This document shows, in pieces, positions 1-64,000 of a DNA stretch of 64,000 nt. The DNA is from Lineus longissimus (taxonomy: Eukaryota; Nemertea; Pilidiophora; Heteronemertea; Lineidae): the NCBI RefSeq assembly GCF_910592395.1, contig NC_088324.1, positions 13,790,953-13,854,952 of the forward strand, given 5' to 3'. Positions within the stretch are counted from its first letter, which is position 1. Every line of letters begins with the position of its first letter. The position numbers and the translations under genes are program-made. Below the pieces are notes generated by a model that was not told where the DNA came from, made no database searches, and saw nothing but the letters and a program-made list of their open reading frames with translations.

Positions 1-783
1 TATGAACCGAATTTCAATCGGTTGGCAACACAGTCCCTTTGCTGCACCTGTTCCAATAAATACATGTACATTCATTCAAATTCAGGCCATTTTGTCCAAA
101 AGACGTGCCTCAGTTGTTGAGCTCATGTGGTATACTTTAGTGATGGCCCGTACTGCTGCTTATAATTTCACCTTGCTGTTGATAACGTTATCCTTATTCA
201 AGTTTAGCATTGTAGTTTATTGCTTCTGTACATGTAACTGTATGATAAATTGCCTTAAAAGAGTCTTCGCTTTTACTGATTTGGTGCGATGGGTCACATA
301 TATTATACTACAATCTGTATTAGTATCGCAAAGAATTAGCTGTTTATAGACACTATCTTGCAATACAAGGTACATTATGTATATGCACTGTATAGTAGTA
401 GCTCATTTATTATAGGTTAAAGTGCCTTTAACAGCAAATTGTGGAACAAATGGGAAATTCTCTATCTTTAATGTTTCTCGTATACTATCGACATAGAACC
501 CACTCATCCCCCAACCTATGAATTACTAATACAAGTTCAATCTAATCAAGGATTGATTATACCAGAACCTTTCACTTCGTCATCATTGCACCATGCTTGA
601 TATTCCAAAAGACCTTGGCATCCATTTCATGATGTGGGACAAGTATTGCAGACTGTAGATCCACTTTCCATGTAGAAACCCTGTTTCTATACATTTAAGT
701 GTTTGGATGATTGAAATATACAAAAAAATAACTGTACAAGTTTAAGCATTTGTAAAAATAACATCATCTCCTTTGATCTTCAG
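1..783. other. Left edge; probable intron, no gene seen
   Basis: No exon can be supported here. The first recognisable coding exon to the right starts in frame after a TTCAG acceptor and has no start codon of its own, so this stretch is probably an intron of the gene ending at 4424. An open frame of 115 codons at 2-349 has no family resemblance and looks like chance. Confidence 0.5.
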
Positions 784-3700
784 CGGAGACATCATCGAAG
801 GTCCATGTCACCAAGGAGACCAAGGTCGATGCAAACCAGGTACTGTAGATCAACATGCTTATCCTTTGAATTGATATAAATAACATAACCTTCAATGATT
901 TTGGAGGGATATCACTTCTATTTCATGTTCGTTTCTCAGCTAGTTTCTTCCTTAGTGTTCACTCTGCACTTGGTGATGTCATTCTCCAGGGAGTATTCCT
1001 CCTCCGAGGCGGGATGAGTGTTTTTTAGGAGCCACTATAGTTGAGGCACCAATTGGGATTATTGGCCTAGGAACTTCGTCTTCGACCAAAGTTAGTTTCT
1101 AATTCACTTCAATTTTTCCAGGTTTATCAATCTGCTTGACCTACCCAGGGACATACTCCGAGCTGTCTTAGATAATTTGGAGCAAAGGTATGCATAATTC
1201 AGAAGTAAGAACACCACAACATTTTTACAAGAAATGTTCAATTGTCTTTGTACCGGTAATTGGTTGAAATGCCCACAATAGAAAAGCTCTATTCTTTTAG
1301 AGTGAACTTAAATGACTTATCCGGCATCAGCTCTTTCAATAGCCACAGTCCTCAGTATACCCCCATCACTACCATGAAACTACCCCAACCTCAGGAAAAC
1401 ATTCCCCTATCCTCCCTGATAATTTTTTTTTCAGTGATGACCTCACCAGAGACGAAATCCAGAATGCTCTACTCCAAGTTGTTCCTGAGTTTTCTCGTCA
1501 TGAGACGGCGCTGACGTTGACCAGTAGCTCCATCTTACAGCAACAAAAAGTCAAACTCGTTGAAAGTCGAAATCGTAATGTACGACAGCCAGAGTTGCAC
1601 CAGACAAAGCCTGCGTTCCAGTTGGATGAGCCTCCTCCACCGTAAGCGATCAGTTTGACATCATGTTGACTTTCCTTCAAAGCAATCACCTATTCTGGCC
1701 TCTTTCAGTAATTTGAATGCGATTTTCTCCTCCGTAATTTTCAAATCCTCCTCTGATGTTAGTCTTGAGGCAATCCATCACTTATATGTACATGTAATAT
1801 CAATGTCTCTTGCAGGCTACCAAATGATTATTATGATGCAGAATCTGTGATATCTTCCAATAGAGAGATCCGCTCCCTGTCAGATTATCCTCCTGGTCAC
1901 GGCAAAAAGAAACCGCTACCATCTCTTAGAGGTAAGTCGAGCAGCTATAGCTGTCCCTTTTCTTGGCAATGATAGACATGAAAATAGGTCAGTAGGTATA
2001 GGACAATAAAGGACAGTTATAAACTCAATATCAAGCATCATTCACTTTCAGCGATCTATCTTTAATATCGAATTTTCATTAATTTCTTTTCATTGTTTGC
2101 CTGAAGAGATAATATTGATTTATTCTTCCCAGCTCCCTCACCGAAGAGTAAGAACAAAATGACGTCAATATCGCTAGGTCTTCCAGAAATCCCAACCGGC
2201 TACAAATTCACCAAACCATTTACGTATTATAAGGGTAGCGAGTTAGACTTCTCTCTTGGTAAGTTACTAGGGAGTAAAAATTACCTTTCAAGGTCTGTGG
2301 CCAGGAAATTTTTTCAAGTGTTAACGATTGGCCTAGGATTTATCTGTGTAAAACAAATGGTACTCGTAGATAGTGTTGGTTAAGAATGAGCTTTCCACTG
2401 AATTGTCATCCAATGGTACTGAAAATCACAGAAAATTGTGCGTAAGTGCCAAATGAACAGCCCCTCATAGTTTCAATGTGTTTTCAGCTCCAGTCACCAG
2501 TGTCGCACCATCAGAGAGGGAATCGATCACAAGGGAATCTGATGTTGATTCTACGCTCCATGTTACCATTCCTACCGTTGCATCAGAAAGAGATGAGCTG
2601 GAGTACACGTACCAACGAGGAACAGCTGTAAGTATCGCTATGATCAAATGTATCATTAGTTTCTAAATTTTAGGCAACTGAAAAAGACTTGTGTCAAAGC
2701 ATAAAAAGTACCGGCGCTTGGTGCTGGAAATTTTGCTCCAACTTTCTCAAAATGTCCTAATTTGTTAATTCCAGGGTGAAGTGCTACATCATGTGTCTCC
2801 AGCCGATTCAACCAATGTTCCCAAGACACCTGCAGCCACCCCAGTCTCGCGTAGCAAGGCCAGTGGGGGGCAAGGACTCGGGTCACAGTCCTCTCGAGGT
2901 GTTGTACAACTCCCTGTTCACGCACCTCCAGCGAGCCCGGTCTCGATGGACACTACTAGTAAGTCCAGTGTAGCTTATCCCGAGTATCAAGGATATGTCG
3001 CCATGGTTGCCTCTGTTGGTGCCCAGGTCCTCCAGTATGCCCATTTTATGACAGGTTTCCTTTGTGACCTGGTTACCTCAAAGCACTAAGACTGTCCTGT
3101 TGTATCTTAAGTTGATTTCATAAGACAGTTCGCTTGACTTAATTTCTTCTTAAAACTGTTTCATTGTTGTACCCATGGTTCTCATCTCATTGCCTTGTTA
3201 AGGTTACCAGGTAAAAAACTGCACAAAATTTCGTGTTGTGGTATCAAACTTCTCTGTTTTTTTGCAGATCTTGGTCCAGTTCGAGAAATATCCTTCGACG
3301 TATTGCCAGAGACAGAAAAGGCGAGACAGATTGCCGAGCTTCAGAACAGTCACAATCAGTTAAAATCACGAGGTGGTCGCAGTGTCCATTTTGCCCCTGG
3401 AATAGCATCTCCATCATCTGTTCCTACTGGTGCAAACTCGCAGTCCAATACTCCCATAACTAATCATGCAGCCAGTCAGACACCGGTGACACCAACTGGC
3501 ACGTCTGCTACTAGCATGGCTGTCACTGGTGCTCAGATCAGCCGTACGATTGATCCATCACCAGGTACGAGAGGCCCAGTGTTGGTCATTAGGGACAAGG
3601 ACAGCTCAATCACATCCAGTCCTGAACTATGGCCTGTTGTGAACGAGGACGATTACATGCTTTCACCTGAGCCAATCCCACGAGCTGCTGATAGTGAAAA

Positions 3701-4424
3701 ATCTATACTGAACGAGACACCGGATTCTAGAATAGCTAACTTGGACGAGAGGTCCGTCAAAGCTTTGACAACACCAGCTGCACGGTCTGAAGGTTCTGCT
3801 GGAATGCGTCCAGACATGTTAAAGCTGTTGCCTGATTCTGACTTCTCTCCTGCTCCTCCACCACCTTCACCAGAAATGAGACAAAGTGCGTTGGCAGAGT
3901 CGGAAGAGCTGGAGTCCCCAGATAAGCTAGAACGGAGGTCGGCGAAGGAGTTGTCCATGTTGCCAGTATTAGAGGAAGAGCACACGGATGGGTCGAATAC
4001 AGATAGAACCGACGTAACAGCTGGCCAGCCAGAAACAGTGGAGTTAGCTGGGTTTAAGATGATTGCTCCAGTTCTAGAAGAAGCGACAGAATACGAAAAT
4101 ATGGCAAACAATGCTATCTCCAGCCTCATGATAAAACTTGGTGATAATTTCCCGACCTCAGAACAAATGATGGCAGACATGATGCGTAGGAATTCCGAGG
4201 CTTTGGTCGCTAATGTCCTGGAGGAGGAAAATCAGGAGATGACGGAGGATGGTGGGGACCACAATGGGTTTAAGAAAGATTTGCAGGAAGAGTTAGGGAA
4301 CATAGATGAGAGGTTGGAAGATCTGAATGGAAAGGATGATGATGGGGAGGGTAGTCAGGGGAAGGGTAGTGAGGGCAGTCAAGGGAAAAGGAGTGGGTTC
4401 GGCCAGTGGAACTGGGTCCAGTGA
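784..4424 (+). CDS. Unrecognised Ser/Pro-rich protein, 3' part (8 exons)
   Basis: Exons 784-839, 1122-1187, 1435-1641, 1816-1931, 2133-2258, 2488-2627, 2775-2958 and 3268-4424 join in one frame through good splice signals and end at TGA 4422-4424. They give about 683 residues, incomplete at the N-terminus. I do not recognise the family. The first exon is Arg/Ser-rich (RRHHRRSMSPRRPRS). It is followed by a short helical, possibly protein-binding segment around LLDLPRDILRAVLDNLEQ and then DDLTRDEIQNALLQVV. The long last exon is Ser/Pro/Thr-rich, has an acidic proline cluster (APPPPSPE), and ends in an acidic Gly/Ser tail closing with FGQWNWVQ. No membrane segment or enzyme motif is visible. Low complexity suggests a disordered scaffold or cytoskeletal/centrosomal protein, but that is a guess. 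Exon phases add up exactly, so the gene model is much firmer than the function. Confidence 0.75.
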
Positions 4425-4483
4425 TCAACGATTTGGTATGTGTTGTAAAGTGTAAATAATGAAACTTATGCTTATGCATGTAT

Positions 4484-4489
4484 AATAAA
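4484..4489 (+). terminator. Poly(A) signal AATAAA of the first gene
   Basis: A canonical AATAAA lies about 60 bases after the stop codon at 4424. This is a normal distance for a short 3' UTR. A second AATAAA in ACACGTGTAAATAAATAC near 4530 could serve as an alternative. Confidence 0.55.
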
Positions 4490-4883
4490 GCGAGAGAACA
4501 AACAATGATTTCTACGTTTTTACGTGTGTAAATAAATACTTGATTTTATAGATTTGTAAATGAAACACAAGTCCATTTACACTTGAGAGAATATATTGTT
4601 GAGAGTATTGTGTATATTCGTGAATACATGTCCATTGACAAGAGTGTGCACTTTTTGTAATAGACCAACTTTTAAGCACATAGATGTTGGTTTAATTGCT
4701 CATGTCTTGCCATAAGATATTCTCGTATGGTATTTTCATAACATGCTTTTTGAGCCATATTGCATGTATTTCAGCTGAGCGCCAGGCCCTTGGGCCTCTT
4801 GTTGTGCCGATGATCATTAGAGTTTACTAGTATTGGACCATACAACCTCTGTATTGACTGAAACAGCGTTATTTGTTTCTGGT

Positions 4884-4956
4884 ATTAAGGACACCCCAGT
4901 TACTGAACAATCCTGTCCTAATGGAATGGAGAGGTGTCCGGATTATAGAGGTTAAA
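4884..4956. repeat. Fragment of the 'tattaaggacac' palindromic element
   Basis: The phrases TATTAAGGACACC and GAGAGGTGTCC match the internal sequence of the complete palindromic elements at 25584-25765 and 29798-29979. The terminal CAGTGGAACCTC and its complement are not clear, so this is a decayed piece. Confidence 0.45.
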
Positions 4957-6300
4957 CCATCAATCTATAATCTATAATCTATTTTATAGTCTCTTCTATA
5001 GTAATGGTTTCTTGAGTCGACTGATCTATAGAACTAAGAGCTGTGATAAAGTTTCGTTTGATCACTTTAATTTGGTTTTTTTATGCAACCACCACTCAAA
5101 TAATGCTTGCCAAATTTGTTGTTGATAGTATGTTGAACTATAAAGAGATAGCTTAAATAATATAGAAATGGTGATCGTTCCCCTGTCATAATGTTCTACT
5201 GCAGACAAATCCGTCCTCTTTTGTGCCGTTAAACTTGTGCTGGCATTCAGAGAATGGCACAATAGACAAAGTATCTTTAAATAAATGATTTTACATGAAC
5301 TTTGCAGTTTTTTGCTTTTTTGCAAACTTTAGAAGGACTTGTTGAAATATCCTGGTGCCTTCTCATATCCTCGTGGTTACCGCTGCTAGCATGACCGAAT
5401 GCCTTGGACTTCCCCGGGCGCATACTCGTACGTTGCCCGTCCTCTGCGTCCGGAGTGTAGCATGAGAGAGGTTGTTGCAACCAATTAGGTGACCTCGCCC
5501 GATCAAGTGACCCAACCGGATTCGGATAAGTGACCCAAAATCCACCGATTGAGGAAGCTTGTGACATACGGGAGGCTATGCAATAGTTCAGTCACTATCC
5601 TATTGCGCGATATTGATTTTGTAAATATTTCTGCTTGTGATAAAAAAACTTATCAATCTAAAACACCAAGTTAATCAATCATGTAGGAACTATCATTTTA
5701 TCTCGCATTTAATCATAAATCAGGCCATTTAATGATATCCAGGTCAACTAAGGTTGTTTTATGTAGAAAAACTCGTGTAAATAGAAAAACGGTGTTTACA
5801 TTGTAGCTCTCATTAAAGGCCCAACTGAGAGAGATAAATATCACCAGACTAAACATTTTGGTGACCATGCATTCGATTTCTGTCATCCGTTATGTCAGAA
5901 GAGAAGCCTACCTCATACCTATACGTATCTCTTTTTGGTCGGAGAACCAGGCCCTTAGTTATGAACTGAGGGAATACCTAATTTCGCAAGAGGCAAAAAG
6001 ACACTATAGGTGTATGCGTACTCGATCAGAATAGACGTATTATTCAGATTTCGTTCATGACAGATTTTCCTTCGCCGCAAGAGCCACGGGAATTCCAACC
6101 ACATCCTTGTTGAAATGGTTTTTCGGCGAAATCCGGCTCATTCTTATCTAAGCAGGTCGGATATGTCACCTTAAATATCTCAAGTATCGCATATAGGTTA
6201 CACGGCGGCCATATAATAATGCTTCCGCGCTATCGCTCAACACCACAAAATCAAGGGTCCCCCGATTTTTATTCATTTTGCTACAGTCCAAGATACTAAC
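4957..6300. other. Intergenic; promoter side of the factor B-like gene
   Basis: No gene is supported. The left part has short TCTATAA repeats at 4962-5000. A minus-strand open frame at 5277-5567 shows no recognisable family and no splice-linked partner. The final several hundred bases must hold the factor B-like promoter, but I see no distinctive TATA box or operator. Confidence 0.4.
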
Positions 6301-9300
6301 ATGATTGGCTATTGCCTTCTCCTCGTGGTGGGATTTCTGACCTCACACACCAGGGCGGAATGTGATGATTATGATTACACTGCGGGTAAGTTTCATAAAA
6401 TGCCTGTCTCGATAAGTTATTTCAAATTACAATGACGTTTGACTACCACTTTTTCAACGCTGAAAAATTCTTCGCCCATCTGATGCGTCAGTGGTAGGCT
6501 GGTCCCTGCTAGAGACAATAAGATCATTCAGCGAACCTGGGTTTTATGGCTCTTTCGAAGGATTGTGAAGAGCCGAAAATTTACCTTCCTTGATAGCTAC
6601 GCCGGTTCATCCAGAAATACAATCCTGGTTTCTCCCCGGGATCGAATCCGGACTGACCCTACTGCGTGGGAGCAAAATATATATATTTTTTGTGGGTGCC
6701 AGCAGTGAAGCATAAGGCAAAAGTTCCTCGTCTATTCTTGGACCAACATATGTTTGACCTTGACTTTAACCTTCCAGATGGCTGCACTCTGGATGCCACG
6801 TGCTATATGTCCTTAATAGTGAACGGTAAAGGCGTTGGCAACGATGGATCCCCCAAGGATACCTACAACATCGGTGAGCGCATGAGAGTGGTTTGTGACG
6901 AGGGCTACATGATCGACAGGGGCGACTCGGAGGCGACGTGTCAAGATGATCTGACTTGGAGCTGGAGAGTGGAGCCTCGATGCGTTCCCAAACGTGAGTA
7001 CCGTGGTGGCGATTGGGCATCTCAGGCTCTCGCTAAAAAGGCCAAGGTTCATGAATTACAACTACATGAAAGCTATATTGTATCTAGGTATATCAACAAT
7101 TAACTTTGATGTTTGAGACTAGTTTTTAAATAGGATAAACGATGCGTAGGTCAAGTTGTTTGTTATTACAAGTTCCTGCTTGGGACAGGGGTCTGGACCA
7201 CTGTCAACATCAGGTGACAACACTTAACTCCCTTCTAGCTCCACCTCCTCCTTTGTGTACGGCATCGAAGGATATGGTCGAAGGAATGTACGTCAATCGC
7301 ACAGAGAAGGCGGCAGGCGGCGTCTATTGGAAGCTCTATGTGAATTGTTATGTGGATGAGGACTACTACCTGCATGGTCCCGGGGTGTACATCTGCGAAG
7401 GAACTACATGGAAGGGGAACAGCTTTTGCCTTAAGAGGCGTAAGTACCACTAAGCGTTTGGTGTAAAGGGTACAGGAGTCCTGGTGTAAAAGTCTGGAAT
7501 ATCTATTAGCGTGCTTGTCATATCTGAGGTATTGATTCTCTTGGCTAAGTTGGCCTGGTTAACGTTTTTTGCGAAAGTAACTCAAAGTAAGAACCACATG
7601 ACATTATCCGCCAGAATACAATATTACTCGTGTCCAATAAATCCATTTGGAAATACAGTATATATTCTACGAAATAACAATGCGTAGACTACATGTATCA
7701 TCCGATGATTGAGTTATCGGGTCTTCTGTTCCTTCTACGTCCCCTTCCTATTGCTCAGTCGAAAATGGTGACTCGGGGACGCCCTGGATTTAGCGCTAGC
7801 GCAGCTCTACAACGGAGTATCTGGAAACTTGATATTAACTGTTGGTGTCAGTACTTTGAGATCGACCCATGTTGGTAAAGGCACTAAATGGTCACCGTTA
7901 TTGAACTTCCCTCTTTTAGGTGTTTGTCCGAAGATCACTGCGCCAATCAATGGCTTTATCACAATCGGAGACATGAACTCTAGAAACGAAGGGGATGAGG
8001 TCCATTTCGGATGCAAGAGAGGGTACACGTTAATGGGGGATCGGAGATGGAGGTGCAAATCGACGCTAAGTTGGTCTGGTTATAACGTATTTTGCGAAAG
8101 TAAGTCAAAGTTAGTTTGCTTCCTAATAATTAGAACGATTTACCAGCCTGTACAGGCCCAAGGAAGAACTCAAGCGTACATTACCTATAGTGGACGTCAA
8201 CTCACGTTTTCTCAGTCTCGATGCAGGCATTCTGATCGGGTCACACCAGCCCGTTTTCAATTAATCACAGCCTCATAGTAAATGATAAGTAAACAAATGT
8301 GCTGTCTACATGTACATGTATGAAACCACTTTTTATTAGATGTTAGAAGTCACAACAATGTACCTGACCAATTCGTAGCGCCTGTTTATACTGTATGTTG
8401 CATCCATTCGATTTCAGAGGACCTGGGTATCGCAGGAATGGCAAAGGGAATACAGGAAAACATCATCGATAAATTCAAGCAACATACAGTTTCAGCGGCT
8501 AACAGGGGTAAGCGTGTTCGCCGTAGACAGGTCTAATACAACTTTCGTCCCGTTGAGAAGGTACTTGTATTTGTATATATATCTCGCGGCGCGCGGGACA
8601 CCACCTTTATCGGCCGCAGGGAGGCGTTTCAGTACATATAGTGTAAGAGCTATGACAACAGCTGGTCCGTGATGAGGCATTTGAATCAACACCTAATTTG
8701 AGGCATTTAAATCAACACCACTGTTGGCTGACTTCGGAACAAAATTTCCAGTTTTTGCATCCGGTTATGCGTGCGTATTGTTAAGTAACCGAAGTAACCA
8801 AACATGCCTTCTTTTCAGGCCGGATCTCCGCATCCAATGTTAATGGAATCGATCTGTTCTTCCTGGTGGACCGATCAGACAGCATTTCGGCGGGCGATTT
8901 TAAGATGGCGCGGGATTTCATCAACACATTGGTAGACTTTTTTGGAATCTCTAGCAAAGGAGGTAAGAGCTCACCTCAAAACAGATTTGGGTTGACGGAG
9001 GAGCCACTGTCAAAGAAAAAACCCTAGTTGCGAGTAATTTGCGTGATATGCGAAAGCATTTTAGAATACATGAACCAAATGGGTCTAATTTTTATTAGAG
9101 TTAGTGTCCCGTGGCCCCTTCCGCTGAGATCACGGAGTTTTCTTCAAAGAATTTGCTTGCAACGCATATAAAATCTCATGTTGTATCCCTGCTGGTTAAC
9201 GTACGTCTTTCTCCACACACGTTCTCTTCCTATTACTCAGCTACTACTTGTGTAGCCGTATTGGATTTTCCTTACTTCCCTGAGCACAAGGTTGTGCGCC

Positions 9301-12300
9301 TTCCAAATTTCAAATATGAATTTCAAGAAGCATATGTTTTCAAAAAGCATATGAGTTTTCATCTACTAGTAATTTAAAGTCAGCAATACCTTTCGTTCGA
9401 TACTTCGTGCACAAAAACGTTGCCCAAGTGTCTTTTGTGTTTGGAGGGTAGACTCTACTCATGAGCCAATGCAATACACAATGCAGTACATTGTAGCATA
9501 CACAGATGAGAATGTTTCGCGGTGTGCAATACAACAACTATAGGTTCAGATACAGTATATGTTACGTCGCCTTCGCCATTTACATGACCCCTTCCTACTA
9601 CTCAAAGGAAAACATCCAGCGATTATGACAGGTTGTTTTTTTCGGTAGGATTGCCAGTGTATGTTATCAAATTGTTTGTGCCATTTTGATTCCAGGAGCC
9701 ACCAGACTCGCCGTAATTTCCTTCGGAACCGACGCTAGGCTGGAACTGAGCTTTGACGTGATTCAGAAAATGGAAGAGTGTCTGATTAAGGCCAAACAAG
9801 ACGGGGAGAACATTCAAGATTATGACGCTGCTTGGGCAAAGAAATGTATCAACGTCACAGCAGATCCTCTGGGCGATTACAACCCTAAATGCACAGGATT
9901 GATTCCAGTAAACATCCCGGCTGGGATCAACGAGACCGAGATCGGGATGTCGCTGAAGGAACTGGTCAAACGCAAGATCAATTTGATACAGGTACATGAT
10001 TGTATGACATGTATGGTGTTTTCCTTAAATTGGAGGGTTCATGTCATCGAGTAAAAATATGCTCACCTTTATTTTAGGTTAAGAATAAAGTTTTCAAACT
10101 TGCACCAGAAAAGAACCCCCAGTATACCCAGAGTCTTTTTATTTGAAAGACTCTGGTGTACCTAACATTGAGCTCATCCAATACCAGTACCGTGACTTTA
10201 TGTTAGATTATGGCATTATCAGATGACTGTAAGAATCATTTATTTACACGGTACCGTGTTTCCCCTCATAGACTACAAAAGTGCCCGGTGTAGACGTAGA
10301 AAATGTCCCCCCTGGGAAAAGTGTCCCTTCCTTATATACTCTGATGGATTATGGTGTATGGGGAATCTATGGAGGCAATGACCTTCAATAGCTTAGACAT
10401 AAAACGCATGATAGAATTCTTTGTTCCTCGGACATTCTATCCTAAGACGCTTCAAAATTTTACCCCTGGCTATAACTGTACGAGTTTACCTTACGTGTTT
10501 TTTTTGTTATCACACAACTCTACCGTGTTCCTATCTGCAGTCGTCTGGCGGTGGCACCAACATGGCAGATGCTCTAGGCATAGTGAGGAAGATTAAAATG
10601 CGATGCAATGCAGAAAAGGCTGTATTCCTGATGTCGGATGGACGCGACAACATGGTTACTAACCTAGCACTAGACGCCATGTTGCATGGTATTCGTAGAT
10701 CAGGTAAGGTGGTCAAACTTCATTTTCTGGCATTTTTCGGAAACCGAAAAACTCCAATTATGATCACGTCCATTCTCCCCGTGGCGAATTATCTCCACAT
10801 TCCCGGAGAGCATGGTTCGGTTCGAGGTCGGTTTTCCTAAAAATGTCATCCCGACATGTTTTTCCAATGTCATCTCGTTTATCTACTGATAGTGCTAAAA
10901 TATTGCATCAAAATTTACAGTTAGATGGCTCGAAGTGCGTTAGCAGACGAGTGAGTATACATATATAGCCGTACTGACGACTTCAGTGGTTTTAAAGATA
11001 CTCCGCCTCTCGATTTTGTATACGAGGTAGGAGTATAGCAAAAACCCTGATCTCAGGATGATATACTAGTATAGCATGAAATCTCGTGATGTGATGTCAT
11101 CACACGACCTCCTCTGTCTCGCTCTGAACGGTTCCTCTGGGCCAGGAAATCACTCACCACGAGATTATGATATAATTATCACAAGCGCTTTCGTCTCGGG
11201 CAAACTTTTCTAAACAAACATCGTCATTGATATTATCACAGTTGATGAGATATTTGGCATTGGCATCGGGCAAGACCTGCACATGGACCAATTGGAGGCA
11301 ATCGCCAGCGAACCCATAGCTAGACACGTTTTCCGTCTGAGGGACTTCAAGGAGCTCGCCAAGCTTCAGCAGTTGATCATTACCACACAGAATGGTAAGG
11401 GTTTTTCTCAAGCATCTTTTGAGAGGACTTCCATACTCGAAGTCGAAGTCATCGCTCTTTGTAAAGTACAGTTTACGATCGCAATAAGCTCAGTGGTGAA
11501 TACGAAATGGTGTAAGGAGTGCATTTCACCTCTCTTAAATTCGTTTTAGAAAGGACTGTATTCTATTTTATTGGCCCGTACCCGGTGTAATATTTCTTCG
11601 ATTGGTCGCCGAAGGCTCCAAGTTTGTATTTTGTTATTGGCTTTCAGACTACAGCGCATGCGGTGTTTCAACCGTACAGAGGACAAGGAGTGTGGTTGTC
11701 AATAGATCGAAAGTACAAGAAGCCAAACCGGTGCGTTTACACTCAAAGTTATTACACGGTGGCTTAAAAAACGAACGATTTCTACTTTCGCCATCCGCAC
11801 ATATACATGTCGTACCGGATGAGTAAAGATAGAACTTATTTCCAAACCAACTCGATTCGGTCCATTAGTTTTAGCTCCAGAGCCAATTTCTTGAAGTAAA
11901 ATATGCTTAGCTACATTAATTGTTTTGCCATTTGAGTTCTTCTTTCGGCTCAATTTAGTACCGACTACTTTCCAGTAATGAGGTTTTCGTTACATTTCAG
12001 CGTTCTTGGCCATGGCTGGTGAAAATCTCCAAGAACCAGGGCCAATTTCTTTGTGGTGGTGCCCTGGTAGCTAAGAACTACGTCCTCACCACAGCCAGTT
12101 GCCTGTACAGTGAGAGTGGCGTCCTGCTTGGACCTGTAGGGAAGGTAATACAGCTATCTGCTATTCAATCATGTTTACATGTATGCGGGTTTATCATCCA
12201 TAAGGTTTGTGCATAAACTCTCAAAAGTGCAGTTACCTCCATATACTGATACAGTTCTACTACGAACACCAGTATTGGAGATGAATTTGGCAGTAACACC

Positions 12301-13624
12301 ATCAGCTTAACTTGGCTTTAACATCATCCATTGTTTCCTTTACAGTCTGACAGCCCCATCACTGTAACGGTAGGATACTTTGACGCGAACGATATGGGAG
12401 GTTGGCAAACATCAGTGGCAGCGGAACTCAAAGTTTACACTAATTTTAGCATCGCACATCCGAGGGTAAACGATGTCGCGTTGATTAGGCTTCGTGACGA
12501 TGTCCAGCTAAACTCATATGTTCGAATACTCTGCCTTCCAGGTGAGTGGCCAAGACATAACTGTCTGCTTCGTTACTTCATCAGCCTGTGGAAACGGCAA
12601 GCGATCTCTTTGAAAACCTCTCACCCCTCCATAAATCTCCTACTTCTCCGAGAACGTCGATTTCTGAACATAAAAGCTGTGAAAATATTTGTTTTTATAT
12701 AAAAAACCAAAACAAATTGTAATCTGTCCAAAAAATATGGAATTTTTTTTCCTGAATTTTACGCGAATTGCGATAAAGATAAGGCGCGGACATTTTGCAG
12801 TTTGCATGTACAATAATCTTTGTCTTCAAAAGGTCCTTGACATTTTATTTTCAGGTCCCGCCGACAGTATCCTCTTCCATAAAGTCAGGACAAGGTGGCT
12901 GGTTGGCTGGAATTCGAGCAACGCGAAACCACTGATGACAATGACGGCAAAGCCGTGGGAGCGCACCATGAAGCTGCACGGAAAGCGTGATTGCAGCCGG
13001 GCGCATTCGTATACAGCTTCGCAGTCATATCTTCAGTGTATGGGGGACAGGTATGGTTGCTTGCTTTTCATGTTCGACTTAGGGGTTGCTTTAAGGAGGA
13101 GGTGGGCGGTATAGGCAGGTGCTAGGTGGTCAAATTGGTAGCCTTTATGTTTCTAGTCATCCAGGCCTACCTCGGATACCTCTTGCTTATACTGAATTGA
13201 AATAGAAAAATGGAGACGCAAATCCGATGGTTAAGCTACACTCATCAATATAGGTTTTTGAGCGTCTGAAAAACCTTTATAGTGTTTTTTCAGCCAGCAA
13301 AATAAGCACCCGCTGGATGTTTATCAGAGAAACGACAAACTCCTAAAGGTCGAGTTTGAGATTGAGATTTGCCAAGATGCATCCGTGAATGAACAGCATT
13401 CATCTTATACTTATTCAATTTCCAGGTACCAGAAACGCGGCTATTGCGCCGGCGACAAGGGTTCTCCGATCGTGGTTCCAGCTCAAGACATTGACGGGAA
13501 GCCGATCTACAAGGTGGTTGCCTTGGTCGAGGACGGCAGCGAGTGCATGCGGCCGGGCAAGTTAACGGTGGTCACCCAATTGACGTCGCGTTTCATAAGT
13601 TGGATCAAAGGGAACATCAACTGA
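6301..13624 (+). CDS. CFB: Complement factor B/C2-like protein with degenerate protease triad
   Basis: Exons 6301-6385, 6778-6993, 7239-7439, 7920-8099, 8418-8507, 8819-8962, 9696-9991, 10541-10703, 11242-11394, 11648-11730, 12001-12144, 12346-12541, 12855-13050 and 13294-13624 sum to 2478 bases (825 residues). The start ATG opens a clear signal peptide (MIGYCLLLVVGFLTSHTRA). Three CCP modules follow, at about 31-98, 101-167 and 168-227, one per exon. A basic linker NRGR near 257-259 could be the activation site. The vWA domain (264-500) has an intact MIDAS: D275-x-S277-x-S279, T410 and D437. The trypsin-like domain (538-825) keeps the Asp in NDVALIRL (D628). The usual His is Ser570 (LTTASC) and the usual Ser is Lys771 (CAGDKGSP). 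Factor B binds C3b and forms the alternative-pathway convertase. This protein should still bind a C3b-like partner through Mg2+, but proteolysis is doubtful. Vertebrate factor B is about 760 residues with the same domain order. Confidence 0.9.
7543..7590 (+). pseudogene. Relic copy of the end of the CCP3 exon
   Basis: The stretch around GGCTAAGTTGGCCTGGTTAACG and TTTTGCGAAAGTAACTCAAAG closely matches the 3' end and donor of the CCP3 exon at 8063-8110 (GCTAAGTTGGTCTGGTTATAACG, then TTTTGCGAAAGTAAGTCAAAG). In the relic the donor reads GTAACT. It is best explained as a decayed tandem duplication of a sushi-module exon within the intron. Confidence 0.6.
10122..10162. repeat. Short perfect hairpin inside a factor B intron
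   Basis: CCAGAGTCTTT and AAAGACTCTGG form an 11-bp perfect inverted repeat around a 7-base spacer at 10128-10156. Imperfect flanking complementarity extends it a few bases on each side. It may be the tip of a small palindromic transposon; function unknown. Confidence 0.5.
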
Positions 13625-14346
13625 AATGCCGTTGTTGGGATCCAGAATCCAAGGCCAAGAGAAGTCGATCCCATTGTATAAATTTTAGGACAGCTGCAGG
13701 GGTCGGTTGGCTTGCTTAACATTCATATGTCTAAGCCTTGTGGGGTGGAAGTCTCCAGACAGCTTTAGAGACACTATTTCTGAATAATGATTACGTTCTC
13801 GCGATCTGAAACAAACTTTCCATCCCATTTGTTGTATTTTGCTTGTCGTAAGTTTGAGAGGAAGTTTCATGCACAGCGCAGTGCGACCATCGAAAAACCG
13901 TCTTCGGGATCGCATTCTCCATGCCTCGGCAGCGTATGCTTACAAACCTCCGCCTGGTGACCAGGGCGGCGTGATTATTGAGTCCGCATCAGATTCCAAG
14001 AAAACTGAGATGGAAATTGGCGCTCAAACTTTTGACAATGACATGAAAGATACTGATCTTGTGAATAATTCTAATGAAATGGCCAGGGCCATTGTGCTCA
14101 CCTCATGTGGAGGAAAGATGGATTGGGGGTCACATGACTTAATTAGCATAACCACGGCCCAGTGCATTTTGAATCAGTGCACAGTCTGTCTTTGGGCTGA
14201 GGTGTTTGGAAAAAACTGTCTCTCATTTGGTGTTCGTCTTGGTGTTAGCTGCTCCAAGTTGGGTGAAGTACAACTTCTTTTCTACTTTCCAAATCAGAAT
14301 TAGTATCCCGTGTTATCGTATTACATGTACATGTAGTTGTAATAAA
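13625..14346 (+). other. Factor B-like 3' UTR with open frame and AATAAA
   Basis: The only clear poly(A) signal after the factor B stop is AATAAA at 14341-14346, so this stretch is most simply the 3' UTR. It contains a 154-codon open frame (13839-14303) beginning MLVVSLRGSF. That frame has no recognisable domain and is not needed by any splice model. An unknown small gene cannot be excluded. Confidence 0.4.
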
Positions 14347-14400
14347 ACTATGTTTTTAGTCACTCAATACTGCATTCCTCTGTCTATATCCCTGGTTATA

Positions 14401-14457
14401 CTCCGGACGCAGTGGACCGGCCGCGTCCTTCACCATAAGGAGATCCAATTAGGATGA
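14401..14457 (+). repeat. 'GACGCAGTGGACCGGC' dispersed repeat, copy 1
   Basis: This is the first of three related segments within 800 bases. It has the core GACGCAGTGGACCGGCC, then CATAAGGAGATCCAAT. The related copies are at 14930-14972 and 15153-15211. Before each copy stands a similar AGTCACTC-like lead. The family is not recognised. Confidence 0.55.
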
Positions 14458-14587
14458 TGCACTGGCAATGGACTGCCCCGGGAGTCTACCTGCATGGTTG
14501 GTTAGAGCCGCGAAACAATTCTGTGACACACCACGAGCACTTCCGAAAGTTTCCGTCTGAGGGAAAAAAATCACGCTTGTCTTCAGA

Positions 14588-14717
14588 GACAATGGGTGGT
14601 ATGAATAAAGACTAGGGAATGCTTTTACTTAAAACTTCACGTACATTTACACTAGGCATTTCTGTACAAAATAGAAGTAAAAGCATTTACTAGTGTTTAT
14701 TCATATCACCCATTGTC
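14588..14717. mobile_element. Small palindromic MITE (family A, copy 1)
   Basis: The ends GACAATGGGTGGTATGAATAAA and TTTATTCATATCACCCATTGTC are near-perfect inverted repeats. The internal halves AATGCTTTTACTT and AAGTAAAAGCATT are also complementary. The 130-bp element has no coding capacity, as expected for a non-autonomous foldback or MITE element. A second copy lies at 30333-30459 with the same centre (TGTACATTTACACT, CTTTCTGTACAAAAT). No clear target-site duplication is readable. Confidence 0.75.
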
Positions 14718-14929
14718 ACAACAATGCATATACCTAAAACGCTTTGTTCACTATGATGAAAGATATGCAGTTTGTTGCACTAAAATTCGCCGATGGAAGG
14801 TGAGACATAGCGACTTTCTACAAATCTCAAGAATTTCAAATTACAATATCACAAGATCAGTGACCGTTGCGGAAACTCAGTATTGTCACTCCCATTGTGT
14901 ACACTCAGTGACTCACCATGCTTTACACT

Positions 14930-14972
14930 CCTGACGCAGTGGACCGGCATCGTCCCACACCCTTATCCTGAA
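14930..14972 (+). repeat. 'GACGCAGTGGACCGGC' dispersed repeat, copy 2
   Basis: The core TGACGCAGTGGACCGGCATCG matches copy 1 at 14401 for about 20 bases and then diverges (CCCACACCCTTATCC in place of TTCACCATAAGGAG). Confidence 0.5.
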
Positions 14973-15152
14973 ACAGTATGAATAGAATGACGAAGTAGAC
15001 TGACTCGGGAGTCTAACCATACCCCACCCGGCTCCCGTCAACGTATGACTGATGGGGTATGTGACAATGCACTCTATACAAGAACTTGGCAGTGGTTAAG
15101 ACTGAGACATAGTCACAACCATGTTTACAGTCACTTCGTCAAATCAGTACAA

Positions 15153-15211
15153 CTCATCGGACGCATTGGATCGGCCTCGTTCTGTTGCCATAAGGAGACC
15201 CAATAGCATTC
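15153..15211 (+). repeat. 'GACGCAGTGGACCGGC' dispersed repeat, copy 3
   Basis: CGGACGCATTGGATCGGCC followed by CCATAAGGAGACCCAAT resembles copy 1 at 14401 over about 55 bases, with scattered substitutions. Confidence 0.5.
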
Positions 15212-15616
15212 CGCGAAGTTACTATTTATAGCTCACAAGGTCATTTGAATAAGATATTCATGACGTTTTAGTCACGTGACAGTCGGACATCGACACTATT
15301 TCTACGCATTTGAGCTTATTTCAAAGTCAATTATCTTTGACCCTGCATTGTTTTTAGCATGAATGATACCAAAGAGTCAGAGAGAGAAATATTCAGAACA
15401 ATTATGTAGTATTTCCAACACTCGGACATGTGCCAGATTGAATCTAACTGCCCTAGTTAGAAAGCCTGAATCCATTACGAAACCGCATGTTTGTCCGACA
15501 TTGCCTTTAATTCAGCGATGGGGAAATAGAGGGCAGGAGCTGCAGTGACGTCATCTTCGCGGAATGCTATTAGGATGACTCATCTGCCACCCCTACCCTT
15601 ACCGTAGATCTCAGAT

Positions 15617-15718
15617 TTACCATGCTCACCATGGTAAATACTTCTCACCGTCCCAATTCACCATGGTGAAGTGCTGTCAGTTGACCATGGTGAATTGTGG
15701 ATTTACCATGGTGAAATT
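15617..15718. repeat. Cluster of ACCATGGT palindromes
   Basis: Several ACCATGGT-type words occur in about 100 bases. They include the longer palindrome TTCACCATGGTGAA, and TTTACCATGGTGAA close by. Spacing is irregular (roughly 20-35 bases). It could be a decayed short tandem repeat or a cluster of palindromic binding sites. It lies about 2.3 kb upstream of the TSC1 start. Confidence 0.5.
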
Positions 15719-17970
15719 GAGACACGTATAAGGGTATAACCAGACTCAAAATGGTTATTGTTTGACTTAGGTCTCGTTAGGGAGTTTTTCCCAAAAGCAC
15801 ACGATGATGACGTGCCCCATTAACAGGACGTAACATCTATTTTAAAATGCGTTTCGAAAGTGAATGCATGAGGACAACCCATTTGTGTCGTATATCACTG
15901 GAAACGCCCGATTCCCCTGATTCTAATGAGATCTTAGCCAGCTGGTTATTGTTTTTTTCCCTCTGCCAGCTGGTTACTGTTTCGCATGCGCAGAACTGTC
16001 CGGAAAATGGCTGTCAGAAGTCGTGATATGGAACTTTTCACCTAAATATATGACTCAATCGAGAGTTTCGGCTTTCTGATACATCTTATTTCGGTAAACT
16101 TTAATATTCTATTACTTTATCTTCCAATTTAGTTATCTAATGTACCATTCCTACTTGCTTTTCACACTTTATTTCCTCTTTTAAGTTCCGAAGTGAATAA
16201 GTTTCTGTGCTTTACCTGCCGATGCACTGTCTCTCGCATGCATGCAGTGCACAGCCAGCCAGACACTCGGTCCTTCGATCAGGCTCACAGTGTGAGTCAC
16301 ACTGTCTTATGTCATCTAGTAATGAATACTACACCAGTAAAAGTAGTACACCATGACCATGTTCACTGACAGTAACACTGGCGACTGTGACTGTGACTAC
16401 ACTCACTAATACTACTGCTACTGACTTAGTCATTAGTGTAGCGGACTGGGCTCACTGGCCTGGCCTGCCGCCGCCTAGGCCTGGGGATGGGCCAGGGCTG
16501 GGCTAGCCGAATGTGTTGCTAGTGCACTGACACTGACACTGTGGCCAGTGCCATTCCTTGATCATAGAGAGGCCACAGGCGGCAGCACTTAATATATTCC
16601 CAGCTAGCTGGACAATTGGCGTATTGTCGCGTATTCTCGTTGTTATCATTCCCCCTGATATATCGGGTCAAAATCGACTTGTTGTGGTGAACTCTGAGAA
16701 GGAGTAAGTTGTGGTTATAGACAAGGTCTTGCCTGGTCATGGACAGCTACAGACTCTGTCTACAATGTACCTGCACTCAACTCTCATGTGAAACAGAAAA
16801 AAAGAGGGTCCGCCTCTTTTATTCAGTTGTTAGGGCTTGGTCCTGCCCTCATCCATGTATGTCTGGTGAACGGATCACCAGACAGAACCACTAGACCATA
16901 ATGGTCAGTGGAGAACACGCGGTCTTAACTTTTAAAATAGAATTTAAAATCTGGTGGCCATGGCCGTTGGATTGTAGGCAACAAGGACAAATCTTCCTAG
17001 CAATAGCATGAACAGTATCAAGGCGTCCACCCTCTGGTATAATGTTCACATCCCCTGAATGTAATGGAACTTTTCTGGAACTAGGCTGGAAGTTTAAGTT
17101 CCAGAACTAAATGTCTAGTGTATAACTCGTAAATACTCCACTCAAGGGTCTAATATCTCAGTCAGGTCCTTGACCTACATGTGTCAATTACTCAATAGGT
17201 AGTGCTAATGGCTTAAAAATATTTGTCTGTCTATTCTTTTTCTGAGTTTTACCTGTTTGTTGGCCCGATTCTTGGTGAACTTGGATGCAGGACAGGTTGC
17301 GAAATTCATGATCACAGAGTTTATCGGTAAAAGTGATTTATCATTTGTATTGATAAACTCTAGTCTACATCCTGTTTGTTTGTTTGACCTTGTGCTCAAA
17401 GTGTCAAAATCAGGACTTGCACTTCGAACATTTTGACTCAGTTGAGAAAGTATTGTTATGACCCATTTTCAGCCAGTTTTTTTCTCTAGTTCCCTGTAAA
17501 TCAATTTAAAATATATAGTGAAATGAGGTTCGTAAAAAATCACCCTTGACCAACACGTATCCTAATCATATTAATCTTGACCCCAGAGGTCTCGAGATAG
17601 TGGGTGTGTGGAAGTATTTTCCGCCCCTGAAGAACTAACAGAATACTGCCATGGATTTACTAACTTTAAAATTAATGTATGTATTACTAAGTTTTTGCAG
17701 TATTTAATGAAAACAATGCATTTTCAGTTTATTTTGGAAGTAAGTTAGTTTTCAAGGTGGTGAGCAGTTTAGTTACAACCCCAGTACATAGCCTTTGTGT
17801 GCGGCTGGCTGTTTTCTACTTTGTATTTGTAAGCATTATCAATATCATCACTGTATCACAGCTTTTATTCATTTCAAATAATGGTACCATTTTACTTGAT
17901 TTTACTTCATCATTCATGGTAGAGAAAAAAATGAAATCTAACTTCTAAGTAAAACTCTCTTTCTTTTCAG
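15719..17970. other. Intergenic and TSC1 upstream region; no gene seen
   Basis: A G/C-rich, GCC-rich patch at 16440-16510 stands out against the A/T-rich surroundings and is a candidate promoter or untranslated first-exon region of TSC1. The TSC1 start exon begins after a splice acceptor (TTCTTTTCAG, ending 17970), so at least one untranslated exon must lie upstream. I could not place it. Confidence 0.4.
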
Positions 17971-17978
17971 CTTTCATC

Positions 17979-17999
17979 ATGAAAGACACCTATGAATGA
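17979..17999 (+). promoter_or_regulatory. Six-codon upstream ORF just before the TSC1 start
   Basis: In the TSC1 start exon an upstream ATG opens ATGAAAGACACCTATGAATGA, ending only six bases before the main ATG at 18006. Such a short, close upstream frame would be expected to lower initiation at the main start. The effect is inferred. Confidence 0.55.
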
Positions 18000-18005
18000 A
18001 ACACA

Positions 18006-21000
18006 ATGAGCCTCCAACAACAGCAAGTCGATGCCAGTGAACTTTTCAATCTCCTTGAGTCTAAGGAGCTCAAAGTTGTTGAGGATATAAAGGCTCTCAT
18101 TCATGAGAATCTAAACTCAGGTGAGGGACCAACACTAAATACGGTGATGCCCAAAGATAAAAATTTGAATTTCTCACGATTTTTGCTTGTTATGCAGCAG
18201 GGTACCATGATTTCATCATGTTTGCGCCAAACATTGCTCTTTCAGGCCATAAACCAATCGCTAGTCTTCTTTGGCTTCATTTGGAGAACTTTGATGTTGG
18301 ATGGAGAAAAGGTCTATAGGAGCATATTTGGCCATTTTTACCCCAAAAAATACTTCAGGAGGATTGAACCCCCCCCCCCACATTTTTCTGTGATTTTCAC
18401 CCCCTCCAAATTTTGGTGTGTATATTTAATCTAATCGAGAGCCCTGGTGTCTTGCTCTACATGTAGGCATAGCCCTGTCATGCAAATCCATCTGCCTGAT
18501 CTCACCTTCACAGAAAACTGAACTCTCAACCTTATCTCTAAAATAACTGTCTGTGTTGACTTTTCTGTCTGAGCCGGTGTCCCCTAATGAAATAAGTAAA
18601 TGACCCAGTTTATCATGGCTAAATGTCCGGTATTCTGATAGGCTGAGTTTTAACTTTGGTTTTTTTGAAACGCTTTGTTTTTAGAATGACATAAGTTGAT
18701 AAGACATATATTTTCATGATACTAACACTATGAGTTGACTAACAGTAACAGTGCCAGAAAATGTCTGAGCTGTGCAAACTACTGTCTGAAACTAATCTAC
18801 AAAGCTCTGTTTGTGTAACCAGGTCAACATTGTTTTGATCAGTGATAATTTCCAGAGTACCCCAGGCGCTGGTTTCAATTATGGAAAAACAGCTGCATTA
18901 TAAAATCGTATTCATTCAATATAGGATTTCAGAATCCTAAATTTGACTTTACATGTAGTTAGTGTCATGCACATTATTACAATTACTGCGATTCCAAATT
19001 ACAGTGAATATACATAATTTTCTAGGTTAATTTGACAAATGTAGAAGATATAGAATTGCATGGGCTAAGGCCTACAGTTTATCAGCATTTTTGTTAGCAT
19101 AAAATGGCCTTTTAACTATTTAAGCGCTGATGACTGTGGCAAAGTGCTTTAAAAAATCAAACTCTATCCCGAAAGTTTAAAACTTTTAAAACTCATGAGT
19201 ATTTTTGAGATTATTGACTCTATTTCAGCGAGGTAAAACATAACTTTTAGACTTTCTCCACATGATCACTATCTCATTTTCCCTTGAAGCACGAGAAGCA
19301 TGGCTATTGAATGGTTTGGTGGAGTATTATATGGTGACACAGTCCGATAACAGCCTGGAGATTTTGGCAGGACTTCGGGAACCACATGACAAGGTTTGTC
19401 AAAAACTTCAAAATGTTATACTCTCGCAACAGTCGCGTAACTACGTTATTCCATGACTCTCGACACAGGCCACTATTTTGGACCTGCTACTCCATGATTC
19501 ACTGGTGGATGAAGGTACCAGCATCATAGTGATGGATCAGCCCTGTTCTAGCCAATACTCGGGAGATCAGCAGAAGTGTGATACTAATGGTGTCAAGCAG
19601 GGGCATTATCCTCCTTGCCAGGCAAATCTCATGCCAGGTACAGTGAATACCACTGACGTTGGAGTCAAGACTCTGCTACAGACTTAGCTTAATCAGCTAA
19701 GTATACATTTGTATAGCTGTTCTGACCAGGACTGTACTGTATAACATAGTGTTGAATTAATTTGTCTTTTCCTCATTTCAGCATCTTTTTGACAAGCTGA
19801 ATGATTATATGAAAGGACCAACGCGGGTCTCAACTCTAACTGCCATTGGCTTCATCGTCCGCAAGCAGCCCTCGTGGCTTCATAAGATCGTCAATCACCA
19901 TCTATTTACCACGATCATCAAATGTTTGAAAGTAAGTAACTAAGTTACTGTGAAGTTCTTTTACACACGTGTATTAGGCTCTTCTTCACATGTACATGTG
20001 TAGGGTTCTTCGACGCACATGTGTACTTGGCTATGAGGCTCTTCAACACATGTCCTTGTCTGTTAGGCTAATGACTATGTGGGTCTTCTGCACACATGTT
20101 CTCGGCTATGAGGCTCGTCAGTACGTGCAGTGAGCTGTTCTACGTATGTATCTATTCTTTGAACAATCTCCGTTTTTTCCCAGACGGACACAGACGTGCC
20201 AATCCTGATGAGTGCCTGTCTAATCATCACCACACTCTTGCCAGTCATACCCGTATCAATCGGCAGTCATCTTCAAGACATCTTTATTGTCTTCACAAGA
20301 CTTGCTGCATTCAGTCTAAAGAAACCAGGTAAGGGAATAGAAAGGGAACCTTGCTGTCCTGCAGTCCTAGTGTCATCTCATAGTCTGTCAGTGCTTCATT
20401 ACAATATGCTATGTCTGCATGCCCAGACATTCCTGAGCAGCGAAGTGGGGATTTAAATCAAACTAAACTGCTGTCACTGTCCAATTCCTGGCTGTTGACA
20501 ACACAATAAGGTACAAATATTGCGTCAGTTCTTTTGGATGAGACTTTGTACCTGAGTGTCTATGCCAGGGCAAGTAAGAGATCCCACACAGGGGGTCAAA
20601 AGTGTGGGCGACTTACAAATCTCTGGCAAAATCCTAAGATATGTTTATGTGGTGCTGTGATGATGATGATTATTATGAATATAATTCTATCTCTAGGGTT
20701 ACGATACTCTGATGAAGAACTTCCGAACGGTTAGTCAGTGTTTTCCCCCAAAGTGTAAAAATTTTGTTTCGGAAGAAAGTTTCAAATAGAAGTTTGAATT
20801 TGAGGCATTGCAACTTCAATGTACGTTTTAGTCTTTAGCCTTTAGCAACCACCAATGGCCAAAGACAATGATGGTTAAACATACATTTTCTGTTAATGTA
20901 GCAGTTCTGTCTTGCCAAATGCATGCTGCATGGTTTTTAATTCCCCATGTGCCTGACCAACAAATCAATGCCTATACTTTAGGAATAAGTTTGCCTTAAA

Positions 21001-24000
21001 AAAGACGTCTGCATGTATATTTGACCAGAGAGCTTAACCCCTGCAATTGACCCTCCACTCGCCAGTTTTGTCCATATGACCTAACACTGCCTACTTTCCA
21101 GTTCCAAAATGCTAGACCTTTTAGACTCCTGTGCGGAGTGAGTTACAAGTTTCTGACTGAACAAAATTACTCAAGCCAGCTGCTTGGAAAGGGTCAAACA
21201 CTGAAAAAAGCATCATTGCCACCCCTGCCTTTCAGATGACACCAAAGTTGGGTTGCATGACCTTGCCTGCTTCTTTAACTCCCTCTTATTCCCTCTACAC
21301 ATCATCTGATCTGATGCATTTGAGTCATGTGTGTTGTCTATAATGAAATATATGCAGTAGAATACTTGAACTTTCACTTACAAGCAGCCCTGTCCAAAAG
21401 ACAGCCTCTTAGAAGCTCTAAGAGGTCGTGAAAACCTGCCCAAATATGTTAAAGTTGAATATTATGTTGGTGCCTTATTACTAGGGTTACTAGTCATTGT
21501 CATTCAACTTGAACAAGGCTGTGTTTACATAGGATTCTCTGTGGCACTTCTGTACTCTATGTAAACCCCGCTTAAGGTGTACTCTATGTAAACCCCGCTT
21601 AAGGTGTTGCTTTAGAGAAATTTTTATGTGAAACCTCTTTCCGAAACCCTTATCAGTATGCACTTGTGGGTAAAACCACAGTCAATGCCGTTAAGATTTG
21701 GCGGAACGAACCAGTACAAACAGTGCTAGGCACCTTAGTCATTAGTGATGTTATATATTTGAACTTTTTTTCAGCGAATGTGCCGGATATTTTCCTGCTC
21801 CACCTACAAGTGGGAGTGTATGCCCTGTTCCACCGCCTCTATGGCATGTACCCATGTAACTTTCTTGCCTTCTTGCGGAGTTACTACAGTAAGAAGGACC
21901 ACACAGTTGCACAGGTCTTTGAGCAAAGAATCAAGGTAGGTTGTTACTGAAGGTTAAGGTATGCCCTTGTCTTGGTCGTCTACAAGCTGGCTTCATAGTC
22001 CTGGAGGAAGCCAGAAGTGCACAACGGCAAAGTTGACACAGTACTTGAACAGGTTTAAAAACAGAATTCACTGTAACCTCTTCCCTCGAGAATGAAATGG
22101 TCTCATTTTGTCAAAATGAGCGAAATTTTCATCATCAAAACATCAGATGGAAAAGCCATTTTCCAAAAAGTTCTAGAATTAGTTCAATTAGATATGATAT
22201 CTCAATTTTAGCCGATGTTGGAGAGAGTGCGCATGCATCCTCAGTTAGTGACGAGTTCAAAAGAGAAGGAGATGTCAACGTCACGATGGAAGTCGATGGA
22301 AATACATGACATCACGATCGAATGTGCCAAAATGTCCCTTGACATGATTGAGGGAACTGCTGAAGGTCATCGCCGCCCCCTGTTTGGAAAGAGAACGTCG
22401 ATTGATAGTATGTTTCTGATGGAGGCGCCAACTACCCCTCTAGGTACGGTACCGTATGAATGCCATGCCACATGGAAGTGACCACAAGTTATCCCAGGAA
22501 GGCCTGGATCAAGTTTTCAAAAAATGAGTACCCAGTTTGACTTCCTCTTCGAGTTTAGTAGCTTCGAGTGTACAAGCTCATCATGAATTGTTGTCCTCCT
22601 TTGAATTTCAGACACACAAACCCAGTCGTTCTTTTCACATCACCAGCCCTACCAAAGTGTACATGTAAGGGACCACGAGGCGAGTGACCAGTACTCATTA
22701 GTCAACCAGTTGAAATGTTCTAGCACTGATCTGTGGAGTCCGTCGTCAGTTTGTGGCATGATGACGCCACCTCTCTCACAGCAGGTTACGCCTTCACAGA
22801 GTGTGTCGGACCTGAATACGGCAAGCATCACTTCACATCAAGGTATGGTTTTGAGTAGACAGCATGAGGTGATCATCGTCACAATCATTGAAACATCTTG
22901 ATCGTTTTTGATCTTTGCCGAGGATCATCACCAAGAATATGTCAAAGTGACACATTTAGCCTTCTCATTATTAGCTGGACAGGTTGTCTTAAAGGTAATT
23001 TTGTGACAAATTGACCAATATTCTTAATGATGCTCATGCCTGTGAAAGCCCTGAGGTCCAAATTTGTGAAGCCTCTTGGGCCTTTTTACTAAAAAATCAG
23101 CCATAAGTCATGAGAGAGGTTTGACCTCTTTGACTGGTAATGAGGGCGACTTAGCATTGAGTTGTTAGTGTTATCGGAAAGAAACAAGACAAAATGGGAC
23201 GAAAATTTCAACTTTATTTTCAGGGTTACATGCTGAGACTCCAACCATTCCAACGCCAACCATGAGGCACAGTCCGCCGTACGAAGATAGTGGTAATTAC
23301 GTAAGTTCAAATTTATCCTCCTGTACTCGGATGATGAAAGTTCTGAAGAAAGTATTGGCAGGAACATAATCAAAAGAAACTACTTGAGGATATTTGCTGT
23401 GATAACGCAAAATGTTGATCTGTGTTGTCACGCCATGTTTGGCAGAAGATGGAACAAGATTTTTTTCAAAATTTCTAAAGGATTTTCATTGGTTTTTGTT
23501 TAGGGAAATGCCAAAGGTATTGTGGGAAAAAGACGAAGTGTACCAGTTGGACATCCTACTCCTCCTTGTAGCAATCAACAGTGTGCCATACACTCTCCAG
23601 GACTTGATGTATCGCCAATGAAGAGGGACTTCACATCAGAACCGCCTAACCAGGCGAAAAAAATGGTGGCAAAAAAGCTGCTACTGCCGTGTGATAAGGC
23701 ATTAGAAACAAGCAAAACGTTTGACCCTAGCACAGATGTGTCGTTGAAATTGAACCGTAGCATAAGCGAACACGGCTCTAAAAAGGAAATCTGTGATACT
23801 ACGAAGGCAGCAGAGAAAGAAATTATTGTAACTGATAGTGGGAAGTCTCCCACGCTCCATCCATCACATTCGATGCCCAATATTGTAGACCAGTCAGATT
23901 GTGACGTGAGCACAGCCTCGGAGGACTTTCAGACTGCATCCGAGCTGAGTTTGAATGGAGATCATTCTGTGCCCTTGGAAATGCTACCCAATTTGATCAA

Positions 24001-27000
24001 GAGATTATCTGAGGCGGATTCGGAGGATATTAGTCATGTTCATGGTAAGTCACAGGTACAGGCTCTAAACAGAATGTTGCTCTTTACAGAAGCAGAAGCA
24101 AGGGAAACCCACTTCTGAATCACCTGGCTGGAATTTGAGACGTTCTGTTCCAGGCTCTTTAAAGACTTTTGAGTGACACTTCTCATACAAAGCTCCCCAA
24201 GCAGAGTGCCTCTGCGATGCAAGGGGTTTACGTGTAACAAGTCTTTTTGTTTTCGCATGTTTGTTTTGCCTCCAGACGTACTTTTTCTCTACTTTCGTGC
24301 AAAGATTTTCAAAAATGTGTTTGTCACTTCAGATGCAGATGATGATGAGGTCAGTGACATCAACGGCTCCCACATCAGCATCACGATAGACCATGAACCA
24401 TACGATCACAGTGCCAAAATGAACGATCCCCAACTCACTGCTCAGTCAATGCAACAATTCATGAAAAACGTGAACCGGATTCGCTTCAATAGTATGAATA
24501 CCAACAATGACTCAACATTAAAGCGATCCGTTAAAAAGGGGAAACTTGTGCGTAGTAGTTCATGTCCTGATTTGAAATCCAAAATGGAAATTGCAGACGC
24601 CATTGAGGATAGTTTTGATGAGGAAGTCGAGAACAATGATGAGTCAAGGGTCACCAAGAGTGATTCCAAGGGGACTACTACAATTAACCAAAGTCTGTTG
24701 TCGCCCTTTCCCGGGAGTGTTGCAGTGACTTGTGAGAGTACTACAGTGACTCATAGCACCACTGTCCACTGTATTTACCCAAAAATGGCTGCGGGTGTTG
24801 TGCAGAGTCTGCCCCACATGCAGCATCACTTGCAACCACCTCCACAGTGCCCGCCTTTTATCAACACATCACAGACTGATCAGTTAGACCAGATGCCCGT
24901 GCGACGTTTCCCGTATGAAGATTTGTTGACATTATCGCTGCCGTTAACGCCGATAACTCAGTGTCAGAATTGTATGGATAGGTCATACGTTCCTTCGGAT
25001 TCACATAACCAGCCTCATCTGAGCACAACATCCCCTCCAAGGGTGCTAGGTAAGTTATACACTTCATTTACGAAAGTTTACGTGAACATTTCCGGTATGG
25101 AAGTTCCCAGTTCCATGCTCTCAGTCATAAGGTCAAGGTCATGAACACCTCATTCTCCTTTGTTTGTAGAGTTGCACTATAACAGCATCAAGGGTGTTCC
25201 CATTTACTACTGGTACATAACACTGTTTCCACGTTGAGATGACGTCATCACAACCATGTTGTTAAGATAAATGTTTCGAAAAATCCAAAAGCATTTCAAG
25301 GAGGAGGATTTTTATAGTCTTTGTCTTGCTTTTATGTTTCAGGGTGTGAAGTTCCACTGTTCACATCCCTGTCACCACCAGATCTCCTTGACAGGCAGAT
25401 CCAGCTCGGAGGTGAGGTTCATGCTAAAGAGTTGAGTCACATACCACTGACTAGCGGTGAGAGTATCAGCTGGACTCACTTTGGAGGTAGGCATGCATGC
25501 TGTTGCTGTCTCCTCTCCTGACCCGACACATAACCACACACTTCCCCTGTTGTAGTTCCATAGCCAGACACATCTTTAATATGTACAGTGGAACCTCCCT
25601 TAGCGGACACCTCTCTATTAAGGAAAAACTCTCTATTAAGGACACTAGTTTTGGTCCCAAAGTGGTACTTTCCATTCAATTTGACCTCTCTAATCAGGAC
25701 ACCTCTCTATTAAGGACAGCACTTGTCAGTCCCGAGGGTGTCCTTAGTAGAGAGGTTCTACTGTAGTTCCATTTCACAATGACTGTTGTAAGTTCTTGTT
25801 CTTATCTTTAGTCACCAAAAGAATACTGTAGATTTAATTTCGTAGACCAACCATAAGCTTCATTTGAGTATGCTATTTCCTTTACATGTATAAAGCACGA
25901 GCATTTTGTTAAATATTTTAACTCTGGACTCTTGAAAGAATAGGATTCCCTTTACAGACAAACCTATAGGTTCATTGTGTAATTATCTTGTTTAAAAAAG
26001 AAGATAATGTTATTAGATATTGAGGATCTCGATTTAGCATTTGATTGTGACTAAAAATGTGTTCCAAAGTAGTTGTCTGACCTACACTGAACTTGAAAGT
26101 GTTCTAACAATATTACGATTGAAGTTACCCAGCATGATTTGGAAGTTGTAGATCAATAAGAGAAGATACGATGACATCAATCTTTAGGGATCTTAGTACC
26201 TGGCTATATGTTTCATGATGTTTGCCTTGCTGTGGGGATGCAAAAAGATATATGAATTATGGTACTTGCGGTGCTGCACAAGTGGATTAATCAGAATACA
26301 TGTTCCTGATTATTTCCTCGTTGCAGGTGTTCCACCCACGGATGAAGTAAACATCCTCAGAGGGCAGAATATGCTACTGCATACGCAGATGATGTATGAA
26401 CGCCACAAACGGGAGCAGCATGCCTTACGGAACCGTCGTCTGCTGGGAAAGATTGTGAAAAATGTAGCTCTGGAGGAACAGAATTCCGCTATGGTTAGTT
26501 GAAAATGTCATAAAGTCTGCTCGATTTGTCAAGAGATGCCATCATGTCACCAATGCTGATACTCCATTGTTACCTTACTGGTGTCTTCATCGCAGGCACT
26601 CTCCATTTCTTGCCTCTCATGTCCAAAATTTGACCTTTCAGCGTGACCAGCTGCAGCTCCAGGAGAAAGACATCGAGCAACTCCAGGTGGCACTCAAGTT
26701 ACAGCGGGAGGAAAACCGGCGTATCTCCGATGGGAAGAAGGTCATGGAGCTTGAGAAGGAATCAGAATTAGTGTGAGTGTCTTTTGTTACCACCCAAGGG
26801 CGTAATGGTGATCGCATCCACCTAGTCAATGAACGGTCAAACTTGCAAGTTCCATTGCATTGGTGGCTCTTTTTCTGACCTCATTTTGTGTATTTTATAG
26901 TAAACTACGACGTTCAGAAGAGGAGCTTGAATACAAGACAAAGGAGCTGCAGTCAATGTTAGTCACTGAGAAGGATGAGAAGAAAATCATGCTTCAGGTA

Positions 27001-29229
27001 TGGGAAAACGTTAACCACTTCGCTAAATGTTACAGTGTTGCGGTTCCCAATGGGTTTTTTATGCCAGATGGCGTCATTTGCGGCAATGACGTCATGCATT
27101 TTGTAATGCATCGTAGTACATTGCGTTTTGACATCATCCGAACTGTATTTTGATCCATCACAGCGTGCATCATGACACATGATAGCAAAGTATCGGTCCA
27201 TCGTTGTGGGATTGTTATATGTCTAAACATGAACTCTTCACCAGATTTTGCAGTTGATTACTGGCTACCCAGGCCACAGAAATCATTGTTGATTTCATGT
27301 GGAACTTCCACAACATAAATTTGGGCTTGCACATTTGCAGGAACTGCAAACGGCCAGGTCAGATCTTTTCAACCTCAGAAAGGAGATGGGCATCATCGAG
27401 AGCAAAGTCGCACTGACAAACGAACTGCAGGAACAAGTGAAACATCTCAATAAGGAGCTTCTTCTCATGGGAGAGTTACAGAAGAAATATCGGGAAAAGA
27501 TGGCAGCATTGTCCAAGAATGATACGCGGGGGTACGGGCAGAAGCAGATTATTGAAGCGTACAAGTCAGAAATTGAAGGTAGGGTGATGAATACCTAGTA
27601 CACATGTGACCCATCACAGCAAAACCAGGCGCATGTCGCTCTGAGCTTGGCAGGTTGAGACGGACTGTTTGTTCATTTCTCTATTGTTTGCCTTTTGTGA
27701 AATATGAGCACATCAATTACTTCCATTATCTCCTGGTGTCATTTAGGCTCATCTTCTGTGCGACAAGCACCTGGTTTTGCTGTGACGGGTCACACATGTA
27801 AAAGGAGGAGACAGTTGTTCAGAGGCCAACAAGTTTCATGTTTCTTCAGTGAGGGGTTCAAATGGCCTGGGAGAGGGACTCAAACAACCCTGAGAGGCCT
27901 CAGAATTCATCTATTCACTGAATTGTTTTCTCTGCATTTCATTTTTACACCATACTTCCTTTTATTTCAGCTTTAAAGTCCTCTCAAGATCAGGTGCTGA
28001 TTCATTCCGAATCTTTGAAAACACGAGTTGCAGATTTAGAGGAAGTGATTAAAAATAAAGACGTTGTCATCAAAGATCAGAAAAGGTCATTGGAAAAAGT
28101 GAAAAACGTTTACACCTCAAAACTTGAGGTAAGTTGGTAAACCGCTTCGCAAAATGTAAAACAGATATAACCCTACATTACAGAAGTTTAACCTGAGATG
28201 CGATTGCCACGTGTTTCGCATGACATATACAGAGGCTCATCATTTGTTTTAGTTGGGCGACTTATTATTATTTTTTGTCCAAATGAGAAGTGAGACGTTG
28301 GGTAGTGCTTTATTACAGAAACGTGACTTACACTTTCGGTGCCAAATGAGGTTTTAAGACATCGATCAAAATCCCATGGTCTCCTTTGTGTTGCCTTTCA
28401 GTGTGTGAATGATAAATATCGAGGTCAACAGAGCGTGATCCAAAGGTTGGAAGCTCACGTTCTTGAACTTCACCACAAGTACAGTCGGAACCACAGGCGC
28501 CATTCTAGTCACAGAAGCCCCCATGGGAGTAGCTTAAGTAAGTGTCAATCAGCTTTGATTGATAAAGATGTCTCCGAAATGATAAAGGTGGAAGTTAACA
28601 GCATTTGAAAGAACTGGTGAAGGCAAAGCTTAATGTTATTAGATTCACTCATTTTCATTTCATAATAAATAGCCTCAGTAGAAGTGTTTTCTAATTGAAT
28701 TTGTTTCTTTTTGTTAGGTCAAGATACTAGTCGTGAAACAAGCCCGGAGCAGAAAACAAATGGAGTGTCGCACACGACGCGGCCAATCACAGTCGAGCAG
28801 AACTCATCACTCGACCAATTGGATTCCAGTCACAGAGAATTTGACTCTTCAAATAACGCTCAAGCTCCAAGTGTATCAAATGACTACTTGACCCGGAGCA
28901 TCACGACAGATGGAAAAAATGCATTTCAAAAATACAAACCACACGAAATCAGCTCGTACCCTCAGTATAGTAAACCTCTGTATGCGAACTTTACATGCGC
29001 CAGTGAGGGCCAGCGATATGAGTCGATGGACCAGCCATCATTTCTAATGCCCTATGACTCGGTGGTTAAACCGCCAGATGATTTAGAAGCAAGCGCTGCT
29101 GAGTCTGACTTGAACTTTATGATGAGCACGGAGCGTGAGGATTTCACATCAGCGAGTGCTAGTAATGCACATGCTCAAGATGGCGGTGCTTCACTTAATG
29201 TTGACAGTGGGATTGTTTCTCATATGTAG
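18006..29229 (+). CDS. TSC1: Hamartin (TSC1), complete, 18 coding exons
   Basis: Exons 18006-18120, 19290-19393, 19782-19931, 20184-20328, 21775-21935, 22212-22443, 22612-22842, 23224-23300, 23504-24044, 24333-25049, 25343-25486, 26327-26493, 26642-26772, 26901-26997, 27341-27578, 27971-28128, 28402-28537 and 28718-29229 total 4056 bases (1351 residues; human about 1164). The helical N-terminal core is recognisable (AREAWLLNGLVEYY, LREPHDK, then RKQPSWLHK and LMSACLIITTLLPVIP). The C-terminal coiled coil begins with MYERHKREQHALRNRRLL, the signature hamartin segment that binds tuberin. The middle (about 300-870) is Ser/Thr-rich and disordered, and accounts for the extra length. TSC1 stabilises TSC2, and the complex with TBC1D7 turns off Rheb and so mTORC1 at the lysosome. 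The start has a spliced 5' leader. The neighbour on the right, MRPS18B, is convergent. Confidence 0.95.
19977..20115 (+). repeat. Degenerate ~45-bp tandem repeat in a TSC1 intron
   Basis: The phrase GGCTCTTC..CACATGT recurs three to four times (AGGCTCTTCTTCACATG, GGTTCTTCGACGCACATG, AGGCTCTTCAACACATG, GGTCTTCTGCACACATG), separated by about 40-50 bases with CTATGAGGCT linkers. It has no coding meaning. Confidence 0.5.
21551..21604 (+). repeat. Exact 27-bp tandem duplication in a TSC1 intron
   Basis: Two identical adjacent 27-base units start TGTACTCTATGTAAACC and end CGCTTAAGG, at 21551-21577 and 21578-21604. Their identity suggests a recent duplication or an assembly stutter. Confidence 0.8.
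25584..25765. mobile_element. Palindromic MITE (family B, copy 1) in a TSC1 intron
   Basis: The 182-bp element starts TACAGTGGAACCTCCCTT and ends AGAGGTTCTACTGTA, which are inverted repeats. Inside, CTCTCTATTAAGGACA recurs. A nearly identical 182-bp copy lies at 29798-29979, with diverged pieces at 4884-4956 and 53849-54020. It has no coding capacity. This kind of AGTGGAACCTC palindrome is widespread in aquatic invertebrate genomes, to my knowledge. Confidence 0.8.
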
Positions 29230-29797
29230 CGATCAGAAGCACACAGCGTCTCATATTAGGAAAACACTGTGCCCGTTCTGTCAAGTCTAAGGCTCTTTTC
29301 CACTTGTAGTGTATCTCAGATGCTCCCTCTCCTAAAAAGCTCAGTCAATGTCATCTTTGCAATCTATCATGTCTCCCGCTATGACCAAATGGTCCAAAGA
29401 CCATGGAGGCCTCCTACATGTATCTCAACCCCAAAAAGAGTATGCATGTGTTTTCCTAATGTCAACTCAAACCAGTATCGAGTCCGATATATATTGCTGA
29501 CATACCGACGAAAAATAGGCCCATCTGTGGCAGTCTTAGCAAAGTTGTGCTTGCATTGTGTTTGGCTGTCTGTCCCTTCCAAATTCTCACCTTTAGAAAA
29601 AGCAAATTGTGATCTATTTGTGGAATTTATTCTGTCCTTGTTTGTACTGCAGCTCAAAGTTGTGATTCAAGAAGTCTTATTCTGACTTTTGCAGTGGGGG
29701 ACAGGCTGTAGTGTGTATTTAATCAGAACAATCTTTAGAATGAATTTGAAGCCCTCTCCCCTCACCTTTCTAGAACCCTTTGTTTCCTTAAAGTAAT

Positions 29798-29979
29798 TAC
29801 AGTGGAACCTCCCTTAGCGGACACCTCTCTATAAGGGACAACCTCTCTGTTAAGGACACTGGTTTTGGTCCCAACTAGGTTGTTTCCATTCAATTTGACC
29901 TCTCTAATAAGGACACCTCTCTATTAAGGACAGCACTAGTCAGTCCCAAGGGTGTCCTTAATAGAGAGGTTCTACTGTA
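29798..29979. mobile_element. Palindromic MITE (family B, copy 2)
   Basis: It has the same length and ends as the copy at 25584-25765 (TACAGTGGAACCTCCCTT to GAGGTTCTACTGTA) and a closely matching interior (GGTTTTGGTCCCAAC, CATTCAATTTGACCTCTC). The two copies are similar enough to indicate fairly recent spread. Confidence 0.8.
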
Positions 29980-30332
29980 CAACGGTTGATTCCTAAGATT
30001 TAGGAGAAGGACCTGGGTGTATACAGTGGCCGAGATGACACTCTAACTTACTAAGAATGCTGATTTTTGGCCCAAATATCTGTTTGATATCCAACTCATA
30101 ATACGGCATCTGTAGGTAGAGTGTACGTGTACTTAAAAGTAGATCTACATGTTCGTGTACCTCACTGCAAAAGATACCACATTAAGGCATATTTGTGATA
30201 TAAGCTTAACTTTTCAATTGCGTGTTTTAAGATTTGTTTGTGTTTTGTATGACAGCGGCTGTTAATTCATGTTTGAGTAAAACTTCATTTGGTGCTTCCG
30301 TTCCATAGAGTTCATGGTGGCGATTCAGATCT

Positions 30333-30459
30333 AACATTGGTTGATATGAATAGAGTAGTAAATGCTTTTATCTAAAACTCCATGTACATTTACACTTGGC
30401 CTTTCTGTACAAAATTGAAGTAAAAGCATTTGCTAGCCTTTATTCATATCACCCATTAT
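30333..30459. mobile_element. Small palindromic MITE (family A, copy 2)
   Basis: TTGATATGAATAGAG at the left and CTTTATTCATATCACCCATT at the right form the inverted ends. The interior (AATGCTTTTATCT, CATGTACATTTACACTTGGC, TTGAAGTAAAAGCATT) matches the element at 14588-14717. The left end is more decayed. Confidence 0.7.
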
Positions 30460-31272
30460 TTTACTCATGCATAAGTTGATGGTGTTCACAGCTTTTGCTA
30501 TTGAGCAGCCAAATAGAACGGATGAAAGGTGGTTATGTTTCCTGTTTCATTTGCCTGATCAGCTGCAAATGTGAGGGTGTGATTACTTGTGAAATGGATT
30601 ACCAACACAGTCATTTACGGGGATGAGGTGTTCATTTTTGGATGGTTTCCTTTTTTCCCCTCCTGAAGAGGGCATAATTTGACAGCAGAAATGAAAGATC
30701 TATGCCTCAGCTCTTAGTCGATCTTTTCCAAATCAGACAAAAAGTAACCATTTTAGAGGCATGTTTTGAGTGGCAATAGTCACATTCCTGGATTTATGGT
30801 TTGAATCACCACCATGGTTGCAAACTATTTCATATTTTTTCCGTCGAAAGACAAATTGTATTGCAGAATGACTCTTTCTATACCATGGTATTAAAAATGT
30901 TATAAAGAGAGTAAAGTGATCATGCGTTCAAAATATTGACTGAGTGTTTATTTATTAAATGCAGATTGTGGGGATATACAGGTTGGACCCAAGAAAGTTG
31001 ATGACATGGACATAGTCTCCAAGACAGTCGAGGTGACAGCACTGGGCTGGGCATAGTCTCAGCAGGATAACCACTGCTGGAGACCACCTAAATCATTACT
31101 CTGACAAGGACAGTCAGAAGACTGGATAGCACCAATCGCACATTGATGGCTGGACACAAGCCTGGAATCACCCACTCGGTCTCATGTTTGTGGTACTTCA
31201 GCATGTTGCCTTCGCCTAGTTGATGCAAGCAAATAGAAAATGAATTGAACAACCCTTGTATTGTATGAAAAC

Positions 31273-31278
31273 TTTATT
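31273..31278 (-). terminator. Poly(A) signal of MRPS18B
   Basis: TTTATT on the + strand reads AATAAA on the minus strand, about 205 bases beyond the MRPS18B stop codon. The TSC1 3' UTR approaches from the other side, so the two genes are tail to tail. Confidence 0.5.
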
Positions 31279-31482
31279 TACATGTCTTTGCATCTCAAAC
31301 AAGCATAACCCACCATCACAATCAAATTACAAAGGGGTCAAAGGCACTCCTTTCAATTCTTTCTCAATTTCACCAGCTACAAAAGATTCTGGCAAGTCAA
31401 CTATTGCCCATTACCGGTAATCAGAATTACCCCTGTTGATCATCAACATTTCACAGTCATTTTGAATGGTTACAATACTAGA

Positions 31483-33297
31483 TCATGACGATTCCTTCTT
31501 TCGATAATATTCGCTATAATCGTAATGTCTGTGGGGTAGAGGCACATTGATCAGGCCTGAAAAGAAGACAGAAATTACTTTATTTCTATGAATATTTCGT
31601 GGGTGAATTACATGCAATTATTTGTTGGCGGTCCTATTACTCAACTACTGCACCATCTTGTAGAAATGTACCTACCATAATCCTGTGCTTGTTCCACAGC
31701 AACTAAAAGGTTTTTGTGCTGTTTTTGGCAAATACCTGAAAAATATTAAAGATGCCAGTCTTAAAATAGGAACACTAACCCCCGATTTTCTCAGGATGGC
31801 TCTTGGATAGAGGCTTGTAATTGATTTGAAACTAGATAAAAATTGGCATTCAATCTTAACAGTGAAAATTGCAAATCGTGTAACCTGGAAGACTTACAGA
31901 TGCTAGGTTGTTCCAATAACAAGATATTACGATATCCTTCTTACCTGTCACATCCCATGACAATACTTCTCCAGTATACGGATTGATAAACTGCTTCAAC
32001 AGATCTCGATTCTGAAAGGCAAAGGCTTATATTATGTACCCTATGAATATGCTTTTCACTGTGCTAACCTACTAGCCACAATATCCACCAACCTCAAACA
32101 GGCTGGACTTACACTCTGTACTGTGACACATAGATATATCTAAATTAGGCGCCACCTATTGAGATGCAAAGTTCACTCTATCGAGTGAAACATTCTCACC
32201 TTGAAGTCAATGACCAAGTATTCATCCCGGCATATTGGACAAGGATTTCCTGTGGAAACCTCACCCGCTCTCTGAAACAGTAAAAGCCAGATAAATGAAT
32301 GAAATGTAGTACAGTTAAGTTACAGTACAGTTGGCCTCAGTAAGTTAAGAATGCTCACACTATATTCACCATATATTTCTAGAGTAAATCACATGTCAAG
32401 ACAGTACTTTTGATGAGAGAAACCTGGCCAAAGCTTTCTCTTTGTCAGTGACCTTGACCTAGTATGACATCACATACTTGAGGCACACGTGACTCAACAC
32501 AGTTAAGACTCACAATGCACGTTTTCCTCGTCTTCTCAGGTGGTATTCCCGCTTTGAAGTTCCTGCGATAATGCTTCCATACAGGGTCATCTCCATAAGT
32601 TGTTCTGTAGGCTGAAGTGAAAGAACTGCATACTAGTAAAAGAGGTTTCCACACTTTTATCGACGAAGGTGTTTGAAGGCCAAAAAATATAAGATTTGAC
32701 TAAGTTAACTTTCTGATAATGTACACTTTTGACTGCATTTGAACAAGACAGCATTAGAAACTGAACAATAGCCTGCTACATCCACTATACAATTGGATCA
32801 GCTATCATCAGTAGATCCATATGTGCGAGGCCGCATCTGAAGTTAATTGTCCATGACAGTTACCTTTACTTTTTAGATACCTAATGCTTGTTGGTGGATC
32901 GACTACAAGACGTTTCGGTTTCTCTGCTGCCATCTCTTCAGATTCTTCATCTTGTCTTAGGGAGGTTGTTACAGAGAAAGTTCTTGCAGCATCCTGAAGC
33001 AATAGATTATATTATTGTTGTGAAGATTGCTTCATGTTATAGAATTTCCCAAATCTGACAAGTTTATTTTTGGGACACCCAGTACTAGTTTGGTGGCGAG
33101 GGGGTTTCTTCCACACATTTTGTGATCTTATCAACAAACGGGGATCTTTTTCATGTAAATAACTGGATTATAAGAAACATACATACTTGAGCATAATTTA
33201 AAGCTAACTTGTTGACACGAAATGTATTTGATTGGATAGAAATTTGCTTTTTTAGAAGAGAAAATATTGGCCATGCACTTCGCATGGGCGCTGCCAT
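31483..33297 (-). CDS. MRPS18B: Mitochondrial small-ribosomal-subunit protein S18b (mS40), complete
   Basis: In transcript order the exons are 33297-33187, 32993-32864, 32611-32514, 32271-32200, 32011-31945, 31735-31676 and 31556-31483. They give 612 bases, 203 residues (human about 258). The start ATG opens a basic, acid-free presequence ([18 protein letters not shown]) typical of mitochondrial import. Family signatures are [25 protein letters not shown], then GNPCPICRD with a zinc-binding-type CPIC pair (Cys124, Cys127), and [20 protein letters not shown]. These fit the S18b paralogue rather than S18a or S18c. The protein ends [18 protein letters not shown] and lacks the Pro-rich tail of mammals. 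It is a structural subunit of the mitochondrial small ribosomal subunit. It is head to head with PPP1R10, with the start codons 2.6 kb apart. Confidence 0.93.
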
Positions 33298-33840
33298 TTT
33301 GCTTTTTAGCCTGTGATCCAGGAGATCCTGTTGGTAAAGCTGTACATTGGTGGTGTGTATTTGTAACACCATTAACCTGAAAGCGAGGTCTTAACTGGTT
33401 TTGAGTGTACAAGCACCAATTTAACGCATTATCAACGTGTTTGTGACATTGAGTGTTAATCATAACAGTTTGCCCTCGCATACCCAAGCCATGCTTATCA
33501 TAGAAGGGTGAATATACCCAGAAAAGCGTGTCTAATTGGACCTCATTAAATTATATTGATTATGCACTTTATTGAGGATTGCATGGGAGGTTCGGGCATG
33601 AGAAACGATATCAATTGTACCTCAGAAACATTGTATCTGTAATTCAAAAATAACTTCTCGAACGAAAATATGAACATGGGACTGATGTGAGTATAGTTGT
33701 TTTCATATAAGCTCATAATCACAGAATAATTATTATATCTAAATGCGGATTCGTAGCTGATACGCTCCACTTCCTTTCCACCCTTCTTGTCTCGCTTCTG
33801 ACGTCAGAGATAGGCTGTGGCAAGGTGCGTGAAGATGGCA
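33298..33840. promoter_or_regulatory. Divergent promoter region, MRPS18B / PPP1R10
   Basis: MRPS18B starts leftward at 33297 and the next rightward gene is PPP1R10, so both promoters must lie between 33298 and 35943. A possible untranslated PPP1R10 exon ends near 33820 at CTGTGGCAAG|GTGCGT, just after a CRE-like TGACGTCA at 33799-33806. Transcription start sites are inferred, not seen. Confidence 0.45.
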
Positions 33841-33950
33841 AGAAATCTGCTGTCTGAAATAAAATCAAAATAATTCCCTTTCCCTGAATATTTTCAACCC
33901 CAAACAATGTTCAAAATATGCTATAATGTGTCATTATTCTATCTTTACAG

Positions 33951-34111
33951 GTTTCATACGCGTTAGATGCTCGTCGATCGAACCAGAGGGGGACGAAGTT
34001 GAGGTGGCGAAGACAAAATTCCAACCAGTAGACGGCCATATTGCGTTCCGGACGAAATTGATGTGGAAGGAATGTGACCATTTCAACATCGAAAATACAG
34101 AAGATTACTGA
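33951..34111 (+). CDS. Orphan coding-like exon of unknown gene
   Basis: After the acceptor CTATCTTTACAG an open frame of 53 codons runs to TGA at 34109-34111. It reads GFIRVRCSSIEPEGDEVEV.. and ends KECDHFNIENTEDY. The composition looks like real protein, but no upstream exon with a start codon could be linked and I do not recognise the family. It may be the last exon of a small unplaced gene, or an alternative or untranslated PPP1R10 exon. Confidence 0.3.
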
Positions 34112-34506
34112 TCTATATAAAACAAGATATATACCAAAGTGATCTATAATAACTATACTTTTGAAATATATATATAATAAGTGCGAGGAATAACTGTGAG
34201 AAGCTACAGAGGACGTATTTCACAGCATATGGGCGTAAGTTCCGATTAGCATGCATATATAATGAGCTGTGGTTGTGCGCGACGGCGCTGTGACGACTTG
34301 GCTTTTTGTGTTTCTTCCCGTTTTCACACCGTATACAACATTATTGGTACACCAGAGTGTCCAATTTAGCCATTTTATTATCATTAGAATTCACGTATGT
34401 CGTTTAGATGGTGTGCCCCTTTGTATTTTGCCCCGTATTTTGTGCCAGAATTTGGTCGGGAAGATTGATTTTGGAAGGGAAGGAGCGGTCGTAATATTGT
34501 GGACTG

Positions 34507-34521
34507 CCAATAGGGGGTAGC
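34507..34521 (+). promoter_or_regulatory. CTCF-like motif 1
   Basis: CCAATAGGGGGTAGC agrees with the CTCF core CCASYAGRGGGCRSY at 13 of 15 positions (A for S at position 4, T for C at position 12). It sits within a roughly 54-bp direct repeat shared with the motif at 34561. Confidence 0.4.
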
Positions 34522-34560
34522 ACTGTGGTGGGTAAGGTGCGTTCGTAGTATTAACGACTG

Positions 34561-34575
34561 CCAATAGGGGGCAGC
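34561..34575 (+). promoter_or_regulatory. CTCF-like motif 2
   Basis: CCAATAGGGGGCAGC agrees with the CTCF core CCASYAGRGGGCRSY at 14 of 15 positions. It has the same orientation as the motif 54 bases upstream. Binding is inferred from the motif alone. Confidence 0.45.
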
Positions 34576-35169
34576 ACCGCACTCTTGAACAGATTGGACT
34601 TGTCCCCTTGAACTTTGCACTTCATCTTTGTCATTTTAAAATTATTTGTGGCTCTCTATGTTTGTTTTTCACCCTGTTTCAAGGTAAAGATTTCATACTT
34701 GGCATTTGATTTTGAACACATTTTTTACTGTTTATGCTTTATTGTTGTCAGTGAAACTGAAAAATTGCAGCATGATTTTGTATCAGAAAAATTTGATTGA
34801 AGATTTTGAATGATTAGTATAAACCGATTACCTCAGTTCCATGATGCACAGTTTCTTTTTCTGCTGAGTATATTTGAGCACAGGAAGTTGTACCGTGGAG
34901 GGCTTAAGCCCCTTTTGTTCTTCATAGTTGGGGACAAGTTTTAGCCTGGCTTATTAGACACGGGGATAAGATTGTGCGGCTAAACTTTAGAATCCCCGAT
35001 CGGAAATGACGTAGTTTGATCGCATTCAACTATAAATCCATTGAACAGTGGTGCTTGGTTAGTCAACCGATGACCTTTTTTTGGGGTGTGATCGGGGATT
35101 GTAAACTCGTTCCGATTGTGCCAAATTTGTGGTCCAAGGAAAAAAGAGCCTATTGTTTTTCGGGGGACA

Positions 35170-35720
35170 TGTGGTCTGAGTAGTTCCAAGGGACGAGTTA
35201 TTTGGTTTGGTCAAGGGGATAAGATAGTTATCCATTGCAAAATGACAGGTTGTCTCTGGGAACATATGAGCTTTCCAGGGGACTTGTATGGCTTGTTCTA
35301 GGGGGTATGATATTGTTCCTAGACAAAATCGTCCTTGGGAACATGTTGTCCTAGTTCATGTAGTTGTTCCAGGGGCAGACTTGTTCTTGGGAGTATGATG
35401 ATTGTGGTCCTCGGCAAAATGACAGGTTATCCTTGGAAACATGTTGTCCCGAGTTGTTCCAGGGGCCTTCTTAGTTGTCTGGCTTGCCCGAGGGTAGATT
35501 GTGGTCTAACATTGTGTAGGAAAAATGACACTTTGTCTTGAATTTATGGGAACATGTTGTCTGAGTTGTGTCTACGGGACAAGTTGTCTGGGTTGTCCTT
35601 GTGTATGTGATTGAGGTCTAACTTACCGTGTAGCCCGTAGACAAAATTACCTACGTCTTTGGGCACATGTTGCCTATCCGAGTGGACAGATTGTTTTGGG
35701 ATGATATTGTCAAATGCCTT
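35170..35720 (+). repeat. Degenerate ~60-70-bp tandem repeat
   Basis: Phrases such as CAAAATGACAGGTTGTC, GGGAACATGTTGTC, GTTCCAGGGG and GTATGATNNTTG recur at roughly 60-70-base intervals with many substitutions and indels. It is non-coding: the frames through it are short and unrelated. Confidence 0.5.
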
Positions 35721-35942
35721 GAAAAATTCTGAGTGGGACACTGTCACCAACCAAGCGACAGGAATAATTTAGTGCCCTCACCAGACAAACACCCTTTTTC
35801 ATGCATGCATGTGACTTGATGCGCTATGGAAGGTCACTGCAACCTGCCCCAACTTTCATTTGGTCACATCCAGTGCAGCAGCTGTTTGTAATACAAATAG
35901 GCATTTCCTCAGACCTGCTTCTTTTTCTTTTCAGATATAATC

Positions 35943-38900
35943 ATGGTTTCCCCCGAAGCCGAGCCCATGAACTGGAATCTTTCAGAGACAGACTCTCTGT
36001 TAGATGAAGCTGACTCTCAAACTGATATAAAATCACTCATGGAAATGGTAATTCAGGTTTTTCAATAAATTGTTGTCCTTGACATTGTTTTAAAATGCAC
36101 TGGGATTATTCAATTCTGAATCTCGACTAGCTGATGGAAATATTTGGCAGTTTTGTTGGTTGGGATACAGTCTTATTTTGGTGTGAAGAAGTTGCCATAA
36201 GTGATGCTGTATTCCTGTATCTGTTGATTCTGAGACTGTGGTAGTGTAGATCTCAAAGGGAAGATTTCATGCAATTGTGCAAGTAGACAAAATAATCATT
36301 ATCCTTTTTGTGCATTTTCAGAATTTTGTTTTAATCTGGGAGGATTGCCTATTGTTTGAGGACAAGTTCAAAATTCATTCAGGTCCTATTACTAATACTA
36401 ACTCCTTTATCAGTTTTCACCAGTCAATTGGTGACAGGCATGGGGCAGGGGTCACTCATCAGAGAATTTGCACCAATGTGATACAGCAGAAGTAACTGTT
36501 AGTGCATGATGGTCTTTACTGTCTGAGCTCGTGACCAAACCGACCAGGAGCCGACAAATGAAGCCATCCAAAAATGCACATTTCTTATCTGTTTCTATGC
36601 AATCCTTCCAGCCATTCTTTTTCAGGTATGTTTTAGAGTATAGAAACCTTTCTTCTATGATGGGAAGCGTTTGACCGACATGTAATATGTATCTTTATTT
36701 TCTCGTTTGAAAAAGCTGGTTGAATTTGAAATGACCATTCATGAATCTGTTTTGAGATTGTGTTAGGTAAATTTGGTCCCAATAGTCAACCTCCTGAAGA
36801 TGTAATGAAAAGTTCATTCATGGTTTATGTTGCACATATGCTACTTCTAACCTTTGCTTACATCACAGATGAGATTTTCAATGTTACAGTTGTGTATTGC
36901 AGTTGTAGCTCCACTCATCAGAGAAAATCCATAGCATCTACTGTATAGCTGTAAAAAAGTTGGGAGAAAATCTGTACTGATCAATGAACGTTTTCTCTTG
37001 GGAAGTTGGTGAGTATTATGTTATTGTGGTTGGTCAGACTTTGAGACCACCTGTGCCTTTTCACCCATTCGATGTGGCAGACATCTCGTGAAGTTGTTCT
37101 ATTGGGACCAAGTTTGGGAACCAACTGTTGGGTGGTTCAGTTCAAGGTCCAAAGTAAGCGTGACAGACGTTTTGAAAGGATCACTTGGCCATCGAGTGGC
37201 AGTCGAATTGTCTGTAATGGCCTCGGCGCCGCCAGTGGCAGAAAAGAAAACCAATGAGTAGGACTTACAGCAATATTTTTGGTCACCATCTGCGTGGTTG
37301 AAGCCATTTCCCACATAGCTGCTTCTGTGAAAACAGATTACTAGTGGTTTAAATTCAACCAATTGAATTATCCTTGTAAAATTGGAGTCTTCGCCAATCT
37401 TTTCTGCCAGTGGGGGAGCCACGGCCTATCATCGATCTGAGGACAGTAAATGATTCATAATCAGTTGCTGTGGTGGTGCTGCTTGCCGTTTCGGTCAAGC
37501 TATATCTTCAACGGAAAGTGTGCCAGGACAGGCCACTTAGGATCACAATGGATTACATTATGCAGTGGATTGTTCTTCGAAATATCTTGCATGGATTATC
37601 ACGAAGGATCTAAGGAAACAACAAGATTATTAGAAGGTTAGTGTTCATTTAGCCACTGAAGTCTTACTTAGACTCAGTCTCTCTGAAGAAATCATCCTAA
37701 AAAGACTGGAGGAAGCTGAATAAATGTACTGGTAATAGTTAGTACCACAAAAAATGCAGCAGCTGGACTAACAATTGAGGATCATAATATAAAATTGTGC
37801 TGCCAAGATAACCAAGGAGCTTCCATGTCTCCATAAAAAGACGAGTGCAATTCTCCCAATAAGTGTATCCTCTATCAGGCTGTTCTTATTGCATGTATTG
37901 AGACAACCCACAACCTGAAAATGCATCTTCTTCATGTACATGATGAAATATTTTGGAAACGTTGGGGCTGCCCCTGAACTCGGCATTACTGTGCCATAGA
38001 AAAGACAAGGGCCTATATAGTTTGGATAGACTTATTGAGGAATGAACATAAAGTTTCACCTCTGTATAATTCATTATGGAGAACAGGTGGTAAGTATGTT
38101 TACTATTTTCTCAATAAAATATGAAGTTTGAAAAAAGATTGCAGTTGTCAATGATAAATAATTGCACGAGTCGAATGCGAGTGATTGGATGAATGTCAAA
38201 GTTGAAATATAAAAGTACAAAAGCCACATTAATGCTGACTAGTGTTGGTATATAAAGGAACTTACAAGACGAGATGGTCAGAGAAACAGCCAGGAAAACT
38301 TATAACAGAAAATATTGAGTTCTGCTAGTACTACCTGCCTGACAGCATAAACAGATCTGAAAATAAGAAATATGACGAGGCAGTGACTCCAATGAAGTAA
38401 TTTATATCAAGATATAAAAAAAGCAATCGAGCATCAAGTAATAGAAAAGTGCTGATGAAGGTTGTTGCATCATAGACGCTGGTTGCCATGTAAAGAGGCT
38501 GGAGCGATATTGGGAGTCTGATATGTTGCTATAGCAACTGGCTACTGTTGTGAAAGAACTGCTGAGTATGCAGAATTTTGCATAGCTAAGTGAAGACCTG
38601 TAGCTGGGCACTACATTTAGAACTATCTACAATGTGGCTATCACATGTCTGCCTCTGAAGGCCATTTGGGAGGGCACTGACTTCTACAGCGGTAATCCCT
38701 GGTTAAACTTGAGCCCGATACAACCTAGACAGTTAAAAATGTTGCAGTGGGAACCTTGTGTCTATGATATGACAACCTTGGGAGGAAAGCATAGATGATT
38801 TGGATGATTTGATAATACTGGAGCAATGTATAGTGTGAATGGATTGTGATGTAGTGCTACACAAGTACAGTAGGGTTCCCAGGCTTCTTGGTTGACATTC

Positions 38901-41900
38901 TGTCCAGCTGTTCTGTTCTCATGGGGTGTTTAGCTGCTGGGGGTGGTACACATGTATTCAGTGTTGATAGGATGTGTCCGCTTTTTGGAGGGGGGGATGT
39001 GTCGGATGACCTTATGTTATTGGTAAGGTTCGTCCATGATGTGGTGTCGGCTTGGAGGGGGCTGTTCAGTCTAGGGGAATGTGTCAGGTGACCTTATGCC
39101 ATTGGTAAGGTTCGTCCATGATGTGGTGCCAGCTTGGAGGGGGCTGTTCAGTCGAGGGGAATGTGTCGGGTGACCTTATGCCATTGGTAAGGTTCGTCCA
39201 TGATGTGGTGTCGGCTTGGAGGGGGCTGTTCAGTCCAGTTTCCATGCCTTGCCAATCCATCAGTTTCTATGAAGGGCGTGTCTCGGGTTCCCGGTGGCTG
39301 TGTCAAGTTCTGTGTCTAATCCTTCAGTTTCCATGGGGTGAATGAGCCATGGCTCTGTGGGGGTGCTGTGTCTAATCCTTCAGTTTCCATGGAGTGAATG
39401 AGCCATGGCTCTGTGGGGGTGCTGTGTCTAATCCTTCAGTTTCCATGGAGTGAATGAGCCATGCTTGGGTGGGGAGGGGGCGGTGATGTTTGTAGTCTTT
39501 CAGTTTCCATGGAGTGTATGAGTCATGCTTGTTGGGGGGGGGGGGGGGTCTGGTGCTATATCTAGTCCTTCAGAATTCAGGTGAACATGAGTGTTGTAAA
39601 ACAGGTAAGTGGCTGTTTTAAAATCTTTTCCTGTTTTCCTCGTTTGACATACAAGGTAAGTTGACAACTCTTCTCTTGATACCAATATAAAAAGCTTTTG
39701 TCTGCTGTAAGTAGGCCTTGCTGGGTTTTCAAGGGACTTGTGTCTGTCATGTATTATGAATATGAAACTGATCTCGAGAAGTTTTGTGATGACTTTATTG
39801 TTGGTATTCCTGTCAATAGAGAGGTTCAGAGATCTGCCGACTCCCGCTCGAATAGAACTGTAGAAGGCTTTGACATTTTCCGTCAACTTCTGGTATTCTA
39901 AGCTGACTGGTAAAGCCTCAAAGTGCCCGCTCTATAATGCCAGTTCTTGATTATCGCAGTGAAGTATTGGTAAACTTTGTTATCTCAATATACAACTGAA
40001 CAGATGAACCTCATTAAGGAAGTATTGGTATGGAGTTGATTTGTGGGATGTATCTGAACCTTGCTATAAACCATGTTTTTCATATTGTGTATATGTAACA
40101 AATGATGTAGATATGGTCAATAAACTTTGAGATTAGTTACAAGGTTGTTTCTTGTCTTTTCAATGGAACATCATATTGAACTAATTATACATAATGAACC
40201 CTCACAGAACAAAAGGACAGGCAACACTTCATTGATACTGTCCCCTAGTATTAGCTGATGCAGCACTATGCAAATTATCAAAGTCTGTGACAGAGTTACA
40301 ACTGAATCTCAACCCAGTACTAGCACTGCCCAAAAGAAATTATTCTCTAATGGATGAGAGCACGTTCATAAAATTATGGAAGAGCCAGGACTGTATTGGC
40401 CTTGCAGTAACCCTGGGCCTACTGTCTTCTCCTTGGTAAAATGTTCAAGCCAGGGTGGTGCACAAACCGGATGGACTGCAGCGTCCTCTAGTTGTTGTGC
40501 CGCGAGGTGATTTGGAGCCATTCGTGTCCAATGCGGCTGCCGATGTTGCGGACAGCATGTGCTATGTGAAGATTACATCCTGGTTGACCCCTCCACACTT
40601 CGCTACTGCCACCTGGCTCAATGTCGAAGAGTGAAAGTGGACATGTAATGCGGAAGTTTAATGTTGTATTTTCATCACAGAAGTAATGTCACTGGTTTAT
40701 CAGTTTTGCATAGTGTTGCCTCGAAGTCAAAATTCCTTTCACTCAATTGCGATGCAGCTGTATTCCCTGCTAGTGTAAATTTCAAAACTGAAATGTATCT
40801 GTGGAGTTAATGTCTCTTTCTGTAAAGTTTTCCAATGTATGTGCATCATGTGATATCTCATTGTTCTCACTGTAATGTTCCTTGCTTTAAAAATCTTACA
40901 AAATTGTTTCTAGGATGGTACTGGTGAAGTGTTGCCTGCCGACCTGACCCAATTGCAAGACTGAAATGTCATCCTAGAATTCCTAAGAAGATCTGAACCA
41001 AGGTTTAAAACTAGTGAAGATGAATAGACCTGTATGAAGAACATATCAAAGTACACTGATTGAGGTGATGGTTCTTCACAATATGAAAATGCTATCAGCA
41101 ATGCCAATGGAATGATCTTCAGTAAGCACTCTCCCTGGTAAACGAGACTGACATACACCTAATTCTGACCATCGGCTACTGCTATGATGTTAAATACATC
41201 TTGTCATTGGCGAAGAATGAGGCATGACTGCTTTCATTTAGTAGAAGTGGTCTTGCTGGACATAACTGTTGATTTGTCATTGGCAGGCTGCATTTGATGT
41301 TGGACAATGGCTTCTTGGTACAGACTGACTGCCTGAAGCAAGACCTTGACTGGAGGCTGGAAACTGAACCTAGGGGTAGAGTAGGCTCCACAGGGGGGTC
41401 AAGTAGGCTCCACAGGGGGGGGTCTAGAATACTCGCCTGGTACCATGAATGTATGATAACTGCATCCGATTGCAACATACAATGACAAATGCCACCGACT
41501 AGGCAGATTAGGCTGATTAATTCAAGATTATTCACTAATTAATCTGTTCACAATATTATCATAAGGTGAATTGACAACATTTTATTTTGATGGTCTGATT
41601 GTCAAAAAATGAAAATTTTATTTTTATCCATGCTAACTAAGTTTTGTCAATTAACTGATGAAAATATATAACTTCGCATTTCTGATGGCTGAAAGAAATT
41701 AAGAAGTTCTCTGTGGTTTTCCTCAGTGGTAGTATAGATCATGGCAACAGGTAACCATGGTGATAGGTGGAATCAATTTAGGAGATCGTCATGGGACACC
41801 TGATGCAACACTGAGGATCAGCTGACAACATCACTCCAGCCCCGAGGAGGAGTCCAGCAGAAGATGACGACCGATGTTGAATCCCTTTAAAAATTGAAAT

Positions 41901-44900
41901 ATTAAGTGAAAGATAAGATTGAACAATATGATGAACATGATATAAGTAATTCAGAAGAATTGCCAAATCCACTTGAAAGTTCAGAAAAATTGAGCCGCTG
42001 GCACCACCTACAGATATTAGTACAAGTATATAAAAGAAGTTGCAATGCCATGAATTGGTACCATTTCAAGCCTTGGCTATGAGAGTTGGAAGAGCTTGTT
42101 GTTGGTAGTAAAGAACTGATGTGGCCAGAATTAAAAATTTGAAACGCAGCAAGAATTGACACCAGCCATTACTTTGGCCGGCTTTACAGCCTGGCGTGTG
42201 TGGCTTGGAGCCATACAGAGGGCTGTTGCTGGATGCATCCAGAAATGCCGGCCAATGTTCTACCAACTATTAACACCTGCAGATCAATGTCTGCAGTGCT
42301 CACTCTATAGGAACTGAGTAATTTCATTGGTTGTGGCTGGCAGCGATTCACGACTCCTTGATGAATTTTCGGTCGCCATGTTTGAAATGAGAAGAGTCGA
42401 TGTGAATTGCAGTCAATTATTGTGTAAACGATATTCCTGCCAAGCCTGTTGTGCCGTAGGCTTCATCTCCAAACATGTCCTTTATGGTGCTATGCAATGC
42501 AAGTCGACCTTCTGGCACACAATACATATCTGGACGCCATGATCAACTACTTCCAACCAAGACGTCCTTGTAAAATACTGTCATGCTGGGTATATGCCTA
42601 AGATGTTTGACAAAGAACCCTAAGATGACGTCTGCTGATTCTGTGCTGGTTTGTTGTTCACCATAGTGATGGATTGTGCAACAGTCTCCAAGTTGCCGGA
42701 GGCCACTTAAACAAGCTGCTCATCCCAAATACACAGTGTTGCAGTAATCATCTTGGAAAAAGCACATTGTCAGTGAAACATTCATTTGCCCTGGGGCTGT
42801 TTTGGCCTCACGTTTACAGGTTCCTATGGTATCGAAGCATACATTGTTCAATATTTCCTTCAGTGATTCAAACGTGATCAATTACATTTGTGTATTCCCT
42901 TTGTTAATTGAATATTGCTATATCATGATTTTTCATATCAAACCATCATTTTGTGATGGTGCCCAAGGTGGTTTTGTATGAATTGTCATTATGTTTTTCT
43001 TTTTGTCCTTCGATATGTTTGTATGATATTATGTTAAACTACATGTATAATTATCTTTTGCTTGAAATAGTATTTGTGTCATATTATTGTCTGGGTAATG
43101 ACTATAAGAGTGATCAGGTTATATTGTAATTGGTCAGTTTCTTTTCATTCTGCTTCATATTGATATTCTTGCACTTGCATTTTCATGAAATCTTCCAACA
43201 TCTTTGAGCATCACTACTGTACACTACTAGAGTCCTTCAGAAAGTTCTGAGCTGAGGACTACTTCAGAAAGGGTGTGCCCTGATTTAACTGGTGAAACGT
43301 GTAAAGGGCAGTTTTTTTGCATCCAAAATGGTACACAAACATTCCACCAACTGTTTTGTTTTCAACTTATGGTTGAAGCCGCTTAGTTCCCACTACACAG
43401 GAGCTCTGAAACTGTATTATTGAAAGTGTCCCTTTCGTTCTTTCATCCTTTTGCAGCCTCTGTTTCTAATGTTGTTCATCCTTTGTCTACTTATAGGCCT
43501 GCGTGGAACCCAGCAAGATGCTAAAGGCCTTGTCCCCTCATCTTGGTGTGGATGGTGACATCAAGAATGAGGAAGAGATTGCAAAACTAGTGGTGTAAGT
43601 AAACTCATTGTGTCCTATTTTGGGGGGGGTCAGCGTTGGGAGGGGGGAGGGGTTATAGTGGGCCCAGTCTTGAAAAGCAGATGGTTGTCTCTTCAGGTCC
43701 TCTGATGAATAAAATTGAGACTGTCAATCTTGCCAGGCTGGGTAGCGACACTGGTAGGCTGGGTAGCGACACTGGTAGGCTGTGTAGCGACACTGGTAGG
43801 CTGGGTAGCGACACTGGTAGGCTGGGTAGCGACACTGGTAGGCTGGGTAGCGACACTGGTAGGCTGGGTAGCGACACTGGTAGGCTGGTTAGCGACACTG
43901 GTAGGCTGGGTAGCGACACTGGTAGGCTGGGTAGCGACACTGGTAGGCTGGTTAGCGACACAAGTACAGGCACTGGTGGAACAAAAAAGGATTCCCCAGA
44001 AATCTCCGAGTGATTAACTGATTCATGTTTTTAATCTTCAGGTTAATGAAGGAGGCCAAAAAGCTTGTCTGCCGATGTGTATTTGTCAATGTTCTGAGGG
44101 CGACAAGAAGTCGAGAATTATTTGAAAAGTGAGTTATTTGGCCATTTTTTCCTTGCAGTCAAAGTCTAATATTCCTGGTGAAGCCAGTCTCCTGTGAAAT
44201 ATTCATAGGCCCAATGTTTTTTTTCAGAGAAAGCATACTCCAAGTGACAAAGTGACCATATACCTTGATGATTTATGATTATATCTAGATTTCCACTGAC
44301 CTTTGACCTTCTTCATTCCAGATTCATTGACGACGGTGGCTGGGACCTACTGAATGTCTGGTTACAAGATGCAAAGTCAGATGAAAATACTCCATTCCTT
44401 CTTGAATTGCTCCACCTGTATCAAATGATGCCCGTCAGTAAATTCTCAGTCGAGTTACTAAAGTCGAACAACTGTGCTAAAACCATCAAAGGACTGTGTA
44501 AACTGGCTGAAACTGATGGTAAGAATTGTTTCTTTGATATTGTACCGTGCTGCTGAATGGGGGAGTATTCTCCTGTCCAAGATTTGATTGTGGCAGTGAT
44601 TATTAAATAAAACTTGCTTGGGGAAAAGCATGCACAGACTTCTATGATGTGAACACATATTGAAGTCTTTGTTTTGGAGATGACACTGTTTTCATATTTT
44701 TCAGAAATAAAAAATCTTTCAAATGAGATTGTCGAAAGATGGATGGACAGGATACGGGAAATACGGGAAAGTGATGCTGCGTTGGCTGAAAATGCAGTGA
44801 ATTCAGGTAAGACAACTGAAGGGCTTGATATTGCGAGGCGGACATAGAAGTTCTTGAATGCATCAGGAAATGTGAATGAACATTTTACCAGTGCATATTT

Positions 44901-47900
44901 TTCACCATTGTCCTGACGTGCAACCTTGGGGTACATTTAATTTTGCATTTTGTCGACCCCGTGACAATTAGATCTTTTTACGACCATGATATTCTCTGTG
45001 AAACACGAGAGTAAAAGGCACCAAACATTTGTGGTTTTAGAGTATTAGCGTTCACCCCACTATACAGTATACAATACAGTTGTATTCCTCCTCCATTTAG
45101 CAGGTGACAAGGATGGAAAGAAAAAGAAAAAACACAAGAAAAGTGACAGATCAAAGGAGGAGAAGAAGATCAAGACGGAGGGAGGAAACGGTGATGCGAA
45201 GGAGGGAAATGCAGACGACAAACTGAGGAGTTTAAAGATCAAAGACTTGAAAGATAAGATCAAAGAAGAAAACGATAAACTTGACAAACATAAACACAGA
45301 CATGGTCATAGTCATCATCACAAGTCGTCATCAAAAGATAAGGAACATCGTCGCCATAGTAACGATGGGGATAAACGCAAGGACGGTGATAAATCTGATA
45401 AACATCGCCATGATAAACATAGACGTCATGATGATAAGAAAAAAGATGGATTGGGGTCAGGTTCAAGTTCAAGACACAGAGATCATAGATTGCATTCAAA
45501 TAATTCAGATACCAGCACCCACAAAAAGACTGATGGAAACACTGCTAAAATAGAGACTCCTAATGTGAAAAAGGAAGAAAATAGTGGCAAATTAGACGTA
45601 CTTAAAAAACCTCTTAATAAGCGGACTAGTGAACATTTTCTGTCAAATGATATCAAACCAAAGGTGTTGAAGACGTCTTCATTACTAGACGTGAAGAGTG
45701 GTGTTGTGGATAGAAAGGACGGGAAAGAGCGGCCTAAGACTGTCAAACCTTTCACGACTAAGTTTCGTGATACTGGCTTGACGGAGCAGCCTTCATTGCC
45801 AGTGAGACGAAAAGTTGATGAGGTGGAGAGAGAGAAGTTAAAATTAGTCATCAAGAAAACACCGTAAGTGTCTGGGTGTTGAAAAGTGTGGTCTTATTTC
45901 TGTGATAGATTTTTTAAATGAAACATAAAAGAATGGTTGGCAATGGAATGCTAATTCATGTAAGGTGAAAGGGTAAAGCTAGCATTGTTCTCTATTCAAA
46001 CACTTGGATATTTTGAATAGAACGCAATGAAATAGCTCGATTTTCCCCATTTTACTATCATTCGTGTTTGTGTCATTTTGCCAAGGTTTTACAGACAATA
46101 AAATGTTTGTTGCAACTCTTTGTAACTTGGCTCATATCCACATGAAAAGATCGCTCTCTATTGCATGAGTTGTTAGTCATAAAGGCTGCAATATACCTCG
46201 ATGCTGTAAAAAAGTGTATTATGGTTGACAATCGACATCCCTTCTGCTAGTACTGGTATTTGACCTGATTCAGGACAATCGTGATCTAAATATTGTGCGG
46301 CGGGAAGAAGAAAATCCAGATGGGCATGTCTTGAAAAGCTGGATCACTTCTTAGTTTCAGGTTGCCATCCATTCCCCGCATCAAATCCAGGAACTTGTGA
46401 GAGTCTGGCATGGTCTAATCCCCTGCAACATTCTCCACACACTTCCTTTACTTCAAGTTATAATCCCACCTATTTTTTTCATTTCAAATTTAACCAATAG
46501 GCTGCAGTGGAAAATTTGGCCCGGGTAACTCACTGCACAGTGTAACTGTACAAAAAGTTTATTGTCCCCTACCTGTCCACTAAGACTGTCCTTCGCGTGC
46601 ACATTGGGAGATGACTTTGAATAGTTTTTCGCCCATTGCTTATAAGTCCATGCACAATGTGAAAAGCTCAAGCTTTTTGTGGTTATCAATGTTCAGACTA
46701 ATATTGGATGTCCTTGTTTCGAAAAGTAATAATGATTATTATTGTTATGACGCGATCTTCTATATTGAGACGGGTCATATGAACTTACAGTTCGCACTTA
46801 ACCACACTTTACGCAGCACATTGCAACACCCTGTCCTCAAAGAACCCAGTTGAAGTTTGCTTGGTCGTATGGGTTATTGTACCTGTAACACTGAGTGCTG
46901 AGTCTTGGTTCATCTTATCTTGAGAAAATAGTGACTGACAATATCCTACTCGCAACTTACAATGTCCATGCATGTTCTTCTGCCAAACAGGACTTGTGCA
47001 TGCCATTGAGCTCCTGATTCATCTTATTGCTTTGCAGATGATAATTTCCCACAGCAGCATCTAATTCTTGACTGTCTTTTATCATAATTTATACCATTTC
47101 TTTCTCTAGGAGTGGCAGTGCAATGGTCACAACCAGTACCAGCGCCACCTCCATCAGTTCAAACAACATCACCATCTCAAGTACAAGCACAACTACGACG
47201 AAACCTCTCGAGAGAAAACCAAGACCTGTTCTACCGGCCCCGGTTGTACGAACAAATAGTCAGGAGAACCAGAAATCTTCACCAACGGAAACATCACCGG
47301 GGAAAATCAAGCTCATTCCACCCCAAAAACGACCTAAGGCGTACGAATTGGCGGACAGTTCTGATTTCATGAATGCTTTAATTGCACCGCCACCAGTCGT
47401 GCCGCTCAAGAAGAAGCGGAAGACAAGTATTGGGACAATCGTCAAGCAACCGTCAACGCCAACGTCGCCTCCTACTCCTACAAAAAATGTGCCATCGGTA
47501 AGCATATCAGGGAAACTTGTGTCTCTTTGTCTTCTCTTCAAGGGAGACTTTTGGCGAGGACCCTTGAAGGTCAGATGATAGGTTACTTCAAGCCCCTATC
47601 TCATGCTATAGTTCTCCAAAGCTATTCACGCTTGTTCTTTCAGTTTTACAAAGAGACTCTTGATACGAGTGAGGTGAAACAAGATAAGGGATTAATGGGT
47701 GAGAGTGAGGATTTCCCCATGGCCGACGGAGAGCAAGGTGCGGCCAAGAAAGCTGAGATGAGCATGGCAGGTGGAGATGCCTCCAGCGCGACTGACACAG
47801 AATCCGTCGGTAGTCAGTCCTCAAATAATAACAACGGCAAGAAGAAGAAGAAGAAGACAGTTTCATGGCGTGATGAAAAGTTTTTACGATCTGTTCATTT

Positions 47901-50900
47901 CTTCGAGATGGATGAACATGAGAGAGGTAAGGTATTTGTCATGTTCTTGTCATGAATTATCATGACTGTAAACCTGGACAACTAGCTCTCTAACCACCAA
48001 TGTCAAGGTCAGAAAGCTCGAGCACTTGGGCCCTCTTTGCCAAAAGGTCAAGGAGCAGCTACAAAGTACTTCATTTTACATGTTTTTAATGCGACATGTT
48101 TTCCTTTTTTACAGTGAATGTGAATAAGCACAACTTTGAGGACATGAAGAAGCAAGAAATGGCGACTGAACGTCATGGGATGGAGAGGGCCAAGGCTATC
48201 AGTGCTGATAAAATGGCCGAGAAGATGACAGTAAGTGACTTTTCAGGGAAGATCGTTGGGAGTTGTGTGTGAGAGGTGTCTGGCTTTTAGACGGTATCAC
48301 TTGCCCGTAATCGAATACATCATTGTGAGAACAGCACTGTTGTCTAGAATCCAGCGTCTACATGTACATGGTCATGCACATGTACATTTACATGTACATG
48401 ATGTACATGTACATACAAGCAATAAAATGACAGTTTATTGGGGAGATGCTGGTCAGCGCTTTATGTAGGTTTTGTGAAATTGTTATTTTCGAATTCACCC
48501 CAGGCCTAGGATTTGAGCATCTGATGCATAAAAGATTACAAGAATGTAGACATGTATGTAGGCCTAACTATTTCGCCTCTGTCAATCAGAACGGGATAAA
48601 TTTTTCTCTCCATCCATCTCTAAAAGTGATTCATGTATATTTTCAGTGGAGACGACCTTCCCTGATCTCCAATCTGACTCCGAGGACTACTGAACATGGT
48701 GCTAGGAGCACGGAGCGTGACGTCCAAAGGTCTCGAGAACAGGGAGTCTTACAGGCGATTTTCTTCTCAAAGGAGATGTGAGTTTTACAAAATGAATTCT
48801 CTCCGCATGAATTCTGAAAGAGAATGAGTCCCTTTGTGTGTTGTAATAGAAATCTTCTGGAAAAAAGTGTAAGTCAGAAAACTAATGACATTTCGTTTCA
48901 TTTTCAGGATCCCTGATACTCCAATGGAGCCAGAAATGGAGAACACTGATGTTGAAGAACCGAGGATTATACCTTTAGAAGATGTAAGTAGAATTATACA
49001 TGATCGTTCTGTTGTACTGAAATAAGGACTGGTTGTCAGACCTTCCTGACCTTCACTCGGTGAGTTTGTCGGTGACCAATATTTGTTTGTTTGCAGGAAA
49101 GCACTGGTGAGGACGCCTATGTCCCAACAGACGATTCTACGCAGGGTCAGCAACAACAACAGCAACATGACACTACATCTGGTGACAATCAACAAACCAT
49201 GGACCAAATTGCCGCTGGTGGTCAAGCTCAAGCCTCTCTGCCTCCAGAAATCGCCAGTCTCCTGGGGCAGATCTCTTCCCAGGTGGGGGCTCAGAACCCC
49301 CCTGCCATCTCGGCCTCAGACACGTCAACGTCAGCTATGCAAGCCCCTGCCCTACCACCTCAGATCACAGGCATGCTGGAGACGTTAACACAGAATGCTC
49401 AACAACCAATTGGGGCTGTTGACCCCATTACTGGTGCTGCTCCAGATCCCAGCTCCATCCTCACAAGTGTGCAGAGTTTGCTCACAAATTTCATGGTAAG
49501 CATTGCTGACGTTCTTCAGTATCTCGTCAGCAGTTTCACCCGATGTGCCTTGTCACAGCCTCAGATCTGCTCAGTACTGGACATGTCAATCAAGTGTGAG
49601 AGGGTAAAGCTAGTGGAAATTGATATTTGTCCAATCAATACTGCTGCAATCATTGTAATAATGCCCACCAATTCTCTTGCACTCTTAAGTAATTTCTGTA
49701 TTATTTGATTACTTTTATTACTTATTGCTCTCTTTTCTTCTGACTCTCTATCTACACTGCACTTCTGTTTATTGTATTTTCGTCCCATGTAAAATGTAAA
49801 TTTTATACGGATTCAATAAACTTTTGTAATTTGTAATTTGTAAAAATTCTTTCATTGATTGATGTACGCGTATTTTATACTTAAACAAACTTTGATGACA
49901 TATTTAGAACTTTGCTAAAAGATGAATCTGTCAAAGCAGAAGTGTCAACAACAGTCTCAGGTCTCATTATTCCAATCATTCTTGCCCTTCGCCATCAAAG
50001 GATCCTCTTTGGCTCGAGGTACTTAGGCGTGTGTGTTGTCAGGTCATTTGATGTACCCTGATCTGCACTGGGGAATGTCCAATCACCTGGGTGTTGTTAC
50101 AATGGGTTCAGTTCAGTGGCAGTTGTGTCTTGTGTTGGTTACACTTAGTAATAGTTTCGTTTAGCAGAAAACTTCATGTTGCATGCAAAAGTAGTTGCCA
50201 TTCAGTTACCAAAAAGCTGATAAATGGCTAGGCAAATCTAGCAATCTCTATATGTTAGCAAGTCATACCAGTTTGTCAATGAACACAAACCAGGGAATAC
50301 TATGTATCTGTTTAGATAACCGCTGCTTTGGTCAAAAGACGACTGGACAGGAAAGTAAGGACACTTGCGAGTCTGCATATCTTATGTTATCTGTTTCTTC
50401 TTCTCACAGGGCCAGAATGGTAACCCTGAGGTGCCAAACCAGGACCAAGCTCAACACGATGTTCTCACAGAAAAACTCAAGCAGATCCTGGAGCCTTTCC
50501 AAAAGCAACTGGCTGGTGAGTAATCCGAAGGAAAAATGTCAATGACATCATTTAATATATCAAAGTGTCTCAATGCTCACAAGGATGAACTGGGACGAAG
50601 TTATTTTGCCCTGTACTGAACACTTCACAACTTTTCAAATTCCTTATTCCTTATTCTTTCATTTACTTTCTAGGCACGATGGCACCTCCTCCAGCTGGTA
50701 TGATGTTGCCTCATGGGGCTGCCCCACCACCATTCCCGATCCCAATGCCACCGCCTGTTGGCCCCGATGGCAAGATCTTGCCACCACCCCCTGGCATCCG
50801 TTTCCCTCCAGGAATGATCCCCACAGGTGTACCGCCACCGCTTGGTGGAATCCCTGGAGTACCTGTGGTTGGTCGGCCACAAATGAGACCTCCTTTCCCA

Positions 50901-51289
50901 GGTATGTTGAGATTGAAAACGTTTTTGATAGTGAATGGTCTCTAGTAGATGTGACCTTTCATTTTACCTCCTTTTTTGAACAATTTGGCAAATAAAACTT
51001 CAATCTGTGTCTGTAGAATTTCAAAATATCTTCTCATATTTCAGCTATGCAACAAATTGGTGGCCGAGGAATGGTTGATGATTTTGGTGGCCAGAGATTC
51101 CAAGGAAATCGAGTTGGACGGGGTAACTTCCCCCAGCGGGGTGGTCGGGGTGGCACAGGACCACCAAGAGGAGGAGGAGGCTTTAGAGGGAGGGGTCGTG
51201 ACCCCAATGGAATATGCAACTATTTCCAGGGACCTAAGGGCTGTTGGAAGGGAGAAAACTGTCAATTTCGACACGTGAAACCCACGTAG
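35943..51289 (+). CDS. PPP1R10: PNUTS, PP1 nuclear targeting subunit, complete
   Basis: Exons 35943-36047 (non-coding from 35935), 43497-43594, 44042-44128, 44322-44518, 44705-44806, 45101-45863, 47110-47497, 47644-47926, 48115-48230, 48647-48777, 48908-48983, 49097-49495, 50410-50515, 50674-50901 and 51045-51289 sum to 3324 bases (1107 residues; human 940). The TFIIS N-terminal-like domain is clear (LMKEAKKLVCRC, FIDDGGWDLLNVWLQDAK). A His/Lys-rich charged stretch follows. The RVxF PP1-docking motif is KTVSW (651-655), followed by the family block FFEMDEHERVNVNK. Then come a poly-Gln patch, a Pro-rich stretch, an RGG-rich stretch and a C-terminal CCCH zinc finger C1084-x8-C1093-x5-C1099-x3-H1103. 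PNUTS brings PP1 to chromatin, where it works with WDR82 and TOX4 in transcription termination. The first coding exon (35 residues, no counterpart in vertebrates) is inferred from phase and a good acceptor, and is the least certain part. Met at 43518-43520 is an alternative start. Confidence 0.93.
38992..39236 (+). repeat. Three ~82-bp tandem repeats
   Basis: Three units carry CTTATGNNATTGGTAAGGTTCGTCC, then ATGATGTGGTG and CTTGGAGGGGGCTGTTCAGT. They begin near 38992, 39075 and 39157 and are roughly 90-95% alike. It lies in the large PPP1R10 intron. Confidence 0.75.
39300..39575 (+). repeat. ~58-bp tandem repeats, four to five units
   Basis: TCCTTCAGTTTCCATGG and GTGAATGAGCCATGGCTC, with GTGGGGGTGCTGTGTCTAA, recur from about 39310. 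The later units drift and end in a G homopolymer at 39535-39549. It is adjacent to, but different from, the 82-bp repeats. Confidence 0.7.
43736..43960 (+). repeat. 21-bp minisatellite, about 11 units, in PPP1R10 intron
   Basis: The unit GGCTGGGTAGCGACACTGGTA is repeated about 10.7 times with few variants (TGT for GGG in the third, GTT for GGT in two units). Because 21 is divisible by three it leaves several long frames open on both strands (LGSDTGR, GWVATLV, LPVSLPS), all artefacts. Likely polymorphic in copy number. Confidence 0.95.
45098..45103 (+). promoter_or_regulatory. Tandem NAGNAG splice acceptor in PPP1R10
   Basis: The acceptor reads TTTAGCAG|GTG. Either AG can be used without changing frame, adding or dropping one alanine codon. 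NAGNAG acceptors commonly give both products. Confidence 0.5.
48359..48414. repeat. ACATGTACATG simple repeat in PPP1R10 intron
   Basis: Alternating CATGTACATG words make a self-complementary tract of about 55 bases. Shorter runs of the same word occur elsewhere in the window (8311, 14325, 19990, 51777). Confidence 0.7.
49740..49845 (+). repeat. Possible retrotransposon 3' tail with AATAAA in intron
   Basis: CATGTAAAATGTAAATTTTA, then ATTCAATAAACTTTTGTAATTTGTAATTTGTAA, resembles the tail of a LINE- or SINE-type insertion ending in a short tandem TTGTAA repeat. AATAAA at 49815-49820 inside the intron could cause premature polyadenylation of PPP1R10. Family not identified. Confidence 0.4.
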
Positions 51290-52600
51290 CCTTAATAGGA
51301 TTTTCAAATTTTCAACTGTGATAGACTTGCGGTGTTGTGCAAAGAAGGGAACAGCCATGTGCTGTTTTAGGATGTGTCCACCCTCCTGTTGCAGACATCG
51401 AATATTTCTGTTTTGTGCTCAGACGGAATTGTCTTTGGAAATCGGTGACCACACATTTTGGGCTTAGAATGGGTTTTGTAATATTATCTCAGTTCTACTT
51501 ATCATCGTCAAGGGGAAAATCCAGCTGATGCATTTATCTGGGTCAACCCTGTATATTAGGGCCGGTTTTTCAAAGAAGCATTGTTGGTCTTTGATAGTAC
51601 CTTCAGAGATCTGTCAGCATGTTGCATTGTTCGTTGTTAAAATTCAATGAACCTTTGTTGAAAATTGAAATGCATGTTACTCTGAACATTCTTTCAGAGA
51701 TTCTGAGATGTCTGTAAAATATGTATCTGTAAAGTTGAAAAATAGAAAATTTATTGGCCATATGAAATATTGACCTACATGTACATATCACTAAAGAATA
51801 AAAAGGCCAAAGCCTAGTGAGGGAAAGGATAGAGTGGGGCTTATTAGTTGTTCATTCCAAGCTGATCAATTCTTGGTAGAAGTTAATTCGAGGGGTGCAG
51901 TCGTACAGGTAACTAAGGATTTATAGTTTGTGAAGTGATGCATTGGGGTGATATCAGTTAAGAAATTTATAGGTAAGTTGTGCTATGATAATTGGTCAAG
52001 TAATATCATTGTATTTCTTCCCAGCTTTGAAGGTTTCAGTATCGTCTTATGCACACATAATTGAAGTGAAATACATGTACAGTACACACCATTAATTCTT
52101 GATACCGTGCATGTACGGGGTACAAAGAATGTTGCAGTATGAAACAAGCCGTGGCTTTCTTGGGGTGTAATTTGATGGGTTCGGGTGGCTGTTGAGGAAT
52201 CCGAGATGTATTGACCCTACATTGTCTTCATTCTAGGAGCAGACAGCCTGGTTATTTGCATTGCAAACTTGTAAATAGGAAGAAGTGATGCATTTTCATT
52301 TGATGCTGCATCACAATGTTTGTAAAGAAAGATTCTATTTCTGGAATCACAATCATGTTACATGTAATGTCTGCATTAATTATTTTGAAAAGCAAAGAAA
52401 TTAAGGAAATGCATTTGAATAATAATGGGCTTGTTTTTCTTTTATGTTGTGGTACATAGCTCAAAATTTCTTTTCCCTTCTGTTGGTTGTGATAGTGGCA
52501 ACCAGAGTGAATCAGAACTTGGCCCAGGTGTTAGAAACCAAGGCGATTTCTAACAACTGGGCCCAGGCTCTCCCTGTGTTTCCAAGCAACATGATAAGTG
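51290..52600 (+). other. PPP1R10 3' UTR and following sequence
   Basis: The 3' UTR probably ends near 51820, after AATAAA at 51797-51802. No coding region is supported beyond it up to the repeat region at about 52.6 kb. Confidence 0.55.
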
Positions 52601-53560
52601 ACATGGAGACGGCCACTATTAGGCTGTTTCGGGCCTGGTGGACTCTGAGACGGTCACAACTACGTTCAATCAAGCCCAGCAGCCTCATCTTGTCTCCAAC
52701 CAGGTGAGAGAGCTGAGACAGTCACAACAAGATGACCAAATCAGCCAGGCCTGGCAGCTCCACCCAGTCACCAACTCTGTGACGATTGGACTGATTTGGC
52801 CTGGCAGCTCTTGATAGAGTCACAATCGGGCTAACTCAAGCCCATTAGCTCTATCGTTTCACCAACAGGGTGAGAGGGTATGAGACCGTCACAACGAGAC
52901 CAAATCAGGCCTGGAAGCTCCGCTGTACTGCCAATACAGTGAGAAAGATAAGATGGCAACAACCAGACTGATTCAGCCTGGCAGCTCTGAGACAGTCACA
53001 ACCAGGCTAAGTTAAGCCAGGCAGCTCCATCGTGTCACCAACAAGGGGAGAGACTGATTCATTGCCAACACGGTGAGAGAGATGAGACAGTCACAACCAA
53101 ACCGATTTGGGCCTGTCCCACCGTGTCGCTGACATAGTGAGAGAGATGAGACAGTCACAACATGACTGAATCATGGAGCAAATTGGACCTGGCTGCCCCA
53201 CCATGTTCCCAACACAATGCGAGAGATGAGACTGGCACAGCCTGACAGATTCGGGCTTGCAGATCCACTGTGTTGGCAAAACGGTGAGTGAGTGACGTTG
53301 TTACTGTCGTAGCTCTCTAGCCGCTCACCTCGTTGTCAATACGGTGGAGCAGCAAGCCCGAATCGGTCAGGTTGTGCCTATCCAATCTCTTGCAATGTGT
53401 CGTGGAGGCCAGGTACCCAGACCCGAATAGGCTTGGTTGTAACGGCTGTCGCATCTCTCTCACTATGTTGGGGACACGGTGGAGCAGCAAGCCCGAATCA
53501 GTCTAGTCAGTGTCATCTCTTGCAATGCGTTGTGGACGCCGCGCGCCCACCCTTCCCTGA
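52600..53560. repeat. Degenerate tandem repeats ('gagacagtcacaac')
   Basis: Words such as GAGACNGTCACAAC, GGCCTGGCAGCTC, CAACACGGTGAGAGAGATGAG and GATTCGGGCTT recur every 70-110 bases with many changes, and parts appear inverted toward the right end (GCAGCAAGCCCGAATC). No coding frame is consistent across units. It separates PPP1R10 from the receptor gene. Confidence 0.65.
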
Positions 53561-53848
53561 AGTTATGTTCATTAGATATATCCATTCTTCAGATCATTAG
53601 TCTGTGTATCTTTTTGTCGTCATGATATTTCTGGAGTCGCTGTTTCGTGACACATAGTAACTAGGACAAGAATGCTAGACGACGCTAACGGGAGGTATTC
53701 CGTTCTTCGTACTGGTGCTCTTACTGTCCGATTCTTGGTCCGTGTCCGGTATCCCATACTTCACACCTTCTTTGCCGAGAAGCCAATACGTCTGCATCGT
53801 TGATCGATCCTGCAAGAAATGGCACAACTTCCATCACACAAAAAAGAC

Positions 53849-54020
53849 GGCTGAACCTCTTTATCGAGGACACCCTTGGGATTGTCAAAAGCTGTCCTTA
53901 GAGAGGTGTTCTGACGACAGTGGTGAAATATAGAAATTATCTTTTCGGGACCAAAACCGGTGGTTTATAGAAAGGGTGACCTGCGTACTGAGGTCTGCTA
54001 TAAGGGGAGATTCCACTGTT
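53849..54020. mobile_element. Decayed family B palindromic MITE
   Basis: GAACCTCTTTATCGAGGACACCC at the left, CTGTCCTTAGAGAGG, GGGACCAAAACCGGTGG and AGATTCCACTGTTG at the right correspond to parts of the elements at 25584 and 29798, in inverted order. It is more diverged than those two copies. Confidence 0.55.
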
Positions 54021-54247
54021 GAGAGCCTTTCACTCAGTAATACAGTTCTTTTCTGCACGGTAGTGTGCGAGGGGAGAAGTATGCAACTGACCCTGGTACT
54101 CGAGGATGAAAAAAGGAGGCCGACCACAATTTAGGTGCATACTTGTATAGTAAAGAACACCGCCTTAGCAACGAAGGTCAGGTATTAGATGCAAAGCCAA
54201 ACCCAAATCCACCTTCAACGCAACCGCTTTATAGATGGACCAGAAAC

Positions 54248-57200
54248 TTAGATTTTGGACGTATATATCATAAAGAAATAAATCCTAAAAGGGTCCACTT
54301 CAACAAAAACCTGCAGGCTACCAGCGATGTGAGTTGCCTTTACTTGCCACCAGGTGGCTTTTATCACCCAGCGTTAGCAGCATATCTGAGACTTGAACTT
54401 ACCTTTAGGGTTATAACTGCTGCCTTTTCCATCTGAAACATGCCAGTGTTTTGCAGCACCTTGTAACAATGTTCTGAGATCTGTATCTTCATTGCGCAAC
54501 TCGAGTACATCAGAGTAATGGCCGCGTTGATTGCGTCACCGAATATGACGTAGTTTCCGGCACTGTTACCAAGAACTCCCGACTGGACAGGTCCGCAATG
54601 AAGGCCACAGCGGCAGATGATGTTCTTCAAAGAGTCTGTGGATTCTTCAGGCTGTCAGTGAAATGTGAACTTTATTGAAAACCGTAAAAAATGGCCGGTA
54701 AAAATGAGTATAAACGATCACAGGATAGCCTTTGTTAAGGTCAATTCTGACTGATCAGACATCCCCTTAAACCGCAACCAATCTAACTGCCTTTTTGAAA
54801 GCAATATTGGCCGTATAAACCTATCTCCAAAAATGTGCTTAAGTAGCACTGTTTTCAGTACATACATGATGTTTAATCAATGATGGCAAAGAATTGGACC
54901 AAAAGCGGTACGTAAAGATAACTTTAGTTGCTATTGGGTTAGCTTACCTGATATTTCGAGATGGCCAGATTGACCAGTTCCAGAGCCAGCGCCGCCATCC
55001 GGAGCACATGTTTCTTCCCGAACTTTTTGGTCAAACCGGAAACGCAGATGACCGTATCCCCGAACAATTGAACCTTGTATATGTCTCGTCTCTTACCAAC
55101 AATGACGTCAATATCACGATGTAATTCACTCAAAAGCTGCATATTTTTGTCTGGTTTGTTTTCCTGGCAGGCCGCAGCGAGGTTGTTCAACTCCACAACC
55201 AACAACGCGACTGATTTATGCTCCTGTGGCGGCACAGACTCGTTGTTGACGAGTTTCTGCGCCACAAAGTTCGGCACATTGGCGAAGAGCAACTGCTCCA
55301 TATTCGCCTTCGCCGAGGTCAATTCAGAAGTCCTCTCTTCGACTTTCTCCTCCAATTGGATGGTGTATTCCTCCATCGCTTCCATCATGCTATCTAACAT
55401 GTTTTTCTTCGTTGGGTTGGCGTGTTTGAGCATTTTTGCGATTTGTTCAAAGCTTGGGCGCGTACTCGAATCATCCGCCCAAGCTATTTCCATTATTTGC
55501 CGGATCCGTACGGGGGACTCGTCCGTATGCTCCGGGCGTAGACAGTTGTTAACAACAGCCTTGAGAACATCGTCCGGGTTCATCACATCTGCGTGCTCAG
55601 CATAGGGGTCCTCACGACTGAAAATCTCCTGAAGAATTATGGCAAAACTGTAGATATCACAACTTTGTGAAACATCAATGTCAAAATTCGCCCTCAGGAT
55701 CTCTGGTGCTGTCCAAAACTCCCGAAATGCAGCTTGTTGTTTTCCTACATCGTCTGCGTTTGGTCTGATCGCCAACAAGGGGCTCTTCTTCTGTTTTAAG
55801 GTTTCGTAAAGATGGACGTATTCCCAGTCTGTAATCTTGACCGTCCATCGTGAATCTATTATACAACACGAAGACTTTAGATTCCCATGGACGACGCCGT
55901 GAGAATGAAGATAGCACATCCCCGCCACGATATCCGTGGCTAAACTGAATTTTATATCGTTATTCAAAGTAAACTTCTCATCCTGAAGAATGTCTAGCAT
56001 TGGCCCCTTCGCGCAATATTCACTGACAACATACCGGTCAGCATCAACTAGAGTAAGCCCGTGGAACCTCAACACATTCTGATGGATAATGTTGTCTCTG
56101 ATCCACAATAACATGCGCTTTGTCGACTGAGACAAATCGTTCATGTCCGATATGTTCATAAGCCTGATTCCTATAGTGTGCCCCTTCCATTTCCCTGGCC
56201 ACTGGATGATCTGAGAGACGAGGGCATCGTTGTCATCCAACGCAGTGAGGTCCTCACTCGTCAAAGACGTGAACGAAACCCTGGACTTTCCAAACAGAGA
56301 ACGACTCGTTGACCCCATCTTCCTCTGGTTATAGAAGAACAAAATATCATCTAACGGTATATCCCATTCGTTGCTGTTAATCATTTTCCATAGTTTGTAC
56401 TTCTGGTAAAAGAGATAGCCAACAAGAAATCCGATCAAAACTAACGCAATGGGTAACGTTATAGCCACAGGTAAGAGCCATGTTTTTGGTACTATAGCTT
56501 CGGTTTCCTTCGCCTTCAACATCAGCTGATACGCATCTTCATTGCTTTTGCTTCCACACTTCATTGTCTTCAGAATAGTATCTCTGATCTCATCAGCCAG
56601 AAGCTTACTAATTGAGACCATTTGGTACAAACTGCAGATATCCCTAGCTTCTGTTTCGTAAAGGAACCATTCAATATAGCGTATCAATTCTATGGTTGCA
56701 TCACAATTGTCATTGTGGTGGCTGTGTATGATGAAGTAGGAAAAACTTGAGAGAGGGTAGGAATTTGCCCCTCTTGCGCTGAAGAGGTCGGTTACGAAGG
56801 AACTAGAACTTTTCATCCTATCACGTTGCTGGTTCATTGCATTAATGACATTTTGTAAGGTACTGTCCACAAAATGGCCGTCCCTGTTCTCAATTCGCGC
56901 TCTGCCTATGTCTGCATTACCAGCTATGTCAGCGGCGGAAAGATATCCGATGGTATACCGGATGGAGGTGAGAATCCCCGCCATGCCTGATGTCTTTTTG
57001 CCGTAATACATGATTGTATCATTCCGCCAGTGGTACGGCAGCCATGTTTTCGGGTTGAGACCATTCTCGAAGGTGCCGTAGGTCTGGTTCCACTGTGTCG
57101 AAAAATAGCTCAGAGCCTTTGTTAAGGCTTTCGTGGTCCCGGACTTATCTGCTCGGACCACAGGAAGGATCCGTGCAATTGGAAGCGGGACATTGGGGTT

Positions 57201-58035
57201 AGCCGCTGACAGAGATGTGTCGTTCCACCATTTGATAGTTCCGTTGAAAATTCCAACCAATTGGTGGGAACCTAAGTTGAGTTGCTGAGATGATGGTAGG
57301 CCAGGTATGTTGTAAGCGATCACGATTGCTCTGAAAGAGAAATAACCGTTTCGGGAATTGTTTTAGCGTGAGCAGGCCGTTCCCTCAGCGAGTTTTCTTC
57401 ACATCCAACTTGCTACAGCATTAAGAATGCCTTCTTAAAGTTTTTGAATTTGGAAAAAGTCAAGCAGGGCACGCTGCCCTGAAGAAGGTGAAGGGGCAGG
57501 GCTGGCTGTCGGGGCGTTTTGGCGGCTAAAACTTACCCAGCAAGTGAGGGAAATATAACCAAGTCCTTAACATGCTCTTTTTCTGTCGTTGAAAAGTCCA
57601 CATCCGACCCGGCGTACATGTAGCCGTTGTCATTATTCAAGATGGACGTTTTCCCTTCCCCACTTCCGACGGGCTCATACGTCATGTTCAGGAGAACATA
57701 GTCCCGGCGTTCGGCTGAGAAACTGCTCTGCCATCTTAGGTATACCTACGGAGGAATAAACTTTTCAGGGACGGATCGAGGAATTTGGTGAGGAGAGGGG
57801 TTCACTTTGTGACAATCGAAGATCACTACTTTGTGGTCAGAAATGAAGAGGCGCGGTACAGACGCTAAGCTTTCAACTCAATTCTTTTTGAACGGACTGA
57901 TCTAGTTTGGCCTACCTCTGCAGGGAAACTGGCGCCCCCTCCATTGATGCCAATACTCTCTTCACCGTTGGTTGACTTGATCTGGGTGAGGAGCGTCGAA
58001 ATGACTGCAGCAGTGATGTAGATCGCATCATTCAT
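54248..58035 (-). CDS. PstS-like phosphate-binding receptor with guanylate cyclase-like cytoplasmic part
   Basis: In transcript order the exons are 58035-57916, 57745-57537, 57330-54948, 54651-54403 and, tentatively, 54310-54248; about 1007 residues. Residues 30-345 match periplasmic phosphate-binding protein PstS over its length: NGGGASFPAEVY, YEPVGSGEG, YAGSDVDFS, IAYNIPGL, GIFNGTIKWWND, VVRADKSGTTK. Positions aligned to the E. coli phosphate ligands are S36, F37, S68, D88, R169, S173, G174 and T175, changed only Thr to Ser at the first. One membrane helix follows (393-416), then a kinase-homology domain (about 480-745) with receptor-cyclase hallmark VVHGNLKSS and no catalytic Asp. After it come the dimerisation coiled coil (LEEKVEERTSEL) and a cyclase domain (813-987). 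The cyclase has Glu823 for the first metal Asp, Gln864 for the guanine-selecting Glu and Thr950 for the transition-state Arg; D868 and N946 remain. The start is preceded by an in-frame stop and the signal sequence is weak, so the N-terminus is provisional. Confidence 0.85.
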
Positions 58036-60240
58036 GGCGTTTCTCTTCTTTTCCTCTCAGAAGGTCAAAAATTGAAAGATATCGTTTTAACTGTCATCTC
58101 TTGTGCAGGCCTGTAAAAAGAAAGTGTTAAGTAGGGTCAAAGGTAGAGACTATTTACCTCTTATGAGGTCAGAAATGTGAAATTCAGGGACTTCCGACAG
58201 TAAAAAAGTGTGGTTAGTTCCGATGGACTGACCAATCAAAAGTGCCAAATTCTGCATTCCCGGCGACCTCATCACAAATGATCCAGTCAGACAGATTTTA
58301 GTGGGGTTCATTTGCTTTCGGAAATGCACTATAGATGTATGTCATGCCAAGCAAATAACAACACTAAAGCACATAGTAATTATTAAACATATCAATGGAT
58401 CAGGATTAATGCGTTACTGGAGAAAAAAACTAATTACCAAACCATCCAATATAATCAATTGACAGGCTGGCGCAGTCGATGCACATCGTCTGTTTGGCCA
58501 ATTAACTTCTTGTACGTAGTTTCATGGCCCTGACATAATTTTTTTAATGTGTATGAATAATCTAACTGAAAAAATCATTTCAAAACACTGCTTTAGGTGG
58601 ACACCCTGCCTTTGGTATTTTTAATTTTAAAAAACCTGTAAAATACCTGTTCCCATGCCTTCACAGCATCAGAATATAAACACCCTGAGACCGATTGAAG
58701 ATGCGCTCTTTCCAGATGAATGACTCAGCAAAAATGACAGGATTGTGAAGAATCATGGGAATTTTTAGGATAACGGCCAGATGATGAGCGTTTGTTGGCA
58801 TTCCTCAGAAAATGTGTCCAGCAACGACAGATTATCAGTACATGTATGCTTGATACCGATATGTTACAGAATTTGATGACGCGTTACTGGTAACGGTATC
58901 AATGGTGGGACTATAAACATGGTTTAACAACTCACTGGCAGCATTTGTAATGAATGCAGACATACCTGGAGTTTCAAAAGGCGAAATATGAGTCACTATC
59001 ATATGCTTTATTCGCATGACGACCAAGCTGGTTTATCTCAGTGTGCTTTACGTCAGAATGAATTGGACCGTTGTTTGGATGGAGATATTGTGACATAGTA
59101 GGCAGAACCACTCATGTCTGTTTAAACATTATTCTCAATGTAAGGTAAGCTAGAGTTTCAAGTCCTATTGACAGTAACGGTGTGCAAATGACACAAGAAA
59201 ATGCTTTTAACAGCATGTGCGGATTAATCCAATTATAAGCGAGTGATTGACAGCCACCGGAACAGAGAAAAGACATCGGCTTCATCAAGAGTAAATAAAG
59301 ACTTGTCTTAAGTTACTCTTGATATTAAGTTGAGCGGCGAATACCATCATGATACGGTCTGGTATAAAGCGGAAGCATCAACTCACCAGTATACACACAG
59401 GATAGGAAGACTCCAAATTTGTCCGGATTGTCAAGCCGAATTTTGTAACGCTTTTGGTCTGCTTGGCGAATTCTGCGTCACAGGAGAAAAAAAATTTCCC
59501 AGTCACTAGTCAAATTTGCGTCATGGCAACTGAACAAGTTTTAGCGGTGACTAGCTTTGTGATTGTGTAATCTTTGTATGCATACGTATGTTTCCACCTG
59601 TTTCTGCTCGCCTACATTTGATGTCTGGCGTCAATAGATTCAGCTATCGCAACTCTACTACACAAGGTGTATTGAACACCAAGCAAATAATGCCTCGCTT
59701 TCGTAGCAAAGAAAATGCATAATTAATAATTTCCTTGATTTTGTGTTATTTTAATGGAATGTCTTTGTCGATCCTGCCAACACATTCTCCTTTTAGACAC
59801 CACCCCGAGTTACCTTGGCAACAAGACAACTTTCCATCTGGCGTACTTGGAGGAATTGCCCAGAATGTAGTAGGCAAGCGATCGTCGTTCAGGGATTTCC
59901 AGAAAGAATCATCTGATCTCCAGTCAAGCCATCCAATCAAACTAGACTATATGTTACGATGCGTTGGTCACTAAGATTCTGATAACTACCCTAAATGCAC
60001 TATTTCCATCGTCCGGTATTGACGAATCTGAAACGCCCAATCCTGATTCACCGGTGCCATAAAAGAACCATAAACACGGCCACTACTTCTTTAAGGTGAC
60101 ATATATTTGCCAGGACAACAAACTGACTCTGAGATTGATGGATCAGAATATTCTTGCATAAATACGTGGGAGAAAGCCATATGGCTATGTGATGGTCCAC
60201 CAGCGCATTTCTTCGGACTGCCGGAGAATGGCTGTTCTGT
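58036..60240. other. Upstream of the receptor gene; no gene seen
   Basis: An untranslated exon of the receptor may run 58036-58111, after the minus-strand acceptor TTTTTACAG, and would contain a short upstream frame (ATGACAGTTAAAACG..). The remainder is A/T-rich with no supported coding exon. Frames at 59735-59974 and 60107-60307 are short and without family resemblance. Confidence 0.4.
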
Positions 60241-60862
60241 AAGGAGCTTAGAGAATTGCTTACATATCAACAAACTGCAAAAAAGATCTCAACAAAACGG
60301 AATGTAACTGTATGATTTGCAAGTCTCACATTACACGCTAAATTCATTATTATTGATGAGCATTTAGTTTGTAACTACAGTGATGAGCAGGCGGATAGAT
60401 TCAAATTACATATCAGCTTCCTGGCCACCTAAATCCCATACCGAAATTGTCCCTTCAAATCACGTGCACGGAGCTATATAGATACGATTGCCGTGTGCAT
60501 GGGCATTTCCGACTCCAAAAGAATCGACTCGAATATTAATTCAAATCCGGCATTGCAGACATCATTGGCGCCAAAGACTATTTCTTTTGACCCTGTTGAC
60601 CTCGCTTCTAAAATTTTTTTGAGAAAGCCATTCAACATTTAAATCAAATGCGAGCATTATCTTTTATATCACCGAGCTATATAAATACGACATATCAAGA
60701 AAACTCTGTCGCAATATTGAATTATACGAATATCTGGGACTATTTGAACCCAATTACTCTTCCGCCAGCGTAACCTCGTCACAATCATTGCGCTTTTTCA
60801 ATATGGCGACGAATTGCACAAGGAAAAATCCCTGTCTATCATACCCCTTACAGTAAAGCCTT

Positions 60863-60928
60863 GATGGCCTCGGCTGTTAGACGGTTGCACTACGGATTGG
60901 GTGGTCACGGGTTCGAACCCCGGCGAAT
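60863..60928 (+). repeat. tRNA-like SINE-type head, copy 1
   Basis: GATGGCCTCGGCTGTTAGACGG resembles a polymerase III A box, and GGTCACGGGTTCGAACCCC contains a perfect B box (GGTTCGAACCC). The T stem pairs for four base pairs, but no acceptor stem forms with the flanks. It is therefore a tRNA-derived element, not a working tRNA gene. Confidence 0.6.
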
Positions 60929-62121
60929 ATAATTTTTTCGTGTTTTTGAAACACTTTCTTATTATTATTCATTCATGTACGTTTATTAGGCGCGGATCCA
61001 AGCGGGTGCACCAGACACACGGCTACTAATTGATGTAAACTTTTTTTAATTGACCACTCATGAAATTTTGGAACACACCTGTCCAGGAATTTTGATGAGA
61101 AATGCAGTGCACGCTCCCTCTTCTTCCAGTTCCTAGATTCGCCGGCCCTCTTATACCATCATCTTATACCGTTGTGAATATTATCATGAAGAAAACCCCT
61201 TCACCCGAACTTTTCAAGCTGAAGTACACACTTATTCCAGGTATTCGAGCAATCCAGAGAATTGTTTGACTAGTCGGCGGCTTGAATTCCCGAGGGTACA
61301 TTGAGGCCAAGAACTATCTTGGTTGACCTCGACTCTAAACCCTTTTTCAAAATGGCCATTCAAACCATAAAATCAGCTACAAACATTCTTTGTTGAAGGG
61401 ACAACTTTGGCATGAGACAGGCTGTTTTTCATGCAAAATAGCTTCAAGTAGGACCGTGACTTCTCAAGGAGCTGAGAGAATTATTGACATATCATCAAAC
61501 TGCAAAAAAGATCTCACCAAAACGGAATGTAACTGTACATTTGCCTAAAAATCTAAGATTTTCAAGTCATGTCAAACCCGTCTCACATTACACGCCAAAT
61601 TCATTATTAGTGATGAGCATTTAGTTTGTAACTACAGTGATGAGCAGGCGGATAGATTCAAATTACATATCAGCTTCCTGGCCACCTAAATCCCACACCG
61701 AAATTGTCCCTTCAAATCACGTGCAGGGAGCTATATAGATACGATTGCCGTGTGCATGGGCATTTCCGACTCCAAAAGAATCGACTCGAATCTTAATTCA
61801 AATCCGGCATTGCAGACATCATTGGCGCCAAAGACTATTTCTTTTGACCCTGTTGACCTCGCTTCTAAAAATTTTTTTGAGAAAGCCATTCAAACATTTA
61901 AATCAAATGCGAGCATTATCTTTTATATCACCGAGCTATATAAATACGATATATCAAGAAAACTCTGTCACAATATTGAATTATACGAATATCTGGGACT
62001 ATTTGAACCCAATTTCTCTTCCGCCAGCGTAACCTCGTCACAATCATTGCGCTTTTTCAATATGGCGACGAATTGCACAAGGAAAAATCCCTGTCTATCA
62101 TACCCCTTACAGTAAAGCATT

Positions 62122-62187
62122 GATGGCCTCGGCGGTTAGACGGTTGCACTACGGATTGGGTGGTCACGGGTTCGAACCCCGGCGAAT
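62122..62187 (+). repeat. tRNA-like SINE-type head, copy 2
   Basis: It matches the box at 60863 with CGGCGGTTAGACGG in the A-box region and an intact GGGTTCGAACCCCGGCG B-box region. Confidence 0.6.
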
Positions 62188-63379
62188 CTAATTTTTTCGT
62201 GTTTTTGAAACACTTTCTTATTATTTTTCATTCATGTACGTTTATTAGGCGCGGATCCAAGTGGGTGCACCAGACACACGGCTACTAATTGATGTAAACT
62301 TTTTTTAATTGACCACTCATGAAATTTTGGAACACACCTGTCCAGCAATTTTGATGAGAAATGCAGTGCACGCTCCCTCTTCTCCCAGTTCCTAGATTCG
62401 CCGGCCCTCTTATACCATCATTTTATACCGCTGTGAATATTATCATGAAGAAAACCCCTTCACCCGAACTTTTCAAGCTGAAGTACACACTTATTCCAGG
62501 TATTCGAGCAATCCAGAGAATTGTTTGACTAGTCGGCGGCTTGAATTCCCGAGGGTACATTGAGGCCAAGAACTATCTTGGTTGACCTCGATTCTAAACC
62601 CTTTTACAAAATGGCCATTCAAACCATAAAATCAGCTACAAACATTCTTTGTTGAAGGGACAACTTTGGCATGAGACAGGCTGTTTTTCATGCAAAATAG
62701 CTTCAAGTAGGACCGTGACTTCTCAAGGAGCTGAGAGAATTATTGACATATCATCAAACTGCAAAAAAGATCTCACCAAAACGGAATGTAACTGTACATT
62801 TGCCTAAAAATCTAAGATTTTCAAGTCATGTCAAACCCGTCTCACATTACACGCCAAATTCATTATTAGTGATGAGCATTTAGTTTGTAACTACAGTGAT
62901 GAGCAGGCGGATAGATTCAAATTACATATCAGCTTCCTGGCCACCTAAATCCCACACCGAAATTGTCCCTTCAAATCACGTGCACGGAGCTATATAGATA
63001 CGATTGCCGTGTGCATGGGCATTTCCGACTCCAAAAGAATCGACTCGAATCTTAATTCAAATCCGGCATTGCAGACATCATTGACGCCAAAGACTATTTC
63101 TTTTGACCCTGTTGACCTCGCTTCTAAAATTTTTTTGAGAAAGCCATTCAAACATTTAAATCAAATGCGAGCATTATCTTTTATATCACCGAGCTATATA
63201 AATACGATATATCAAGAAAACTCTGCCGCAATATTGAATTATACGAATATCTGGGACTATTTGAACCCAATTACTCTTCCGCCAGCGTAACCTCGTCACA
63301 ATCATTGCGCTTTTTCAATATGGCGACGAATTCAACAAGGAAAAATCCCTGTCTATCATACCCTTAACAGTAAAGCTTT

Positions 63380-63445
63380 GATGGCCTCGGCGGTTAGACG
63401 GTTGCACTACGGATAGGATGGTCACGGGTTCGAACCCCGGCAAAT
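63380..63445 (+). repeat. tRNA-like SINE-type head, copy 3
   Basis: It matches the other two copies. Between the boxes it differs (GGATAGGATGGTCACGG), and it ends CCCCGGCAAAT. The B box is intact. Confidence 0.6.
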
Positions 63446-64000
63446 CTAATTTTTACGTGTTTTTTGAAACATTTTCTTCTTATTATTTATTCATGTACGT
63501 TTATCAGGCGCGGATCCAAGCGGGTGCACCAGACGCACGGCTACTAATTGATGTAAACTTTTTTTAATTGACCACTCATGAAATTTTGGAACACACCTGT
63601 CCAGCAATTTTGATGAGAAATGCAGTGCACGCTCCCTCTTCTTCCAGTTCCTAGATTCGCCGGCCCTCTTATACCATCATCTTATACCGTTGTGAATATT
63701 ATCATGAAGAAAACCCCTTCACCCGAACTTTTCAAGCTGAAGTACACACTTATTCCAGGTATTCGAGCAATCCAGAGAATTGTTTGACTAGTCGGCGGCT
63801 TGAATTCCCGAGGGTACATTGAGGCCAAGAACTATCTTGGTTGACCTCGATTCTAAACCCTTTTACAAAATGGCCATTCAAACCATAAAATCAGCTACAA
63901 ACATTCTTTGTTGAAGGGACAACTTTGGCATGAGACAGGCTGTTTTTCATGCATAATAGCTTCAAGTAGGACCGTGACTTCTCAAGGAGCTGAGAGAATT

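Follow-up and report, generated by a model that had tools for sequence, protein, structure and literature searches.

A PstS-type ectodomain on a receptor guanylate cyclase-like protein of the nemertean Lineus longissimus, with altered catalytic residues and a candidate role in phosphate sensing

Could a bacterial-type phosphate-binding protein serve an animal as the outer part of a receptor cyclase, and what would such a receptor do? The question arises from a 64,000-nucleotide stretch of the Lineus longissimus genome (the window), in which the initial annotation had recognized a PstS-like domain joined to an animal receptor guanylate cyclase-like protein. The gene lies on the minus strand of the window, from 58035 to 53675, and its five exons encode a predicted protein of 1031 aa, in which a PstS-like ectodomain is followed by one membrane helix, a kinase-homology domain, a coiled coil and a cyclase domain. 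Our spliced model is identical at every letter to P0001, the NCBI entry "atrial natriuretic peptide receptor 1-like [Lineus longissimus]". Its features are as follows.

57916..58035, minus strand: exon 1; N-terminal segment, a putative signal peptide, then the beginning of PstS with S36 and F37
57537..57745, minus strand: exon 2; PstS domain, with S68 and D88
54948..57330, minus strand: exon 3; remaining PstS, membrane helix, kinase-homology domain, coiled coil and first part of the cyclase
56529..57330, minus strand: PstS ectodomain, exon 3 part (to residue 377), with R169, D171, S173, G174 and T175
56397..56477, minus strand: membrane helix, about residues 395-421 (hydropathy; AlphaFold2 helix 395-428)
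55425..56192, minus strand: kinase-homology domain, about residues 490-745; HGN replaces HRD at 591-593
55278..55400, minus strand: helix of the coiled-coil or signalling-helix region, residues 754-794 (AlphaFold2 prediction)
54948..55232, minus strand: cyclase domain, exon 3 part, with E823, Q864 and D868
54403..54651, minus strand: exon 4; cyclase domain, with V939, N946 and T950
53675..53809, minus strand: exon 5; end of the cyclase domain, C-terminus and stop codon

The three exons first proposed (58035-57916, 57745-57537 and 57330-54948) are present with GT/AG borders, and the end of PstS, the membrane helix and the kinase-homology domain do share one uninterrupted exon, exon 3. The interval first given, 54948..58035, corresponds to exons 1-3, but its product of 1007 residues had to be revised, since exons 4 and 5 finish the cyclase and bring the protein to 1031 aa. 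Five AGs were tried as the start of exon 4; the frame stays open to the stop codon from 54651 and 54624 only, and 54651 agrees with P0001. On the plus strand, the window also holds an open frame at 7772-8278 with a Sushi repeat (7.6e-08) and another at 47365-47955, without a Pfam match, whose KKKKKKTVSW stretch is reminiscent of the phosphatase regulator PNUTS.

The gene is a true nuclear gene, as had been claimed: it is spliced, matches the NCBI prediction and has relatives with the same domain order. It lies on contig C17, about 13.8 Mb into a 16.3-Mb contig of a 391-Mb genome in 30 contigs; together these observations rule out an assembly artefact or bacterial contamination. A PF12849 profile search of the Lineus genome gave two candidates, both of them matched: the window gene and a gene on contig C11. 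The C11 paralogue (C11:17962939-17964012) has the same architecture and comprises four exons; for the first of these there are two candidates, both supplying a start codon as well as the N-terminus of PstS, whereas P0044, the NCBI version, begins at residue 77 of our model. The two genes have introns in common at alignment columns 476 (phase 2) and 1573 (phase 0), whereas the first intron is placed differently and the cyclase part of the window gene carries an additional one. Because the domain order recurs in other species and at this second Lineus locus, the fusion reflects more than chance or a chimeric assembly.

The ectodomain is a PstS by sequence and predicted fold. It matches PstS in the PDB by sequence (E 3.9e-32), Pfam assigns residues 24-333 to PBP_like_2 (PF12849, E 8.2e-20), and the predicted structure has the two-lobed PstS fold, aligned to E. 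coli PstS over 321 of 321 residues. Its TIGR00975 score (NCBIfam PstS equivalog; 165.8 bits, E 1.2e-48) is below the cut-off of 205, as is that of the Owenia protein (203.4). Nine positions could be mapped onto the phosphate ligands of E. coli PstS (S36, F37, S68, D88, R169, D171, S173, G174 and T175 in the window protein); eight are identical and T10 has become S. All except D171 had been named in the initial annotation, and the alignment places them correctly. Up to E 1, the window protein matches four Pfam families, PK_Tyr_Ser-Thr (1.3e-32) and Guanylate_cyc (PF00211, 7.1e-30) among them; ANF_receptor is absent, which rules out an ordinary ANF receptor.

A single membrane helix separates the ectodomain from the kinase-homology domain, with hydropathy windows starting at 388-402. 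The N-terminus, a putative signal peptide, is predicted as a helix (AlphaFold2, residues 2-20), but its weak hydrophobicity (best 19-residue mean 1.18, against 1.75 in the C11 protein) speaks against this assignment. N-glycosylation sequons amount to 11.2 per 1000 residues in the ectodomains of 18 chosen family members (72 in 6,414 residues) and 5.9 in the cytoplasmic parts (61 in 10,371), compared with 3.1 in the 25 prokaryote-like PstS rows P0070-P0094. The excess is not uniform, since in five of the 18 (P0010, P0017, P0045, P0047 and P0052) the cytoplasmic part, which is also longer, has more sequons, but overall their density favours a PstS ectodomain that probably faces the outside of the cell. 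In the kinase-homology domain, HGN stands for HRD, so that the HRD Asp is missing, and DWE occupies the place of DFG.

Is the cyclase still an enzyme? Its best PDB match is NPR1 (2.9e-38), against which we read the six catalytic positions of the class III cyclase domain. Only D868 and N946 are kept; E823 (D to E), Q864 (E to Q), V939 (C to V) and T950 (R to T) are changed. T950 replaces the transition-state arginine, and Q864 and V939 the base-reading glutamate and cysteine. The changes point strongly, if not finally, to a loss of cyclase activity, although E823 may still hold metal and, with N946 kept, residual activity may persist. The initial description as an animal receptor-cyclase-like protein thus stands for the architecture and the PstS ectodomain, but with four of six catalytic positions changed the window protein alone is unsupported as a working receptor cyclase. 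The C11 paralogue keeps all six (cyclase against NPR1, 1.7e-66).

Altered cyclases recur across the family. The cyclase is complete in 32 of the 44 aligned rows (43 picked proteins plus the C11 model); 26 of these are altered and six intact, and the other 12 are incomplete. The six intact rows represent five genes, because P0044 and the C11 model describe one gene, P0044 beginning at residue 77. Among the altered rows, seven keep none of the six positions, nine keep one, six keep two, one keeps three and three keep four; the arginine survives in two, P0013 and P0059. P0013 (four of six) counts as altered in the 26-row figures and as intact in the 16-row comparison and the family tree.

The ligand site is largely kept. 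All nine ligand columns are filled in 24 of the 44 rows, the window protein included, and 21 of these carry the same nine letters as the window protein; P0006 (F37I), P0007 (T175S) and P0011 of Octopus (D88E, D171S) depart. In the other 20, part of the N-terminal lobe is absent; substitutions among these include S at 175 in P0012 and P0057, E at 171 in P0048 and A at 36 in the fragment P0021. Of the 20 altered-cyclase rows with all nine columns, 17 keep every position, both acidic residues D88 and D171 included; the two intact rows that could be assessed also match, one of them being the C11 model with its predicted first exon. Across the 26 altered rows, PstS has a mean pairwise identity of 0.47, the kinase-homology domain 0.41 and the cyclase 0.23 (0.46, 0.39 and 0.22 without five close relatives), versus 0.51, 0.37 and 0.64 among the five intact genes (0.56, 0.43 and 0.67 when P0044, the second row of the C11 gene, is added). 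In a set of 16 chosen altered rows, to which alone the hypergeometric values apply and in which relatedness is ignored, each of the nine ligand columns is kept in at least 15, against 70 of 305 ectodomain columns (p 1e-6), and five of the nine are invariant, against 51 of 305 (p 0.008). Widening the set from 16 to 26 rows left the identities unchanged (0.47, 0.41, 0.23) and reduced the invariant PstS columns of 305 from 54 to 37 with gaps ignored and from 51 to 17 with gaps counted.

Homologue searches, each scoring at most 7,994 candidates, found PstS-kinase-cyclase proteins in at least two nemerteans, 16 mollusc species and the annelid Owenia. Moreover, P0019 ('Nk52_...') carries two PstS domains ahead of kinase and cyclase and keeps four of six catalytic positions; the Nk52 prefix is that of the ichthyosporean Chromosphaera perkinsii (PMC6981761). 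The proposed order of binding protein, membrane helix, kinase and cyclase therefore recurs beyond Lineus, and these relatives rule out a single-species oddity. PstS-like domains were also seen in other settings: in P0106, P0110 (Heterosigma) and P0121 they are joined to 7tm_3, the seven-helix domain of class C receptors, a further case of PstS within a receptor, and the 1534-aa EukProt protein P0009 has four PstS-like stretches by our custom profile and three by Pfam.

A quick tree was built from 72 rows and a careful one from 46, chosen out of 199 PstS domains; both are rooted on E. coli PstS. Eukaryotic and prokaryotic rows are split at 99 (quick) and 100/99 (careful), the animal rows form one group (98 and 100/99), and the protist rows without Chromosphaera form a separate group (98 and 100/98). 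Chromosphaera adjoins the animals in both trees, with support of 84 in the quick one, which gives its first domain a long branch, and 97/83 in the careful one, for which the bootstrap fell just short of convergence. Closest among the prokaryotic rows are metagenome proteins that begin with a lipobox-like stretch, followed by a group with the Anaerolineae record L013 and then by L015-L017 (Chloroflexota); the Chloroflexota record L022 is placed apart. In these trees, the sampled eukaryotic PstS domains are one group beside Chloroflexota-type PstS. Since the prokaryotes were sampled by likeness, a Chloroflexota-type donor is a lead. A family tree built without the cyclase from 25 of the 44 rows (19 were omitted as partial or close relatives) groups the window gene with Tubulanus, Patella, Haliotis, chiton, bivalve and Octopus rows at 100/98. 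Intact rows (P0013 included) and altered rows (Chromosphaera included) are split at just 72/88, so one origin of the altered cyclases or several would fit.

Our best reading, drawn from sequence and predicted structure, is an ancient extracellular phosphate receptor of the receptor-cyclase type and a candidate direct phosphate sensor. The two-lobed ectodomain would bind inorganic phosphate outside the cell, and closure of its lobes would act through the membrane helix on the kinase-homology domain and coiled coil. As its own cyclase probably makes no cGMP as a homodimer, the window protein would most likely be a regulatory subunit or a scaffold. We therefore consider it reasonably probable that this is a type I phosphate receptor and probable pseudocyclase, whose output would pass through a regulatory-subunit role, possibly in a dimer with the intact C11 paralogue, or through a non-enzymatic signalling scaffold. 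A broader scenario, which we offer tentatively, is that a Chloroflexota-type PstS was fused to a receptor cyclase before animals arose, and that lophotrochozoans still use a direct high-affinity phosphate receptor, one paralogue being a ligand-sensing pseudocyclase that controls an intact partner.

Other readings were weighed against this one. A specific form of the regulatory-subunit reading, possible though doubtful in our judgement, has the two Lineus proteins form one complete site, to which the window protein contributes the metal side and the C11 paralogue the side for the base and the transition state. In the window protein E823 and D868 stay acidic whereas E, C and R opposite them have been replaced, a partner with six of six is present in the same genome, and ODR-1/DAF-11 is a precedent (PMC5225109). 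However, D2 is replaced by C in Octopus and the pectinid rows, and none of the six positions survives in P0047 and P0049, the second Haliotis paralogues, so this division cannot fit every member. That the window protein alone is a working phosphate-gated guanylate cyclase, its altered residues still permitting catalysis, is highly improbable: D1 is still acidic, D868 and N946 are unchanged and the predicted domain still matches GC-A (AlphaFold2), but R is T, E and C are Q and V, and the arginine is so rarely kept among altered relatives (2/26, P0013 and P0059).

Two further readings concern the ectodomain. Receptors often change ligand, and position 171 differs in Octopus and P0048; yet a turn to a phosphorylated organic molecule, another anion such as arsenate, or a peptide seems unlikely given the 17 of 20 altered rows with the full site, D88 and D171 among its residues. 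PstS serves uptake in bacteria, and P0066 and P0067, models from Haliotis and Nucella, stop shortly past the membrane span, as a membrane-held phosphate scavenger or decoy without signalling might. These short models may be partial predictions, however, and the kinase-homology domain is kept in frame at the mean identity of 0.41 in the altered rows, which makes such a role very unlikely.

Searches of titles and abstracts, in a collection that lacks most subscription journals and all preprints, yielded no description of a PstS ectodomain in a receptor cyclase. The oyster has 23 receptor cyclases according to PMC4883820, whose available text contains neither 'PBP' nor 'phosphate-binding'. In the available portions, PMC12716839 does not mention PstS, PBP, phosphate-binding, periplasmic, Venus or guanylate cyclase, PMC9849996 lacks 'phosphate-binding', PMC5439949 lacks the ligand residues, and PMC3237598 names a PstS of diatom lists in one table row. 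Candidate mammalian phosphate sensors are PiT2, the calcium-sensing receptor, FGFR1c and, earlier, PiT1 (2021 review, PMC8199323). A receptor with a dedicated PstS site would differ from these in kind, and with it extracellular phosphate sensing would become directly testable. Retention of the ligand site during decay of the enzyme would also offer a clear example of a receptor enzyme becoming a pseudoenzyme with its ligand retained.

Among known systems, ODR-1/DAF-11 of C. elegans is an obligate heterodimeric receptor cyclase with one shared catalytic site, and some nematode receptor cyclases sense ions (PMC5225109, which in the part available mentions neither PstS nor phosphate); both make a partner model plausible, the partner of the window protein being a candidate only. 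P0015 (814 aa), bacterial by likeness, likewise unites a protein kinase, a hydrophobic span (2.29 at residue 434) and PstS, but as a separate join, with the kinase first, PstS last, no cyclase and a different place in the PstS tree. Prokaryotic PstS, most nearly the Chloroflexota/Anaerolineae type, has the fold and phosphate-site positions in common with the window protein and, in the nearest rows and by eye, a C-terminal C-x-G stretch; unlike it, the window domain lacks a lipobox and is part of a spliced receptor gene rather than a transporter subunit. An ANF_receptor ectodomain is usual, though not universal, in receptor guanylate cyclases. NPR1/GC-A and GC-C share with the window protein one membrane helix, a kinase-homology domain without the HRD Asp, a coiled coil and a class III cyclase, from which it differs in its PstS-type ectodomain, without an ANF_receptor match, and in its four changed catalytic positions of six.
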